A DNA stretch of 64,000 nucleotides, taken from NCBI RefSeq assembly GCF_009789575.1, contig NZ_CP046908.1:3377001-3441000 (forward strand). The letters run 5' to 3'. The stretch's first letter is position 1, and each line of letters opens with the position of its first letter. The position numbers were made by a program, and so were the translations under genes. This stretch comes from Stappia indica. GTDB lineage: Bacteria; Pseudomonadota; Alphaproteobacteria; Rhizobiales; Stappiaceae. The notes under the pieces are model-generated. The model saw nothing but the letters and a program-made list of their open reading frames with translations. It was not told the origin of the DNA and ran no database searches. Positions 1-64,000 of this stretch are shown piece by piece.

Positions 1-41
1 CTCGCCATCAGGGCGAGCATGCGGCCATAAACCTTATTCAT
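1..41 (-). CDS. 5' end of an unidentified gene (partial, leaves window)
   Basis: A minus-strand ATG at 41 follows a strong ribosome-binding site (GGGAGGAAAC on the minus strand, about 5 bases away) and opens a frame of 13 residues, MNKVYGRMLALMA, to the window edge. The basic-then-hydrophobic start could be the beginning of a signal peptide, but too little is visible to say. It is divergent from the LysR gene at 330, the usual arrangement of a LysR regulator and its target, so it may be regulated by that protein. Function unknown. Confidence 0.55.
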   Translation of the reverse strand, partial: MNKVYGRMLALMA

Positions 42-248
42 CGTGTTTCCTCCCGTTTCAGGCTCGCGAGCATGCAGGCGCATCCACGGGGCCGGCGGGA
101 AGTCCTCGTCTTCCTGCCGCCTTGAGCGGAATGCCGTCCTGTGTCGCGAGAGGGTGCGCAGATGCTCCCGAAACTTGCGCTTTGGCTTGGGCGGGGAGCC
201 GCGGATGCGGCCCGTGCCGTTGCCCGACGAACGCTAGGCAGGTGCAAG

Positions 249-276
249 GCATGTGTAAAATAGATAATTGACATGC
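249..276. promoter_or_regulatory. inverted repeat in the divergent LysR intergenic region
   Basis: GCATGT (249-254) and ACATGC (271-276) are exact inverted arms separated by 16 AT-rich bases. A TTGACA at 268-273 on the plus strand overlaps the right arm and could be a -35 element for the LysR gene at 330. The site lies between the divergent gene at 41 and the regulator, where a LysR operator would be expected. The assignment is inference. Confidence 0.35.
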
Positions 277-329
277 AAACCATAATTAAAAGACATTTCA
301 GCCTGGCGGCGCGCGGGGGAGGAAAAACG

Positions 330-1259
330 ATGAAAATCCGGCAGCTCGAATATTTCATGCATGTGGTGAACACGCTGAACATCACCCATGCGGCGGAGCG
401 GGCGAACGTCTCGCAGCCCGCCCTCAGCCGCCAGGTGCAGCTGCTGGAGGAGGAGCTCGGCACGCGGCTGGTCGACCGCCGGCCGCGCGGCGTGGCGCTG
501 ACCCCTGCCGGCCAGCGGCTGGCCGATCATGTGCGCGCCCTGATGCAGAATGTCGAGCTGATCAAGGAGGACATCATCGCGGCCGAGACCATGCCGGCCG
601 GCTCCTTGCGCATTTCCTCCGCCTATTCCCTGCGCGGGCTGCTGATCGCCGACGTGGTGGCCGAGTTCCACCGTCTCTATCCCCAGGTCAATCTGGAAAT
701 CCACGAGGGCGTGTCGATCAATGTCCGAGAGGAGCTGGTCACCCGTCATGTCGACCTGGCGATCTATTCCGACCACGGTGCCTCGCGCGGGCTGAACCGC
801 CAGGCCCTGTGCTCCGAGGGGCTGGTGCTGCTCGCCTCGCCGGCGGCGGGCCTGCGCATGGATACGCCTGTTCCCAGCGCCTCGCTGGTCGGCCTCGACC
901 TGGTGCTGACACCCTCGCCCAACGGGTTGCGGCGGGTGGTGGAGGACCTGCTGCCGCCGTCCGCCACCTTGCGCAATCCGCCGGTGATCGTGGAGACCAA
1001 CTCGATCATCGTCGATCTGGTCTCGCGCGGCGGCCTGCATAGCATCCTGCCCTACAGCGCCTGCCACCAGGCCTATACGCGGGGCGAGATCTCCATCGCG
1101 CCGGTCGCCGGCGTCACCTGGCCCTGGGTCATCGCCACATCGCGCGACCGGCCGCGCACCGCCGCCATGCGGGTGTTCACCGAGCTGCTGCTCGGTCATG
1201 CCCGGCAGCTGGCGGCGGACGGCGTCTGGATTACCGCCGAGTTGCCGCCCGAGGACTGA
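330..1259 (+). CDS. LysR-family transcriptional regulator
   Basis: 309 residues, the usual LysR length. Residues 1-60 form the winged helix-turn-helix (KIRQLEYF...AAERANVSQPALSRQV...LGTRLVDR) and residues about 90-300 the periplasmic-binding-protein-like effector domain. I place the start at 330, not at the in-frame ATG at 273, because GGGGGAGGAAAAACG directly precedes it and the canonical MKIRQLEYF start follows. It is divergent from the gene at 1-41 and lies upstream, in the same direction, of the E1-E2-SDR-VOC operon. It could control either or both. The effector is unknown. Confidence 0.93.
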   Translation: MKIRQLEYFMHVVNTLNITHAAERANVSQPALSRQVQLLEEELGTRLVDRRPRGVALTPAGQRLADHVRALMQNVELIKEDIIAAETMPAGSLRISSAYSLRGLLIADVVAEFHRLYPQVNLEIHEGVSINVREELVTRHVDLAIYSDHGASRGLNRQALCSEGLVLLASPAAGLRMDTPVPSASLVGLDLVLTPSPNGLRRVVEDLLPPSATLRNPPVIVETNSIIVDLVSRGGLHSILPYSACHQAYTRGEISIAPVAGVTWPWVIATSRDRPRTAAMRVFTELLLGHARQLAADGVWITAELPPED

Positions 1260-1346
1260 ATGCGCGCCAGACGCGAGGATTCCTGAGGCCTGACCCCGCG
1301 TCCGCCGCCATTCGGCATAGATTAAACTGATCTTGAATTCACAGAC

Positions 1347-1361
1347 ATAACATCAGGTTAT
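1347..1361. promoter_or_regulatory. palindrome of LysR-box type (T-N11-A)
   Basis: ATAAC (1347-1351) and GTTAT (1357-1361) form a perfect 5-5-5 inverted repeat that contains T-N11-A (T1348 to A1360), the known LysR-family recognition pattern. It lies about 110 bases before the GTG start of the E1 gene, in the only AT-rich part of the LysR-E1 gap. I infer that it is the operator through which a LysR regulator, probably the one at 330-1259, controls the operon. Confidence 0.45.
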
Positions 1362-1471
1362 TCCAGACATATGCGCATTGATTTTGTCCTGTGCGCGCGA
1401 ACATGCTTGCTTTCCCCGGAAATGGCCGCATCCCGCGGGTGCCGGCCTGTTACTCCCGGGAGGAAACATCC

Positions 1472-3550
1472 GTGGCAAGAAACGCCCGTTCGGCTGCCGG
1501 CGGCAGCCTGACCCTGCCTGTCGGCAAGAACACGCCCAAGCGCCTCAACCGCAACGTCCCCGAGCCGACCCGCGACGACATGCTGGCGCTCGCCCGCACG
1601 ATGCTGCGGATCCGCCGCTTCGAGACGCGCACCGAGGAACTGTTCAAGGCCGGCGTCATCAAAGGCACGGCGCATTCCTCGGCCGGACAGGAGGCGATTG
1701 CCGCCGGTGCCTGCCTGCCGCTGCGCCGCAGCGACTTCATCACCACCCATCACCGCGGCCACGGCCACTGCATCGCCAAGGGCGCCGACATCGACGGCAT
1801 GATGGCGGAGCTGTGCGGCAAGCTCGGCGGCATCTGCGGCGGCATCGGCGGATCGATGCATGTCGCCGACGTGGAGCTGAACATCCTCGGCGCCAACGGC
1901 ATCGTCGGCGCCTCGATGGGGCTCGGCGTCGGTGCGGCGCTCGCCGCCAAGCAGCGCGGCTCGGACGATGCGGGCATCGCCTTCTTCGGCGACGGCGGCT
2001 CGAACGAGGGCATCTTCCACGAAGCGCTCAATCTGGCGGCCCTTTGGAAGCTGCCCATCGTCTTCTTCTGCGAGAACAATCTCTACGGCATGTCGACCCC
2101 GTTCGAGCAGGCGACGGCCGGCGGATCGGTGGCGGGGCGCGCCGCGGCCTACGGCATTCCCGGCGAACGGATCGACGGCAACGACCCGGTCGAGGTCTAT
2201 GCGGCCGTCTCCGAGGCGCTGGCCCGGGCGCGCGCCGGCGAGGGGCCGACGCTGATCGAGGGCCTGACCTATCGCCACGGCGACCACTCGGTGCGCGGCA
2301 ATCTGCTCGGCTACCGGACCGACGACGAGATCCGCAAGTGGTTGGACGAAGACCCGCTGACCCGGATCGCCCGGCGCCTCGCCGAGGACTGGGACGTCGA
2401 TGCGCAGGAATTCGCCGCGCTCGAGGCCGAGGCGTCCGAGGAGATCGAAACGGCGATCACAAAGGCCGAGACCCTGCCCGAGCCCGAACTGCCGATGCTG
2501 TTCGACAAGGTTCTGGCGCCGCGCCGCACCCCGCCGGCACCGCCCGCGCCGGGTTCGCGCGCGATCACCTATACCGAGGCGGTGCGCGAAGCGATCTCTC
2601 AGTCCATCGAGGGCGACGACACCGTGTTCCTGATGGGCGAGGACGTCGGCCCGGTCGGCGGCACCTTCGGCGTCACCCGCGGCCTGTTCGACAAGTTCGG
2701 CCCCGACCGCATCATGAACACGCCGATTTCGGAAGGCGTCATTTCGGGCGCGGCCGTCGGCGCGGCGCTGTCCGGCCGCCGGCCCATCGCCGAGATCCAG
2801 ATCTTCGACTTCGTCACCTTCATGATGGACCCCATCGTCAACCAGGCCGCCAAGCTGCGCTTCATGCTCGGCGGCAAGGCCTCGGTGCCGGTGGTGTTCC
2901 GCGGTCCCCAGGGCGGCGGCATCCGTCTTGCGGCCCAGCACTCGCAGTCGCTGGAAGCCTGGTTCGCCCATATTCCCGGCCTGACCGTGCTGGCGCCGTC
3001 CACGCCCTATGATGCCAAGGGCCTCCTGATGGCGGCGATCCGCGACGACAACCCGGTCGTCTTCCTGGAGCACAAGCTGCTTTATCTCGGCGGCGCGGCA
3101 CCGGTGCCGGAAGCGCCTTACGAGATCGAGATCGGCAAGGCCGACATCAAGCGCGAGGGCACGGACGTGACCGTGATCGCGACGCTGGCGATGGTCGAGC
3201 GCGCCCTGACGGCGGCCGAGACCCTGGCCCGCGAGGGCATCAGCGTCGAGGTCATCGACCCGCGCAGCCTGCGGCCGCTCGACATGGACTGCTTCGTTCG
3301 CTCGGTGAAGAAGACCAGCCGCTGCCTCGTCGTGCACGAGGCCTGGCGCACCGGCGGCCTCGGCGCGGAAATCGCCGCCCAGATCACCGAGGAGGCCTTC
3401 GACTGGCTCGACGCGCCGGTGGAGCGCATGGGCTCGGCCGAGGTGCCGATGCCCTATAACGACCGGCTCGAGCGCGAGGTGATGCCGAGCGCCGCCGGCA
3501 TCGCCGAAACGGTGCGCCGCATGTGCCACCGCGATCTGGCGGGGGCCTGA
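1472..3550 (+). CDS. 2-oxoacid dehydrogenase E1, fused alpha and beta subunits
   Basis: 692 residues: an E1-alpha part (about 20-330) joined through a short linker to an E1-beta transketolase-like part (about 363-690). The thiamine diphosphate motif GDGGSNEG starts near residue 173, followed by ENN. It decarboxylates a 2-oxo acid, or cleaves acetoin, and passes the acyl group to the lipoyl E2 encoded 3 bases downstream. The start is the GTG at 1472, which has GGGAGGAAAC ahead of it; an in-frame ATG at 1391 would add 27 residues with no ribosome-binding site. Most bacterial E1 enzymes of this type are two polypeptides, so the fusion is notable though known. Substrate is uncertain; acetoin or a branched or short 2-oxo acid are candidates. 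Confidence 0.88.
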   Translation: MARNARSAAGGSLTLPVGKNTPKRLNRNVPEPTRDDMLALARTMLRIRRFETRTEELFKAGVIKGTAHSSAGQEAIAAGACLPLRRSDFITTHHRGHGHCIAKGADIDGMMAELCGKLGGICGGIGGSMHVADVELNILGANGIVGASMGLGVGAALAAKQRGSDDAGIAFFGDGGSNEGIFHEALNLAALWKLPIVFFCENNLYGMSTPFEQATAGGSVAGRAAAYGIPGERIDGNDPVEVYAAVSEALARARAGEGPTLIEGLTYRHGDHSVRGNLLGYRTDDEIRKWLDEDPLTRIARRLAEDWDVDAQEFAALEAEASEEIETAITKAETLPEPELPMLFDKVLAPRRTPPAPPAPGSRAITYTEAVREAISQSIEGDDTVFLMGEDVGPVGGTFGVTRGLFDKFGPDRIMNTPISEGVISGAAVGAALSGRRPIAEIQIFDFVTFMMDPIVNQAAKLRFMLGGKASVPVVFRGPQGGGIRLAAQHSQSLEAWFAHIPGLTVLAPSTPYDAKGLLMAAIRDDNPVVFLEHKLLYLGGAAPVPEAPYEIEIGKADIKREGTDVTVIATLAMVERALTAAETLAREGISVEVIDPRSLRPLDMDCFVRSVKKTSRCLVVHEAWRTGGLGAEIAAQITEEAFDWLDAPVERMGSAEVPMPYNDRLEREVMPSAAGIAETVRRMCHRDLAGA

Positions 3551-3553
3551 GCC

Positions 3554-4825
3554 ATGAGCGTCAACATCCTGATGCCGGCCATCTCGCCGTCGATGACGTC
3601 GGGCAAGCTGGTGCGCTGGCATGTCGAACCCGGCACCCGGGTGCGGCAGGGCGATATTCTCGCCGAGCTGGAGACCGACAAGGCGGCGATGGACATCGAG
3701 GCCCCGGCCGACGGCGTGCTGGAGACGATCCTGGTGCCGGGCGGCACCGCCGACGTGCCGGTCGAGACCCCGATCGGGATCCTGGCGAGCGGCGCGGCCG
3801 AGCCGGCAGTCGAACCAGCCTCTGCGCCCGCGCCCGTTGCTGCCCCTGCGCCTGCAGCCGGTGCGGAGCCCGTTCCCGCTCCGGCACCGGTCGCGGTTTC
3901 CGCACCGGCCGTCGATCCGGACGCGCCGCCCCGGCGGATCTCTCCGCTGGCGCGCCGTCTGGCGCGCGAGATGGGCGTGGAGACGGAGGGTCTGCGCGGC
4001 ACCGGCCCGAAGGGCAGGATCCTCGCCGCCGACATCCGCGAGGCGGCCGAGCGGCCGGCCCCTGCACCGGCATCGCCTCCTGCTCCTGCACCTGTCTCGC
4101 CTGCTGCCGCACCCGCGCCGCAGGCAGCCCCGGCCGGCGAAGTGGAGCCGCACACGGCGATGCGCCGGACCATCGCCCAGCGGCTGGTCGAGGCCAAACA
4201 GACCGTCCCGCACTTCTATCTGGAGGTCCGCTGCGAGGCCGATGCCCTGCTGGCGCTGAGGAAGGACCTCAATGCTGCGCTGGCGGCCTCCGGTTCGGAC
4301 GCGAAGCTGACGGTCAACGACCTGGTGATGAAGGCCTATGCGCTCGCCATCGCCCGCACGCCCGATGCCATGGTGACCTGGAGCGAGGCGGGCCTGGTGC
4401 GTCATCGCAGCGTCGACATCGGCCTTGCCGTGGCGCTCGAGGGGGGGCTGATCACGCCGATCCTGCGCGATGCGGCGCGGCTGTCGCCGGGCGCCCTGTC
4501 GCAGGCCGCGCGCGATGCCATCGCCCGCGCCCGCGCCGGCCGGCTGATGCCGGAGGAGTATTCCGGCGGCCTTGCCGGCCTCTCCAACCTCGGCATGTAC
4601 GGCGTCAGCGCCTTCTCGGCGATCATCAACCCGCCGCAGAGCATGAACCTTGCGGTCGGCACCACCGAGACCGAGCTGGCGCTGCGCGGCGGCCAGGCGG
4701 TCGAGGTGCAGCGCTTGCGGTTGACCCTGTCGGTCGACCACCGGGCCATCGACGGGGCGGTGGGCGCGCAGCTCTTGCGGCAGCTCAAGACCCTGATCGA
4801 AACGCCGCTGCTGCTGGCCTCGTGA
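3554..4825 (+). CDS. dihydrolipoamide acyltransferase (E2)
   Basis: 423 residues. The N-terminal lipoyl domain (1-78) carries the lipoylation motif ETDKAAMD. An Ala-Pro-rich flexible linker follows, then the peripheral-subunit-binding domain (about 132-170, ISPLARRLAREMGV...GTGPKGRI), a second Ala-Pro linker, and the catalytic acyltransferase domain ending with DHRAIDG near residue 395, the family's HxxxD active-site motif. It accepts the acyl group from E1 and transfers it to CoA. It is 3 bases from the E1 stop and 1 base from the next start, so the genes are surely cotranscribed. There is no E3 (dihydrolipoamide dehydrogenase) here, so E3 must be shared from elsewhere. Confidence 0.93.
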   Translation: MSVNILMPAISPSMTSGKLVRWHVEPGTRVRQGDILAELETDKAAMDIEAPADGVLETILVPGGTADVPVETPIGILASGAAEPAVEPASAPAPVAAPAPAAGAEPVPAPAPVAVSAPAVDPDAPPRRISPLARRLAREMGVETEGLRGTGPKGRILAADIREAAERPAPAPASPPAPAPVSPAAAPAPQAAPAGEVEPHTAMRRTIAQRLVEAKQTVPHFYLEVRCEADALLALRKDLNAALAASGSDAKLTVNDLVMKAYALAIARTPDAMVTWSEAGLVRHRSVDIGLAVALEGGLITPILRDAARLSPGALSQAARDAIARARAGRLMPEEYSGGLAGLSNLGMYGVSAFSAIINPPQSMNLAVGTTETELALRGGQAVEVQRLRLTLSVDHRAIDGAVGAQLLRQLKTLIETPLLLAS

Positions 4826-4826
4826 G

Positions 4827-5603
4827 ATGGCCATGCTGGAGGAGCTGTTCGACCTTGCCGGCCGCGTCGCGCTGATCACCGGCGGGGCGCGCGGCATCGG
4901 GCTGGAAAGCGCCCGGCTGCTCGCCGAGGCGGGCGCCGCGGTGGCGCTCGTCGACCGGGACGGGGAGGCGCTGGGCGAAGCCGTCGCCGATCTTCAGGCA
5001 GGCGGCGCCAGCTGCCTTGCCGTTGCCGCCGACATTGCCGAGCCGGGGCGGCTTTCGGCCGTCGTCGAGGAGATTGCGGACTGGGCCGGCGCGCCGGATA
5101 TCCTGGTCAACAACGCCGCCCTGGTGCAGCGCGTGCCGGCGACCGAGCTGACGCCCGACCTGTGGCGCCAGGCGATGGCGGTCAACCTGGATGCGGCGTT
5201 CGAGCTGAGCCGCCTCGTCCAGCCCGGCATGGTGGCGAAGGGGGGAGGGGCCATCGTCAACATCGCCTCGATCATGGCGCTGTCGGGCGGGGGCTTCTAT
5301 CCCATCGCCTCCTATCACGCGTCCAAGGGGGCGATGGTCAACCTGACGCGCGGGCTGGCGATGGAGTGGGGGCCGCTCGGCATCCGCGTCAATGCGGTCG
5401 CGCCGACGTGGATCCGCACCGACTTCAACCGCGCGTTCCTCGACCAGCCGGGTGTTTCCGAACCGCTGCTCGCGTCCATGCCGCTCGGCCGTTTCGCCGC
5501 CCTGCGTGACGCGGCCGCAGCCGTGCTCTATCTGTGCGCCCCGGCGGCGGCCATGGTCACCGGCCATGTGCTGCCCGTCGACGGCGGCTATCTCGCTCAC
5601 TGA
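4827..5603 (+). CDS. short-chain dehydrogenase/reductase
   Basis: 258 residues with a full classical SDR signature: the NAD(P) glycine motif TGGARGIG (about 18-25), NNAA (about 94-97), a catalytic Ser in the IASIMALSG segment, and YHASK, where the Tyr and Lys are catalytic. It starts 1 base after the E2 stop, so it is coupled to the dehydrogenase operon. It probably makes or removes the hydroxy or oxo form of the operon's substrate, for example oxidising an alcohol to the 2-oxo compound that E1 uses. This role is inferred from context only. Confidence 0.9.
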   Translation: MAMLEELFDLAGRVALITGGARGIGLESARLLAEAGAAVALVDRDGEALGEAVADLQAGGASCLAVAADIAEPGRLSAVVEEIADWAGAPDILVNNAALVQRVPATELTPDLWRQAMAVNLDAAFELSRLVQPGMVAKGGGAIVNIASIMALSGGGFYPIASYHASKGAMVNLTRGLAMEWGPLGIRVNAVAPTWIRTDFNRAFLDQPGVSEPLLASMPLGRFAALRDAAAAVLYLCAPAAAMVTGHVLPVDGGYLAH

Positions 5604-5622
5604 CGACACCACGGGAGGCTTC

Positions 5623-6060
5623 ATGTCCGTCACGCAAAACCACACCGGCATCACGGTGGCCGATCTCGACCGCTCCGAGGCGATGTTCCGCGATCTCTTC
5701 GGCTTCGAGACGATCTCGCGCGCGCCGCGCGACCCAGGCACCATCTCGCGGGTGATCGGCGTCGACGGCTGCGAGGTCGAGATCGCCTATATGCGCAACG
5801 GCACCGCGACGGTGGAGCTGCTGTGCTACGCAGCGCCGAAGGAGCGCGGCGACTTCCGCCCGCGGCCCTGCGACCTCGGCTCCCTTCATCTCGGTTTCGA
5901 TGTCGACGACATGGACGAGATGCTGAAGCGCTGCGCCGAGTGGTCGCTGGATCTGCTCGGCGACGTGGTGGTGGTCAGCGCCGGCCCGAACAAGGGCAAG
6001 CGCATCGCCTATCTGCGCAATCCCGGAGACGGTGTCGTGCTGGAACTGATCGAGCGGTAA
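5623..6060 (+). CDS. VOC-family (glyoxalase/dioxygenase fold) protein
   Basis: 145 residues with one vicinal-oxygen-chelate domain. It begins NHTGITVADLDRSEAMF, where His7 is in the usual metal-ligand position, and has the paired beta-alpha-beta-beta-beta layout ending NPGDGVVLELIE with a C-terminal Glu ligand. The start at 5623 has GGGAGG about 7 bases upstream. It closes the E1-E2-SDR operon and is followed by a strong terminator. Members include lactoylglutathione lyases, methylmalonyl-CoA epimerases and ring-cleavage dioxygenases; the short length fits an epimerase or lyase. Substrate unknown. Confidence 0.85.
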   Translation: MSVTQNHTGITVADLDRSEAMFRDLFGFETISRAPRDPGTISRVIGVDGCEVEIAYMRNGTATVELLCYAAPKERGDFRPRPCDLGSLHLGFDVDDMDEMLKRCAEWSLDLLGDVVVVSAGPNKGKRIAYLRNPGDGVVLELIER

Positions 6061-6123
6061 CGCCGCTGCCGTTTCCGGCCTGGATCGTGCTGCAGCCGGT
6101 GCCCGGCCGGCCGCAGGACGCAC

Positions 6124-6165
6124 GAACGCCCGCGAGGATCCTCCTCGCGGGCGTTCTGTGTTTTT
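6124..6165 (+). terminator. intrinsic terminator after the E1-E2-SDR-VOC operon
   Basis: A perfect 15-bp stem (6124-6138 with 6142-6156) with a 3-base loop is followed by TGTGTTTTT (to 6165). It lies between convergent genes, so it ends the plus-strand operon and may also serve the chemoreceptor gene. Confidence 0.88.
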
Positions 6166-6181
6166 GTTCCGGCGTGCCTGG

Positions 6182-7867
6182 TCAGGCGGCGCGGATGGTG
6201 CCGAGGAACTCGTTCATCGCTGCCTGCATCCGGGTGGAGCGGTCGTGCAGGTCGCCGATCGACTCGCGCATCTCGTTGCTGAGCGTGCCGGTCTGGTTCG
6301 CCTGCTCGCTGACCTCGACGATCGAGCCGCTGACGCTGCGCGTGCCCTGGGCCGCCTCGGCGACATTGCGGGCGATCTCGTTGGTGGCCGCGTTCTGCTG
6401 CTCCGTCGCGGCCGCCATCGCCGAGGTGCGCTGACGGATGGTCTGGACCATCTCGGCGACGGAACCGGTGGCGACGATGGAATCGTCCGCCGCGTGGCGC
6501 ATCTCGGAGATCTGCGCGTCGATCTCCTCGGTCGCCTTGGCGGTCTGCTCGGCGAGCGCCTTGACCTCGGAGGCGACGACCGCGAAACCGCGTCCCGCCT
6601 CGCCGGCACGAGCGGCCTCGATGGTGGCATTGAGCGCCAGCAGGTTGGTCTGCTCGGCGATGTCGGTGATCAGCTTCGTCACGTCGCCGATCCGCGCCAC
6701 CACCTGCTGCAGCTTGCTGACGGCCTGGTTGGAGCGCTCGACCTCGGTGGAGGCCTGGGTCACCACCTTGGAGGAGGCATGCACCTGCTCGTTGATCTCG
6801 GCGATGGAGGCGGACAGCTCCTCGGTGGCGCTGGCGACGGTGTTGACGTTCTCGGTCGCCTGCTGCGAGGCGGAGGAGACCGACAGCGCCTGGCGCGTCG
6901 TGCCCTCGGCGATGTCGGCCAGCGCACCGGCCGTGCCGTTCAGCGCCTCCAGCCCGCCGATCATCTCGCGGGTGATGGTCATCACCGTGTCCTCGAAGTT
7001 CGCCGCCACGCGCTCCATCTCGATGCGTCGGCGCTCGGCCGCGTCGAGGCGCGCCTGCTCGGTCTCCGCCTCCAGCTCGCGGGTGCGGATCAGGTTTGCG
7101 CGGAACACGCCGAGCGCATTGCCCATGCGGCCGATCTCGTCGGCGCGGTTGCCGAGGTCGATCTCCTCGTTCGTGTCGCCGTCGGCGAGCTTGCGCACCA
7201 CGTCGGCGAGCCTTGCGAGCGGCCGCGAGACGATGGCGAAGTTCAGGTAGCCGAGAATGGCGGCGAAGAGCGTGATGAGAACGCCGCTGCCGAGCGCGAT
7301 CATCTGGGCGGAGGCAAGCTCTGCCCGCTGCTGGGCCAGCAGCGCGTTTTCGCGTGCCTGCAAGGTGGCCTGAAGCTCGGTCACACCGTCGAACGTGGCA
7401 TTGAGCAGGCCGGCGCCGGTCGGCGTCAGCTCCATGGCGCGGGCGAGGTCGACCGTCTCCGGCACCCGCATCAGGCGGATCTGCTCGCCGGCGAAATCGG
7501 TGTGCCAGCCGTTCCAGGCAGAGCGGATCGTGTCGGCCTGGCCGGCCAGCGTGCCGTCGAGCAAGGCAAGGCTGGCTTTCAGTTCGTCGATCCGCCCGGA
7601 AATGGCCGTGGTCTGGCTCTCGACCTTGCCGACCCAGTCGCGGTTGCCGGTCAGCAGGAAGTTCTTGACCCACAGCGCCTGCTCGAGAACGGACTCGCGC
7701 AGTTCGTCGGCCTCGCGCGAGATCGCCGTCACCCGCTCGGCCTGGGTGACCGCGTCGGCGGCGGAAATGGTCTTGGACCAGGTAATGGCGCCGCCGACGG
7801 CGCCGATCAGCGCCAGACACGAGAAGGCGATTGCGCCCTTGGTGGAAACCGAAAGCTTGGCGAACAT
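6182..7867 (-). CDS. methyl-accepting chemotaxis protein
   Basis: 561 residues. A first membrane helix (about 10-30) is followed by a periplasmic four-helix-type sensor region (31-190), a second helix (about 190-213), a HAMP domain (215-267, with [18 protein letters not shown]) and a long coiled-coil signalling domain. The signalling tip, with [15 protein letters not shown] near residue 420, contacts CheA and CheW. There is no C-terminal pentapeptide for CheR/CheB binding. The start at 7867 has GGGACGG ahead of it. It lies 16 bases after a periplasmic Cache-like gene with which it is probably cotranscribed, so the two may act as a receptor and an accessory sensor. Confidence 0.95.
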
Positions 7868-7883
7868 GATATCCGTCCCGGAC

Positions 7884-8489
7884 TTAGCTGGCGGGAGCTG
7901 CGCGGCGCGCGAGCTCGGTAAGGTTGATCTCGACGGTCGCGGCCCCGATCGGCTTGGCGGTGTCGTCGGCGATCGTCAGGTTGAGCTGGGCGATCCAGAT
8001 CCGGCGGTCGCCGTCCCACTCCGGCTCGTCGAGGAAGACGGCATTGGCGCCGTTGGGGAAGGTCTTCTGGAACTTCGCCTCGTCGCCCTGCCAGTAGTCG
8101 CCGGTGATCGAGCTCTGGCCGACATTGAGGCCGTGCGCATCCATCACGAAGATCTCGGTGTAGAGCCCCAGCGTCTTGGCCTGGACCCGCAGCAGGTAGA
8201 TGGAGAGCGGCGCGGACAGCGTGGCCGAGATCAGCGGCTTGTCGTTGCTCTCGCGCTCCGCGACCCATTGCTGGTCCAGCGCGTCGATCTCCGCCTGGCC
8301 GAGGTCGCCGCGCAGTTCGTTCTGCGCGTTGATCGAGAGCTGCACGATCGGATTGGCAAGCCATTCCCGGGTCTGGGCGATGAAGGCATCGTCGACGAGC
8401 GCCTTGATATCGGGTGCCGGTGGCTCGGCGGCCGCCTGTCCGCTCAAGGCGAGGGACGACAACAAGAAAATTCCCGCAAGGCGTCGCAT
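7884..8489 (-). CDS. secreted Cache (PDC)-like sensor domain protein
   Basis: 201 residues. A clear signal peptide ([21 protein letters not shown]) precedes a single soluble domain. The [16 protein letters not shown] segment followed by [11 protein letters not shown] is typical of extracytoplasmic PDC/Cache sensor folds. There is no second membrane segment or output domain. Start 8489 has GGAGCT upstream. The gene precedes the chemoreceptor by 16 bases, so it probably supplies ligand recognition to that receptor. The ligand is unknown. The Cache assignment rests on motif likeness, not on alignment. Confidence 0.75.
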
Positions 8490-8641
8490 TCGAAAGCTCC
8501 TGTCCACAATAGGATCATGCAAGGCTTCCGCTCTGCGGGTTAAGGGAACCTTTAGGTGGATCATTATTATTTTTATATAAGTGAAACAATGGCTTGCTGG
8601 GTTGCTTCCGAGAGGTCTTGCACTTTCCAAGTTGCATTGAT

Positions 8642-8662
8642 TCGCAAGATCTGACCTTGCGA
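8642..8662. repeat. short inverted repeat upstream of the hsp20 promoter
   Basis: TCGCAAG (8642-8648) and CTTGCGA (8656-8662) are exact inverted arms with a 7-base spacer. They lie in the gap of about 440 bases (8490-8931) between the divergent sensor and hsp20 genes. Apart from this, the promoter and the hairpin listed separately, and an AT-rich tract at about 8560-8585, I see nothing in that gap. Confidence 0.35.
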
Positions 8663-8769
8663 CAGTTGCCAAGTCGTCCACAGGGCCGTGACTTGGCGGC
8701 AGGAGGCCCCGGCCTGCCGCTTCGTGCGCGGGGTCCCGATGGGCTGCGATCGGGTCGCCGAAGCGCTTT

Positions 8770-8798
8770 CTTGAACTCGCCGGCCGGTCTCGCCATAT
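8770..8798 (+). promoter_or_regulatory. heat-shock (RpoH-type) promoter of hsp20
   Basis: CTTGAA (8770-8775) and CGCCATAT (8791-8798) are separated by 15 bases. They match the known RpoH consensus CTTGAA / CCCCATNT at every defined position but one. It lies about 130 bases before the small heat-shock gene in the same direction, which supports the assignment and implies a 5' leader of about 125 bases. Confidence 0.65.
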
Positions 8799-8904
8799 AT
8801 GACGAGACGGAACCAGGTGTGTTCCGGCCGGATGCCGTCAGGGTCCGGCGTGTTGGACGTTTCGGTCGCGCCGGTCAGCCGGCGGACGGATCGTTTGGAA
8901 TTGG

Positions 8905-8922
8905 GCCGCTTTGAAAAAGGGC
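8905..8922 (+). promoter_or_regulatory. hairpin covering the hsp20 ribosome-binding site (possible RNA thermometer)
   Basis: GCC (8905-8907), a bulged G (8908) and CTTT (8909-8912) pair with AAAGGGC (8916-8922) across a GAA loop. The 3' arm holds the AAAGGG Shine-Dalgarno, about 10 bases before the ATG at 8932. Rhizobial small heat-shock genes are known to carry ROSE thermometers in which a helix with an unpaired or mismatched G masks the ribosome-binding site. The resemblance is my inference. Confidence 0.45.
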
Positions 8923-8931
8923 TTGAAGCAT

Positions 8932-9360
8932 ATGACGCGCATGTCTGCGTTTTCCTCTCCCCTGCTTCTCGGCTTCGAGGATCTGGAACGGATGCTCGAC
9001 AGGGTCAGCAAGGGCTCGAACGACGGCTATCCGCCGTACAATATCGAGCGGCTGCCCAAGACCGAGACGCGCGGCGAGATCATCCGCATCACCCTGGCGG
9101 TCGCCGGTTTCACCCGCGACCAGCTCGACGTCAGCGTCGAGGAGAGCCAACTCGTGATCCGCGGACGCCAGGAAGACGACAAGACGCGGCAGTTCCTGCA
9201 TCGCGGCATCGCGGCCCGGCAGTTTCAAAGGGCCTTCGTTCTGGCGGAAGGGATCGAGATCCTCGGCGCGGAACTGAAGGACGGCCTGCTTTCCATCGAT
9301 CTCATCCGCCCGGAACCCGAGCGTATCGTGCGCCGCATCGAGATCGACGCGCGGGACTGA
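8932..9360 (+). CDS. Hsp20-family small heat-shock protein
   Basis: 142 residues with an alpha-crystallin domain (about 30-125), including EIIRITLAVAGFTRDQLDV, IRGRQE and the GILxxDL-like segment DGLLSIDLIRPEP. It is an ATP-independent holdase that binds unfolding proteins in the cytoplasm. The ATG at 8932 is preferred because the AAGGG about 10 bases upstream fits it; the in-frame TTG at 8911 lies inside the hairpin and ATG 8941 is an alternative. Expression is probably heat-induced through the RpoH-like promoter and the leader hairpin. It is followed by a DUF1150 gene, a common pairing in Rhizobiales. Confidence 0.93.
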   Translation: MTRMSAFSSPLLLGFEDLERMLDRVSKGSNDGYPPYNIERLPKTETRGEIIRITLAVAGFTRDQLDVSVEESQLVIRGRQEDDKTRQFLHRGIAARQFQRAFVLAEGIEILGAELKDGLLSIDLIRPEPERIVRRIEIDARD

Positions 9361-9436
9361 CCCCGCATTCGGCCTTGGGCGCACGGACCGGAGCGGTGGT
9401 GCGGCGACCTGCCGGCCACGCGAAAGGAGCGATGCC

Positions 9437-9694
9437 ATGACGTGTGATGAACAGACTTTCACCATGAAGCCCGGCGAATTCCAGGCGCTCGGCACAGGGC
9501 AGATCGCCTATGTGAAGCCGATGACCTCGGACGACCTGACGACGCTGTTTCCGCAGGCGCCGCGCATGCGCCCGGGGTTGAACCTGTGGGTTCTGCTCAA
9601 CGCGGACGGAACGCCGATCATGCTGTCCGACAGCCGCGAGACGGCGCTGGCCAATGCGGCCGAGCATCAGCTCGATACCGTGGCGCTGCACTGA
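9437..9694 (+). CDS. DUF1150-family protein
   Basis: 85 residues matching the DUF1150 pattern I know from downstream of hsp20 in rhizobia: LGTGQIAYVKPMTSDDL...LFPQAP...LFAL-type core (here NLWVLLNADGTPIMLSDSR) and an ELDTV-like end. The start has AAAGGAGCGATGCC ahead. There are no membrane segments or enzyme motifs. It is cotranscribed with hsp20 (76-base gap) and ends before a terminator. Molecular function is unknown; context suggests a stress role. Confidence 0.82.
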   Translation: MTCDEQTFTMKPGEFQALGTGQIAYVKPMTSDDLTTLFPQAPRMRPGLNLWVLLNADGTPIMLSDSRETALANAAEHQLDTVALH

Positions 9695-9771
9695 CGCGTC
9701 GAACGGTGCCATCCGCGCGCCGCGGTAGGGTGCAGGCCCTGCCCGGGCCCGTCTTCTGATCCCATGATGCG

Positions 9772-9807
9772 AAAGGCCCCGGTTCCGCCAAGGAACCGGG
9801 GCCTTTT
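9772..9807 (+). terminator. intrinsic terminator between hsp20-DUF1150 and ptsN
   Basis: A 15-bp perfect stem (9772-9786 with 9792-9806) with a 5-base loop ends in TTTT. It lies between convergent genes and can serve the plus-strand unit; three A residues on the left give a weak U-tract for the minus-strand ptsN. Confidence 0.85.
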
Positions 9808-9850
9808 CATATCCGGGCGACAGGCGCTTTCCCGGCCTCAGTTCCCGGCC

Positions 9851-10315
9851 TCAGGCCGCGTTGGAGGCGGCCGGCTGCGTCAGGATGGAATAGAGCGCAT
9901 CGGCGTCGCTGGTGGCGCGCAGCTTGGCGACCGTTCCCGGATCGCGCATGCGCCGGGCGATGCGGGCGAGTGCCTTGAGGTGATCGGCGCCGGCGCCTTC
10001 CGGCGCGAGCAGGACGAACACCAGGTCGACCGGCTGGTCGTCCAGCGCATCGAAATCGATGGGACGCTCCAGACGGGCAAACAGGCCGACAAGCTTGTCC
10101 AGACGGACCAGCTTGCCATGCGGAATGGCGATGCCGTTGCCCACCCCGGTCGAGCCGAGGCGTTCGCGCTGCAACAGCGTGTCGAACACATCCCGTTCGG
10201 GCAGGCCGGTGACGGCCGCGGCCTTGGCGGCGAGTTCCTGGAGCGCTTGCTTCTTGCTGTTCGCTTTCAGGCTCGGAACGATCGCTTTCGATGTGATGAG
10301 ATCGTTGAGATCCAT
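9851..10315 (-). CDS. ptsN: PTS IIA-like nitrogen-regulatory protein PtsN (EIIANtr)
   Basis: 154 residues with a single EIIA fructose/nitrogen-type domain. GIAIPHGK, near residue 65, holds the phosphorylated His. It receives phosphate from the PtsP-NPr branch and acts as a regulator (potassium transport, nitrogen and carbon balance) and not in sugar uptake. The start at 10315 (MDLNDLITSKAIVPSL) matches the family; upstream in-frame starts lack homology. It follows hpf and rpoN on the same strand, the standard order in proteobacteria. Confidence 0.95.
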   Translation of the reverse strand: MDLNDLITSKAIVPSLKANSKKQALQELAAKAAAVTGLPERDVFDTLLQRERLGSTGVGNGIAIPHGKLVRLDKLVGLFARLERPIDFDALDDQPVDLVFVLLAPEGAGADHLKALARIARRMRDPGTVAKLRATSDADALYSILTQPAASNAA

Positions 10316-10407
10316 AAGGCGACTCTTGGTTCGAGAAACGAAAAAGGCAACCGGCGCGCCGCCGCATTCCGCTCGGGGAACGCGGCGGGCCGGATTGCGT
10401 CGATGGT

Positions 10408-10986
10408 CTATCGGGCTGCGTTGTCCGGGTCGATCCACCCGTAATTGCCGTCAGGGCGGCGGTAGACGACGTTCACCGTCCCGCTGCCGGCATTGCGGAA
10501 CACCACCACGGGCGCTTCCGCGAGATCGAGCTGCATGACCGCCATGCCGACGGTCATGGTCTTCACCTTGGCGGTGGTCTCTGCGACCACCAGCGGGGTG
10601 AAGTCTGCCGGGACCTCCTCGTCCTCCTCCATGGAAGCAAGGACGTAGGAAGTCGCCTCGAACACCTCGCGCCCGTTGGCGGCGCCATTGGCGTGATGAT
10701 CCTTGAGCTTGCGCTTGTAGCGGCGCAGCCGCTTCTCGATCCGCTCTGCGGCGGCATCGAAGGCCTGGCGCGGATCCTGGCTGTCGCCCGACACCTGCAG
10801 GTCGATGCCGGTGTCGAGGTGGAGCAGGCATTCGGAGCGGAAACCGGATCCTTCGCGCCCGACCGTCACGTGGCCGGTATAGCCGCCGTCGAAATATTTC
10901 GAGATGGCTTCAGCGACGCGATCCTCGATATGCGTCCGCAAAGCATCGCCGACATCGACGTTCTTTCCCGATATCCGCAGTGTCAT
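10408..10986 (-). CDS. hpf: ribosome hibernation promoting factor, long form
   Basis: 192 residues. The N-terminal domain (1-100) is the RaiA/YfiA fold that binds the 30S decoding channel (TLRISGKNVDVGDALR...). A variable linker then leads to a C-terminal dimerisation domain (about 130-192, with YVLASMEEDEEVPADFTPLVV and NVVYRRPDGNYGWIDP), as in long HPF that forms 100S dimers in one step. The start at 10986 has AAGAGG upstream. It sits between rpoN and ptsN, the usual place. Confidence 0.95.
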   Translation of the reverse strand: MTLRISGKNVDVGDALRTHIEDRVAEAISKYFDGGYTGHVTVGREGSGFRSECLLHLDTGIDLQVSGDSQDPRQAFDAAAERIEKRLRRYKRKLKDHHANGAANGREVFEATSYVLASMEEDEEVPADFTPLVVAETTAKVKTMTVGMAVMQLDLAEAPVVVFRNAGSGTVNVVYRRPDGNYGWIDPDNAAR

Positions 10987-11436
10987 GAGAACCTCTTCTT
11001 GTTCTGGTCGTACCGACCCATGCCTGAATATGGCGTGATTCTCGCCAGTTTCATCATGGGCGACCCCACTGTGACAAACCGGGCTCCGAATTGATATCCG
11101 CAACCCGACCTATTGCATCCCGGTTCGGGGTCTTGCCTGCAGCACGGCGCCTTGCGGCGGTTCGTCTGCCGGCCGCCTCTCGCGCCCGGATCGCGTCCAA
11201 GACGCTGTCCTTGCGCGCGATACGACCATACGTGCCGTTCCCGGCACGCATGAGCGCGGGTCTATAAGCGTGCGGCTGCGTTAAGTCAAATGGAGTCCGG
11301 CTGGCGGTGCGGCGGCAGCGGTCGGAGCGAAGGCCTGCGGCCTCGCCAAGTGCCTGAAGAAACAAGGGTTTCATTGCCACCTTGCCTTTCCCTGCCGCCC
11401 CGGCCCGACGCCGCGTCTGCGGCGTGCGCGCTGGTT
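10987..11436. other. rpoN-hpf intergenic region (450 bases), no gene seen
   Basis: The gap between the rpoN stop and the hpf start holds no ORF with a ribosome-binding site and family-like composition. It should contain the hpf promoter, but I see no convincing -35/-10 or -24/-12 pair. The run-on frames across it are GC-driven shadows. Confidence 0.5.
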
Positions 11437-13041
11437 TCAGCCCCGGCTTGCCTTCTTCTCCCGCCGTCTCTGGACAGAGGAGCCGATGCGCAGGGACTCC
11501 CGGTATTTTGCAACCGTTCGGCGGGCAATGTCGATCCCCTCCTCCTTCAACATTTTGACGAGCGTGTCGTCGGAGAGGATGTCGTCCGGGCTTTCCGCGT
11601 CGATCAGCACCTTGATGCGGTGGCGCACCGCCTCGGCAGAATGGGCATCGCCCCCGCCGGCGGAGGCGATGGCGGCGGAAAAGAAGTATTTCAGCTCGAA
11701 GATGCCGCGCGGCGTCGCCATGTACTTGTTCGAGGTGACGCGGCTGACGGTGGACTCGTGCATCGAGATCGCCTCGGCGATGGTCCGCAGGTTCAGCGGC
11801 CGCAGATGCTGGACGCCGTGCACCAGGAAGGCGTCCTGCTGGCGGACGATCTCGCTCGCCACCTTGAGGATCGTGCGTGCCCGCTGGTCGAGGCTCTTGG
11901 CCAGCCAGTTGGCGGTCTGCAGGCATTCGGTGAGGAAGGTCTTCTCCGCCTCGTCGCGCGCCTGGCGGCTGATATGGGCGTAGTAGGTCTGGTTGACCAG
12001 CACCTTGGGCAGCGTGTCGGTGTTCAGCTCGACCGACCAGCCGCCGTCGCGCGCCCGGCGCACGATCACGTCCGGAACCACCGGCTGGATCAGCGTCTCG
12101 CCGAAGGAGCTGCCCGGCTTGGGGTCGAGCGCCTTCAGCTCGGCGATCATTTCCTTGAGGTCCTCGTCGTCGACGCCGCAGGTCTGGCGCAGCGCCGGAT
12201 AGTCGTGGCGCGCCAGCAGGTCGATGTTCTCGATCAGCTTTTCCATCGCCGGATCGAAGCGGTTCTTCTCGATCAGCTGCAGTGCCAGGCATTCGGCGAG
12301 CGAGCGGGCGAAGACGCCGGTCGGCTCCAGCGTCTGCAGCACGGCGAGGATGCCGTCGAGGCGCTCACGGGCAATGCCCATCTGCTCGGCCGTGTCGTCG
12401 AGGTCGAGGCGCAGGTAGCCGGCATCGTCGAGATTGTCGATCAGCACCTGGGCGACGAGACGGTCCACCGGATCGGCGACGGCCAGCACCATCTGGTCGC
12501 CGAGATGCTGCTGCAGCGACACGTCGGAGGCGACGAAGGCCTCCAGATTGTAATCCTCCGAGGCGCCGCCGGAACCTGTGCGCGTCGTCAGGCCGGTCTG
12601 CCAGGGGTCGCGCTGCTGCGCATCGCCCGCGCCCGCCTCCGCCCGGCCGGTGCCGGGATCGTCGGGATAGATGTTGCTGAGATCGGTGTCGAGGCGCTGG
12701 GCGATGTCGCGCGAACTGTCGGACAGCTCCGAGCTCAGCCAGACATCGCCGTCGCCCTCGCCGCTGCGCTCGCTGCCGCCCTCGCTGCCGGAAGAGGGGG
12801 CCTCGCCCGCCTCCCGCTCGCCCGCTCCCTCGCTCTCGCCGCCGCCTTCGCCGCCGCCGCCCTCGTTGGAGCCGCCCTCGCCGTCGGCGCGCTCCAGCAG
12901 CGGGTTGCGCTCCATCTCCGCCTCGACATAGCTCGTCAGGTCGAGCGACGACATCTGCAGCAGCTTGATCGCCTGCATCAGCTGCGGCGTCATGATCAGG
13001 GTCTGGCCCTGGCGGATCTCGAGCTTCGGCGACAGCGCCAT
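11437..13041 (-). CDS. rpoN: RNA polymerase sigma-54 factor
   Basis: 534 residues. Region I (1-50) is Gln/Leu-rich (IRQGQTLIMTPQLMQAIKLLQM) and contacts the enhancer-binding activator. Region II is an extended low-complexity acidic Gly/Glu/Ser linker (about 55-110). Region III follows with the core-binding and DNA-binding domains, and the RpoN box ARRTVAKYRE that reads the -24 element lies near the C terminus. Start 13041 (MALSPKLEIRQGQ) matches the family; upstream in-frame codons do not. It lies between lptB and hpf, the conserved setting. Start to end it looks intact. Confidence 0.97.
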   Translation of the reverse strand: MALSPKLEIRQGQTLIMTPQLMQAIKLLQMSSLDLTSYVEAEMERNPLLERADGEGGSNEGGGGEGGGESEGAGEREAGEAPSSGSEGGSERSGEGDGDVWLSSELSDSSRDIAQRLDTDLSNIYPDDPGTGRAEAGAGDAQQRDPWQTGLTTRTGSGGASEDYNLEAFVASDVSLQQHLGDQMVLAVADPVDRLVAQVLIDNLDDAGYLRLDLDDTAEQMGIARERLDGILAVLQTLEPTGVFARSLAECLALQLIEKNRFDPAMEKLIENIDLLARHDYPALRQTCGVDDEDLKEMIAELKALDPKPGSSFGETLIQPVVPDVIVRRARDGGWSVELNTDTLPKVLVNQTYYAHISRQARDEAEKTFLTECLQTANWLAKSLDQRARTILKVASEIVRQQDAFLVHGVQHLRPLNLRTIAEAISMHESTVSRVTSNKYMATPRGIFELKYFFSAAIASAGGGDAHSAEAVRHRIKVLIDAESPDDILSDDTLVKMLKEEGIDIARRTVAKYRESLRIGSSVQRRREKKASRG

Positions 13042-13265
13042 GAAGGTTCCCGGACTGCTGCGGGGCGTTTCGATGCAAGGGGTCTGCGGCCGTTGCAGGC
13101 ACACGCCTGCACGGATGCGGCTCGCGGACATGCCCCGTCGTCCGCCGACTCCCCGGACCTGCCTTGCCGCGCGCGCGGTGCCTGCTGCGCATGCGGGAAC
13201 GCGCCGCACCTGCCCCCGGCGCGATTGGTCCGCTTCTTGCTTTGTAGCCTAAGGGAGTTTTCGCA

Positions 13266-14069
13266 TCAAAGCGTAAACTGCTCGCCGAGATAGAGCCGGC
13301 GCACATCCGGGTTGGCGACGATCTCGAAGGGCGAGCCTTCCGTCAGCACTTCGCCGGCGGCGATGATATAGGCCCGGTCGATGAGGCCGAGCGTTTCGCG
13401 CACGTTGTGATCGGTGATCAGGACGCCGATGCCGCGATGGGTGAGGTGGCGCACCAGCTGCTGGATGTCGCCGACGGCGATCGGGTCGATGCCCGCGAAG
13501 GGCTCGTCGAGCAGCATGAAGGTCGGGCGGCTGGCCAGCGCCCGGGCGATCTCGACGCGCCGCCGCTCGCCGCCCGACAGAGCGATGGCGGGGGAGTCGC
13601 GCAGATGCGTGACGCCGAATTCCTCCAGCAGCGATTCCAGGTCGTGCTGGCGCTGCTTGCGGTCCGGCTCCACCACTTCCAGCACGGCGCGGATATTGTC
13701 CTCCACCGACAGGCCGCGGAAGATCGAGGCCTCCTGCGGCAGGTAGCCGATGCCGAGCCTTGCGCGCCGGTACATCGGCAGGCGGGTGATGTCGAAGCCG
13801 TCGAGGCGGATGGTGCCGTGGTCGGGCTGGATCAGCCCGGTGATCATGTAGAAGCAGGTGGTCTTGCCCGCGCCGTTGGGGCCGAGCAGGCCGACCGCCT
13901 CGCCCCGCTGGACCATAAGGCTGACATTGCGGACCACCTGGCGCCGCTTGTAGCTCTTGCCGATGCCGTCGACGACGAGCAGACCGTCCTCGCTCGCCGG
14001 ATCGTACGGCTGTGCGGCCTCGTCGGTCCGGTCCTGCGTGCCCTGGCGGAAGATGGAGAAGATTTTCAA
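13266..14069 (-). CDS. lptB: LPS export ABC transporter ATP-binding protein LptB
   Basis: 267 residues, about 25 longer than E. coli LptB because of an N-terminal extension (residues 1-30). Walker A GPNGAGKT, signature LSGGERRRVE and Walker B FMLLDEP are all present, and HNVRETL holds the switch His. It powers extraction of lipopolysaccharide from the inner membrane with LptFG, which are not in this window. The gene follows lptA (133-base gap) and precedes rpoN, as in most proteobacteria. Confidence 0.96.
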   Translation of the reverse strand: MKIFSIFRQGTQDRTDEAAQPYDPASEDGLLVVDGIGKSYKRRQVVRNVSLMVQRGEAVGLLGPNGAGKTTCFYMITGLIQPDHGTIRLDGFDITRLPMYRRARLGIGYLPQEASIFRGLSVEDNIRAVLEVVEPDRKQRQHDLESLLEEFGVTHLRDSPAIALSGGERRRVEIARALASRPTFMLLDEPFAGIDPIAVGDIQQLVRHLTHRGIGVLITDHNVRETLGLIDRAYIIAAGEVLTEGSPFEIVANPDVRRLYLGEQFTL

Positions 14070-14202
14070 GGGGTCGGTCCAGATCTGCGGAGGGCGCGGA
14101 CCCTTGCGGACCGCCTCGTCATTCTCGTCGTGCTGCTGCCTATTTGCATGAAAGGCGGCCGCCGTTCAATCCGGTGCGAGCGGACGGCGCGCCGTCCCGG
14201 CC

Positions 14203-14817
14203 TCAGTTCTGCGGCGTGCCCTGGCGCACCGAGTTCGGCTGGATCAGCACCTTCACCCGGCCGGTGTTCTTCGCTTCCAGGTCGGCCTTGCCGGTCTTCA
14301 GGTTGACCGTCAGCTTGTTGCCGACCACCACGTTCGGCCCCTGCGACAGCACCACCTCGCCGCCGGTCATCACCATCAGCTGCTGGTTCATGTCGAAGGT
14401 GGCGCGCTCGCCGGTCGCGGTCTGGTCCTTCGAGGAGATGTAGACGCGCCCGCTCGCCTCCAGCCTGGAGATCCGCTGGTTGACGCCGCCGGCGGCCGAG
14501 CCGTCGTAATGCACGACGAGGCGCTGGGTCTTCAGCACCGCATCGCCCTGGGTGACGACCACGTCGCCGCTGAACACCGCGCTCTGGCTCTTGTCCTGCA
14601 CCTGCAGCTCGCGCGCCTCGATCTGGATCGGTTCGCGTTCGTTGGAGCCGAAGCCGGCAAAGGCGTCGGAAAAGGTCTGTGCCCCGGCCGTGCCGGCGGC
14701 AAGCGCCAAACCGAGAAAGGCGCTGCCGGCGGCAAGCGCGAGGCCGAGCAGGGCGGCACCCGCAGCGGCGGCAAGTCGGGCGGAAAGGGCGGGCAGGGCG
14801 TGCCGCGATGGGATCAT
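14203..14817 (-). CDS. lptA: LPS transport periplasmic protein LptA
   Basis: 204 residues. A long hydrophobic signal region (1-47) contains two copies of LGLALAAG, and the OstA/LptA beta-jellyroll follows (about 60-190: PIQIEARELQVQDKSQSAVFSGDVVV). It forms the periplasmic bridge that carries LPS between LptC and LptD. It overlaps lptC by 4 bases (ATGA), so translation is coupled. The duplicated signal segment is odd and may mark a small tandem duplication. Confidence 0.93.
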   Translation of the reverse strand: MIPSRHALPALSARLAAAAGAALLGLALAAGSAFLGLALAAGTAGAQTFSDAFAGFGSNEREPIQIEARELQVQDKSQSAVFSGDVVVTQGDAVLKTQRLVVHYDGSAAGGVNQRISRLEASGRVYISSKDQTATGERATFDMNQQLMVMTGGEVVLSQGPNVVVGNKLTVNLKTGKADLEAKNTGRVKVLIQPNSVRQGTPQN

Positions 14818-15524
14818 GGAGCTTTCTCCGCATTCGGCGGCATCACCGTCATGGAGATGCCGTCGGTGAAGGTCAGTGTACCCGCGTCCTGGTCGAAACG
14901 CATCCGTCCGGCGGTCAGCGAGCCGAAGGAGGAGGTGAGCAGCGTCTTTTCCTCGCTGCGCAGATGCCCCGTCTTCAGGTTGGCGTCGAGCGTACCGAAG
15001 CGCGCCGTCTCGCCGCCATTGGTGGTGACATCGACGCCGTCGGCGAGCTTCAGGGTTTCCTCGGCACTGTTATACGTGCCGCGTGCGGCGACAATGCGGA
15101 CCTGCTGGTCCGCCGAAAGGCGAAGGTCGGCGACGATCCGTTCCAGGTCGATGATGCGCGGATCGCTGATGCGTTGGATCGCCCGACTGGCCGAGACCTT
15201 GTAGGAGCGCTCGCCGTCATGGCCCGACAATTCGGGACTGTCCATCACCAGCCCGTCGGCGGTGATCGTCACCGTGCCGAAGCCGAGGCCCGAGAGATAG
15301 TTGCTGACGCCGATCATCGCGACGATGGCAAGGAGCATCAGGGCGCCGAGCCCGGGCACCAGCAGGCGCAGGCCGCGCACCCGGCGGCTGTGCCGGCGCG
15401 CGGCCTTGCGGGCGGCCTCGCGGCGCACCGCCTCGCGTGCAGGATCGTACGCGCCCGCATCTTCGGGCCCGTCGAAATCCTGCCCGTCGAAGGCGGGCTG
15501 CAGTCTGTAGGCCTCCTGGTCCAA
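14814..15524 (-). CDS. lptC: LPS export periplasmic protein LptC
   Basis: 236 residues. An Arg-rich cytoplasmic N-terminus (about 30-50, RREAARKAARRHSRRVRG) leads into one membrane helix (about 52-75) and a periplasmic LptC jellyroll with GERSYKVSASRAIQRIS and TARFGTLDANLKTG. It receives LPS from LptFGB and passes it to LptA. It is the first gene of lptC-lptA-lptB. The long N-terminal tail is typical of alphaproteobacterial LptC. Confidence 0.9.
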   Translation of the reverse strand: MDQEAYRLQPAFDGQDFDGPEDAGAYDPAREAVRREAARKAARRHSRRVRGLRLLVPGLGALMLLAIVAMIGVSNYLSGLGFGTVTITADGLVMDSPELSGHDGERSYKVSASRAIQRISDPRIIDLERIVADLRLSADQQVRIVAARGTYNSAEETLKLADGVDVTTNGGETARFGTLDANLKTGHLRSEEKTLLTSSFGSLTAGRMRFDQDAGTLTFTDGISMTVMPPNAEKAP

Positions 15525-15717
15525 GCCGTGTCCGTCCGTCGGATCCTGTCAGGCCGGTTCGCCCCCTTGGCGAAACCGGCAAGGCGCGCCTGTCGCCGCA
15601 CCCCTCATGCGGCCCCAAACTCGTCCTGCCTCTATATAGGCATGCGCAAGGGCGCTGTCTTCCTCCTGCCGAGATGGCAACGCCCGGCGGTCCCGCCCTT
15701 TCGCGAGGGCGCAGGCC

Positions 15718-16353
15718 TCAGCTGTGGGCGAAGATGTCCGTATCGTCCCAGCCGGCAAGGTCGAGCGCGGCGCGGGTCGGCAGGAACTGGAAGCAGGCCT
15801 CGGCGATCTGCGTGCGCCCCTCGCGCTCCAGCCGCTCGGCGAGCTTGTCCTTCAGCGCATGCAGGTACAGCACGTCGGAAGCGGCATAGGCGAGCTGCGC
15901 GTCGGTGAGGGTTTCGGCTGCCCAGTCCGAGCTCTGCTGCTGCTTGGATATCTCCACGCCGATCAGCTCGCGGGCGAGATCCTTCAGGCCGTGCCGGTCG
16001 GTATAGGTGCGCACCAGCCGCGAGGCGATCTTGGTGCACCAGACCGGCGCGCAGTCGATGCCGAGCCCGTGCGACAGCACGGCGACGTCGAAGCGGGCGA
16101 AGTGGAACAGCTTGGTCTTGGCCGGATCGCCCAGGAGCTTTGCGAGATTCGGCGCGCTGGTCTGGCCGTTCGCGATCTGCACCACGTCGGCGCTGCCGTC
16201 GCCGGGCGAGAGCTGCACCACGCAGAGCCGGTCGCGATGCGGCTTGAGGCCGAGCGTCTCGGTGTCGATCGCCACGGCGCCGGCCGTCCGGTAGGCGGCC
16301 ATTTCGGGCGAAGCGAGGTCGGGCAGGTCGCCGCGATGCAGGCGGATGGTCAT
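15718..16353 (-). CDS. rnd: ribonuclease D-like 3'-5' exonuclease
   Basis: 211 residues, one DEDDy exonuclease domain without the HRDC domains of E. coli RNase D. The acidic residues are visible: D30 and E32 in AIDTETLGL, D in HFARFDVAVL, and Y with D in YAASDVLYLH. It would trim 3' ends of structured RNA such as tRNA precursors. The start at 16353 (MTIRLHRGDLPDL) matches the family; the 78-residue upstream extension lacks a domain. It precedes lptC by about 190 bases, a Rhizobiales arrangement. Confidence 0.92.
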   Translation of the reverse strand: MTIRLHRGDLPDLASPEMAAYRTAGAVAIDTETLGLKPHRDRLCVVQLSPGDGSADVVQIANGQTSAPNLAKLLGDPAKTKLFHFARFDVAVLSHGLGIDCAPVWCTKIASRLVRTYTDRHGLKDLARELIGVEISKQQQSSDWAAETLTDAQLAYAASDVLYLHALKDKLAERLEREGRTQIAEACFQFLPTRAALDLAGWDDTDIFAHS

Positions 16354-16534
16354 GAAAGGGTGCCTCCGGGCGGGATGCGTGTCTGTGCCTTGGTGAAAGT
16401 GCCGCCCTTGATATCGGCGTTTTCCGGCCGCGTCCATCTTGCGAACGGCGATGCGCCCCGCGGTTTGGCGGCGCAAACGCGCGCCATGTGACGTTGCGTC
16501 CGCAAGGTCGGGCAGACCAAGGCCCGCCGAAACG

Positions 16535-16563
16535 AAAAAAGGCCCGGCGAACCGGACCTTTTT
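16535..16563 (-). terminator. terminator downstream of tRNA-Leu
   Basis: Minus-strand hairpin: AAAAAGG-C-CCGG pairs with CCGG-A-CCTTTTT around a CGAA loop (16548-16551), with one C.A mismatch and A/T tails on both sides. It lies about 40 bases beyond the 3' end of the tRNA. Confidence 0.8.
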
Positions 16564-16601
16564 CGTGTGCCTCGGACCTATTGGCATGTCCGAGACGAAT
16601 T

Positions 16602-16688
16602 TGGTGCCCAGGAGAGGACTCGAACCTCCACGCCCTTTCGAGCGCTAGCACCTGAAGCTAGTGCGTCTACCAATTCCGCCACCTGGGC
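16602..16688 (-). tRNA. tRNA-Leu (anticodon CAG)
   Basis: Minus-strand cloverleaf of 87 bases including an encoded CCA. The acceptor stem GCCCAGG (from 16688) pairs with CCTGGGC. Discriminator A and CCA follow. The anticodon stem-loop CTAGC-TTCAGGT-GCTAG gives anticodon CAG, and the long variable arm of a class II tRNA and GGTTCGAGTCC T-arm are visible. Confidence 0.97.
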
Positions 16689-16699
16689 TGTGAGGCGGG

Positions 16700-16728
16700 C
16701 TTGTAAGGAACGCTTGCCGGCTTGTCAA
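16700..16728 (-). promoter_or_regulatory. promoter of tRNA-Leu
   Basis: On the minus strand TTGACA (16723-16728) and TACAAG (16700-16705) are separated by exactly 17 bases and lie 12 bases before the tRNA 5' end. The rest of the gap to the next gene (16689-17003) shows nothing else. Confidence 0.7.
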
Positions 16729-17003
16729 CGGGGGTTTTTGAAACCGTCTGCGTATGTGCAAAACCGGCCTTCACAGACGCCGGTGCAAGGGCTATTGAGA
16801 CCGGGCAGGCGGGTTTTTCGCAAACCTCTTGCCGTACGGCGCCGCGAATCGGTGCGTCGCCGGCAGGATGCGGCCCCGCCTCGAAAGATTCGCAATCCGG
16901 TGGTGCGACGGACAGCGTAGACGCTGTACGGGGGCAAGGCATCCAACCGACATCGGGGGCTTGCGCCACCGATACACAGATGGTCACAGAGGGAGCGACA
17001 GTC

Positions 17004-18008
17004 ATGTCCGCGGCATCCGGTTCGAAGGCCCTGAACGGCAAGCTCGTCACCGTGTTCGGCGGGTCCGGCTTCATCGGGCGCCATGTGGTCCGGGCGCTGG
17101 CCCGGCGCGGCTATCGTGTCCGCGTCGCGGTGCGTCGCCCCGATCTGGCCGAGCATGTGCAGCCGCTCGGCGCCGTCGGCCAGATCATGCCGGTGCAGGC
17201 GAACCTGCGCCATCGCTGGTCGGTCGACCGGGCGGTGGTCGGCGCCGATGCGGTGGTCAATCTCGTCGGCATTCTCTACGAGGCCGGCGCCCAGACCTTC
17301 GACGCGGTGCAGACCTTCGGCCCGCGTGCGGTCGCCGAGGCGGCGCGCGCCGCCGGTATTGACCGTGTGGTGCATCTGTCGGCCATCGGCGCCGATGCCG
17401 CATCGCCCGCCGCCTATGCCCGGTCCAAGGCGGCCGGCGAGCAGGCGGTGCTGGAAACGACGCCTCAGGCGGTCATCCTGCGCCCCTCCATCGTCTTCGG
17501 TCCCGAGGACGACTTCTTCAACCGCTTCGCCTCGATGGCGCGCATGTCGCCGGTGCTGCCGCTGGTCGGCGGCGGCGTGACGAAGTTCCAGCCGGTCTTC
17601 GTCGGCGACGTCGCCGAGATGGTGGCGCGCGCCGTCGACGGCGAGCTGACGCCCGGCGGCATCTACGAGCTTGGCGGGCCGGAGGTTCTCTCCTTCCGCG
17701 AGTGCCTGGAGACGATGCTCAAGGTGATTCGCCGCAACCGCGTGCTGGTGCCGCTGCCCTTCGGCCTTGCCCGCATCCAGGCGCGGTTCCTGCAGATGCT
17801 GCCCAAGCCCCTGCTGACGGTCGACCAGGTCGAGATGCTGAAGGTCGACAACGTGGTCTCGGTCGAGGCCGAAGCGGAAGGGCGCACGCTCAAGGCGCTG
17901 GGCATCGAGCCGCGCACGCTGGCGACGATCCTGCCGACCTATCTGGAGCGCTATCGCGAGCACGGCCAGTACGATGCCAACCGCATGACGGCCGGCCCGG
18001 AAGTCTGA
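17004..18008 (+). CDS. complex I NDUFA9-family NAD(P)-binding protein
   Basis: 334 residues, extended/atypical SDR. The nucleotide motif GGSGFIGRHVVRALARRG is at about 15-32, and a Tyr in AAYARSKAAGE stands where the catalytic Tyr-x3-Lys would be. The family includes the mitochondrial NDUFA9 accessory subunit of complex I and bacterial relatives that bind NADPH. Start 17004 has GAGGGAG upstream; a longer in-frame start at 16722 is rejected. Role in this bacterium unknown; it ends at a strong terminator. Confidence 0.9.
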   Translation: MSAASGSKALNGKLVTVFGGSGFIGRHVVRALARRGYRVRVAVRRPDLAEHVQPLGAVGQIMPVQANLRHRWSVDRAVVGADAVVNLVGILYEAGAQTFDAVQTFGPRAVAEAARAAGIDRVVHLSAIGADAASPAAYARSKAAGEQAVLETTPQAVILRPSIVFGPEDDFFNRFASMARMSPVLPLVGGGVTKFQPVFVGDVAEMVARAVDGELTPGGIYELGGPEVLSFRECLETMLKVIRRNRVLVPLPFGLARIQARFLQMLPKPLLTVDQVEMLKVDNVVSVEAEAEGRTLKALGIEPRTLATILPTYLERYREHGQYDANRMTAGPEV

Positions 18009-18030
18009 TTTCTTGTGACGGAAACGCCCG

Positions 18031-18073
18031 CGAGCCGGAGCGGCAGGCCGCCGCTCCGGCTCGTTGTGTTTTT
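18031..18073 (+). terminator. intrinsic terminator after the NDUFA9-like gene
   Basis: A 14-bp perfect stem (18031-18044 with 18050-18063) with a 5-base loop is followed by TTGTGTTTTT. It lies between convergent genes. Confidence 0.88.
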
Positions 18074-18086
18074 ACCGTAGCCCGCA

Positions 18087-18461
18087 TCAATCGAGCCCGT
18101 GCCGCCACAGGCCGAAATCCGAACCGAGCCGGCGGATCCGCTGCCGCTCGCGGCGGCTGAGCCCGTCGTCCGGCTCGTAGCCGAAATAGCCGCGCGACAG
18201 GCCGATGTCGCGCAACCCCGCCTCGTCCAGCCGCTCCAGCGCCGCCTGGGTGCGCCGCGCCGAGCGCCAGCGCCGCCAGCGGGCAGCGAGGGCCCGCGCC
18301 GCCCGTGCGAGCAGCAGTGCCGGCAGGAAGCGCGGGGGCGTGGGAAAGTCGTAGGGGTCTGCCGCCGCGCGGCCGCTCTTCGGCGTTGCCGTCCCGGTAG
18401 GGCGGGTCTCGAGCGAAGCGGTTCTGATGGCCCCCATTCTGTTCACGCGCATGTCGGTCAT
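18087..18461 (-). CDS. DUF1127 domain protein
   Basis: 124 residues. The C-terminal half carries the DUF1127 pattern ARWRRWRSARRTQAALERLDEAGLRDIGLSR. DUF1127 proteins are small, Arg-rich and common in alphaproteobacteria, and some bind RNA. The N-terminal half is basic and Pro-rich without a domain. The start at 18461 has AGGAGAG 10 bases upstream; a longer frame has no ribosome-binding site. It is divergent from the WYL regulator and shares the control region containing the inverted repeat at 18555. Confidence 0.82.
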   Translation of the reverse strand: MTDMRVNRMGAIRTASLETRPTGTATPKSGRAAADPYDFPTPPRFLPALLLARAARALAARWRRWRSARRTQAALERLDEAGLRDIGLSRGYFGYEPDDGLSRRERQRIRRLGSDFGLWRHGLD

Positions 18462-18554
18462 GGCTGGCTCTCCTGTTGCCGGGCCGCGTTTCCGGTGAGG
18501 CCCGTGATGGGCGCTGCGTTGTGGAAAGCGGCGATGCGAAGCAGGATGGCAGGG

Positions 18555-18582
18555 CATACCTGACACCAGCGCGTCAGGTATG
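18555..18582. promoter_or_regulatory. operator-like inverted repeat before the WYL regulator
   Basis: CATACCTGAC (18555-18564) and GTCAGGTATG (18573-18582) are perfect 10-base inverted arms with an 8-base spacer. They lie between the divergent DUF1127 and WYL-regulator genes, 45 bases before the regulator's ATG. YafY-type regulators commonly bind sites with TGACA...TGTCA-like arms, so autoregulation is likely. Confidence 0.65.
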
Positions 18583-18627
18583 TTTTGGCAGTGTCGCGGC
18601 AGGTGATTTTTTCGGGAGAAGAGAGCG

Positions 18628-19662
18628 ATGAACGCCATCGAACGGGCGCTCGGCATCCTGCTGCTGCTGACCGGCGGCCAGCGCAGCGCGGTCGAGCTGG
18701 CGGAGCGATTCGGCGTCTCCGTGCGCACCATCTACCGCGATGTCGACCGGCTGCTGGCGCTCGGCATTCCGGTGGAGGCCGAGCGCGGGGCGGAGGGCGG
18801 CTACCGGCTGGCGCGCGACTACCTGCAGCCGCCGGTGGCGCTGACCCGCGGCGAGACGGCGGCCCTGCTGGTGGCGCTGGCCCTGGTGCGGGGCCTGCGC
18901 GCGACGCCGCTCCTGTCGGAGCTGGATGCGGCCGAGGCGAAGCTGCTGGCCTCCCTGCCGCGCGCGGCGCGCGAGCTCTTCGCGCAGGGCGAGCGCATCG
19001 TCGGCATCGAGTGCCCGCCGGCCGACATCTTCCACCCGGAGCCCGACGGCACCGGCGAGGGCGATACGCAGCTTGCCGTCGACCGCTTCATGCAGGGGTT
19101 GCTGGCCTCAAGGCGCGTGCGCCTGACCCACGAGAACCCCTATCGCGGCCGCAGCGCCGACTACGACATGGAGCCGCACGGCATCCTGTTCGACCGCGAC
19201 CGCTGGTATCTGTTCGGCCACGACGTCGACCTGGGCTCGGAGCGGCTGATCCGCGCCGACCGGGTGCAGGAGATCGAGGTGTCCGGCCTCGCCTTCCGCC
19301 CGCGCGCCGCGCTCTCCGTGCAGAGCCAGATCGGCCGCGCCTGGCTGTCGCGGGCCATGCGCCGCTGGGAGGGGGAGGGCCGGGTCAGCCGGCTTCTCGT
19401 CACGCGCGAGCAGGCGGCGCGCCTGCAGCGCGACTGGTACTACCGCCACGCGATCTTCGGGGCGCAGCACGAGGAGACCGCGCAAGGGGCGGGGCACTGC
19501 CTGCTGGAGGTGCGCATCCCCAGCACGGAGGCCGAGGTGATCCTGCCGCTGGTGCGCTGGCTCGGGCCGGGGGCGCGATTGCTCTCCCCGGACGAGCTGC
19601 GCCGCCAACTCGCGCACGAGCTGGCGGCGATGGCGGCCGAGGCCTCAGCCGAAGAGATATAG
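18628..19662 (+). CDS. YafY-like HTH/WYL-domain transcriptional regulator
   Basis: 344 residues. A helix-turn-helix (1-60, [30 protein letters not shown] and GGYRL) of the DeoR/HTH_11 type is followed by a WYL domain (about 145-240) with [14 protein letters not shown] domains sense small ligands or nucleic acid. The start has GGGAGAAGAGAGCG ahead. Its 3' end overlaps the convergent uppP by 18 bases. It probably represses itself and possibly the divergent DUF1127 gene through the 18555 repeat. Confidence 0.92.
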
Positions 19663-20451
19663 GCCGGCGAAACCGGCAAGGCCGACGCCGATGCGCCACC
19701 AGGCGAAGGGCGCGAAACCGTGCCGGGTGACGAAGTCGAGCAGGCCGCGTACCACGAAGACGGCGGTGACGAAGGCGGCGACGAAGCCGACCGCGATGAT
19801 GGTCACGTCGTCGACCGACAGGATGTTGCGGTTCTTGTAGAGGTCGTAGGCGAAGGCGCCGGCCATGGTCGGCATCGCCAGGAAGAACGAGAACTCGGCC
19901 GCCGAGCGCTTGTCGGTGCCCAGCAGCAGGGCGCCGGCAATGGTCGAGCCGGAGCGCGAGACGCCCGGCACCATCGCCAGCGTCTGGAAGAAGCCGATGG
20001 CCAGGCACAGCCACAGCGGATAGCTCATCGCGTCGTCGTAGCGCGGCACCCGCTTCATCCGGTCGACGGCCAGCAGCGCGATGCCGCCGGCTACCAGCGT
20101 GGTGCAGATCAGCGCCGGCGATTCGAACAGCACCGTCTTGATGAAGCCGTGGGCGAATACGCCGATCACCGCGGCCGGCAGGAAGGCGAGCAGGATGCCG
20201 GCGACGAAGCGCCGCGCTTGCGCCTCGTGCGGCAGCGCCATCGCGATGCCCCACAGGCGGTGGAAATAGACGGACAGGATGGCGAGGATGGCGCCGAGCT
20301 GGATCAGCACCTCGAAGGTCTTGCCGGTGCTCTCGAATCCGATGAAATGTCCGAGCAGCAGGATATGCCCCGTCGAGGAAACGGGAATGAACTCGGTCAG
20401 GCCCTCGACGAGGCCGAGGATCAGCGCTCCGACGAGCGTCTCCGATTGCAT
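19645..20451 (-). CDS. uppP: undecaprenyl-diphosphate phosphatase UppP (BacA)
   Basis: 268 residues, the family length, with about eight membrane helices. Both active-site signatures are present: [14 protein letters not shown] (about 17-30) and [10 protein letters not shown] (about 168-177). It recycles the undecaprenyl carrier lipid for peptidoglycan and other cell-surface polymers and confers some bacitracin resistance. Start 20451 ([18 protein letters not shown]) is chosen over an upstream frame without homology. Convergent with the WYL regulator. Confidence 0.96.
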
Positions 20452-20576
20452 GGGCTGGACTCTCCGGTTCCTTGCGGGGGTTCCTTGCGGGAATTGCCGC
20501 GTTGTACGACGGCGTGGTGCGGCGTATACGGGGCCCCTGGCAACGGTGCCGCCCGCATCCTGCACCGTTTGATTAA

Positions 20577-20590
20577 CCGTAACCGGTTAC
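20577..20590. promoter_or_regulatory. 14-bp perfect palindrome just before fzlA
   Basis: CGTAACCGGTTACG is a perfect palindrome ending 9 bases before the ATG at 20600, in the divergent uppP-fzlA gap. It overlaps where the ribosome-binding site or -10 should be, so a protein bound there would block expression. No regulator is identified. Confidence 0.45.
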
Positions 20591-20599
20591 GATCCTCTT

Positions 20600-21292
20600 A
20601 TGCTGACGTTGTATCGCCATCCGTTCTCGCCCCAGTCGCGTTTCGTGCAGCTTGTGCTGGCCGAATACGGCGCCAAGGTGGAGTTCGTCACCGAGCGCCC
20701 CTGGGAGCGCCGTCGCGAGTTCCTGATGCTCAATCCGGCCGGATCCCTGCCGGTGCTGCGGGAAAACGACGGCCCGCCCGTGTGCGGGGCCTTCGCCATC
20801 ATGGAATATCTCGACGAGACGCGCGGCTATGCGGTCGGCGACCGCCGGCTGATGCCCGACCACCCGGACGCGCGCGCCGAGACCCGGCGGCTGGTCGACT
20901 GGGCGGTGAACAAGCTCGACACCGAGGTGATCGGCCCCTTCGTGCGCGAGCGGATCTACAAGCAGGACATGCCGTCCTCGCAGGGCGGGGGATCGCCGGA
21001 TTCGGCCATCCTGCGCGCCGCGCGCTCCAATATCGGCCACCATCTGCGCTATTTCGGCTATCTTGCCGCCTCGCGCAACTGGCTGGCGGGCGAGCGGCTG
21101 ACCTTCGCCGATTTCGCCGTGGCGGCGGAGTTGTCCTGCGCCGACTACCTGGGTGAGGTGCCATGGGCGGAGGAGGAAAACGTCAAGGCGTGGTACGCTC
21201 GGATGAAGTCGCGTCCGAGCTTCCGTCCGCTGCTGGCGGAGAAGATGCTGGGCATGCCGCCGGCGTCAGTCTACGCCGACCTGGACTTCTGA
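20600..21292 (+). CDS. fzlA: glutathione S-transferase-fold protein, probable FtsZ-binding FzlA
   Basis: 230 residues: an N-terminal thioredoxin-like GST domain ([24 protein letters not shown]) and an all-helical C-terminal domain (about 90-215). The C-terminus YADLDF puts an Asp at position 227, and a Trp lies at 35. From memory, Caulobacter FzlA is a GST-like FtsZ-binding division protein of similar size with functionally important residues W38 and D227. I infer FzlA on that basis; an ordinary GST is the alternative. It is divergent from uppP and its 3' end overlaps the queG frame. Confidence 0.75.
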
Positions 21293-22470
21293 GCCCGCAG
21301 CAGGCGGCCCGGCTGAAGGCCTCGCTCGCCGACAAGGCGCGGGCGCTGGGCTTCGACGACATGCGCGTCGCCCTTGCCGATGCACCGCCCCGGACATCCG
21401 AACATCTCGCAGGGTTCATTGCCGCCGGCCACCACGGCTCGATGGAGTGGATGGCCGAGACGGCGGAGCGCCGTGCAGCGCCCCAGGCCCTGTGGCCGGA
21501 TGCGCGCCGGGTGATCAGCCTGGCGCTCTCCTACGCGCCGGACGGCGATCCGCTGGCGAGCCTCAGTGCGCGCGAGCAGGCGACCATCTCCGTCTATGCC
21601 CGCAACCGCGACTATCACGACATCATCAAGGGCCGGCTCAAGGAGCTGGCGCAGCACCTTCTGGCCCAGGCCCGGCGCATGGGGCTGGGCGAGGGCGAGG
21701 TGAAGGTCTTCGTCGACACCGCCCCGGTGATGGAAAAGCCGCTGGCCCAGCAGGCGGGCCTCGGCTGGCAGGGCAAGCACACCAATCTCGTCTCGCGCCG
21801 CCTCGGCTCCTGGTTCTTCCTCGCCGAGATCTTCACCGACCTGGAGCTGCCGGTGGACGAGGCCGAGGTCGACCATTGCGGCTCCTGCCGCGCCTGTCTG
21901 GAGGTCTGCCCGACGGACGCCTTTCCCGCGCCCTACCGGCTCGATGCGCGCCGCTGCATCTCCTATCTCACCATCGAGAACAAGGGGCCGATCCCGCGCG
22001 CCTTCCGCGCTGCCATGGGCAACCGCATCTATGGTTGCGACGACTGCCTTGCCGCCTGTCCCTGGAACAAGTTCGCGGTCGAGGCGCACGAGGCACGGCT
22101 CGTCGCCCGCGACGAGCTGCGCGCGCCCGCGCTCGCCGACCTGCTGCAGCTGGACGATGCGGCGTTCCGCACGCTCTTTTCCGGCTCGCCGATCAAGCGC
22201 ATAGGCCGCGACCGCTTCCTGCGCAACGTGCTGGTCGCCGCCGGCAATTCCGGCTCGCCCTCGCTTGCCGCCCGTGTCGAGCCGCTGCTCGCCGACGACA
22301 GCCCGCTGGTGCGCGGCGCCGCCGTCTGGGCGGCCTCGCGCCTGCTGCCGCAGGCACGCTTCGCCGCCCTTGCTTCTGCCGCGCTGGCAGGGGAGCAGGA
22401 CGAGGAGGTGCGCGGGGAGTGGCAGGCGGCCCTTGCCGCCGACGACGATGGTCCGGCCCGGCCGGATTGA
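21163..22470 (+). CDS. queG: epoxyqueuosine reductase QueG
   Basis: Two 4Fe-4S motifs are seen, [16 protein letters not shown] and [13 protein letters not shown], behind an N-terminal cobalamin-binding QueG domain, with a HEAT-like C-terminal part. It reduces epoxyqueuosine to queuosine in tRNA. Family likeness begins at [27 protein letters not shown], near 21289. The only standard in-frame starts are ATG 21163 (GGGTGAGG upstream) and GTG 21190 (GGAGGAGG upstream), both far inside fzlA. So either there is a 103-130 base overlap with an N-terminal extension, or translation starts at CTG 21289. The protein is otherwise complete (about 394 residues from 21289, 435 from 21163). Confidence 0.9.
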
Positions 22471-22487
22471 GGTCGGCCGGACCGAGA

Positions 22488-23252
22488 TCAGGCCAGCATG
22501 TGGCCGCCGTCGACCGGGATCGCCGCGCCGGTCATGAAGCGCGAGGCATCGCTCGCCAGCAGCAGGAAAGGCCCGTCGAGATCCTCGTAATGGCCGATGC
22601 GGCGCATCGGCACCTGCCGGATCATCGCCTTGCCGGCTTCGGTGTCGAAATAGCCCTGGTTGATCTCGGTCTCGAAATAGCCCGGCTCCAGCGCGTTGAC
22701 GCGCACGTTCAGCCGCGCGAATTCCAGCGCCAGCGCCCGCGTCATCTGCACGACGCCGGCCTTGGAGACCGCATAGCAGGCGGTTCCCATGCTCACCCGC
22801 TCGCCCAGGATCGAGGCGATGTTGACGATGTTGCCGGGCGTTCCCGTCTCGCGCCAGTGGCGGGCGGCGGAGATCGCCATCAGCCAGACGCCGCGCAGGT
22901 TGACCGACATCACCGCATCGAAATCCTCCGCCGTCTGGTCGACCGCAAGCCCGGCCCGGGCGATGCCGGCATTATTGACGAGAATGTCGAGCCCGCCGAG
23001 CTTCGAGACCGCATCGGCAAGGCAGGCATGGATTGCCGCTCCGTCGCCGACATCGAGCGCCAGCGCCGCCGCCTTTGGTGCGCCGAGCCCGAGCAGTTCC
23101 TCCACCAAGGCCTCGAGCCGGTCCTGGCGTCGCGCCGCCACCACGATGGAGGCGCCGGCCCGCGCCGCGACCCGCGCGAAATGCGAGCCGAGCCCGCTCG
23201 AGGCGCCGGTGATCAGCATCCGTTTGCCGGACAGGTCCGCTGAAAGTGTCAT
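22488..23252 (-). CDS. short-chain dehydrogenase/reductase
   Basis: 254 residues with the classical SDR signature: TGASSGLG (about 15-22), NNAG, a catalytic Ser in VNIASILGERVSM, and YAVSK. The C-terminal PVDGGHMLA is typical. Start 23252 has GGGGGAC upstream; a 40-residue upstream extension in frame is rejected as Arg/Pro-rich shadow. Convergent with queG. Sequence resembles 3-oxoacyl or sugar-alcohol type SDRs, but substrate is unknown. Confidence 0.9.
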   Translation of the reverse strand: MTLSADLSGKRMLITGASSGLGSHFARVAARAGASIVVAARRQDRLEALVEELLGLGAPKAAALALDVGDGAAIHACLADAVSKLGGLDILVNNAGIARAGLAVDQTAEDFDAVMSVNLRGVWLMAISAARHWRETGTPGNIVNIASILGERVSMGTACYAVSKAGVVQMTRALALEFARLNVRVNALEPGYFETEINQGYFDTEAGKAMIRQVPMRRIGHYEDLDGPFLLLASDASRFMTGAAIPVDGGHMLA

Positions 23253-23456
23253 GATGTCCCCCGTGAGCGTGTTGCGCCGGAGCGGGGCATGCCTCCTGGA
23301 AAGGAGGCGCCGGTCCGGCAGGGTCGCGCGGGGCAGCAAGGGCGCGGCCCGCAGGCGCGGATGCGCGATCATGGCAGGCGGGGGCGCCGGGCGCCATGGC
23401 CGATTGGCCGGCCTGTGGGAAGCGGCTGGCCTGCGGAGCGGGCCGCAGCTTGCCGT

Positions 23457-23957
23457 TTAGCGGGTGAAGGCGGAAAAGGCCTGCACCACGCCTTCGTAGA
23501 CGGCGCGCTTGAACGGGATGACGAGGCCGGGCAGTTCCTCCGCCCGCTGCCAGCGCCACTCGCTGAATTCCGGCTTGTGACCGTCGGGCGGCGTCAGGAT
23601 GTCGATCTCGCTCTCGTCGCCCTCGAAGCGGAAGGCGAACCACTTCTGCGTCTGGCCCTTGTAGCGCGCCTTGTGGCGCAGCGGCACGATGTCGGCCGGA
23701 TAGTCGTAGGAGAACCAGGACGGCGCCTCGGCGATCAGCGTGATCGAGCGGATCGCCGTCTCCTCGTAGAGCTCGCGGCGGGCAGCCGGCAGCGGGTCCT
23801 CGCCGGCATCGATGCCGCCCTGCGGCATCTGCCAGCAATAGTCGGGATCGACCCCGCCCTCCGGCGCGCGCTTGCCGGTCCACACCAGGCCGTCGGCATT
23901 GAGCAGCATCACGCCCACGCAGGGGCGATAGTCGGGCAGGGCGGCGGGGCTGAGCAC
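23457..23957 (-). CDS. rppH: RNA pyrophosphohydrolase RppH (Nudix)
   Basis: 166 residues. The Nudix box (GGIDAGEDPLPAARRELYEE) lies near residue 47, with RPCVGVMLLN before and WQMPQGGID, WFAFRF as in RppH. It removes pyrophosphate from RNA 5' ends and so starts mRNA decay. The start is GTG at 23957, with AGGAGACC about 9 bases upstream. It is the distal gene of the ctpA-yibQ-rppH run, conserved in Rhizobiales. Confidence 0.93.
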   Translation of the reverse strand: MLSPAALPDYRPCVGVMLLNADGLVWTGKRAPEGGVDPDYCWQMPQGGIDAGEDPLPAARRELYEETAIRSITLIAEAPSWFSYDYPADIVPLRHKARYKGQTQKWFAFRFEGDESEIDILTPPDGHKPEFSEWRWQRAEELPGLVIPFKRAVYEGVVQAFSAFTR

Positions 23958-24024
23958 GCGGCAGGTCTCCTGAAGGCAAGTTGGCCGGAAAGGCCGGGCA
24001 GGGGTAGGGACAGGGCGGGGGCGG

Positions 24025-25212
24025 CTATTGGCCGGCGCGGTCGATGGAGGCGCTGATCGGGATGAGCTGCAGCCCGCGCTCTTCCAGGTCGCGCGACCAC
24101 CGTGCCAGTTCCTCGATGGTCACGGGAAGCGCGCTGGCAACGCCGACGGCGATGCCGCGTGCCCGCGCCGTGCCTTCCAGCTGCAGCAGCCGGGCGGTGA
24201 TGTCCTTGGGCCGCGGCACGTCGTCGATGACGAGATCCGCGTGGGAGAACGGGGTGCGCAGTCCGCTCGCCGTCGCCGTTGCGATGCTGCGCGAGGACGA
24301 ACCGTCGTCCACATACATCAGGCCGCGCTGGGTGACCTCGCCGAGCAGTTGCTGCAGCGAGCTTTCCGAGGCGGTGAAGCGGGCGCCCATGTAGTTCATC
24401 ACGCCGACATAGTTGGTGATTCGGCTGAGCAGCCACGACAGGCGGTCGCGCAGCTCCACCGGTGTGTTGCTGACCAGGAGCGTGTGCGGGCCCGGATCGT
24501 TATCGGGATAGTCGAACGGCTCCATCGGCAGCTGCAGCAGCAGCTCGTGGCCGGCGCGGCGGGCCTGCTGCATCCAGCGGTCGATGCTGGAGCCGTAGGG
24601 CGCGAAGGCGAGGGTGATGTCGGGGGGCAGCCGGTCGATTGCCGCCTGGGTGCTGGTCTGCGACAGGCCGAGGCCGCCGACGATGATCGCGATCTTGGGG
24701 ACGGAGGCGAACGACTGACTGACAGGACGGGCATAGATGTCGAGCGGCCGCAACCCGTTGTCGGAGACTGTCGGCAGCCGGCCGTGCGGCCCGCTTTCGC
24801 TCACCCTTGCATCGGGGCGCTCGGACAGTCCCTGGCCGCTTGCCAGCGACGGCATGTCGTCTTCGGGCTGCGCGGCAAGGTCCTGCTCGCCGGCCGGCTT
24901 GGGCTCGAAACGCGGACCCAGCGTCTCGTCGCGGCCGCCATCGGCCTGCGATCCCGGCTCGCCCTGCTCCGGCAGGGTCGGGCGGATTTCCACCACGCCG
25001 AAATCGCGGGCGGTCAGGCCGTCGAGGGAGCGCTCCAGGGGGATCGAGGCGGTGGGCTCGCCGCCCAGCGGATCGTCGACCACGCCGATCCACACCAGCG
25101 CGGTCAGCGCCAGCAGGGTGATCATGCCTGCGCCGATCAGCCCGAGCGGCAGGTTGAGATATTTCTTCTTGTTGCTCAGCCCGAGGGGAGTCGAGAGGTC
25201 ATTTCCCGCCAT
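24025..25212 (-). CDS. divergent polysaccharide deacetylase family protein (YibQ-like)
   Basis: 395 residues. A short cytoplasmic tail and one membrane anchor (about 20-45) precede a disordered Pro/Glu/Asp-rich stretch (50-160) and then a divergent NodB-like domain (about 170-390: IAIIVGGLGLSQTSTQAAID, LPPDITLAFAPY, MNYMGARFTA, YVDDGSSSRS). The conserved Asp of YibQ homologues is seen in the DDG segment. It follows envC and ctpA, as in many proteobacteria, and so probably acts in cell-wall remodelling at division. The reaction is not established. Confidence 0.9.
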   Translation of the reverse strand: MAGNDLSTPLGLSNKKKYLNLPLGLIGAGMITLLALTALVWIGVVDDPLGGEPTASIPLERSLDGLTARDFGVVEIRPTLPEQGEPGSQADGGRDETLGPRFEPKPAGEQDLAAQPEDDMPSLASGQGLSERPDARVSESGPHGRLPTVSDNGLRPLDIYARPVSQSFASVPKIAIIVGGLGLSQTSTQAAIDRLPPDITLAFAPYGSSIDRWMQQARRAGHELLLQLPMEPFDYPDNDPGPHTLLVSNTPVELRDRLSWLLSRITNYVGVMNYMGARFTASESSLQQLLGEVTQRGLMYVDDGSSSRSIATATASGLRTPFSHADLVIDDVPRPKDITARLLQLEGTARARGIAVGVASALPVTIEELARWSRDLEERGLQLIPISASIDRAGQ

Positions 25213-25283
25213 GGTGCCTCATCCGCTTTCAAGACGGGCGGCTGCGGGCTCCCCTCCCCAGGGCGCCCGCGGCCGGTCGTTGG

Positions 25284-26618
25284 TCAGTTCGGAATGGCGG
25301 CCTTCTGGTCGCCGACCGGCGGGAAGGCGCTGTTCACCTGGACGCCGTTGAGCAGGTCGAGCGCCAGCTTCAGCTGGGCATCGTCCTTGGGATCCGGCGG
25401 CACATAGGCCTGGCTGCCGGACTGCTCCTCGCCATCGCCCTGCAGGTGGCCGCGCAGGCCCGCCTCGCCCTTGGTCTCCGCGCCGCTGGCGCGCAGTTCC
25501 TCGGGCAGTTCCTGCAGCACCTCGATGTCCGGGGTGATGCCCTTGGCCTGGATCGAGACGCCCGACGGGGTGTAGTAGCGCGCCGTCGTCAGCCGGATCG
25601 CACCGTTGGCGCCGAGCGGGACGATGGTCTGCACCGAGCCCTTGCCGAAGGACCGGGTGCCGAGCACGGTGGCGCGGCGGTGGTCCTGCAGGGCGCCGGC
25701 GACGATCTCCGAGGCCGAGGCCGAGCCGCCGTTGATCAGCACGATCACCGGCTTGCCGTTGGCCAGGTCGCCGGAACGGGCGTTGTAGCGCTGGGTCTCG
25801 TCGGCGTTGCGGCCACGGGTCGAGACGATCTCGCCGCGCTGCAGGAAGGCGTCGGAGACGGCAATCGCCTGGTCGAGCAGGCCGCCGGGATTGTTGCGCA
25901 GGTCGAGCACGAAGCCCTTCAGCTTGTCGGAGCCGATCTGCTTGGCGACCTCGTCCATGCCGTCCTTCAGGCCGTCATAGGTCTGCTCGTTGAACTGGGT
26001 CACGCGCAGGTAGCCGACATCGCCTTCCTCGCGGAAGCGCACCGACTTGATGCGGATGATGTCGCGGGTGATCGTCAGCTTGACCGGCTCGGCCACGTTC
26101 TCGCGGCGCAAGGTCAGCTCGATGCCCGTGTTGATCGGTCCGCGCATCTTGTCGACGGCTTCCGACAGGGTCAGGCCCTGGATCTGCTCGCCGTCGAGAT
26201 GGGTGATCAGGTCGCCGGCCATCACGCCGGCCTTGAAGGCGGGCGTGTCGTCGATCGGGGTGACGACCTTGACCAGGCCGTCCTCCATGGTGACCTCGAT
26301 GCCGAGGCCGCCGAACTCGCCGCGCGTCTGCACCTGCATGTCGCGGAAGTGCTTGGGCGACAGGTAGCTCGAATGCGGGTCGAGCGAGCTCAGCATGCCG
26401 TTGATGGCCGACTCGATCAGTGCCGCATCGTCGGGAACCTCGACATAGTCGGAGCGGACCCGCTCGAACACGTCGCCGAAGAGGTTGAGCTGCCGGTAGG
26501 TGTCGGAGGCGGCGGCATTCGCCACGCCGCTGACACGCACGGGCATCTGCGAGAGGGCGGTGATTGTCGCGCCACCGATGAGCGCACCGACCAGCAACAG
26601 GGAAGCTTTCCGAATCAT
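25284..26618 (-). CDS. ctpA: S41-family carboxy-terminal processing peptidase
   Basis: 444 residues. N-terminal signal or anchor (MIRKASLLLVGALIGGATITAL), a PDZ domain (about 90-170, GLGIEVTMEDGLVKVVTPI) and the S41 protease core. The catalytic Ser lies in GGSASASEIVAGAL and the Lys in TRSFGKGSVQT. It cleaves C-termini of periplasmic or envelope proteins. Start 26618 has AAAAGG upstream. It overlaps envC by 4 bases, so the two are coupled, matching the view that both act in envelope maintenance. The C-terminal tail is acidic and Gln/Ser-rich. Confidence 0.95.
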   Translation of the reverse strand: MIRKASLLLVGALIGGATITALSQMPVRVSGVANAAASDTYRQLNLFGDVFERVRSDYVEVPDDAALIESAINGMLSSLDPHSSYLSPKHFRDMQVQTRGEFGGLGIEVTMEDGLVKVVTPIDDTPAFKAGVMAGDLITHLDGEQIQGLTLSEAVDKMRGPINTGIELTLRRENVAEPVKLTITRDIIRIKSVRFREEGDVGYLRVTQFNEQTYDGLKDGMDEVAKQIGSDKLKGFVLDLRNNPGGLLDQAIAVSDAFLQRGEIVSTRGRNADETQRYNARSGDLANGKPVIVLINGGSASASEIVAGALQDHRRATVLGTRSFGKGSVQTIVPLGANGAIRLTTARYYTPSGVSIQAKGITPDIEVLQELPEELRASGAETKGEAGLRGHLQGDGEEQSGSQAYVPPDPKDDAQLKLALDLLNGVQVNSAFPPVGDQKAAIPN

Positions 26619-27997
26619 CCGCGAGCCTTTTCTTCTTCGGGTCGAACCCACCAAGGTGTGGGATCGATCGAAACGCCGTCTTTCCTAAATTCAACATAGA
26701 GCACGGGTTGCGGTGCCGCGAGATCGAGAGTCGCCGCGCTTGCGACGCGCGTCTCTCCCATCGTCGCGACGGGCTCCCCTGCCAGCACGAACTGCCCCTG
26801 CTCGACATTCGTCCGGTCCATGCCGGCAAGCAGGATATGATATCCATCGCCGGCGTTCAGGATCAAGACCTGGCCGTAGGAACGGAAGGGTCCGGCATAG
26901 ACCACCCATCCGTCAACCGGGGCCACCACCTGGGCATTGGTGCGGGTGGCGATGGAGCGGCCCTGCGTGGTGCCGCCGAAACCGTCCTGCGCCCCGAAAT
27001 CCCTCAGCACCGTTCCGGCCACGGGCGCGCCGATGCGCCCCTTCGCCTGGGCAAAGGCGATGGCCGGGGCCAGCCGTCCCGGATCGCTGAACGGATCGGA
27101 CGGGGGCGGTGCGTTGCGCCTGGCCTCGTCGGCCTTGCGAGCGGCTTCCGCCGCATTCCGCGCGCTGGCGATGTCCCGCTCCAGCGTCGCGATCAATTCC
27201 TTGAGAGTGCCCGCGTCCTCGGCGAGCTGGCGGGAGCGGTCGCGCTCCTGCGCCAGTTCCGCCTCGCTTCTCTCGCGGTCGCGCTTCTTCGAGGCGACCA
27301 GCAGTTCCACGCGGGTGCGCTCCTCGGCAAGGCGCTGGCCGTCGGCGACCAGCCGGTCGCGTTCGGCCGCGCTCGACACCTTGAGCTGGCGCAGCGAGGC
27401 GAGGTCGCTCGCCAGCGCCTGCGCTTCCACATGCAGCTCCGGCATCACCGCGTTGAGCAGCAGGGCGCTGCGCACGGCGCCGAGCGCATCGCGCGGGCGC
27501 ACCGCAAGCGGCGGCGGCGGATGCCGGCCGATGCGCTGCAGGGCCGAGAGCACCTCGGCCAGCACGTCCTGTCGTTTGACCAGGGATGCGCGCACTGCGT
27601 CCTCGTTCTCTCCCAGGCGCCGCAGACGGGATTCCGTCGACGCCAGTTGTTCCTCGAGCCGGGTGACCCTTTGCGCCGTGCGCAAAAGATCGGCATTGAG
27701 CGCTTCCCGGTCGCGCTCGATGGCACGGATTTCCCGCGCCAGCGCTGCCTGCCGGTCGGCCGACAGCGACAGGTCGCGGGTCAGCGTCGACAGTTCTTCT
27801 TCGCGGCGGGCCTTGCGGTCGGCCAGGCTCTCCGGTTCGGAGGCCGGGCCGGTCGACGGGCCGGCAGCGGCGGACGGCTCCTGCGCCGTCTCGATCTGTT
27901 CCTCGCTTGCCAGGCCCTGTCCGGGCCCTTGCGGCAACACGCCTGTCGCAAGCGCGACGGCGAGAGGAAGGATCAGCAGCAGATGACCTGTCCGCAT
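26615..27997 (-). CDS. envC: murein hydrolase activator EnvC-like (LytM/M23 domain)
   Basis: 460 residues. Signal peptide (1-30), two long coiled-coil stretches (about 55-130 and 190-300) and a C-terminal LytM domain (about 340-450, VAPVDGWVVYAGPFRSYGQVLILNAGDGYHILLAGM). The domain lacks the Zn-binding His/Asp set of active M23 peptidases, as in EnvC, which activates amidases and does not cut peptidoglycan. It would drive cell separation. First gene of envC-ctpA-yibQ-rppH. Confidence 0.92.
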   Translation of the reverse strand: MRTGHLLLILPLAVALATGVLPQGPGQGLASEEQIETAQEPSAAAGPSTGPASEPESLADRKARREEELSTLTRDLSLSADRQAALAREIRAIERDREALNADLLRTAQRVTRLEEQLASTESRLRRLGENEDAVRASLVKRQDVLAEVLSALQRIGRHPPPPLAVRPRDALGAVRSALLLNAVMPELHVEAQALASDLASLRQLKVSSAAERDRLVADGQRLAEERTRVELLVASKKRDRERSEAELAQERDRSRQLAEDAGTLKELIATLERDIASARNAAEAARKADEARRNAPPPSDPFSDPGRLAPAIAFAQAKGRIGAPVAGTVLRDFGAQDGFGGTTQGRSIATRTNAQVVAPVDGWVVYAGPFRSYGQVLILNAGDGYHILLAGMDRTNVEQGQFVLAGEPVATMGETRVASAATLDLAAPQPVLYVEFRKDGVSIDPTPWWVRPEEEKARG

Positions 27998-28244
27998 GGC
28001 TCTCGGCAGTTGGTCGTGCGTTCACCGTTCGCCCTGCGACCCGCCAGCGGCCTTGCCGAAGCGGTCTCATGGGACACGGGGAGCCCGGGACGGGCCGACT
28101 AAGGATGACCAGCTTGCCCCAGGGACGTTAAAGAAACGTCAACCCTAACGAATGGTAAACCCTTCACTCCTGCCTGCGGAAAGAAGGCCTAGACGAGAAA
28201 TAGGGCGGAATACGGGCAGTCCGCTGCGTCACGCCTGCTCCCGT

Positions 28245-28730
28245 TCATGCACCCCGATGATAGGGGTGGCCCGAAAGAATGGTCACGGCCCGGTAGAGCT
28301 GTTCGGCGGCGAGCGCCCGCACGATCTGGTGCGGCCAGGTCATGCGGCCGAAGGCGAGCTTGATCCGCGCCGCCTCCAGCAGCGGCTCGCCGTGGCCGTC
28401 CGGGCCGCCGATGGCCAGCGCCAGGTCGGCGGTTCCCGCATCGCGGATCTTTTCCAGCTCGGCGGCGAAGGCTTCGCTTGTCATCTCGCGCCCGGTCTCG
28501 TCGAGACAGACGATCGCCGCGCCCGCCGGCAGGGCGGCCAGCAGCGCGCGGGCCTCTTCCGCCTTGCGGTCCTGGGCGCGGGGGCTGCGCGATTCGGGCA
28601 GCTCCGTCACTGACAGCGGGCCGAGCGAGACCCCCCGTCCGGCCTTGTCGATGCGCGAGCCGTAGCGCTCGAACAGCTCGCGCTCGGGGCCGGCCTTCAT
28701 GCGTCCGATGCAGGCGATGTGAAGGCGCAT
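28245..28730 (-). CDS. rlmH: 23S rRNA (pseudouridine1915-N3)-methyltransferase RlmH
   Basis: 161 residues, full SPOUT-fold RlmH. IGRMKAGPERELFERY at the start, the SAM-binding AIGGPDGHG loop, and the C-terminal HQIVRALAAEQLYRAVTILSGHPYHR that closes the trefoil knot are all recognisable. It methylates pseudouridine 1915 in helix 69 of 23S rRNA. It follows rsfS (163-base gap), the conserved order. Confidence 0.97.
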   Translation of the reverse strand: MRLHIACIGRMKAGPERELFERYGSRIDKAGRGVSLGPLSVTELPESRSPRAQDRKAEEARALLAALPAGAAIVCLDETGREMTSEAFAAELEKIRDAGTADLALAIGGPDGHGEPLLEAARIKLAFGRMTWPHQIVRALAAEQLYRAVTILSGHPYHRGA

Positions 28731-28747
28731 GGGCGAGCAGGGGCTTT

Positions 28748-28803
28748 CCGCGTTCGGATCGGCGTCGGGGGCCGGGTTCGGGGCCGCGTTCGGATCGGCG
28801 TCG
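28748..28803. repeat. 20-bp direct repeat between rlmH and rsfS
   Basis: CCGCGTTCGGATCGGCGTCG occurs exactly at 28748-28767 and 28784-28803, with GGGCCGGGTTCGGGG-like sequence between them. The two copies are 36 bases apart, start to start. The short gap between the genes seems to have grown by tandem duplication. No regulatory role is evident. Confidence 0.8.
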
Positions 28804-28893
28804 ACGGTGCGGCAGGCGGCACAAAGCCTCTGTCCCGCCGGCGCGAGGCCCGGCGGGATCCGGTCCTGTCCGTCCCGTCACCTGTGGCCGGCG

Positions 28894-29307
28894 TCAGCCG
28901 GCGTAGTGTACCGGCGCGCTCACGTCGTCCACGGACCACAGCTTCTCGATATTGTAGAAGGCGCGGACCTCTGGGCGGAACACATGGACGATCACGTCGC
29001 CCGCGTCGATGAGCACCCAGTCGCACTGGGGCGCGCCCTCGATCTGGGCATTGCCGTGGCCGGCATCCTTCAGGTCGCGCAGCAGGTGATCGGCGATGGC
29101 GCCGACATGCCGGTGCGAACGGCCCGAGGCGACGATGACCTGGTCGGCCATCGGCGACTTGCCGGTGATGTCGATGGTGACGATGTCCTCGGCCTTGGAA
29201 TCGGCCAGCGAGGCGAGGACGCTATCGAGCAGGCCCGCACGCTGCTGCGTGGCGGCTGCTGCGGGACGAGGGGCGGTGGAAGCCGGCGCCTCGGTTTCGA
29301 AGGTCAT
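28894..29307 (-). CDS. rsfS: ribosome silencing factor RsfS
   Basis: 137 residues with an N-terminal Ala/Thr-rich tail and the RsfS/Iojap domain (about 22-125: LLDSVLASLADSKAEDIVTIDITGKS, DQVIVASGRSHRHV, DWVLIDAGDVIVHVF). It binds ribosomal protein L14 and blocks subunit joining in starvation. It lies between nadD and rlmH, the common bacterial arrangement. The 237 bases upstream to nadD (29308-29544) show no gene. Confidence 0.96.
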   Translation of the reverse strand: MTFETEAPASTAPRPAAAATQQRAGLLDSVLASLADSKAEDIVTIDITGKSPMADQVIVASGRSHRHVGAIADHLLRDLKDAGHGNAQIEGAPQCDWVLIDAGDVIVHVFRPEVRAFYNIEKLWSVDDVSAPVHYAG

Positions 29308-29544
29308 ACTCAGACGGATTGCCTTTCATCCGGTTCGTCCGGCCGCGTGCCGTGGCTGCACCGCAAGGTGCATCCGCTTGGGCAGCGGCCCGATGGATAG
29401 GGACGTCCTGCCTTCGGCAGATCGTCCGTTATCCGGCCTTGTACGCCGAAACGCGGTACGGCGCGACTCTTCCGGCGCAAGTAAAAGAGTGGCCCTCGTT
29501 GGTGGCGTTTTCAAGACATCTCCGGCAACGTGCCGAACGGTTCC

Positions 29545-30156
29545 TTATCGCCCTGCTTTCGCACTGGCACGGATCCGGGTGGAAGAAGACGCATCGCGCG
29601 GCCCGGTCAGGAATGTCCAGGCCGGCGGCGCCATGCCCGGCAACAGCCGTGCATCCGTCTCGTCGAGGCGACAGGCGGCAAAGCTCTGCGCCGCCGGCGA
29701 GGCGAGCGCGGGCAGCGTCGCGCCCGGCCGGTCGACCACGGCGATGGGCACGCGGGCGAAGATGCCGCGCCAGTCCTGCCAGCGGTGGAAGCCGGCGAGA
29801 TTGTCCGCCCCCATCACCCAGACGAACTTGAGCCGCGGGCGCAGCTGCGTCAGCCGGGCCAGCGTGCGCGCGCTATAGGCGGTGCCGAGCTGCGTCTCCA
29901 GCGCGGTCACCACCATGCGCGGATGCCGGGCGATCGCCTCCACCGCATCCAGCCGCCGGGCCAGCGGCGCCAGCTCCGAATGGTCCTTCAGCGGGTTGCC
30001 CGGCGTCACCAGCCACCACAGCTGGTCGAGCCCGAGCCGCGCCAGCGCGATGTCGGCGACCAGCCGGTGGCCGGAATGCGGCGGATTGAACGAGCCGCCG
30101 AACAGGCCGATGCGATTGCCCGGCTCGGCATGCGGAATGGCGAGCCGAGGGTCCAT
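29545..30156 (-). CDS. nadD: nicotinate-nucleotide adenylyltransferase NadD
   Basis: 203 residues. The nucleotidyltransferase motif GGSFNPPHSGH (about 20-30) and the C-terminal SSTRIR motif are both present, as is MGADNL in the middle. It adenylates nicotinate mononucleotide in NAD synthesis. It starts at the base next to the proA stop codon, so it is in the proB-proA-nadD operon. Confidence 0.96.
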   Translation of the reverse strand: MDPRLAIPHAEPGNRIGLFGGSFNPPHSGHRLVADIALARLGLDQLWWLVTPGNPLKDHSELAPLARRLDAVEAIARHPRMVVTALETQLGTAYSARTLARLTQLRPRLKFVWVMGADNLAGFHRWQDWRGIFARVPIAVVDRPGATLPALASPAAQSFAACRLDETDARLLPGMAPPAWTFLTGPRDASSSTRIRASAKAGR

Positions 30157-31437
30157 TCAGGGGCGCACCTGCCCGGTGCCGTGGACCCGGTACTTGAAGC
30201 TCGTCAGCTGCTCCACGCCCACCGGCCCGCGCGCATGCATGCGCCCGGTGGCGATGCCGATCTCCGCGCCCATGCCGAACTCGCCGCCATCGGCGAACTG
30301 GGTCGAGGCATTGTGCGTCAGGATCGCCGAATCCACCTCGGCGAAGAACCGCGCCACCGCCTGCGGGTCCTCGGCGATGATGCCGTCGGTGTGATGCGAG
30401 CCGTAACTCTCGATATGCTCGATGGCCGCCTCCAGCCCGTCGACGACGCGCACGGCAAGGATCGCGTCGAGATATTCGGTGCGCCAGTCGTCCTCGGTCG
30501 CCGCGCGCGCCTGCGGCACGGCAGCGCAAACGTCCGCGTCGCCCCGGACCTCGCAGCCCGCCTCGATCAGCGCGGTACAGATCGGCACCATGAGCGTGTC
30601 CGCCACGGCCCGGTCGATCAGCAGCGTTTCCATCGCCCCGCAGATGCCGGTGCGGCGCATCTTGGCGTTGACCGCGATCTTCAGCGCCATCTCGGGATCG
30701 GCGCTGCGGTCGATGAAGATGTGGCAGAGGCCTTCCAGATGCGCGAACACCGGCACGCGCGCTTCCTGCTGCACGCGGGCGACGAGGCTCTTGCCGCCGC
30801 GCGGCACGATCACGTCGACGGTGCCCTCCAGGCCGGCCAGCATCTCGCCAACGGCGGCCCGGTCGGTCACCGGCACCACCTGGATCGCCGCTTCCGGCAG
30901 GCCGGCACGGGCGAGCCCGCGCGCCAGCGCGGCATGGATGGCGAGGTTGGAGCGGATCGTATCGGAGCCGCCGCGCAGGATCACCGCATTGCCGGCCTTC
31001 AGGCACAGCGCGCCGGCATCCGCCGTCACGTTGGGCCGGCTCTCGTAGATCACGCCGATGACGCCGAGCGGCGTGCGCACGCGCTCGATATGCAGCCCGT
31101 TCGGCCGGTCCCAGGCGGCGATCACCGCACCCACCGGATCGTCCAGCGCCGCCACCGCCTCGATGCCGGCGGCAATCGCCTCGACGCGGTCCTCTGTCAG
31201 CGTGCCGCGGTCGAGATAGGCGGCGGTCTGGCCGCCTTCCGTCATCGCGGCGATGTCCTGCGCATTCGCGGCGAGGATCTCGGCGGTGGCTGCGCGCACC
31301 TCTTCGGCCATCGCCGCAAGGGCTGCGTTCTTCGTTGCCGCATCGGCCGTTGCCAGCCGGCGCGACGCCGCGCGGGCCTCGCGGCCCATCTGCCGCATCA
31401 GTCCCGCGATGTCGGTCTTCGCCACCCGTTCAAGCAT
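30157..31437 (-). CDS. proA: gamma-glutamyl phosphate reductase ProA
   Basis: 426 residues, the family length. The catalytic Cys is in [14 protein letters not shown], with [16 protein letters not shown] and VPRGGKSLV as in other ProA proteins. It reduces glutamyl-5-phosphate to the semialdehyde in proline synthesis, using NADPH. It overlaps proB by 8 bases, so the two steps are translationally coupled. Confidence 0.97.
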
Positions 31438-32650
31438 CGCTGCCGCCTCCCGTTGCCGTCTCTCCAGTCTGCCCGCTTAGCACGAGATCGTCCCGGTGCA
31501 CCATCTCCGCCCGGCCCGCATAGCCGAGGATCGTCTCGATCTCGCGGCTGTTGCGCCCGAGGATCAGTCCCGCCTCCGGGTGGTCGTAGGCAACCAGCCC
31601 GCGGCCGATGTCGCGCCCGTCCGGGGCCACCAGCCGCACCGCGTCGCCGCGGTTGAAGTCGCCTTCCACCCGGCGGATGCCGGCCGGCAGCAGGCTGCGG
31701 CCCGATTCCACCGCGCGGATCGCGCCCGCGTCCAGATGCAGCGCGCCGCGCGGCTCCAGATGGCCGCCGATCCACGCCTTGCGGGCGGTGGCGGGTGTCG
31801 ACCTTGCGAGAAACCACGTCGCCCGGCCGCCTGCTTCCAGATGCGCCAGCGGGTTCATCCGCTTGCCGCTGGCAATCGCCATGGTCGTGCCGGCGGAGGT
31901 GGCGATCTTGGCCGCGTCGATCTTGGTGCGCATGCCGCCGCGCGACAGCTCGGAGCCGGCAGCGCCCGCCATGGACTCGATCTCGCCGGTGATCGCCGCG
32001 ACCTCGGGCAGGAACACCGCATCCGGATTGCTGGCGGGCGGCGCGGTATAGAGCCCGTCCACATCCGACAAGAGCACCAGGCAGTCGGCGCTGGCCATGG
32101 TGGCGACGCGCGCCGCCAGCCGGTCGTTGTCGCCGTAGCGGATCTCGGAGGTGGCGACCGTGTCGTTCTCGTTGACGATGGGAACGGCGCCGAGCTTCAG
32201 CAGCGTGCCCAGCGTCTCGCGGGCGTTGAGGTAGCGTCGCCGCTCCTCGGTGTCGCCGAGCGTCAGCAGCACCTGGCCGGCGGTCAGCCCGCGCGCGCCG
32301 AGCGCTTCGGCATAGGCCTGGGCCAGCGCCACCTGGCCGACCGAGGCGGCGGCCTGCGCCTGTTCGAGCTTGAGCGGTCCGCGCGGCAGCTTGAGGACGC
32401 CGCGCCCCAGCGCGATGGCGCCGGAGGAGACGACGATGAGCTCCGTGCCGGCCCGCGCCAGCATCGCGAGGTCGTCGGCCATCGCGTCGAGCCAGTCGCG
32501 CTTGAGCCTGCCGTCCTCGACGAGCAGGGCCGAGCCGATCTTGACGACGAGGCGGCGGTGGGAGGAGAGGCGGCCGGCAGCTTTTGCGGTGCCGGCCTTG
32601 CTGTCGCTGTCCGTCAGGGCGGACAGCGAATCGGAGAGGGGGGTGGACAT
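31430..32650 (-). CDS. proB: glutamate 5-kinase ProB
   Basis: 406 residues. An amino-acid kinase domain (about 30-280: [46 protein letters not shown]) is followed by a PUA domain (about 310-390). The enzyme phosphorylates glutamate and is normally inhibited by proline. An N-terminal Ser/Asp-rich extension of about 30 residues precedes the core. It is the first of proB-proA-nadD. The 235 bases to obgE (32651-32885) show no gene. Confidence 0.97.
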
Positions 32651-32885
32651 CGGGTGTGGTCCGTCAGTTCGGGTGCGCGGCCCGTTGCAGGCGCGCGCGG
32701 AAGACAGGGGAGGGTGGGGCGGGACGCCCTCGCGCGCCCGCCAAGGCGCTCCCGGTCATGGTCGGCCCATCACGGCCCCTCCGTTGCGGCCCGTCTTCAT
32801 CGCGGGCCTGGTTTCCTGTCTTCGGCGGGCTGTCGCCATCGCCTTGCGTCCTGTCGCGTCGTGTCCGCTTCCCGTGCCTGGCGCC

Positions 32886-33968
<1,083 letters not shown>

Positions 33969-34547
33969 TCAGGCCTTGCCCGGGGCATGTCCCCGGTTCC
34001 GGTTCTCGTATGTCGTGCGGTCGAGCCGGTAGCGCCGCGCCGGCCGGCTTGTCCCGCAGGCCAGGCTCGCGCAGTCCGTCTCGCCGATATCGCGGAAGCC
34101 GAGCTTTGTCAGCACGTTCCGCGAGGCGGTATTCTCTGTCATCGCGCGGGCTTCCACGGCCTGCGCGCTTCCTGCGCCGAAAATCCGGGTCTCCCCGAAA
34201 ATCCAGGCAAGCGCGGTGCCGGCAGCCTCGCTCATGTAGCCGTGCCCCCAATAGGGCCGGCCAAGCCAATAGCCGATCACCGGCGTTTCGTCCAATCCGC
34301 GCAGCGACAGGCCTCCGATGAACCCGCTGCCGTCGTCGATGGCGAATTCGAGTTTTGCCGGATCACCACCGATGCCGGCAAGCCAGGCCTCGCCGTCCGC
34401 GCGCGAATAGGGATGCGGCATGCGCTCCAGCATCCGCGCGATATCGGCATCGTTCGCCAGCTTTGCAAGCCGGTCGAGATCACTGGCGACGGGCGCGCGC
34501 AGGGTCAGCCGCGCGCTCCTCAGCACGGGATGGACGAGCGCGCTCAT
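33969..34547 (-). CDS. GNAT-family N-acetyltransferase (RimJ/RimL type), copy 3
   Basis: 192 residues with the GNAT fold. The acetyl-CoA motif A appears as YWLGRPYWGHGYMSEAA and motif B as NTASRNVLTKLGFR. It is third in a row of three related acetyltransferase genes. Start 34547 (MSALVHPVLRSARLTLRAP) fits the family; it overlaps the preceding gene by 4 bases. Substrate unknown: a protein N-terminus or a small amine are family norms. Confidence 0.9.
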   Translation of the reverse strand: MSALVHPVLRSARLTLRAPVASDLDRLAKLANDADIARMLERMPHPYSRADGEAWLAGIGGDPAKLEFAIDDGSGFIGGLSLRGLDETPVIGYWLGRPYWGHGYMSEAAGTALAWIFGETRIFGAGSAQAVEARAMTENTASRNVLTKLGFRDIGETDCASLACGTSRPARRYRLDRTTYENRNRGHAPGKA

Positions 34548-35176
34548 ACCGCCGCCGCCTCCATCCGCGCACCGGCGCCGGCCTCGCCGCCGCGCCAATC
34601 CTTGCGTTCCAGCCGCAGCACCACGTTCTCCACCTCGCGCCCCAGCGCCAGCGAGAACCGCATCATCCGCCCCGTCTCGCGAAAGCCGAGGCGGTGCAGC
34701 ACCTTGAGCGAGGCGGTATTGTCGGCGAAGGCCCGCGCCGCCATCGCCTTGCAGTCATGGGCGGCAAAGCCCCAGCCGAGCGCGGCCGCTGCGGCCTCGC
34801 CGGCATAGCCGAAGCCCTGGAACGGCCGGCCGATCCAGTAGCCGAGCGAGGGGCAGTCCGGATGGTCTGCCAGATCCCCCGGCGCCTTGACGGCGACGAG
34901 GCCGATCAGGACGCCGCCGAGCGTGACGGCGAAGGCCGCCTCGCCGCGCAGCGGGTCGGCGTCGATCGCGGCGGCGACGAACTCCGCCGCCGCCCCGTCC
35001 TTCGGCGGCCAGGGCATGCCGGTCAGCCAGCGCACCACGTCGTGGTCGCGGCTGCACAGCCTGTCGATGGCCTCCGCGTCCGCCGTCTCCAGCGGCCGCA
35101 GCACCAGCCGCCGGGTGGCGATGCGCTCGTTCAGGCGCCCCTTGTTCAGGCGCTCGTTCAGGCGGAGCTCAGGCAT
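34544..35176 (-). CDS. GNAT-family N-acetyltransferase (RimJ/RimL type), copy 2
   Basis: 210 residues, GNAT fold: IATRRLVLRPLETADAEAI at the start, YWIGRPFQGFGYAGEAA as the acetyl-CoA motif, and NTASLKVLHRLGFRETG. The N-terminus has a small internal repeat, LNERLNKGRLNER. Start 35176 is chosen because it opens with MPELRLNERL; the longer frame is a shadow. It overlaps the upstream copy by 19 bases and the downstream copy by 4. Substrate unknown. Confidence 0.9.
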   Translation of the reverse strand: MPELRLNERLNKGRLNERIATRRLVLRPLETADAEAIDRLCSRDHDVVRWLTGMPWPPKDGAAAEFVAAAIDADPLRGEAAFAVTLGGVLIGLVAVKAPGDLADHPDCPSLGYWIGRPFQGFGYAGEAAAAALGWGFAAHDCKAMAARAFADNTASLKVLHRLGFRETGRMMRFSLALGREVENVVLRLERKDWRGGEAGAGARMEAAAV

Positions 35177-35778
35177 GTCATCCGCCCCCACTGCTTGAGG
35201 GCGCGCCAGGTGCTGCGGTCGATGGCGAAGCGGTCGACCGAGACCGCGCCGCCGGCGCCGCGGGAATGGATCATCCCCTGCTCGACGAACTGGAAGCCGC
35301 ACTTGACCAGCACCCGCCGCGAGGCGGGGTTGGTGACGCGCGCCGCCGCCGTCAGCCGGTCGGCGCCCTGCACCGCGAAGACATGATCGACGACCGAGTG
35401 CGCCGCCTCGGTCGCGTAGCCCTGGCCCCAGAACGGCTCGCCGACCCAGTAGCCCAGATGCAGCGGCTCGCCCTCGTCGGGCGCGCCATAGCCGATGACG
35501 CCGATGACGCGGCCCGTCGACTTCAGGCGAATGGCGAAATTGGCTCGCGTCGTCGTTCGGCTCGCCGAAAGGGCGATGAGGTTTCGCCCGTCCGCCAATG
35601 TGAAGGGATGGGGCATCGACGCCACCATCGTGGCGATGCGGCGGTTGTTGGCGAGGAAGACGATGTCGGCGAGGTCGTCGGGACGCAGCGCGTCCAGCCT
35701 CAGCCGCTCGGTTTCCTGCGGGCCGACAACCGCGGCCAGACTATCTTCTTCCAGGCCCTCTTCGAGATCCGCAACCAT
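35158..35778 (-). CDS. GNAT-family N-acetyltransferase (RimJ/RimL type), copy 1
   Basis: 206 residues. An acidic N-terminus (about 1-25) precedes a GNAT domain with ETERLRLDALRPDDLADI, YWVGEPFWGQGYATEAA (acetyl-CoA motif) and NPASRRVLVKCGFQF. The start is taken as 35778, with GGAGGACACC directly upstream; an ATG five codons earlier lacks a site. It follows the terminator behind rpmA and leads the three-gene acetyltransferase run. A single acetyltransferase between rpmA and obgE is the familiar pattern in Rhizobiales, so the triplication is notable. Confidence 0.9.
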   Translation of the reverse strand: MVADLEEGLEEDSLAAVVGPQETERLRLDALRPDDLADIVFLANNRRIATMVASMPHPFTLADGRNLIALSASRTTTRANFAIRLKSTGRVIGVIGYGAPDEGEPLHLGYWVGEPFWGQGYATEAAHSVVDHVFAVQGADRLTAAARVTNPASRRVLVKCGFQFVEQGMIHSRGAGGAVSVDRFAIDRSTWRALKQWGRMTCLSSA

Positions 35779-35800
35779 GGTGTCCTCCGGCATTGCGACG

Positions 35801-35835
35801 AAAAGAAAAAGGGGAGATGGCGGCCCATCTCCCCT
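35801..35835 (-). terminator. terminator behind rpmA
   Basis: On the minus strand an 11-bp stem (AGGGGAGATGG with CCATCTCCCCT, 35810-35820 and 35825-35835) around a 4-base loop is followed by TTTTCTTTT. It separates rplU-rpmA from the acetyltransferase genes and probably lowers read-through into obgE. Confidence 0.88.
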
Positions 35836-35914
35836 GATCCGTCGCGATCATGCCGGTTTTGTTCAAACCGCCGGGTCGATGAGACGCCGGCGGTTCGAAC
35901 CAAACACGTCGGCT

Positions 35915-36184
35915 TTACTCTGCTGCGTCTACGAGTGGCATCACGTTGATATACGTGCGTTTGTTGGCCTTGGCCTGGAACGTCACCGTACCCTCGACGA
36001 CGGCGAAGATCGTGTGATCCTTGCCCATGCCAACACCCGTACCCGGATGCCACTTCGTGCCGCGCTGGCGCGCGATAATATTGCCCGGGACGACTGCCTC
36101 GCCGCCGAACTTCTTGATGCCCAGACGTCGGCCCGCGGAATCGCGGCCGTTACGGGACGAGCCACCTGCCTTTTTGTGTGCCAT
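35915..36184 (-). CDS. rpmA: 50S ribosomal protein L27
   Basis: 89 residues, complete and typical: [22 protein letters not shown], then [15 protein letters not shown] and [12 protein letters not shown]. The N-terminal tail reaches the peptidyl transferase centre. It is 48 bases after rplU and shares its promoter. Confidence 0.99.
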
Positions 36185-36232
36185 GACGAAACTCCTCGTC
36201 GAAAACCTTCAGTCAGCCTTGAATGGCGGCAA

Positions 36233-36853
36233 TCACTTGCCGGCCAGATCCGAAGCCTGCTGGACCCAGTTGTCGCGCTCGATGCGGCCCTTGAAGGAAA
36301 GGGCCTCGTCGACGCGGGCGATGTCTTCCGCGGTGAAGGCGGCGACCTGGGCGTAGGTCGTGATGCCCATCGCGTTCAGCTTCTTCTCCAGCACGGGGCC
36401 GACACCGGAGATCTTCTTCAGATCGTCGGCGGGCGCATCCGGTGCGGTGAACAGGACCGGCAGATCGCCCTCGGCGCCTGCGTCCTCGGCCTTCTCCGCC
36501 TTCGGAGCAGCAGCCTTCTTCTTGGTCGCCGGCTTGGCGCCACCGGTCAGGATGTCGGTGATCTTGACCAGGGTGAAGCTCTGGCGGTGGCCGTTGCGGC
36601 GACGCGAGTTCTGCCGACGGCGCTTCTTGAAGATGACGATCTTGCGGTGGCGGGCCTGGTCGACGACTTCGCCGACGACGCTCGCACCCTCGACCAGGGG
36701 AGCGCCGATCATGGTGTCGGTCTCGCCGCCCACCATCAGCACTTCCGCGAAAGTCACGGTCTCGCCTGCTTCTGCCGAGATCTTCTCGACCTTGAGCAGG
36801 TCATCCTGGGCGACGCGGTACTGCTTGCCGCCCGTCTTGATCACTGCGAACAT
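36233..36853 (-). CDS. rplU: 50S ribosomal protein L21 with C-terminal helix-hairpin-helix extension
   Basis: 206 residues, about twice the normal L21. Residues 1-103 are L21 ([37 protein letters not shown]). A Lys/Ala/Glu linker follows, then a C-terminal domain (about 145-205) with [20 protein letters not shown] and [22 protein letters not shown], a helix-hairpin-helix fold like those of DNA-binding proteins. This extension is known in many Rhizobiales L21 proteins; its role is unknown. Start 36853 is chosen since MFAVIKTGG is the universal start; ATG 36862 is 3 codons earlier. Confidence 0.97.
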
Positions 36854-37148
36854 GTCTCGCACGTCCTTCTTTTCGTTTTGCTCGCCGGCCGGCCTTTGTG
36901 GCCTGCCGGGCTTCGCCTCCTGCCCTTCGGCGTCCCTTGCGGGAACTTGAAGAGGACATTGCCTCTCTTGAAACCGTCCTGCCGGCGCGTCGGGCGGGGC
37001 CCTTCAAAGCCTGGCGAGATGGTCTGCCGGTCACCGGAAAAGCCGCAGTCAGGCCCCGTTTTCAAGGGCGTTGGCTGTGGGTTGCGGGGAACGGCGGAGA
37101 GCCTCGGGCAACGGATGGGCCTTTTCGGACCCTTTGCGAAGCAGCGCG
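36854..37148 (-). other. long 5' leader of rplU-rpmA (about 290 bases)
   Basis: From the likely promoter at 37149-37176 to the rplU start there are roughly 290 transcribed bases. I see no convincing coding frame in it: a 74-codon frame (36841-37065) has no ribosome-binding site. It could carry an autoregulatory structure, as leaders of ribosomal protein operons often do, but I cannot define one. Confidence 0.4.
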
Positions 37149-37176
37149 ACTATACGGATCGGCGATGCAAAGTCAA
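37149..37176 (-). promoter_or_regulatory. promoter of rplU-rpmA
   Basis: On the minus strand TTGACT (37171-37176) and TATAGT (37149-37154) are 16 bases apart, each one base from the sigma-70 consensus. They stand out in a GC-rich region about 295 bases before rplU. Confidence 0.7.
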
Positions 37177-37340
37177 CGCTTGCAAGGGCGGTTTTGTGCG
37201 CTTTGCCGCGCGCGCCGGCGCTTTTGTGACACGCATGCCACCGTGGCGTCCGTCATGCGCTGGTGCCGGCGCTTTCGTGCCGCATCGGCCCGTTGTGCTG
37301 CGGCAATCTGCAGGACCGGGGAAAAGTTGCAAGACGCCTC

Positions 37341-37369
37341 TTGTGCGACCCCGCGCACTTCGCTATGTA
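37341..37369 (+). promoter_or_regulatory. possible promoter of tRNA-Ser
   Basis: TTGTGC (37341-37346) and TATGTA (37364-37369) are 17 bases apart and end 35 bases before the tRNA. The match is moderate. Confidence 0.45.
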
Positions 37370-37404
37370 CCGTCGCACTTTGAGACCACGACATCTCATA
37401 TAGC

Positions 37405-37494
37405 GGAGAGGTGCCGGAGTGGTTGAACGGGGCGGTCTCGAAAACCGTTGAGCGCGCAAGCGTTCCGAGGGTTCGAATCCCTCTCTCTCCGCCA
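37405..37494 (+). tRNA. tRNA-Ser (anticodon CGA)
   Basis: A 90-base cloverleaf with an encoded CCA (37492-37494). Acceptor GGAGAGG pairs with TCTCTCC with one G.U pair, discriminator G. The anticodon loop CTCGAAA gives anticodon CGA; a long variable arm and GGTTCGAATCC T-arm confirm a class II serine tRNA. It stands at the left edge of a lower-GC segment. The 283 bases that follow (37495-37777) show no gene. Confidence 0.97.
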
Positions 37495-37777
37495 TTCACC
37501 GCCGACAGGCGCACAGATTTCCCATCCCTCTCTTTGATTCTCGGTCGGATAGCGGATTTGGCCGCTATGCGCGGTTCTCGCATGCTCGGCCAAGCTGGAC
37601 AGTCTTGTCGGAATGGCCGCCGAGCACACGCTGCAGCACCTTGGGAACAACCGGATTGGGCTGTTGCCGATCCGGCAGGCTTCGGCGGCGAAGCTGGCAG
37701 CAGGCCGGCATGGATGCCTTTGAGCGAAGGTTCGGAGGAGCTCGGTCCGAAGCCTCCCGGGACTTATCTTGGTCGTT

Positions 37778-38689
37778 TCACGCGGTGGCGACAACCCCTT
37801 CCGCCTGCAGCAACTCCTCCAGCCAATCCATGAACGCCCTGAGCCCAGGGGCGAGATGACGCCTGCGCGCATAGAGGACCGAAATCGGCACGGCGGAGGG
37901 TCGGTACTCGGGCAACACCTCGACCAGTCGCCCCGCCGCGATGTCGTCGGCGACGTCGTAGACGGGGACCTGGATCAGCCCGTGCCCGTGCAGCGCACCG
38001 GCAACGTAGCTTTCCGCGTTGTCGACACAAAGGTGGCTTTGCATGGCGACGACGATCTCGCGCCCGCTCTCAAGACCATCCCATTCCGATGAGACAGCGG
38101 GCATGCGGAGTGCATAATTGACAAGATGATGATCCGCGAGGTCGGCAGGGGTCAGCGGCGTACCATACCGCGCCAGATAGTCCGCCCCGGCGCAGGTCAG
38201 CATCGGCACGTCGCCGATCTTGCGGCAGATCAGCTCGCTGTCTTCCAGAACGGCCAGGCGCACCACCGCGTCGATCCCTTCCGAGACCAGATCGATCATC
38301 CGGTCGGTGGCGCTGATCTCCAGCGTAACCCCCGGATAGCGCGCCCGAAATGCCTGCAAATGCGGGATGACCAGTCGCCGTGCGATCCGGCTGGGCATAT
38401 CGATGCGCAGGCGCCCCGAGATGTCGTCGGGCCGCAGCCGGAACTGCCCTTCGGCCCGTGCAACCGCATCCACCAGATCGCGGGCGGTGTCGGCGAATTG
38501 CAGTCCTTCCTGCGTCGGCCGTACCACCCGGGTGGTGCGTTGAAGAAGCTGGACGCCCAGTCTGTCCTCCAGGGTCTGTACCGAGCTGGACACGGTCGAG
38601 CGCGGAATCCCAAGGGCTTCGGCGGCGCGCGTGAAATTCCCGCTTTCCACGACTTGAATGAACACCTGCATCTGTTGAATTCGATCCAT
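37778..38689 (-). CDS. LysR-family transcriptional regulator (CrgA-like group)
   Basis: 303 residues. Helix-turn-helix at 1-60 (MQVFIQVVESGNFTRAAEALGIPRSTVSSSVQTLE), effector domain at about 90-295. The opening with RSTVSSSV is that of the group around CrgA/DhaG/YafC. It is divergent from an SDR gene (125-base gap with two inverted repeats), so it most likely controls it. It opens the lower-GC segment after tRNA-Ser. Effector unknown. Confidence 0.94.
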   Translation of the reverse strand: MDRIQQMQVFIQVVESGNFTRAAEALGIPRSTVSSSVQTLEDRLGVQLLQRTTRVVRPTQEGLQFADTARDLVDAVARAEGQFRLRPDDISGRLRIDMPSRIARRLVIPHLQAFRARYPGVTLEISATDRMIDLVSEGIDAVVRLAVLEDSELICRKIGDVPMLTCAGADYLARYGTPLTPADLADHHLVNYALRMPAVSSEWDGLESGREIVVAMQSHLCVDNAESYVAGALHGHGLIQVPVYDVADDIAAGRLVEVLPEYRPSAVPISVLYARRRHLAPGLRAFMDWLEELLQAEGVVATA

Positions 38690-38735
38690 GCTTATTGTTC
38701 GTCATTTCTGTCGAATGATGTCAAGACAGACCCAA

Positions 38736-38751
38736 TTATCCAGGTCGATAA
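38736..38751. promoter_or_regulatory. inverted repeat between the divergent LysR and SDR genes
   Basis: TTATC (38736-38740) and GATAA (38747-38751) are inverted arms with a 6-base spacer, within the AT-rich part of the intergenic region. It is a fair candidate for the LysR operator. Confidence 0.45.
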
Positions 38752-38773
38752 ACATGCCATCTTCTCCGCAAGC

Positions 38774-38790
38774 CGCCGTTTCAAACGGCG
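38774..38790. promoter_or_regulatory. 17-bp palindrome in the leader of the SDR gene
   Basis: CGCCGTTT (38774-38781) and AAACGGCG (38783-38790) flank a single C, giving a near-perfect 17-base palindrome 24 bases before the SDR ATG. It may be an operator or, if transcribed, a compact hairpin close to the ribosome-binding site. Confidence 0.5.
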
Positions 38791-38814
38791 CACGCAAAGC
38801 GGAAAGGAAATGGC

Positions 38815-39588
38815 ATGTCGAGAAACAGCATTGAAGGGAAAGTGGTTCTGATCGCCGGCGGCGCGAAAAACCTGGGAGGGTTGCTGGCGCGCGAATTCGC
38901 CAGATCCGGCGCGAAGGCCGTCGCCATCCACTACAACAGCGACGCCACCAAGGCGGCTGCCGAAGAAACCGTTGCGGCGATCAAATCCGCAGGCGCCGAA
39001 GCGGTGGCCTTTCAGGCGGACCTGACCTCGGCAGCGGCGATGGAGAAACTGTTCGCGGACACCGTCGCGACGGTGGGGCGTCCCGACATCGCGATCAACA
39101 CCGTCGGCATGGTGGTGAAGAAGCCGATGGCCGAGGTGACCGAAGAGATGTTCGACCAATCCTGCGCGGTCAACGTCAAGTCCGCCTTCTTCTTCCTGAA
39201 AGAAGCCGGCACGCACCTCAATGACAACGGCAAGATCTGCACCATCGTGACCTCGCTCTTGGGGGCCTACACGCCCTTCTACGCCGCTTATGAGGGTCTC
39301 AAGGCGCCGGTCGAACACTTCACGCGTGCCGCCTCGAAGGAACTGGGTGCGCGCGGCATCTCTGTGACCGCAATCGGGCCGGGTCCGATGGATACCTCCT
39401 TCTTCTACCCGGCGGAGGAAAAGGAGGCGGTTGAATATCACAAGAACGCCGCCGCGCTTTCGCCCTTCTCGAAGACCGGCCTGACCGACATCGAAGACAT
39501 CGCGCCCTGGATCACCTTCATGGTTTCCGGCGGATGGTGGATGACCGGCCAGACGATTCTCGTGAATGGCGGTTACACGACCAAATAA
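38815..39588 (+). CDS. short-chain dehydrogenase/reductase
   Basis: 257 residues. Nucleotide motif AGGAKNLG (about 14-21) replaces the usual TGxxxGIG, NTVG replaces NNAG, and the catalytic Tyr and Lys are in YEGLK, with a Ser in VTSLLGAYTP. The C-terminal WWMTGQTILVNGGY is normal. Start has GAAAGGAAATGGC nearby. It is divergent from the LysR regulator and precedes a small membrane protein by 59 bases. It resembles 3-oxoacyl-reductase-like SDRs; substrate unknown. Confidence 0.9.
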   Translation: MSRNSIEGKVVLIAGGAKNLGGLLAREFARSGAKAVAIHYNSDATKAAAEETVAAIKSAGAEAVAFQADLTSAAAMEKLFADTVATVGRPDIAINTVGMVVKKPMAEVTEEMFDQSCAVNVKSAFFFLKEAGTHLNDNGKICTIVTSLLGAYTPFYAAYEGLKAPVEHFTRAASKELGARGISVTAIGPGPMDTSFFYPAEEKEAVEYHKNAAALSPFSKTGLTDIEDIAPWITFMVSGGWWMTGQTILVNGGYTTK

Positions 39589-39647
39589 TACCGGTGGACG
39601 CGGCCGGGGCACCGGTCCCGCCGCCTCTTCCGATCCGGAGGTTTCAT

Positions 39648-39902
39648 ATGCACACTCTTCTCGTGATCCTTGGTGGGCTTGCCCTGATGGCAGTCGTCTA
39701 TGGCATTGCCCTTTGGCGCGGCGTGTCCCTGCACCGCGCTTTTCCCGTCTATGCGGGGCTTTTGGCGATGGCCTCGGCGATCAATCTCTGGGTCGGCGTG
39801 ACCCAGGCGGGATACAGCGTGGCCGAAGAACTGCCCATCTTCGCCGTGATCTTCGGCGTTCCGTGCCTGCTCGCCTGGTTTCTTGCACGGCGGTCGGCAT
39901 GA
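39648..39902 (+). CDS. small membrane protein of unknown function
   Basis: 84 residues with about three hydrophobic segments (2-20, 30-48, 58-78) and little else: MHTLLVILGGLALMAVVYG, ... AEELPIFAVIFGVPCLLAWFL. Start 39648 has GGAGG at the right distance; the frame could run longer but that would lack a site. It overlaps the next gene by ATGA and so is cotranscribed with it. I do not recognise the family. Confidence 0.8.
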   Translation: MHTLLVILGGLALMAVVYGIALWRGVSLHRAFPVYAGLLAMASAINLWVGVTQAGYSVAEELPIFAVIFGVPCLLAWFLARRSA

Positions 39903-40438
39903 CAATCGCCCGGATCTTGGAAGTGATCACATGGTGGCAAGGCAATGCGGGGAACTGGTTCTCCCAGTCGCCCGCGTTCGACGCTGCCTTTCGCACACGC
40001 TTCGCGCTCCTGCATGAGGCGGCCATGGCGGGCGATCTTGCGGAATGGCAAGACACGCCCGAGGGCTGCCTGGCGCTGCTGATCCTGCTCGATCAGTATC
40101 CACGCAATGCGTTCCGGGGCACCAGGGAAATGTACCGCGCAGACCCGCAGGCCCTGTCGTTGGCGCGTCATGCCCGGCAGCAGGGCTTCATCGGCCGGTT
40201 GCCGCCGGACCTCCGCCTTTTCATGCTTTTGCCTTTCGCGCATTCCGAGGTGCTGGAGGATCAGGACCAATCGGTCGCGCTGCATCGCCGCTATCTGCCC
40301 TCGGGACTTCACCGGGCCAGGCGCCATCGTGACATCATCGCGCGTTTCGGGCGTTTCCCCCACAGGCAACCGATCTTCAAACGCAGGCTGACCCCCGAAG
40401 AAAGCCAGTATTTGAATGCAGGCGGGTTTCAGGGATAA
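39899..40438 (+). CDS. DUF924-family protein
   Basis: 179 residues matching DUF924: WFSQSPAFDAAFRTRF, LALLILLDQYPRNAFRGT, DPQALSLARHA, and FMLLPFAHSE. The fold is a TPR-like helical bundle and no reaction is known. It overlaps the small membrane protein gene by 4 bases (ATGA) and is followed by ltrA-like gene after 26 bases. Confidence 0.88.
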   Translation: MTIARILEVITWWQGNAGNWFSQSPAFDAAFRTRFALLHEAAMAGDLAEWQDTPEGCLALLILLDQYPRNAFRGTREMYRADPQALSLARHARQQGFIGRLPPDLRLFMLLPFAHSEVLEDQDQSVALHRRYLPSGLHRARRHRDIIARFGRFPHRQPIFKRRLTPEESQYLNAGGFQG

Positions 40439-40464
40439 TCGAGAAGACACAACAGGTAGTATTC

Positions 40465-41637
40465 ATGTCCAACCTATTGCACCGCCTTGTCCCGACACAC
40501 GCCTTGCGTAACCTCGACCCCAAAGACACGCCCCGCGTCACGACGATGGAGCTGTTCTTTGATCTCGTTTATGTTTTCACCATCATCCAACTCTCCCATT
40601 ACCTCCTCGAACATGCGAGTTGGCTTGGTGCCTTGGAATATGTGACGCTCTTTGCTGCCGTCTGGTGGGCCTGGAACTACACGGCCTGGGCGGCAAACTG
40701 GGTCAACCCGGATCATCCCAGCGGGCGCGGGTTGATGATCGTCCTGATGGGCTGTGCGCTTTTGATGGCGGTGGCGGCGCCGCAGGCTTTCGGCGAACGC
40801 GCGGCACTGTTCGCCGTCGCCTATGTGGCGATGGCGCTGATCCGGGCGAGCTATATGGCCATCGTGTTTCGCGGTCAGGCCATGGGGCGGAACTATGCCC
40901 AGCTTGGCGCATGGAGCGCGATTTCCGGCATCTTCTGGATATTGGGGGCCTTCATCGCGCCCGCGCGTCTGGAGCTTTGGATCCTCGCCGTGCTGATCGA
41001 CTATGCCGCGCCTTATCTGGGATACTGGCTGCCTGGCAAGGGCTCGACCCCGATGTCGAGCTGGCCGTTGAAAGGGCTGCATCTGTTCGAGCGCAACCAG
41101 CTGATCTTCATCATCGCGCTTGGGGAATCCATTCTCCTGCTGGGCGGCTATCTGGTCAGCCACGAGATCCATCTGGACACGGGCGTCGCCGCACTGATCG
41201 GTTTCCTGCTGATCGTGACACTGTGGTGGATTTACTTCGTCGATCTCTCAGAACCGGGCGAGCATCGGTTCGAACATGAGACGGATCACACCAGTCTCGC
41301 CCGCGCGGGTCTGGCCTACGCGCATGGGGTCGCGGTCTGCGGCGCCATCGTGACCGCCGTCGCCATCGAGATGATCGTGGCCCATCCTCACGACGCGATC
41401 CATGCCGAGACCGCGATCATCGCCTTCGCCGGGCCGTCGCTTTTCCTTTTCGGCTGCACGATTTTTCATCGCGTCGCTGCGGAGCGCTTGCGCGCGTCCT
41501 ACCTTCTGGCCGTGGCGGGCGTTGCGGTCTGGGGCTGGCTGGCTTTGAGCCTGCACCTGAACGGGTTGTGGCTCGGCGCGGGCGTCCTGTCGATCATGGT
41601 GGCGATGGCGGCACTCGGCCACCGGAAGGCGGCCTGA
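40465..41637 (+). CDS. low temperature requirement protein A (LtrA) family membrane protein
   Basis: 390 residues with about ten hydrophobic segments. TMELFFDLVYVFTIIQLSHYL at the start and WWAWNYTAWAANW are diagnostic of LtrA proteins, first named in Listeria for growth in the cold. The biochemical role is unknown. It is followed after one base by a K+ channel gene, so the two are probably one functional unit. Confidence 0.92.
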   Translation: MSNLLHRLVPTHALRNLDPKDTPRVTTMELFFDLVYVFTIIQLSHYLLEHASWLGALEYVTLFAAVWWAWNYTAWAANWVNPDHPSGRGLMIVLMGCALLMAVAAPQAFGERAALFAVAYVAMALIRASYMAIVFRGQAMGRNYAQLGAWSAISGIFWILGAFIAPARLELWILAVLIDYAAPYLGYWLPGKGSTPMSSWPLKGLHLFERNQLIFIIALGESILLLGGYLVSHEIHLDTGVAALIGFLLIVTLWWIYFVDLSEPGEHRFEHETDHTSLARAGLAYAHGVAVCGAIVTAVAIEMIVAHPHDAIHAETAIIAFAGPSLFLFGCTIFHRVAAERLRASYLLAVAGVAVWGWLALSLHLNGLWLGAGVLSIMVAMAALGHRKAA

Positions 41638-41638
41638 G

Positions 41639-42292
41639 ATGCTGACACTGCCCACTGCGCGCAACAAAGTTACCGCCAATGCCGGCTTTCTGGCCGCGAT
41701 CCTGATCCACAACCTGACTTACCCGCTGTCGGCCGCGGGGGGGATTTGGCCCGCGCTGTTCTATGGCTTCTACGCGGCAATCTTCGTGGTGGCGACCTGG
41801 GCGCTCACGGACCACCGCCCCTTGCGCGTGGTGGTCGCAAGCACCGGACTTGCCGTGTTCCTGGCGGGTCTTCTGAATTCCTACGCCCCCTCGAATGGGG
41901 CGGCCCTGGCCGTTTATCTGACCTCCATTGCCTATCATCTCGGCATGGTCGTGGTGCTGGCACGCTACACCTTCGGGGCCAGGACCGTGATGACCGACGT
42001 GCTGATCTCCGCGACCTCGCTCTACCTCGTGATCGGGTCGGGCTTCGCCGCCGTGCTGGCCCTCATCGAATGGTGTGTGCCGGGATCCTTCGTGGCGAGT
42101 TCCGGCGCGGCGGTCGACTGGCAGCAGATGGTCTATTTCAGCTACGTCACCCTGACCACGCTGGGCTATGGCGACATCACGCCGGTCGGCTCCTATGCCC
42201 AGTCCTTCGTCGCCTTCGAAGCCATTGGCGGCACGCTCTACACAGTGATGTTGCTGTCCCGGTTGGTCGGGCTGCACGCCAGTCGGGAATAG
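41639..42292 (+). CDS. two-pore-type potassium ion channel family protein
   Basis: 217 residues. Several hydrophobic segments in the first 150 residues precede a pore loop with the K+ selectivity filter TLTTLGYGDITP (about 175-186) and a final helix. There is no cytoplasmic RCK/TrkA-N domain, so gating is not evident. It starts 1 base after the LtrA stop, which means tight translational coupling. It closes the lower-GC segment. Confidence 0.92.
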   Translation: MLTLPTARNKVTANAGFLAAILIHNLTYPLSAAGGIWPALFYGFYAAIFVVATWALTDHRPLRVVVASTGLAVFLAGLLNSYAPSNGAALAVYLTSIAYHLGMVVVLARYTFGARTVMTDVLISATSLYLVIGSGFAAVLALIEWCVPGSFVASSGAAVDWQQMVYFSYVTLTTLGYGDITPVGSYAQSFVAFEAIGGTLYTVMLLSRLVGLHASRE

Positions 42293-42420
42293 GCCTGTCT
42301 TGGAGGGGTGTAGAGGGCTGTCGGGCAGACACGGGTCTCATCGCTATCCCTGACGCCCCGCCATTGGCTCAGCTCCCGCCTGGCACGCGTCGCCTCTTGT
42401 CGTCCCCTTCCGGACAAATC

Positions 42421-42448
42421 TGCCGTGCGCACGAGTGTACGCACGGCA
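42421..42448. repeat. inverted repeat at the right edge of the lower-GC segment
   Basis: TGCCGTGCG (42421-42429) and CGCACGGCA (42440-42448) are perfect 9-base inverted arms with a 10-base spacer, in the 219-base gap between two convergent genes. There is no T-tract, so it is a poor intrinsic terminator. No gene is seen in the gap. Confidence 0.55.
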
Positions 42449-42511
42449 TCGATGTCCGCCCGCGTCCGTGCCGACGCCCTTCGGGTCTGCACGAATTGCG
42501 AATTCACCACA

Positions 42512-43231
42512 CTAGGCCGGGGTTTCTCGGACCGGCAGGCCGTCCAGATAGGCCGCGACCTCGTCGACGGGAATGACGTCGGCATACTTGCAGTTGAGGT
42601 CGAACAGGTTGATGGCGTGGCTGGCCTCGAACCTGTCGAAGGCGGTCTCTTCCGGTATGACGACCTTGAAGTTGAACGAGTAGGCGTCGACGGTGGTCGC
42701 CCGCAGGCATCCCGACGTCGTGCAGCCGGTCATGATCAGCGTGTCGACATCCAGGAAGTTGAGGTGGCTCATGAACAGCGTGCCGAAGAAGGCCGACGGC
42801 TTGCGCTTGCCGATCAGGATGTCCTGCGGCTCGGGCTTGAGCGGCGCCACCGTCTGGGTCGCATGGGTGCCTTCGGTGCTGGTCTTCTCATGGCCGCGAT
42901 GGCTCTTGCCGAGCTGGACGCCGCTGTCGATCATGTCGGGCCGGCGCTCCGACTGGGTATAGAAGACCGGCAGGTTCTTCTGCCGCGCGAGCTTCAGCAG
43001 CCGCTCGATATGCGGCACGGCCTTCCATCCGGCCTCGCCGCAATGGGTGCGGTACTTGCCGAGGCCCTCCTCCTGGTCCTCGCCGGGTTCGTCGCCGCAG
43101 AAATTGTACTGCACGTCGATGATGAAGAGGGCCGGCCGCGTTCCGAAGCCTCCCCGCTTGCCGTAACCCGCGAGCTGGTAGATCCGCTTGTCCTTGTCCG
43201 TCAGAAAGCGGTCCCAGATGCGTTCGCTCAT
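42512..43231 (-). CDS. isochorismatase-fold amidohydrolase (N-carbamoylsarcosine amidase-like)
   Basis: 239 residues. The cysteine hydrolase triad is visible: Asp in ALFIIDVQYNFCGD, Lys in IGKRKPSAFFGT, and Cys in TGCTTSGCLRATTVDAYS. The GCTTSGCLRAT-type loop is that of N-carbamoylsarcosine amidase and maleamate or half-amide amidases. It would remove NH3 or a carbamoyl group from an opened ring. Start 43231 has GGAAAGGAAACGAC ahead. It overlaps the ring-opening hydrolase by ATGA and is the last gene of the four-gene operon. Confidence 0.9.
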   Translation of the reverse strand: MSERIWDRFLTDKDKRIYQLAGYGKRGGFGTRPALFIIDVQYNFCGDEPGEDQEEGLGKYRTHCGEAGWKAVPHIERLLKLARQKNLPVFYTQSERRPDMIDSGVQLGKSHRGHEKTSTEGTHATQTVAPLKPEPQDILIGKRKPSAFFGTLFMSHLNFLDVDTLIMTGCTTSGCLRATTVDAYSFNFKVVIPEETAFDRFEASHAINLFDLNCKYADVIPVDEVAAYLDGLPVRETPA

Positions 43232-44601
43232 GTCGTTTCCTTTCCGGCGTTGCGCTGGATGTATCGTCCGGTCGTGCCTGGTACGGGTGCCGGCCTGCCG
43301 TCCTCGACCAGAATGTTGCCGCGCAGCACCGTGTGGGTGATCGCGCCGCGGCAGCGCTTGCCCTGATAGGGCGAGTAGTCGGAATGCGAGGGCAGGGCCG
43401 CGTGGTCGACCAGCGTCTCGCCGTCGGGATCGACGATCGCGAAATCCGCGTCGTAGCCCGGCGCGATGCAGCCCTTGCCGTCGAGATTGTAGAGCCGCGC
43501 CACGTTGCGGCTGGTGGCGGCGGCAAGCGTCTGCAACGGGATGCCGCGCTTGTGGTGGCCTTCCTCCAGCAGCACCGGCAGGATCTGCGCGATCCCGGGA
43601 AAGCCGGCGCTTGCCCGCCACAGGTCCGGCCCCTTGGTGGCCGCCTTGCGCGGCACATGGTCGGAGCCGATCGTGGAGATGTCGCCCTCGCGCACGCCCT
43701 CCCAGAGCCCGTCGATGTCCGCCTGGGTCCGCAGGGGCGGGTTGACCTTGCCATGCAGGCCGATGGGCGCGTTCTCCGACAGGGACAGGTAGTGGATGCA
43801 GGTCTCCACGTGAATCGGCGGACGCGCGGGATGGCGCATGCGCCGCACCAGGTCGAGGCTTTCCAGCGCCGACATGTGCACGATGTTGACCGGGCATCCG
43901 GCCTTGGCGCCGAAAAAGGCGACGCGGAAGACGTTCTCCGTCTCCAGGAAGTCGGGCGACTGCGCGTTCCAGGCCGGCAGGTCGTTACGCCCCGCCTCCT
44001 TCAGCGGCGCCCGGAAGACCGGGATCACCTCGGTGTTCTCGCAATGCACGCCGACGACGCCGCCGGGGATGCGCGCGCCCACCTGCAGCGCCCGGAACAG
44101 CAGGGCATCGTCGACCTCGGTGAAGCCCTTGGCCGCGCCCGTCTCGCCCTTGTACATGAGATACACCTTGATCGAGGTGACCCCGTGGGTGCGCGCGGCG
44201 TGCGGCAGTTCCTCGATATGGCTTTGCGAGGTGATGCCGAAATGCAGGCCGAAGTCGATGCGCGAGCGCGCCAGCCCCTCCTCGCGCCAGGGGCCGGCGG
44301 ACTCCGTCAGGCTTTCCGCCCGCCAGAAGCTCATCAGCCCGGTGACGCCGCCGAGCATCGCCGTCTGCGTCTCGCTCGCCCAGTCGTTGGCCTTGTCGCC
44401 GAAGCCGATATGGGTGTGCGGATCGATCACGCCCGGAAACACCCACTTGCCGGTGCAGTCGATCACCCGCGTCGCCCGGACCGTCTCGCCGGCCTCGATC
44501 AGCGCGGCGATACGGCCATCGCGGATGCCGATCGACATCCGGCGCAAACCTTCGCCGGGGACCACCACCTCGCCGTTGTGCAGGCACAGATCGTAGGTCA
44601 T
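43228..44601 (-). CDS. hydantoinase/dihydroorotase-type amidohydrolase
   Basis: 457 residues. The metal ligands of cyclic-amide hydrolases are visible: DPHTHIGFG (HxH), the Lys expected to be carboxylated in TSIKVYLMYKG, GVHCEN, NIVHMSA, and IGSDH. The enzyme class opens cyclic amides or ureides such as hydantoin, dihydropyrimidines, allantoin, dihydroorotate, or imides. It overlaps neighbours by ATGA on both sides, so it is coupled to the SnoaL-like and amidase genes. Together with the latter it looks like a ring-opening then deamidating pair. Substrate unknown. Confidence 0.92.
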   Translation of the reverse strand: MTYDLCLHNGEVVVPGEGLRRMSIGIRDGRIAALIEAGETVRATRVIDCTGKWVFPGVIDPHTHIGFGDKANDWASETQTAMLGGVTGLMSFWRAESLTESAGPWREEGLARSRIDFGLHFGITSQSHIEELPHAARTHGVTSIKVYLMYKGETGAAKGFTEVDDALLFRALQVGARIPGGVVGVHCENTEVIPVFRAPLKEAGRNDLPAWNAQSPDFLETENVFRVAFFGAKAGCPVNIVHMSALESLDLVRRMRHPARPPIHVETCIHYLSLSENAPIGLHGKVNPPLRTQADIDGLWEGVREGDISTIGSDHVPRKAATKGPDLWRASAGFPGIAQILPVLLEEGHHKRGIPLQTLAAATSRNVARLYNLDGKGCIAPGYDADFAIVDPDGETLVDHAALPSHSDYSPYQGKRCRGAITHTVLRGNILVEDGRPAPVPGTTGRYIQRNAGKETT

Positions 44602-45025
44602 CGCGCGGCTCCGGCTCCGGCCGTTTCACCGATCCCGGCCCGGGCAAGGCGCCGCTCGCCGGCGTCGTTCCACACCTCCTGGCGGACGATGCGGCCGTTC
44701 TCGAACTCGAACCGGTCGGCGAAGCGGATGCCGTCGAACGCCTCGCCGTCTGCCCAGCGCCCGTACAGCGTTCCGGTGACCAGCACGGCGATCCGGGTGC
44801 CGGCGTGCCAGCTCTCGCTGCGCTCGACCGTCTTGCGCACCTCGGCGTAGCGGCCGCCGGAGCTCGCGGCGATCTCCTCGACGCTGGCAAACGTCCGCCC
44901 GCCGGGGAAGATCATGCTCACCCCGGGGCCGACATGGCGCCGCGCATCGTCGAGACGCCGGTCCTCCATGGCTGACAGATAGTCGAGCGCCGCCGTTCGG
45001 GCGCTGGCAAGGTCGGCGGTAGCGG

Positions 45026-45029
<4 letters not shown>
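44598..45029 (-). CDS. SnoaL-like (nuclear transport factor 2 fold) protein
   Basis: 143 residues with the cone-shaped NTF2/SnoaL pattern: ALDYLSAMEDRRLDDARRHV, a central GRTFASVEEIAAS, and RFEFENGRIVRQEVWND. Members are isomerases, cyclases, dehydratases or binding proteins. Start 45029 has no unusual site and overlaps the aconitase gene by ATGA. Its place between the hydratase-type and ring-opening genes suggests it acts on a pathway intermediate, for instance isomerisation, but the role is open. Confidence 0.82.
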
Positions 45030-47773
<2,744 letters not shown>

Positions 47774-47798
47774 GCAGGGAGGGATAGGCCGCACCCGA

Positions 47799-47816
47799 AA
47801 AAGTGTCAACACTTTT
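47799..47816. promoter_or_regulatory. GntR operator 1 (aconitase/GntR intergenic)
   Basis: AAAAGTGTCAACACTTTT: 8-base inverted arms around CA. The same sequence recurs with small changes at 50687, 50719 and 50894. It lies 26 bases before the aconitase ATG and 36 before the GntR start, where it would cover both promoters. Confidence 0.8.
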
Positions 47817-47851
47817 GTGGGGGCGGAAGGCAGGAAAGGGGTGCTCGATTG

Positions 47852-48637
47852 ATGCCCTTGGGGTTATCAACTAGTCTCCTGCAACCCTCGACATCTGGAA
47901 GCTTCGACCGCGTGGAACAAAGACAGGCAAAGACGATCGTTGACGGGGTCTTCGAGCGCATTCTCGGCAAGGTTATCGGGGGGGAAATCCCGCCCGGCGG
48001 TGCGGTCAACGAGCTCGCGCTGGCCGCCGAATTCAATGTCAGCCGCGGCCCCGTGCGCGAGGCGGTGAAGCGGCTGCAGGGAACCGGGCTGATCACCAAG
48101 GAGCCCTTCCTGAAGGCGAGGGTGATCAATCTCACCGTCTCCGACATGATCCAGATCTTCCAGCTGCGCGAGGCGGTCGAGGCCATGTCGGTCAGGCTGG
48201 CCACGATGACCATGTCCAGCGCGGAGATCGACGACCTGCTGCTCGCCTTCAGCAGCGGCAAGAACGGGTCCGAGATGCCGGTGCTCGACATTCATGTGCG
48301 GATCGCGGAAGGCAGCGGCAACGAGAGGATCCGCGCCTTGTTGTGCGAGGAACTCTACTATCTGCTGCGGCTCTACCGGGTGCAGTCCGGGCGCATGCCC
48401 GGGCGGCGCGAGACGGCCTATTCCGAGCACTGGCAGATCCTGCGGGCCATGAAGGCGCGCGATCCGGACCTGGCCGAGTCGCTGATGCGGGCGCATATCG
48501 CGCGGGCCACCCAGACGCTGCAGAACCTGCTGGTCGAGCAGGGCGCCGAGCAGGGAGCCGCGCCGGGCACCGGGCCGGGCACTGGGCCGGGAACTGGGCC
48601 GGAGCCGCGCCCCGGCCGCTCTCGCGGCAAGGGCTGA
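47852..48637 (+). CDS. GntR-family transcriptional regulator (FCD type)
   Basis: 261 residues. Winged helix-turn-helix (about 25-95, PGGAVNELALAAEFNVSRGPVREAVKRLQGTGLI) and an all-helical FCD effector domain (about 105-240), in which His ligands (HVRIAEGSGN, HWQILRAM) can bind a metal and carboxylate. FCD regulators commonly sense organic acids. Start ATG 47852 has GGAAAGGGG upstream (a TTG is one codon earlier). The C-terminus is a repetitive Gly-Pro-Gly-Thr tail. It is the only regulator in the cluster, and four matching palindromes in the two control regions mark it as the shared repressor or activator. Confidence 0.93.
   Translation: MPLGLSTSLLQPSTSGSFDRVEQRQAKTIVDGVFERILGKVIGGEIPPGGAVNELALAAEFNVSRGPVREAVKRLQGTGLITKEPFLKARVINLTVSDMIQIFQLREAVEAMSVRLATMTMSSAEIDDLLLAFSSGKNGSEMPVLDIHVRIAEGSGNERIRALLCEELYYLLRLYRVQSGRMPGRRETAYSEHWQILRAMKARDPDLAESLMRAHIARATQTLQNLLVEQGAEQGAAPGTGPGTGPGTGPEPRPGRSRGKG
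48566..48601 (+). repeat. three tandem 12-base units in the GntR C-terminus
   Basis: GGCACCGGGCCG, GGCACTGGGCCG and GGAACTGGGCCG follow one another (48566, 48578, 48590) and encode a (GTGP)n tail. In-frame 12-base units can gain or lose copies without a frameshift, so tail length may vary between strains. Confidence 0.85.
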
Positions 48638-48667
48638 CTGGCACCTGAGCTGACTGGCACCTGAAGG

Positions 48668-48701
48668 GGAGGGGCCCCGTCCTTTCGGAAAGGGCCCCTC
48701 C
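48668..48701. terminator. hairpin between convergent GntR and tctC genes
   Basis: GGAGGGGCCC (48668-48677) pairs perfectly with GGGCCCCTCC (48692-48701). It lacks a T-tract, so intrinsic termination is uncertain, but the position between convergent units fits a bidirectional terminator. Confidence 0.5.
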
Positions 48702-48720
48702 GGCAGTGGCTGGCCGGCTG

Positions 48721-49677
48721 TTACTGCGAGAAGTCGATGCTCGACAGCAGCTCCTTGTAGAAGGCGTCCTCGGCGACGAGCGCCTCGCCGAACGCCGTCG
48801 GCCCGGCATAGTCCAGTTCCGTCAGCGTCTGCGCGGCATAGTTCGTCATGGTCTGTCCCTCGATGGCCTTGCGCACCGCGTCCGAGAATGCCTCGACCAC
48901 CTCGTCCGGCGTTCCGGCGGGCGCCCAGAAACCGATATTGGCGGGAAGCGCCAGGTCGACGCCGCCCTCGATGAGCGTCGGCAGGTCCGGTGCCAGCTTG
49001 GCCCGGGTCGCACCGAGCTGGGCCAGGGCCACCAGCTTGCCGCCCTCGACCTGCGGCAGGATCGCTGCGGCGAAGCCGAGCACCAGGTCGACCTCCCCGG
49101 CAACGGCGGAGGCAACGGCAGGCGTCACGCCCTTGAAGGGGATGTGGAACAGGTCGATGCCGGCGGCCCGGGCAACGGCTTCCGCCGCGATATGGGTCGC
49201 CCCGCCGGTGCCGGCGCTGCCGTAGCTGACCTTGTCGGGATTTGCCTTGGCGTAGGCGACCATCTCTTCCAGGGTCGCGAACGGCGCGCCGACGCGGGCG
49301 GCCATGACATTGGGTCCGACCGCGACGCGGGCGACCGCGCGCAGCGCATCGAAGCCATAGGGAAGCTCGCGCTGATGCGGCGCGACGGTCTGCACCGAGC
49401 TGACCGCGAACAGCAGCGTATAGCCGTCCGGATCGGCATTGGCGACGAAGGCCCCGCCGATGGTGCCGCCCGCGCCGGGCTTGGTTTCCACGACCACGGG
49501 CTGGCCGAGGTTTTCGGAAACGTCCCTGGCAAGGGTGCGGGCGAGCGTGTCCGTGCCCCCCGGCGAATACGGCACGATGACGGTGATCGGGCGCGTCGGA
49601 TAGTCCGCGGCAAGGGCCGCAGCGCCTCCCGCGATGATGGCCAATCCGCTCAGTAGTCCTGTCAGCAGCTTCCTCAT
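48721..49677 (-). CDS. tctC: tripartite tricarboxylate transporter substrate-binding protein (TctC/Bug)
   Basis: 318 residues: signal peptide (1-24, ending AAALAAD) and a Bug/TctC domain. YPTRPITVIVPYSPGGTDTLART and GQPVVVETKPGAGGTIGG are typical, with the ligand-cradling loops around residues 30-45 and 145-165 (YGSAGTGGATHIAAE). It captures a carboxylate in the periplasm for TctAB. It is 34 bases after the lyase gene and on the same strand, so lyase and binding protein are cotranscribed. Confidence 0.95.
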   Translation of the reverse strand: MRKLLTGLLSGLAIIAGGAAALAADYPTRPITVIVPYSPGGTDTLARTLARDVSENLGQPVVVETKPGAGGTIGGAFVANADPDGYTLLFAVSSVQTVAPHQRELPYGFDALRAVARVAVGPNVMAARVGAPFATLEEMVAYAKANPDKVSYGSAGTGGATHIAAEAVARAAGIDLFHIPFKGVTPAVASAVAGEVDLVLGFAAAILPQVEGGKLVALAQLGATRAKLAPDLPTLIEGGVDLALPANIGFWAPAGTPDEVVEAFSDAVRKAIEGQTMTNYAAQTLTELDYAGPTAFGEALVAEDAFYKELLSSIDFSQ

Positions 49678-49711
49678 GACATCCTCCCTTGGTTGAACAA
49701 TATGCCGTGAT

Positions 49712-50638
49712 CTAGTGGGATTTCTGGTACTTCGCTTCGAACGCCTCGAGCGTCAGCAATTGCGCCTCGAGCTTTCGGGCGCTGTCGTAGTCCATCAGCG
49801 ACATGATCTCGTCGATGCCCACAAGCAGGTCGGGCCGGTCGATCGGCTCGCCGGTTGCGACGACCTGCTGCATCAGTTCCAGCGCAGTGCGCATGCCCAT
49901 GATTGCGGCGGCCGGCAGCATGCGCGGCAGGCTGATGCGGCGCACGCCGAGCTGCTTCAGCCGCGGCAGCGGGATCAGGGGGGTGGTCGGGCGGCTGCGA
50001 ATGCCGAAGCCCATGTTCACCGAGACCGGGACGGCGGATGCGGCCACGACCCGGCCGATGGTCTCCTCGGAATTCACCGCATCGACGAAGATCACGTCGG
50101 CGCCGGCCTCGACATAGGCGCGCACGCGCCGCTCGACGCCTTCGATGCCCTCGACCGCGAGCGCGTCGGTGCGGGCGATGATGACGAAGTCGTCGTCGCT
50201 TCGCGCAAGGCACGCCGCCTCGATCTTCTTCTGCATCTCCGCCGTGCCGACGACTTCCTTGCCCGGCATGTGGCCGCATCGCTTCGGACTGACCTGGTCC
50301 TCGATGTTGATGCCGACGGCGCCGATCGCCTCGAATTCCCGCACGGTATGGAAGACATTGACGGGATTGCCGTAGCCCGTGTCGGCGTCGCAGGTCACCG
50401 GGACCGACACGGCCCGCACGATGGCCCGGCACTGGTCGAGGTTCTCGCTCAGGCCCATGATGCCCATGTCGGCGATGCCCATCCGCGAGTTGGAAATCGC
50501 CGCCCCGCTCGTCGCCACGGTCTTGTAGCCGGCAGCTTCGGCCAGCCGCGCGCTGTATCCGTCATAGGCGCCGGGACTGACGATCAGGTCGTCTCCCGCC
50601 AGCATCTCCCTGTAGATCCGAGCCTTTGTCTTTGTCAT
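49712..50638 (-). CDS. isocitrate lyase/PEP mutase-family lyase (methylisocitrate lyase-like)
   Basis: 308 residues, TIM-barrel ICL/PEPM family. Mg-binding CDADTGYGN (about 85-93) and the catalytic loop EDQVSPKRCGHMPGKE with the KRCGH signature show a C-C lyase and not a mutase or a decarboxylase. Relatives are 2-methylisocitrate lyase, 2,3-dimethylmalate lyase and oxaloacetate hydrolases. It would release pyruvate, glyoxylate or a similar 2-oxo acid from a substituted malate or isocitrate. Start 50638 follows the GntR operators at 50687 and 50719. Confidence 0.92.
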   Translation of the reverse strand: MTKTKARIYREMLAGDDLIVSPGAYDGYSARLAEAAGYKTVATSGAAISNSRMGIADMGIMGLSENLDQCRAIVRAVSVPVTCDADTGYGNPVNVFHTVREFEAIGAVGINIEDQVSPKRCGHMPGKEVVGTAEMQKKIEAACLARSDDDFVIIARTDALAVEGIEGVERRVRAYVEAGADVIFVDAVNSEETIGRVVAASAVPVSVNMGFGIRSRPTTPLIPLPRLKQLGVRRISLPRMLPAAAIMGMRTALELMQQVVATGEPIDRPDLLVGIDEIMSLMDYDSARKLEAQLLTLEAFEAKYQKSH

Positions 50639-50686
50639 GTGGTCCGCCCGTTTGGCCCGCGCCCGGAAGCGCGGACGCTCGTTCCT

Positions 50687-50704
50687 AAAAGTGTCAACAC
50701 TATT
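50687..50704. promoter_or_regulatory. GntR operator 2 (lyase/tctB intergenic)
   Basis: AAAAGTGTCAACACTATT, identical to operator 1 except for one base in the right arm. It lies 49 bases before the lyase ATG. Confidence 0.78.
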
Positions 50705-50718
50705 GCTTCGCCGAAATC

Positions 50719-50732
50719 GACTGTCAACAGTC
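50719..50732. promoter_or_regulatory. GntR operator 3 (lyase/tctB intergenic)
   Basis: GACTGTCAACAGTC: perfect arms around CA with the same TGTCAACA core as operators 1 and 2, 14 bases beyond operator 2. Confidence 0.65.
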
Positions 50733-50893
50733 TGTTTCAGGCCTCCGGCGCCTTGGTCCGTGGCGCGTCGGAACGGTATGCGCAGGCTGCCTCCCGAAAA
50801 ATCACGGATAGCCAGCAAAATCGGGGGTTTGACCCGATCTCTGCGGAGTGCTCCCAGGCCGCAAGATCCGGACGATCTTTCGGAGTTCATGAC

Positions 50894-50909
50894 AAACTGT
50901 TGACAGTTT
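50894..50909. promoter_or_regulatory. GntR operator 4 (upstream of tctB)
   Basis: AAACTGTTGACAGTTT: 7-base arms around TG, the reverse-complement form of the TGTCAACA core. It lies about 110 bases before tctB. The 185 bases between operators 3 and 4 show no gene. Confidence 0.7.
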
Positions 50910-51020
50910 TGCGGGTGGATGCGAGACATGTCCGCATCGTGCTACCGGGAGGGGCAGACGGGCGATCTCAGGAAGGATCGCCGTCGGAGCACTCGAAGCC
51001 GCTGGGAGGCAAGACGTCCG

Positions 51021-51458
51021 ATGGGTCTTGGAAAGCCGCAGGTCATTGCAGCACTTCTGTTTTCGCTCGTGGGCGCGGGGGCTCTGGCGCTCGCTGCGTC
51101 CTATCCCATGGGCACGCTGACGCGCATGGAAGCCGGGTTCTTTCCGGTGATGCTGAGTCTTTCGCTGATCGTGCTGGCGCTGGTCGCCGCGATCCAGGAC
51201 CGCAACGCAAGCGCCGAGCCGGTCGGCATCCGCCTCTGGCCCTTCGTCTGCATCATGGGCGGCATCGCCTTGTGGGCCCTGCTGATCGAGCGGGCCGGTT
51301 TCTTCGCCGCCACGTTCCTGCTCACCGTGTGCACGGCCGCTGCCGAGGTCGAGAACACGATCCTGCGCGGCATCGTTCTCGCCGCCTGCGTCTCGCTGGG
51401 CGGCTATGCGCTGTTCGTGCTCGGTCTCGGCATCCCGCTCACCCCGTTCGGAAGATAA
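51021..51458 (+). CDS. tctB: tripartite tricarboxylate transporter small membrane subunit TctB
   Basis: 145 residues with four membrane helices, as expected of TctB: KPQVIAALLFSLVGAGALALA, a Gly-rich first loop (MGTLTRMEAGFFPVMLS), and two C-terminal helices. I set the start at 51021, with GGGAGG 11 bases upstream, and not at an in-frame ATG at 50919 that would add an Arg-rich soluble tail overlapping the operator region. It is 3 bases before tctA. Confidence 0.88.
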   Translation: MGLGKPQVIAALLFSLVGAGALALAASYPMGTLTRMEAGFFPVMLSLSLIVLALVAAIQDRNASAEPVGIRLWPFVCIMGGIALWALLIERAGFFAATFLLTVCTAAAEVENTILRGIVLAACVSLGGYALFVLGLGIPLTPFGR

Positions 51459-51461
51459 CCC

Positions 51462-52979
51462 ATGGATCTCGTCTCCGGGCTTTCTCTCGGTGTCCAGACG
51501 GCCGTCACCTTCGACGGCTTGCTGTTCTGCTTCGTCGGCGTCTCGATCGGCATGTTCATCGGCGTGCTTCCGGGCATCGGTCCGCTCGCCGCCGTCGCGA
51601 TGGTCCTGCCGATCACCTACCATCTCGAGCCGCTCAGCGCGTTGATCATGCTGGCCGGCATCTTCTACGGCGCCCAGTACGGCGGATCGACCGCCTCGAT
51701 CCTGCTCAACCTGCCCGGCACCTCGACCACGGCGGTGACCGCGCTGGACGGCTACCCGATGACCCGGCAGGGCCGGGCCGGCGTCGCGCTGTTCATCACC
51801 ACGATCACCTCCTTCGCAGGCGGGTGTTTCGCCATCGTCCTGCTGATGAGCTTCGCCCCGGCGCTCGGCCGGATGGCGCTCGAGTTCTCCTCGGCCGAGT
51901 ATTTCTCCATCATGCTGCTGGGCCTGGTGGCCGCGGCGACCATGGCCATCGGCTCGCCGTTGAAGGGCATGGTCTCGGTGACCGCCGGGCTGCTGCTGGC
52001 GATGGTCGGGATCGACAGCACCTCGGGCGATGTGCGCTACACGTTCGGGATTCTCGAGTTGCAGGACGGCCTCAATCTCGTCGCCATGGCGATGGGCCTG
52101 TTCGGTGTGGCCGAGATCCTGAAGAATGCCGGCCTGCCGGAACGTGCGGCAAAGGACATCGCCAAGGTTCGGGTCCGCGACCTGCTGCCCACCCGCGCGG
52201 ACATGGCCCTGACCTGGAAGCCGACCCTGCGCGGGTCGGTCATCGGCTCCTTCATCGGGGTGTTGCCCGGCGCCGGGCCGACGCTGGCCGCCTTTCTCGC
52301 CTATGCGGTGGAGAAGCGGGTGTCGAAGACGCCCGAGCGGTTCGGACACGGCGCGATCGAGGGGATCTCCTCGCCCGAGGCCGCCAACAATGCCTCGACC
52401 CAGGCGGCGTTCATCCCGACCCTTGCGCTCGGCATTCCCGGCGACGCCACCATGGCCGTGCTGATGGGAGCGATGATGATCCACGGCATCGTGCCGCGGC
52501 CGGAGTTCTTCACCACCAATGCGGATCTGTTCTGGGGGCTCGTCGTCAGCTTCTGGATCGGCAACCTGATGCTGCTTGTTCTCAACATTCCGCTGATCGG
52601 CCTCTGGGTCCGGATGCTGACCATTCCCAAGCGCATCCTGTTCCCCGCCGTCATCTTCTTCATCTGCGTCGGTGTCTACAGCGTCAACAACAACCCGTTC
52701 GACGTCCTGATGGTGATGGTGTTCGGCGTCATCGGCTATTTCATGAACCTCTACCAGTACCCGACGGCGCCGCTGCTGATGGGCTTCATCCTGGGGCCCC
52801 TGATCGAGCAGCATTTCCGCCGGGCGCTGCTGTTCTCGCGCGGCGACCTGACCACCTTTGTCGACAGGCCGATCAGCGCCGCCTTCCTGGCGGTGACGGC
52901 CCTGCTGCTGATATCGCTGGTCGTGCCGGCCCTGCGCAAGCGCCGGGAGCCGGTGGGCAGCGCCAGCGAGGCGGAGTAG
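51462..52979 (+). CDS. tctA: tripartite tricarboxylate transporter large membrane subunit TctA
   Basis: 505 residues with about 12 membrane helices. GVLPGIGPLAAVAMVLPITY, YGAQYGGSTASILLNLPGT and the repeated GVLPGAGPTLAAFLAY are the conserved TctA segments. With TctB and TctC it takes up a carboxylate using a cation gradient. Start 51462 is 3 bases after the tctB stop. Substrate is set by TctC and cannot be read off. Confidence 0.96.
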   Translation: MDLVSGLSLGVQTAVTFDGLLFCFVGVSIGMFIGVLPGIGPLAAVAMVLPITYHLEPLSALIMLAGIFYGAQYGGSTASILLNLPGTSTTAVTALDGYPMTRQGRAGVALFITTITSFAGGCFAIVLLMSFAPALGRMALEFSSAEYFSIMLLGLVAAATMAIGSPLKGMVSVTAGLLLAMVGIDSTSGDVRYTFGILELQDGLNLVAMAMGLFGVAEILKNAGLPERAAKDIAKVRVRDLLPTRADMALTWKPTLRGSVIGSFIGVLPGAGPTLAAFLAYAVEKRVSKTPERFGHGAIEGISSPEAANNASTQAAFIPTLALGIPGDATMAVLMGAMMIHGIVPRPEFFTTNADLFWGLVVSFWIGNLMLLVLNIPLIGLWVRMLTIPKRILFPAVIFFICVGVYSVNNNPFDVLMVMVFGVIGYFMNLYQYPTAPLLMGFILGPLIEQHFRRALLFSRGDLTTFVDRPISAAFLAVTALLLISLVVPALRKRREPVGSASEAE

Positions 52980-53160
52980 CCGCCTCGCAGCGCCCGCCGT
53001 GGGGCGATTGCCGGCCGCAGCCCGCAAAAGGGTCGGTGGCCGGCAGTGCCTGCCCCGGTCCTGCCCCGATCGTATCGGGCACGTCGGTTTGGGAACGGTG
53101 AATTAAGGAAAGCGTAGGTGTTTTACCCGATCCTTGGGGCCATCTCTCGAGGATTTTCCC

Positions 53161-55545
53161 GTGCGCTTTTTCATTTGCCTCTTTACGGAGCACGATCTCC
53201 GGCTGGTTGCCCTGGCTGCGGTGATCTGCGTTCTCGGCGCATGGATCTCGGTGCGCCTGTTCTTGCGCACCCGCGCGGCCGAGCGCGAGGCCCGGCCCTT
53301 CTGGGTCTTTCTCGGCTCCGTCGCCGCCGGCTCCACCATCTGGTGCACCCATTTCGTCGCCATGCTCGCCTACCGGCCGGGCGTTCCCGTCTCCTACGAT
53401 CCGGCGCTGACCGGCGTGTCGCTGCTGATCGCGGTCGTCTCCGCCTCGCTCGCCCTGGTGGTCGCCTCCGGCCGCGGCCGCTTCGCGCCGGTGATCGGCG
53501 GCGGCCTGTTCGGGGCCGGCGTCGCCGTCATGCACTACACGGGCATGGCCGCCTTCAGCATCGACGGCGCGATCGTCTGGGACGCGACCTATGTGGCCGT
53601 CTCGCTCGTGCTGTCGCTGGCGCTGGGCGCGGCGGCCTTTTTCGCCGTCACCCGCGAGCACGCCGACCCGCACTCGCGCGAGCTGCTCGGCACCGCGCTG
53701 CTGACGGCCTCCATCGTCGCGCTGCATTTCACCGGCATGGCGGCGGTCGGCATCGTTCCGGCCGTGCCGGTCCCGGGCGGCGCCACCAGCGAAGATGCCT
53801 ATGGCGCGCTGGCGGTGGCGGTTGCCGGCGTCGGCCTGCTGGTGCTCGGCACCGGCCTTGCCAGCCAGCTGCTCGACCGCCAGGCGACCCTTCGCGCCAG
53901 GGCCCGCACCAAGCACATCCTGGAAAGCTCCGTCGACGGCATCGTCATCGAGACGGCCGGGCGCATCGTCGATTGCAACGAGGCCTTCATCCTGCTCAGC
54001 GGCCTGGAGCGCGAAGCGGTGGTCGGGCGCACCTTCGCCGAGCTGGTGCCGCGCGCGCCGGCCGCCGTCGACCAGCTGGTGCGCGCGACGCTGATCACCG
54101 CGTCCGGCGCGACCCTTCCCGTGGAGGTCGCGGCGCGCGACGACCGCTACGACCGCGACGAGTTCGGCGCCACCCGTTTCTACTCGGTGCGCGACCTGCG
54201 CCAGCGCCTGGCGCAGGAAGAGAAGATCACCTATCTCGCCAGCTTCGACAATCTGACCGGCCTGCCGAACCGCTCCTCCTTCCTGGAGCATCTCGACGGC
54301 CAGATCGAGACGCGCCCGGCCAGTTCCCGCATCGCGCTCTTCGCCATCGACCTCGACCGCTTCAAGGAAGTCAACGACGTGCACGGCCATGCGGCCGGCG
54401 ACCATGTGCTGCGGGTGCTGTCGGAGCGCATGCGCTCCGCGGTCGGCAAGGAGGCCTTCGTCGCCCGGCTCGGCGGCGACGAGTTCGTCGCCACCGCCCT
54501 GGTTCAGGACCGCGAGCAGGCGCTCGGCATCGCCTCGCGGCTGGAGCGCGAGCTCTTCGCCACCGTGCCTTACGACCATGCGGATCTGATCTGCGGCGCT
54601 TCCATCGGCATCTCGATCTTCCCCGACGATGCGGCGAGCCCGGCGACCCTCATGAACAATGCCGACCTTGCCATGTACCGGGCCAAGGGCTCGCACGGCG
54701 AGGCGATCTGCTTCTACGAGGAGGAGATGGACGAGCGCGTGCGCGAGCGCCGCGCCATGGCGCTGCAGCTGCGCACCGCACTGGCGGAAGGGCAGTTCTT
54801 CCTGGTCTTCCAGCCGCAGGTCTCGATCAGCGACAACGCGGTGACCGGCTACGAGGCCTTGCTGCGCTGGCGCCATCCGGAGCGCGGCGTGGTCCAGCCG
54901 ATGGAGTTCATCCCCATCGCCGAGGACACCGGCCTGATCCTGCCCATCGGCGAGTGGGTGCTGCGCACCGCCTGCCGCGAGGCCGCCTCCTGGGACACTC
55001 CGCTGAAGGTTGCGGTGAACGTCTCGGCGCTGCAGGTCGGCAGCATCGACATGCCCGACATCATCCATGGCATCCTGATGGAGACCGGCCTGCCGCCCCA
55101 GCGCCTGGAGGTGGAGATCACCGAGACCTCCCTGATCCAGGATGCGGAGCGCACCTTGCACATCCTGCGAAGGATCAAGGCGATGGGCGTGTCGATCTCG
55201 ATGGACGATTTCGGCATCGGCTATTCGTCCCTGTCGACCCTGCGCTCGTTCCCCTTCGACAAGATCAAGCTCGACAAGTCCTTCATGCAAGACCTCGACC
55301 GCGGGCCGCAGGCCTCGGCGATGATCCGTGCCGTGCTGGCCCTGGGCGAAAGCCTCGACATCCCGATCCTCGCGGAAGGGGTGGAGACCAGCGCCCAGCG
55401 CGATTTCCTGGCGCAGGAGGGCTGCAGCCAGATCCAGGGCTATCTCGTCGGATATCCCGCCGAAAGCACCGGCGAGACCGGCGCCGTGCCGACGAGCGAG
55501 GCCGCGGCACTGGCGCGCCTCCGGGGGTCCCGCACCGGCGACTGA
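53161..55545 (+). CDS. MHYT-PAS-GGDEF-EAL cyclic-di-GMP signalling protein
   Basis: 794 residues. An N-terminal membrane sensor domain with seven helices holds three MHYT-like motifs (WCTHFVAML, VMHYTGMAAF, LHFTGMAAVG) thought to bind copper or a diatomic gas. It is followed by a PAS domain (about 255-365), a GGDEF domain (intact LGGDEF, about 375-530) and an EAL domain (YEALLRWRHP, about 545-780). Both cyclase and phosphodiesterase motifs look intact, so net activity is unclear. Start is GTG 53161 with GAGGA 8 bases upstream; an in-frame TTG at 53134 is weaker. Confidence 0.94.
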   Translation: MRFFICLFTEHDLRLVALAAVICVLGAWISVRLFLRTRAAEREARPFWVFLGSVAAGSTIWCTHFVAMLAYRPGVPVSYDPALTGVSLLIAVVSASLALVVASGRGRFAPVIGGGLFGAGVAVMHYTGMAAFSIDGAIVWDATYVAVSLVLSLALGAAAFFAVTREHADPHSRELLGTALLTASIVALHFTGMAAVGIVPAVPVPGGATSEDAYGALAVAVAGVGLLVLGTGLASQLLDRQATLRARARTKHILESSVDGIVIETAGRIVDCNEAFILLSGLEREAVVGRTFAELVPRAPAAVDQLVRATLITASGATLPVEVAARDDRYDRDEFGATRFYSVRDLRQRLAQEEKITYLASFDNLTGLPNRSSFLEHLDGQIETRPASSRIALFAIDLDRFKEVNDVHGHAAGDHVLRVLSERMRSAVGKEAFVARLGGDEFVATALVQDREQALGIASRLERELFATVPYDHADLICGASIGISIFPDDAASPATLMNNADLAMYRAKGSHGEAICFYEEEMDERVRERRAMALQLRTALAEGQFFLVFQPQVSISDNAVTGYEALLRWRHPERGVVQPMEFIPIAEDTGLILPIGEWVLRTACREAASWDTPLKVAVNVSALQVGSIDMPDIIHGILMETGLPPQRLEVEITETSLIQDAERTLHILRRIKAMGVSISMDDFGIGYSSLSTLRSFPFDKIKLDKSFMQDLDRGPQASAMIRAVLALGESLDIPILAEGVETSAQRDFLAQEGCSQIQGYLVGYPAESTGETGAVPTSEAAALARLRGSRTGD

Positions 55546-55575
55546 CGCCGCCGGCCGGCCCCCTTCGGCGGCGCG

Positions 55576-56673
55576 TCAGCCCCTTGCGGTGCGGCCCGGC
55601 CAGCGCTCGATGGCATAGCCCGCCTGCTTCGGCCACAGCGCCCGCGTTTCCGTGCCGAGCCGCCGCGCCGCATGCAGCGGCCAGTTCGGATCGTCCAGCG
55701 CCGCCCGGCCGAGGCCGACGAGATCGGCGCGGCCGTCGGCCACCGCTGCCGCCGCCAGCTCCGCCTCGCCCATCAGTCCCACCGCCATCACCGGCAGGCC
55801 GGCATCCTCGCGGATCTGCGTCGCCCAGGGCAGGTACATGCCCGGCCCGATCGCAAAGCGCGAGCCGGTGAAGCCGCCGGCCGACACGTCGATGACGTCG
55901 ACGCCGCGCTCGCGCACTTCGCGGGCAAAGGCGACGCTGTCCTCGATGGTGCGGCCGCCCTCCAGCCCGTCGACGGCCGACAGGCGCAGGAACAGCGGCA
56001 TGTCGTCCGGCATCGCCGCGCGCACCGCCTCCACCACCTTGAGCGGGAAGCGCATGCGGTTCTCGGCCGTGCCGCCATAGGCGTCCTCGCGCCGGTTGGA
56101 CAGCGGCGACAGGAACTGGTTGAGCAGGTAGCCGTGCGCGGCGTGGATCTCGATCAGCTGGAAGCCGGCTTCGACCGCGCGCCGTGTGGCCGCGGCCCAG
56201 GCCTCGACCTCCGCCGCGATATCGTCTTCGCTCAGGGCACGCGGCATCGGCGCGTCCTCGGCATGGGGCAGGGCGGAGGGCGCCACCGGCTGCCAGTGCT
56301 CGGCATCGGCCTCGCGCTCGTCGGTGCCCATCAGCCAGGGCGGGATCGACGAGGCCTTGCGGCCGGCGTGGGCCAGCTGGATGCCGGCCACCGCCCCTTG
56401 CGCGCGCAGCAGCGCGGTGATCCGCGCCATGCCGGCGATCTGGGCGTCGTCCCACAGGCCCGGGCAGCCATAGGTGATGCGCCCGTCGGCCGTCACGGCG
56501 GTCGCCTCGACGATCACCGTGCCGAAGCCGCCCAGTGCGAAGCGGCCGAGATGCACGAGGTGATAGTCGCCGACAAGGCCGCCGCGCGCCGAATACTGGC
56601 ACATCGGCGAGACGACGAAGCGGTTGGGCAGGGTCAGCCCGCGCAAGGCGAGGGGCGACAAGAGATCGGTCAT
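55576..56673 (-). CDS. NADH:flavin oxidoreductase (old yellow enzyme, YqjM-like)
   Basis: 365 residues, TIM-barrel OYE. LPNRFVVSPMCQYSA and the Cys-Gln-Tyr flavin-binding triad mark the YqjM (class III) group; HAAHGYLLNQFLSP holds the substrate-binding pair, and RREDAYGGTAENRMRFPL is the standard core. It reduces activated C=C bonds with NAD(P)H and FMN. Start 56673 has AGGAAGG upstream. It is probably monocistronic; the gene upstream on the same strand is 243 bases away. Confidence 0.95.
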   Translation of the reverse strand: MTDLLSPLALRGLTLPNRFVVSPMCQYSARGGLVGDYHLVHLGRFALGGFGTVIVEATAVTADGRITYGCPGLWDDAQIAGMARITALLRAQGAVAGIQLAHAGRKASSIPPWLMGTDEREADAEHWQPVAPSALPHAEDAPMPRALSEDDIAAEVEAWAAATRRAVEAGFQLIEIHAAHGYLLNQFLSPLSNRREDAYGGTAENRMRFPLKVVEAVRAAMPDDMPLFLRLSAVDGLEGGRTIEDSVAFAREVRERGVDVIDVSAGGFTGSRFAIGPGMYLPWATQIREDAGLPVMAVGLMGEAELAAAAVADGRADLVGLGRAALDDPNWPLHAARRLGTETRALWPKQAGYAIERWPGRTARG

Positions 56674-56821
56674 CGAATGTCCTTCCTGGCGATCCGGACC
56701 GCACGGGCCGTCGCCCCGCACCATCCCCGCCGCGCCGGGCGGCATCGCGGGGGATGCGGGCGCGCGTCGCCTCGAAAGGGCAAGACCATGGGGGAGGGAG
56801 AGGGGATGGGCCGGCGGATCG

Positions 56822-56850
56822 GTTTCGCGTTTCGTTTCGCGTTTCGTTTT
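56822..56850. repeat. two tandem 12-base units GTTTCGCGTTTC
   Basis: Exact copies at 56822-56833 and 56834-56845, followed by a partial GTTTT. This simple-sequence tract is in the gap between the OYE and FG-GAP genes, which otherwise holds nothing I can name. Confidence 0.8.
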
Positions 56851-56902
56851 CCGGCCGAGTAGATGACGACCGGCCCCCGCTTGTCCAGTGGGCAGCGGTT
56901 GC

Positions 56903-56914
56903 GGGGGGGGGGGG
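56903..56914. repeat. poly-G tract of 12
   Basis: Twelve consecutive G residues end two bases before the stop codon (56917-56919) of the minus-strand FG-GAP gene. It is prone to slippage and to sequencing error. Because it is after the stop codon it should not change the protein. Confidence 0.9.
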
Positions 56915-56916
56915 CG

Positions 56917-57588
56917 TCAGCGCCCGCGGCAGATCCGTATGCCGGGGTCCTCGCCGTCCTGCGTCTCCCAGTCCTGCAACTGCAGGGCGATGGGCGCGAA
57001 GGAGATCTTGCGCTCGTTCACCACCCCGCGCCCGGTCAGGAGATTGAGGTCGCAGCTCAGCGGCTCCTCCTCCTGCAGCGTGTCGTAGGAATTGAAGGTC
57101 AGCCCGGCAACGACGAATCGTCCGTCGCGATGGGCGAGCGAGATCGTGTGCTCCCACCGGTTTCGGCCGATGGCGGAGTTCTGCGTGGTGATGGCGATGG
57201 AGCCGTTGGCAAGCGCCTTGATCGAGGGCTCCTGGCCGAAGGCGGCCGTGTCGCCGCCGCGCCCGCCCCAGATCTTGTCCGGAACGGCGAGTACCAAGGT
57301 CAGCAGGCTGCCGTTCGTCGCCTCCTCGCGCACATAGACATAAAGCCCGACCTGCATGTCGTCGCCGGGCGTCACGGCGAGCAGGGCAATATCCTCGCGC
57401 CCGTCCTTGTTCCAGTCGCCGACGGCGGCATCGAGCACGTCCTGCGGGCTGATGTCGCCCGCTTGGCCTGCTTGTGCACCCGTCTGCGCACTGGCCGGCC
57501 CGGCGAAGGGTACGGCCATCGCCGCGAGCAGCAGGAGGGTCGTCAGTCGCATAGTCGCTCGCACTGTTCCGCGCATTGCCAATCGCAT
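56917..57588 (-). CDS. periplasmic FG-GAP/VCBS-like protein of unknown function
   Basis: 223 residues. A signal peptide (MRLTTLLLLAAMAVPFAGPASAQ, within the first 38 residues) is followed by a domain with an EF-hand-like calcium loop, VGDWNKDGREDIALLAV (DxNxDGxxD), as in FG-GAP/VCBS repeats. Only one repeat is seen. The start at 57588 has AAAGGACGCCCG directly upstream, giving a slightly extended signal; ATG 57552 is an alternative. It is divergent from the arsR-like gene. Role unknown. Confidence 0.8.
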   Translation of the reverse strand: MRLAMRGTVRATMRLTTLLLLAAMAVPFAGPASAQTGAQAGQAGDISPQDVLDAAVGDWNKDGREDIALLAVTPGDDMQVGLYVYVREEATNGSLLTLVLAVPDKIWGGRGGDTAAFGQEPSIKALANGSIAITTQNSAIGRNRWEHTISLAHRDGRFVVAGLTFNSYDTLQEEEPLSCDLNLLTGRGVVNERKISFAPIALQLQDWETQDGEDPGIRICRGR

Positions 57589-57673
57589 CGGGCGTCCTTT
57601 CGCTGCCGGGCCGCCGGCCAAGGCCATATCAGCGCGTTCTGCGGCAAAAGTCAGCCGCTTGATGCCGATCAAG

Positions 57674-57696
57674 GCGCATATGCGCGATACCGCATA
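57674..57696. promoter_or_regulatory. ArsR-type operator
   Basis: TATGCG (57679-57684) and CGCATA (57691-57696) are inverted arms with a 6-base spacer, next to a 12-base palindrome GCGCATATGCGC (57674-57685). They end about 10 bases before the arsR-like ATG. ArsR repressors bind such imperfect AT/GC palindromes at their own promoter, so autoregulation is likely. Confidence 0.6.
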
Positions 57697-57705
57697 AGCA
57701 GGGGC

Positions 57706-57993
57706 ATGCAAGCCGTTCTCTCCGCCCTCTGCGATCCGACGCGCCGCGCCTGCCTGGCGCTCCTCCTGGATGGGGGCGAGCACTGCGTGTGCGAGCTGAT
57801 GGCCCGTCTCGGCGCAAGCCAGAGCCGGATGTCGCGGCACATGAAGGTGCTGCGCGAGGCCGGGATCGTCCTGGACCGGCGCGATGCGCAATGGGTGCGC
57901 TATCGCCGCAACCCGCACCTGTCGCCGGACCTGGCGGCGGTGGTCGACGCGGTGCTCGTGGCCGAAAGACACGTGCAAAGGAAAGTCGCATGA
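57706..57993 (+). CDS. ArsR-family metalloregulator
   Basis: 95 residues, one winged-helix domain: LCDPTRRACLALLLDGGEHCVCELMARLGASQSRMSRH. The HCVCEL segment places two Cys (27 and 29) where ArsR binds arsenite or a related soft metal; Cys9 and Cys16 could add ligands. It overlaps the permease by ATGA, so it is coupled to it and presumably represses the operon until metalloid or organoarsenical is present. Confidence 0.9.
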   Translation: MQAVLSALCDPTRRACLALLLDGGEHCVCELMARLGASQSRMSRHMKVLREAGIVLDRRDAQWVRYRRNPHLSPDLAAVVDAVLVAERHVQRKVA

Positions 57994-59048
57994 CCGTCGA
58001 CAGCCATCACGCCGCCAGCACGCGGCAGGCGTCCGACCGGATCTGGTATGCGGGGGTGATCCTTGCCGCCATCGCCTGGTGGGGCGCCTACAGCCAGTTG
58101 ATCCCGTTCTCGGAATGGGTGACATCGCTGCTGCCGATCGACCGGGACAGCCACACGGGCGCAGCCGTCGCCTTCTTCGTCTACGACGTTCCCAAGGTCC
58201 TGCTCCTGCTGACCGCGATCGTCTTCGTCACCGGCGTGCTGCGAAGCTGGTTCAGCCCGGAAAAGACGCGGGCGATCCTGGCGGGCAAGCGCGAGGCCTG
58301 GGGCTATCCGCTGGCCGCGCTTCTCGGCGTGCTGACCCCCTTCTGCTCCTGCTCGTCGGTGCCGCTGTTCATCGGCTTCGTCTCGGCGGGCATCCCGCTC
58401 GGGGTCACGTTTTCCTTCCTGATCGCAGGGCCGATGGTCGGCCCGGTGGGGCTCGGCCTGCTGTACGGCCTGGTCGGCTGGCAGGTCGCGACGATCTATC
58501 TCGTCTTCGGCTTCACCATCGCCACGGTGGCCGGCTGGGTGCTCGGCCGCATGCGGCTGGAGCGCCATCTGCAGGACTGGGTGCGCGAGTTGAACGCCGG
58601 CCCGATCAGCGACCTGCCGGCCGAGCGCCTCACCCTTGCCGACCGGCTGAAGATCGGGCTCGAACAGGTGCGCGAGATCGTCGGCAAGGTCTGGCCCTGG
58701 GTGTTGATCGGCATCGGCATCGGCGCGTTGATCCATGGCTATGTGCCCGAGGCGATGATGCTGCGGATCATGGGCGGCGAGGCGTGGTGGTCGGTTCCCG
58801 CGGCCGTGGCCGTGGGCGTGCCGATGTACACCAACGCCGCCGGGGTCATCCCGATCGTCGAGGCGCTGCTCGGCAAGGGGGCGGCGCTCGGCACGACGCT
58901 GGCCTTCATGATGTCGGTCATCGCGCTGTCCCTGCCCGAGATGATCATCCTCAAGCAGGTGCTGACCCTTCGGCTGATCGCGATCTTCATCGCCGTCGTC
59001 GCGGCGGGCATCCTCGCCACCGGCTTTCTCTTCAACGCAATCCTTTGA
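57990..59048 (+). CDS. ArsP-like permease (DUF318)
   Basis: 352 residues with about eight membrane helices in two halves. The CSCSSVPLFIGF motif, GVPMYTNAAGVIPIVEAL and GPMVGPVG are typical of the permease family that includes ArsP, an exporter of trivalent organoarsenicals. The Cys pair in FCSCSS is the expected transport site. Start 57990 has AAAGGAAAG upstream and overlaps the arsR-like gene. Followed after 12 bases by a CxxC protein. Confidence 0.9.
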   Translation: MTVDSHHAASTRQASDRIWYAGVILAAIAWWGAYSQLIPFSEWVTSLLPIDRDSHTGAAVAFFVYDVPKVLLLLTAIVFVTGVLRSWFSPEKTRAILAGKREAWGYPLAALLGVLTPFCSCSSVPLFIGFVSAGIPLGVTFSFLIAGPMVGPVGLGLLYGLVGWQVATIYLVFGFTIATVAGWVLGRMRLERHLQDWVRELNAGPISDLPAERLTLADRLKIGLEQVREIVGKVWPWVLIGIGIGALIHGYVPEAMMLRIMGGEAWWSVPAAVAVGVPMYTNAAGVIPIVEALLGKGAALGTTLAFMMSVIALSLPEMIILKQVLTLRLIAIFIAVVAAGILATGFLFNAIL

Positions 59049-59060
59049 AAGGACAGTTCG

Positions 59061-59297
59061 ATGAAAACCGTCAAGGTCTACGGCCCCGGCTGCAAGCGCT
59101 GCGAAGCGACCGAGGCCATGGTGAAGGACGCCGCCGCCAGGCTCGGCATCGAGGTGGAAGTCGAAAAGGTGTCCGACCCCAGGTCCATCGCCATGGCCGG
59201 TGTCATGTCGACGCCCGGCATCTCGGTCGACGGCAGGCTGGTTCATGCCGGCGGACTGCCCGACGCGGACAAGCTGGACAGCTGGCTTTCCGGCTGA
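59061..59297 (+). CDS. small thioredoxin-fold redox protein
   Basis: 78 residues, the 'redox-active disulfide protein 2' family (TM0996-like). GPGCKRCEATE gives a CxxC and STPGISVDG the cis-Pro. Start has AAAGGACAG upstream. It is the third gene of the arsR-permease operon, a known set in bacteria; it may hold the metalloid or reduce the permease cysteines. Confidence 0.9.
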   Translation: MKTVKVYGPGCKRCEATEAMVKDAAARLGIEVEVEKVSDPRSIAMAGVMSTPGISVDGRLVHAGGLPDADKLDSWLSG

Positions 59298-59355
59298 ACG
59301 GAATGCACCCCGGCCGCCGGGTCGGGGGCATCTGCCGGGCGGGCGTCCTGCCGCC

Positions 59356-61353
59356 TCAGCCCTCCGCCGGCTCCAGCCGCACCAGGAGGCGGCCGGCCTC
59401 CACCGTGTCGCGTTCCTTTGCCGCGATCTCGGCCACCGTGCCGTCGGCCGCCGCCTTCAGCTCCATCAGGAGCTTCATCGATTCCATCACCACCAGCGTG
59501 TCGCCCTTCGCGACCCTGTCGCCCGCCGCAACGCGGATCTCGACGACGAGGCCCGGCATCGGCGCGGCGATGCGCTCGGGCGAGGCGCCGTCGCCCGCCG
59601 CCCTGTCCTGGCCGAGATCGCCGAGCGGCAGCACCGCGCAGGCGATCTCCGTGCCCGGTCCGCACAGCCAGACACGGCCGTCGTCGATCACGGCGGCAAA
59701 GCTCTCCGCCACACCCTCGCGGGCGATGCGCACCCGGTCCGGCCCCGTCCACTGTGCGGCGATCTCCTGCGTCTCGCCGTCCGTGCCGATGGTTTGCCAG
59801 CATCCGGGCCCGCGCGCTTCCAGCACGACGCGGCTCTCGGGTGCGGCCGCATCCACATAGGTCACCCGCGCCGGGCAGCCGGCCTGCGCGAGCAGGCGAA
59901 ACCCGGACAGCGCCTGCCAGGGCGTTGCCGCCGCGCGCGGCCGGCTCGCAAGCGCCGCCGCCGCAAGGGTCAGATTGTCTGTCGCCGATGCCCTCCAGCC
60001 GTCCGGCCAGTTGAGGGCGATGAAATCCGTGGTGACCTTGCCGCTGGCGAAATCCGGCGAGGCCAGTGCGTCGCGCAGGAACAGCCGCGTGGTGGCGAGC
60101 CCCGCCACCTCCAGCCGGTCGAGGCCGGAGAGCAGCTTGCGCCGCGCCGCGTCCCGGTCGGGCCCGTGGGCGATCAGCTTGGCGATCATGGAATCGTACG
60201 CCGCGCCGATCTCCGCCCCCGGCTCGATGCCGGCATCGCAGCGCAGTTCCGCAGGCGGCGACCACAACAGCACCTTGCCGGTGTCCGGGCGAAAGCCGGC
60301 GCTGGCGTCCTCCGCCGTCAGCCGCGCCTGGATCGCGTGGCCGTTGCAGGCGATGTCGTCCTGTGTGAGGGCCAGCTTCTCGCCGGCCGCCGCGCGCAGC
60401 TGCAGCTCCACAAGGTCGAGCCCGGTGATCTCCTCGGTCACCGTATGCTCCACCTGCAGCCGCGTGTTCATCTCCAGGAAGTGGACCTCCTGCGTGACCG
60501 CATCCATCACGAACTCGACCGTGCCGGCGCTGTCGTAGCCGATGGCCCGGCCGAGCCTGAGCGCTGCCTCGAACAGCCGCTCGCGGGTCTGGGGCAGGAG
60601 GCCCGGCGCGGGTGCTTCCTCGATCAGCTTCTGGTGGTTGCGCTGCACCGAGCAGTCGCGCTCGAACAGGTGCAGCAAGGTGCCGTGCCTGTCGCCGATC
60701 AGCTGCACTTCCACATGGCGCGGATTGCGCACCAGCTTTTCGATGAGCAGCCGCCCGTCGCCGAAGGCCCGCTCGGCCTCCGTGCGGGCAGCGCCGATGG
60801 CAGCTAGGAGCCCCGCCTCGTCGTGGACGGCGCGCATGCCTTTGCCGCCGCCGCCCGCCGACGCCTTGACCATCACCGGCAGGCCGATCTCGCGCGCGGC
60901 CCGCGCAAGGTTGTCTGTCGATTGGTCTTCGTCGCCAGTTCCGGGGCCGCTAGTGCCGGGAATGCAGGGCACGCCGGCGTCTTCGGCCAGGCGCTTCGCC
61001 TCGATCTTGGCGCCCATCGCCGTGATCGCCCGCGCATTCGGCCCGACGAAGGCGATGCCGTTTTCCTCGCAGGCCCGCGCCAGTTCCGGCCGCTCGGACA
61101 GGAAGCCGTAGCCGGGGTGGATCGCGCCGGCCCCGGTGGCCTTGGCCGCCGCCATGATCCGGTCGAGGCGCAGGTAGCTGTCGCTTGCCGCCGCCCCGCC
61201 GATGGCGATTGCCCGGTCGGCCATCTTCACATGCAGCGCGTCCCGGTCGGCATCGGAATGCACGGCGATGGTGGCGAGCCCCATGCGCCGCGCGGTGCGG
61301 ATGATGCGGCAGGCGATCTCGCCGCGATTGGCAATCAGCAGGCTGTCGAACAT
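59356..61353 (-). CDS. acyl-CoA carboxylase alpha subunit (biotin carboxylase and biotin carrier)
   Basis: 665 residues. An N-terminal biotin carboxylase (1-445: FDSLLIANRGEIACRI, ATP-grasp SAGGGGKGMR, EMNTRLQVEHTVTE) and a C-terminal biotinyl domain (about 595-665) with MESMKLLMEL. The biotinylated Lys is present although the usual MKM reads MKL. It resembles the 3-methylcrotonyl-CoA or propionyl-CoA type. With the carboxyltransferase 8 bases upstream it forms an acyl-CoA carboxylase of branched-chain or isovalerate catabolism, judged from the divergent dehydrogenase gene. Confidence 0.93.
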   Translation of the reverse strand: MFDSLLIANRGEIACRIIRTARRMGLATIAVHSDADRDALHVKMADRAIAIGGAAASDSYLRLDRIMAAAKATGAGAIHPGYGFLSERPELARACEENGIAFVGPNARAITAMGAKIEAKRLAEDAGVPCIPGTSGPGTGDEDQSTDNLARAAREIGLPVMVKASAGGGGKGMRAVHDEAGLLAAIGAARTEAERAFGDGRLLIEKLVRNPRHVEVQLIGDRHGTLLHLFERDCSVQRNHQKLIEEAPAPGLLPQTRERLFEAALRLGRAIGYDSAGTVEFVMDAVTQEVHFLEMNTRLQVEHTVTEEITGLDLVELQLRAAAGEKLALTQDDIACNGHAIQARLTAEDASAGFRPDTGKVLLWSPPAELRCDAGIEPGAEIGAAYDSMIAKLIAHGPDRDAARRKLLSGLDRLEVAGLATTRLFLRDALASPDFASGKVTTDFIALNWPDGWRASATDNLTLAAAALASRPRAAATPWQALSGFRLLAQAGCPARVTYVDAAAPESRVVLEARGPGCWQTIGTDGETQEIAAQWTGPDRVRIAREGVAESFAAVIDDGRVWLCGPGTEIACAVLPLGDLGQDRAAGDGASPERIAAPMPGLVVEIRVAAGDRVAKGDTLVVMESMKLLMELKAAADGTVAEIAAKERDTVEAGRLLVRLEPAEG

Positions 61354-61361
61354 GGTGCGCC

Positions 61362-62906
<1,545 letters not shown>

Positions 62907-63004
62907 GAGCTGCTCCTCCCGTTTGCATCGCCTCGCCCGGTTCAGGGGGCGGCCGGTTCAGGGGCCGGCCGGTTTCCCGTCTGTCGCCGGTCCCGGTCAA
63001 GCGA

Positions 63005-63042
63005 TTGACAATCTACCTAACGGCCGTTAGAAAATATGTCAA
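63005..63042. promoter_or_regulatory. symmetric divergent promoter with a central operator
   Basis: TTGACA (63005-63010), 6 bases, the perfect palindrome CTAACGGCCGTTAG (63017-63030), 6 bases, then TGTCAA (63037-63042), which is TTGACA on the other strand. On the plus strand the -10 would be TAGAAA (63028-63033, 17-base spacer). The palindrome is of TetR-operator type, so one bound repressor would shut off both the carboxylase and the dehydrogenase. Confidence 0.75.
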
Positions 63043-63105
63043 CTGGACGGGAGCCGGCGCGGTCGCCGCCCACCACGGCCAGGCAATCGTGAGGGGAGGG
63101 ATCGA

Positions 63106-64000
63106 ATGACAGCTTCCGGTTTCGATGTGACGAGCGCCAGCGACGTCTTCTTCGAGGAAGAACACAAGATGCTGCGCGATCAGGTGCGCCGCTTCGTCGA
63201 GGAGGAGATCAAACCGCATGCCGACCAGTGGGAGGCGGACGGCGCCACCCCGCGCGAGCTGCTGCGCAAGATGGGCGCGCTCGGCTTCTTCGGCATCCGC
63301 TATCCGCAAGCCTATGGCGGCAGCGCCATGGACGAGCGCGCCACCGTCGTCCTGTCGGAGGAGCTCGGCCGCTCGACCTATGCCGGCGTTGCCATCACCG
63401 CGCTGGTCCACACGGACATGGCCTCGGTCCATCTCTTCAACGCCGGCAACGACGCCCAGAAGGCGAAATACATGCCCGGCATCGTCAGCGGCGAGATCAT
63501 CACCGCCATCGGCGTCACCGAGCCGGACGCCGGCTCCGACGTCAAGGGCATCCGCACCACCGCCCGCCGCGAGGGCGACCATTACGTGCTGAACGGCACC
63601 AAGACCTTCATCACCAACGGCGTGCTGGCCGATGTCTACTGCATCGCCGCCAAGACCGGCGGCGACGGGCCGGCCAGCAAGGCGGTGACCATGTTCATCA
63701 TTGAGAAGGGCATGGCCGGCTTCACCGTCTCGCGCGCCCTCGACAAGCACGGCTGGCGCAGCTCCGACACCGCCGAGCTCTCCTTCGTCGATGTCCGCGT
63801 GCCGGCCGAGAACGTGCTCGGCGAGGAGGGGCGCGGCTTCTACGAGATCATGAAGAACTTCCAGAACGAGCGCCTGGTGCTCGGCGCCATGGCGATGGGC
63901 GAGGCCCAGGCCGCCATCGAGCTGACGGTTGCCTATGTCCGCGACCGCAAGGCCTTCGGCGCCCCGCTCTGGGAAAAGCAGGCGATCCGCCAGCGCCTCG
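63106..64000 (+). CDS. acyl-CoA dehydrogenase (partial, leaves window)
   Basis: 298 residues seen. Start ATG 63106 has GAGGGGAGGGATCGA ahead. N-terminal helical domain (FFEEEHKMLRDQVRRFVEEEI), the FAD-binding segment GVTEPDAGSDVKGIRTTA and, later, FQNERLVLGAMAMGEAQAAIELTVAYVRDRKAFG. The catalytic Glu-bearing C-terminal domain lies beyond the edge. It fits the isovaleryl-/short-branched-chain acyl-CoA dehydrogenases, in line with the divergent carboxylase. Substrate inferred from context. Confidence 0.92.
   Translation, partial: MTASGFDVTSASDVFFEEEHKMLRDQVRRFVEEEIKPHADQWEADGATPRELLRKMGALGFFGIRYPQAYGGSAMDERATVVLSEELGRSTYAGVAITALVHTDMASVHLFNAGNDAQKAKYMPGIVSGEIITAIGVTEPDAGSDVKGIRTTARREGDHYVLNGTKTFITNGVLADVYCIAAKTGGDGPASKAVTMFIIEKGMAGFTVSRALDKHGWRSSDTAELSFVDVRVPAENVLGEEGRGFYEIMKNFQNERLVLGAMAMGEAQAAIELTVAYVRDRKAFGAPLWEKQAIRQRL

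Follow-up and report, generated by a model that had tools for sequence, protein, structure and literature searches.

Several described pathways resemble parts of the locus analysed here. Cyclic-imide degradation in Blastobacter uses an imidase and a half-amidase, and the anaerobic nicotinate pathway includes a dimethylmaleate hydratase of the two-subunit type and a dimethylmalate lyase. The 2-methylcitrate cycle pairs AcnD with PrpB, and the isonicotinate/citrazinate pathway runs through cis-aconitamide. In the window (the whole 64-kb stretch of DNA analysed), the predicted enzymes would follow the Blastobacter system in that a hydantoinase-type imidase opens the imide and an amidase frees ammonia, but at this locus the next steps would fall to a dedicated hydratase and lyase, and the acid probably bears a substituent. 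The pairing of an aconitase-family hydratase with a lyase of the isocitrate lyase (ICL) superfamily recalls the 2-methylcitrate cycle, whereas here the hydratase fell below the AcnD cut-off and the lyase below that of PrpB, the lyase had a loop of its own, and a ring hydrolase and an amidase were added. With the nicotinate pathway the proposed route shares ring opening by an amidohydrolase fold, hydration of a substituted maleate by an aconitase-family enzyme and cleavage by an ICL-superfamily lyase; this locus differs in its single-chain AcnA-type hydratase and isochorismatase-fold amidase. The imide to amide to cis-aconitate logic of the isonicotinate/citrazinate pathway is also similar, but the hydratase and lyase are here dedicated and altered, and a pyridine hydroxylase was not seen among the examined neighbours. 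With slightly less than even confidence, we propose from sequence comparison that the locus is a catabolic regulon for carboxylated cyclic imides, with a porphobilinogen-type ring as the likeliest substrate.

Organization of the gene cluster

Nine genes, arranged as three operons plus gntR, occupied positions 42512-52979, together with four copies of a putative operator:

42512..43231, minus strand: isochorismatase-fold amidase, proposed half-amide hydrolase (PF00857, 88.4 bits)
43228..44601, minus strand: hydantoinase/dihydropyrimidinase-fold cyclic-amide (proposed imide) hydrolase (D-hydantoinase 262 bits, allantoinase 257 bits, both below cut-off)
44598..45029, minus strand: SnoaL/NTF2-like protein (SnoaL_2), no role proposed
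45026..47764, minus strand: AcnA-family hydratase, divergent subfamily, CTTC[SG]GK (PF00330 and PF00694; TIGR01341)
47802..47813, no strand: operator AGTGTCAACACT, between the hydratase operon and gntR
47912..48637, plus strand: GntR/FCD regulator (PF00392 and PF07729), with an operator between it and the divergent hydratase operon
48721..49677, minus strand: TctC solute-binding protein (PF03401, 208 bits)
49712..50638, minus strand: ICL/PEP-mutase superfamily lyase (PEP_mutase/ICL), divergent subfamily, KRCGH
50690..50701, no strand: operator AGTGTCAACACT, upstream of lyase-tctC
50720..50731, no strand: operator ACTGTCAACAGT, in the lyase/tctBA control region
50896..50907, no strand: operator ACTGTTGACAGT, upstream of tctBA
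51021..51458, plus strand: TctB (PF07331)
51462..52979, plus strand: TctA (PF01970, 534 bits)

Coordinates and domain matches confirmed the nine-gene cluster and the 4-base overlaps described in the first-pass annotation: three such overlaps (43228-43231, 44598-44601 and 45026-45029) linked the genes for the AcnA-type hydratase, the SnoaL protein, the hydantoinase-fold hydrolase and the isochorismatase-fold hydrolase. All three domains of a tripartite tricarboxylate transporter (TTT), TctA, TctB and TctC, were present; TctA was 83-84% identical in genus mates, and the SnoaL gene was present in most clusters with TTT genes.

Conservation and distribution

The first-pass annotation would have been undermined had the set not been conserved together. 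Instead, of the 30 loci with a ring hydrolase of at least 54% identity, 26 carried the core (lyase, hydratase and both hydrolases) as a unit and the remaining four were interrupted by contig ends; the core stayed intact in representatives of Hyphomicrobiales, Rhodobacterales, Acetobacteraceae and Rhodospirillaceae. Of the 86 further genomes in the family, four had the ring hydrolase (E 1e-60 or better), and the gene set recurred in all four: G079 had all nine genes, G076 had all nine spread over two contigs, and G082 and G085 had eight of nine in the fetched pieces, tctC falling outside the content of those pieces. In the three tested genus mates that lacked the hydrolase (G074, G078 and G083), the sole AcnA-type relative was 49-50% identical, and lyase relatives did not exceed 47%. 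The amidase was found in one of 384 other genomes in a class sample (E 1e-75) and none of 397 in a phylum sample (E 1e-60). The gene set is thus rare and patchy in its distribution, and its recurrence is more than chance.

At 50 of 80 loci the ring hydrolase was at most 41% identical. Six of these low-identity loci were compared (L048-L051, L053 and L055); none had the hydratase, two had a lyase (43-48%) and one had an amidase (44%). Gene order and transporter type varied between lineages. In Methylobacterium and Variovorax, plasmid-borne MmgE/PrpD-family genes stood with the hydrolase and amidase, in the place of the aconitase at the locus itself, an arrangement that favours the proposed route.

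A shared operator

The 12-bp operator ASTGTNNACAST occurred four times in 64 kb against 0.03 copies expected, and within the window its copies were confined to the two control regions of the cluster, such that all three promoters carried it. In relatives the operator recurred in hydratase, lyase and tct promoters. The count of 64 sites over the 38 cluster loci leaves out L001-L010, L018 and L116-L122 and is inflated, since the pairs L011/L021, L012/L029 and L019/L052 each seem to represent a single region. It also preceded the flavin-monooxygenase operon in five loci (L022, L027, L030, L046 and L047). From the position and conservation of the operator, we infer that it is bound by the GntR protein, and the regulon is probably under GntR control; the operator in all three promoters supports the earlier suggestion of one GntR regulator for the whole cluster. 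The operator itself was absent from the first-pass annotation.

Ring hydrolase and amidase

Catalytic residues were checked in all four core enzymes and were intact. In the hydantoinase-fold enzyme His62, His64, Lys145, His186, His242, Asp314, Arg318 and Lys319 were invariant in 30 of 30 rows (the L044 row contributing the hydrolase alone), and the metal centre expected of a cyclic amidohydrolase, made up of HxH, a carboxylated Lys, two His and Asp, was present in all 30. Among the best 25 of 57 families, the equivalog cut-offs of D-hydantoinase, allantoinase and dihydroorotase were not reached (top score 262 against 393), so the protein can be assigned to the hydantoinase fold family but to no named enzyme. 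In the amidase (PF00857) the Asp-Lys-Cys triad of the fold was complete, with Asp39, Lys142 and Cys175 conserved throughout the 28 cluster rows, and its best solved relatives were N-carbamoylsarcosine amidohydrolases.

The first-pass annotation had offered a carboxylated cyclic imide, hydantoin or pyrimidine derivative as substrate. Here the imide fits best, since it would leave a cis-alkene dicarboxylate bearing an amide, and aconitases act on substrates of that type; the hydantoin and pyrimidine routes are less likely. A cyclic ureide would be opened to a ureido acid, the isochorismatase-fold enzyme would strip its carbamoyl group, and the hydratase and lyase would act on the deaminated skeleton. 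The D-hydantoinase and allantoinase scores, the closest of any family, point this way, as do the best solved match of the amidase, which acts on a carbamoyl group, and a Rid protein and luciferase-type monooxygenase found in a Bosea cluster. We nevertheless consider this route unlikely, because it would yield an amino acid or an oxo acid rather than an aconitase-type cis-alkene diacid, and because it requires an extra deaminase, none of which was conserved with the core in the compared loci.

Hydratase and lyase subfamilies

The hydratase, previously called AcnD-like, scored far below the AcnD cut-off (TIGR02333, 761 against 1420) and above that of AcnA (TIGR01341, 1083 against 945), so that label is not retained. 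All three Fe-S cysteines were present in 28 of 28 sequences, and the subfamily formed a branch distinct from housekeeping AcnA with support of 100/100. After the CTTC motif, the pocket residues Ile and Asn of housekeeping AcnA (5/5 rows) were not found in any of the 28, which had Ser or Gly at residue 515 and Lys at 517. A swivel-domain Arg (Arg580 of mitochondrial aconitase) was rejected as a substrate marker, because the matching position varied among cluster sequences and was occupied by His in five of five housekeeping rows.

The lyase likewise fell below the PrpB cut-off (TIGR02317, 229 against 354) and did not have the usual active-site Glu of PrpB; in its subfamily Asp replaced this Glu and an RxRP loop was present, both without exception (28/28). 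The loop NMGFG[IL]RxRPTTP, placed after the barrel strand at 205-208, and Arg216 were found in 28 of 28 members and in none of six other superfamily proteins, one of them without KRCGH, while the position of Arg214 was also Arg in two of those six. These invariant changes in hydratase and lyase would fit a substrate that is larger and more negatively charged than aconitate or methylisocitrate. If the imide route is right, the two proteins would represent new substrate subfamilies, one within aconitase and one within the isocitrate-lyase superfamily.

The altered pockets also bear on a six-membered imide, in which a citrazinate-like pyridine-dione would pass through cis-aconitamide, cis-aconitate and isocitrate to glyoxylate and succinate, as in an isonicotinate-type pathway. 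Such a route needs the same four reaction types, the hydratase still exceeds the AcnA cut-off, and TTT carriers transport tricarboxylates. It is improbable given the invariant changes in both pockets, the presence of a housekeeping aconitase that would make a dedicated one superfluous, and the lack of a molybdenum hydroxylase among the neighbours scanned or annotated, which are a part of all neighbours. None of the literature matches listed joined isonicotinic or citrazinic acid degradation to a gene cluster, and the best 20 of 64 listed included no paper on bacterial degradation.

Proposed pathway and neighbouring genes

In the cyclic-imide route that we prefer, TctCBA would take up an anionic ring compound. 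Opening of the imide by the hydantoinase-fold enzyme would give a half-amide, from which the isochorismatase-fold enzyme would release ammonia to leave a substituted cis-butenedioate of the maleate type. The AcnA-type hydratase may then add water across the cis double bond, and the PrpB-like lyase may cut the resulting hydroxy acid in an aldol-type reaction to a 2-oxo acid and a dicarboxylate. All substrates, products and the order of reactions are inferred from sequence, and we judge this imide-to-oxo-acid chemistry about evenly balanced. The succession of steps already put forward in the first-pass annotation, from ring hydrolase through amidase and hydratase to lyase, is consistent with the enzyme families.

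In other lineages the core adjoined a flavin monooxygenase, an aldehyde dehydrogenase and an ABC importer, and some had a HemL-like aminotransferase, which was common to Shinella, Gluconacetobacter and Pararhodobacter (53-59% identity); that of Bosea was 58-60% identical to that of Gluconacetobacter. Among 61 Bosea-group genomes, hemC adjoined the aminotransferase in all seven that had the core. It also stood beside the aminotransferase on a Shinella plasmid, scoring 333 against the HemC equivalog cut-off of 164 (TIGR00212). The cluster hemC may be a resident gene, since it was the only hemC found in five of the seven Bosea-group genomes; three further genomes of the group had a 76-77% hemC without the core. 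The loci of Gluconacetobacter and Pararhodobacter had the aminotransferase but yielded no hemC, no aminotransferase was found on the Roseovarius-type loci (L022, L030, L046 and L047), no operator copy was found ahead of hemC, and nothing tetrapyrrole-related was linked in the window. An Amdase-like protein is doubtful as an isomerase, because it lacks the Cys carried by the aligned maleate isomerase at the corresponding motif. Two LysA-like decarboxylases at L036 and L037 raised the possibility of siderophore imides, dropped as these genes were not conserved. Histamine/imidazoleacetate, brought to mind by the aminotransferase, aldehyde dehydrogenase and flavin monooxygenase, was also dropped: that pathway ends in aspartate and needs neither hydratase nor lyase.

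The aminotransferase/hemC linkage suggests a pyrrole-derived ring of the porphobilinogen type, with 2-oxoglutarate and succinate as end products, although we advance this substrate only tentatively. The likeliest ring would be a pyrrole oxidised to a maleimide with carboxymethyl and carboxyethyl side chains, giving a nine-carbon tetracarboxylate that may be split to 2-oxoglutarate and succinate (or glutarate and oxaloacetate). Relatives may enter the core from an amine through the aminotransferase, aldehyde dehydrogenase and flavin monooxygenase. On the porphobilinogen reading, some Alphaproteobacteria would consume porphobilinogen or derived pyrrole acids: after transamination and oxidation the aminomethyl group would leave as CO2, oxidation would turn the pyrrole into a maleimide, and the core seen in the window would yield 2-oxoglutarate, succinate and ammonia. 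The hemC beside the aminotransferase may sustain tetrapyrrole synthesis while the pool is drained, and the window strain would take up already oxidised imide acids via TctCBA. Taken jointly, these steps are a shade more tentative than the substrate itself. No paper on the cluster or on a catabolic pathway for porphobilinogen stood among the literature matches listed, seen as titles and abstract starts, which is weak evidence.

A maleimide with a smaller substituent, such as hematinic acid (methyl and carboxyethyl) from heme or chlorophyll breakdown, would follow the same chemistry to pyruvate and glutarate after direct TTT import, and comes nearest to the pyruvate product proposed in the first-pass annotation. 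Pyruvate finds no specific support here, given the PrpB score and the invariant substrate loop of the lyase; the hematinic acid route would also leave the aminotransferase and hemC linkage unused, and the added basic residues suggest more carboxylates, making it rather improbable. That the operons serve unrelated substrates and share only a regulator is very improbable: gene order and transporter do vary by lineage, but the four enzymes stay together across four groups, with one operator.

If the imide route is true, the cluster would provide a complete path by which a substituted cyclic imide enters central metabolism, and its hydratase and lyase subfamilies would be recognisable by the short signatures CTTC[SG]GK and NMGFGxRxRPTTP. 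Together with the operator, these signatures make the proposal directly testable in strains such as Stappia stellulata DSM 5886 and Bosea lupini LMG 26383. Should the porphobilinogen reading also be true, it would give a heme precursor a catabolic fate and suggest that pyrrole acids from tetrapyrrole decay may return to the carbon and nitrogen cycle.

Gene content and a shared operator

The catabolic cluster recognized in the first-pass annotation is real, and its genes form one conserved regulon, of which a literature search found no description. Family profile scans confirmed the nine genes and their families as first assigned, except that the hydratase, thought to be AcnD-like, is of AcnA type. 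The genes for the hydratase, a SnoaL protein, the hydantoinase-fold ring hydrolase and the isochorismatase-fold amidase are linked by three overlaps of 4 bases; two further operons hold the lyase gene with tctC and tctBA, respectively, and gntR is divergent from the hydratase gene. Flanking genes on both sides (DUF924, LtrA and ion channel genes to the left, an MHYT-GGDEF-EAL gene to the right) look unrelated to the cluster.

The palindrome A[CG]TGTNNACA[CG]T, here called the operator, is common to the two control regions of the cluster, which hold all four exact copies in the window (0.03 expected; four reached in none of 100 shuffles). Among loci fetched from relatives (L-numbers), it lies 54-81 bases upstream of the hydratase match in L020, L021, L023-L026, L028, L029 and L110, upstream of the lyase in L036, L037, L041, L042 and L045, in the tct control region of others, and ahead of a flavin-monooxygenase operon in L022, L027, L030, L046 and L047. 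Of 38 cluster loci (among which three pairs appear to be the same region), 32 carried exact operators, 64 sites over 731 kb; of 72 other loci, 7 did (10 sites in 1.09 Mb). The remaining six cluster loci include four (L043, L054, L109 and L127) in which a site with one mismatch lies between hydratase and gntR; L044 carries the hydrolase only, and L031 has neither an exact nor a one-mismatch operator between hydratase and lyase. Operators also adjoin a second TctA-type gene (31-32%) at L012:14523, L029:15191 and L013:5070, probably a further regulon member; near it in L029, a protein matches TctC with a score under the cut-off.

Distribution and related clusters

A family search found the hydrolase, with an E value of 1e-60 or lower, in 4 of 86 other genomes, all of the window's genus. 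The amidase turned up once among 384 other genomes sampled from the class and in 7 of 61 genomes of the Bosea group. In the named genome collection, where the best 80 of at least 325 hydrolase relatives' loci were compared, hydrolase identity was at least 54% in 30. Lyase, hydratase, hydrolase and amidase were all present in 26 of these, the other four (L027, L036, L044, L052) being interrupted by contig ends, and gntR accompanied the full core in all but L031 (25/26). Hosts include Afifella, Nitratireductor, Bosea, Rhodoplanes, Gluconacetobacter and Roseovarius, with plasmid-borne copies in Antarctobacter and Shinella. Because the cluster is rare, patchy and at times on plasmids, it probably spreads by horizontal transfer. 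On one metagenome-assembled contig (L028:3589-5024), tctA appears as two adjoining matches, a possible frameshift.

The window's genome has a second cluster (G000:C1:956500-966800, part in L105). In it, the aconitase-family matches to a large and a small subunit are separate and, judged by the matches, LeuCD-like; a PrpB-like lyase shares 46% identity with that of the window, and a FAD_binding_2 relative is 42% identical to the copy in the Stappia cluster. Hydratase and lyase matches with similar spacing occur in genus mates G074, G076, G078, G079, G082 and G085. Hydrolase (38-40%) and amidase (40-43%) relatives are also found on plasmids of Variovorax, Hydrogenophaga and Methylobacterium nodulans (L111, L112, L115), with genes for CobW/GTP-binding, MmgE/PrpD, FAD or lyase proteins nearby. 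On plasmid records H11-H24 (Aminobacter, Shinella, Phyllobacterium), hydrolase relatives of about 36% adjoin a gene annotated as dipicolinate synthase subunit DpsA. Adjoining the Shinella cluster, L109:2295-8971 holds genes of similar type to it: another AcnA, MmgE/PrpD, two thiamine-diphosphate enzyme genes and TTT genes.

Two entry modules and a link to hemC

One group of loci joins the core to TTT genes, an SDR gene and a flavoprotein of the FAD_binding_2 family (families scanned on Bosea copies). Neither of the latter two adjoins the cluster in the window, and the best FAD_binding_2 relative in the window's genome is only 42% identical. In the second group, the core is accompanied by a FAD_binding_3 monooxygenase, for which PnpA and HspB are the best solved matches, an aldehyde dehydrogenase, an Amdase-like protein and an ABC importer (in Bosea, with polyamine-like permeases); four lineages add a HemL-like class III aminotransferase, with all three scanned copies below the HemL cut-off (at most 323 versus 527). 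Both modules occur together on four Bosea contigs; the Bosea-group genome G874 has no recognized TTT-type genes within 13 kb past the lyase. Upstream of the lyase in the Xinfangfangia and Gemmobacter pair are two tandem LysA-like decarboxylase genes (L036:3411-6208; L037:3405-6208, families scanned on the latter), with a methyltransferase gene past them in both.

The seven Bosea-group genomes with the core amidase are also those with the aminotransferase, and in all seven a hemC match is convergent with it, the ends about 20-160 bases apart. Four of these HemC proteins were inspected, and all retain the GCS cysteine motif. The plasmid gene that converges on the aminotransferase in Shinella scores above the HemC cut-off. 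Judged by their sequences, the two pairings look independent, since Bosea and Shinella HemC are only 38-41% identical and Shinella HemC shares up to 63% identity with the hemC products of other genera. Against a functional link, five of the seven genomes yielded no hemC other than the aminotransferase-linked one, three genomes without the core have a 76-77% hemC amid unrelated neighbours, no hemC was found on the Gluconacetobacter or Pararhodobacter loci, and no operator was found upstream of hemC.

Working model

We infer a working model that combines imide chemistry with a porphobilinogen source. An imide is the simplest ring that, once opened, would supply the second hydrolase with an amide and an aconitase with a cis-alkene diacid. 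The proposed order is ring opening, deamidation, hydration and cleavage. It is supported by the recurrence of hydrolase and amidase with MmgE/PrpD genes (Variovorax, Methylobacterium) and with PrpB-like lyase genes (37-38% identity; Hydrogenophaga, Methylobacterium); no hydratase was seen in the Hydrogenophaga stretch and no lyase in that of Variovorax. Porphobilinogen could offer its aminomethyl group to the transaminase and dehydrogenase and its pyrrole to the monooxygenase, while its acetate and propionate side chains would yield a four-carboxylate substrate, in keeping with the added Lys and Arg residues. The carbon balance would close, nine carbons giving succinate and 2-oxoglutarate. In our view the general imide route is moderately likely, and porphobilinogen as its source is a bold lead that can be tested.
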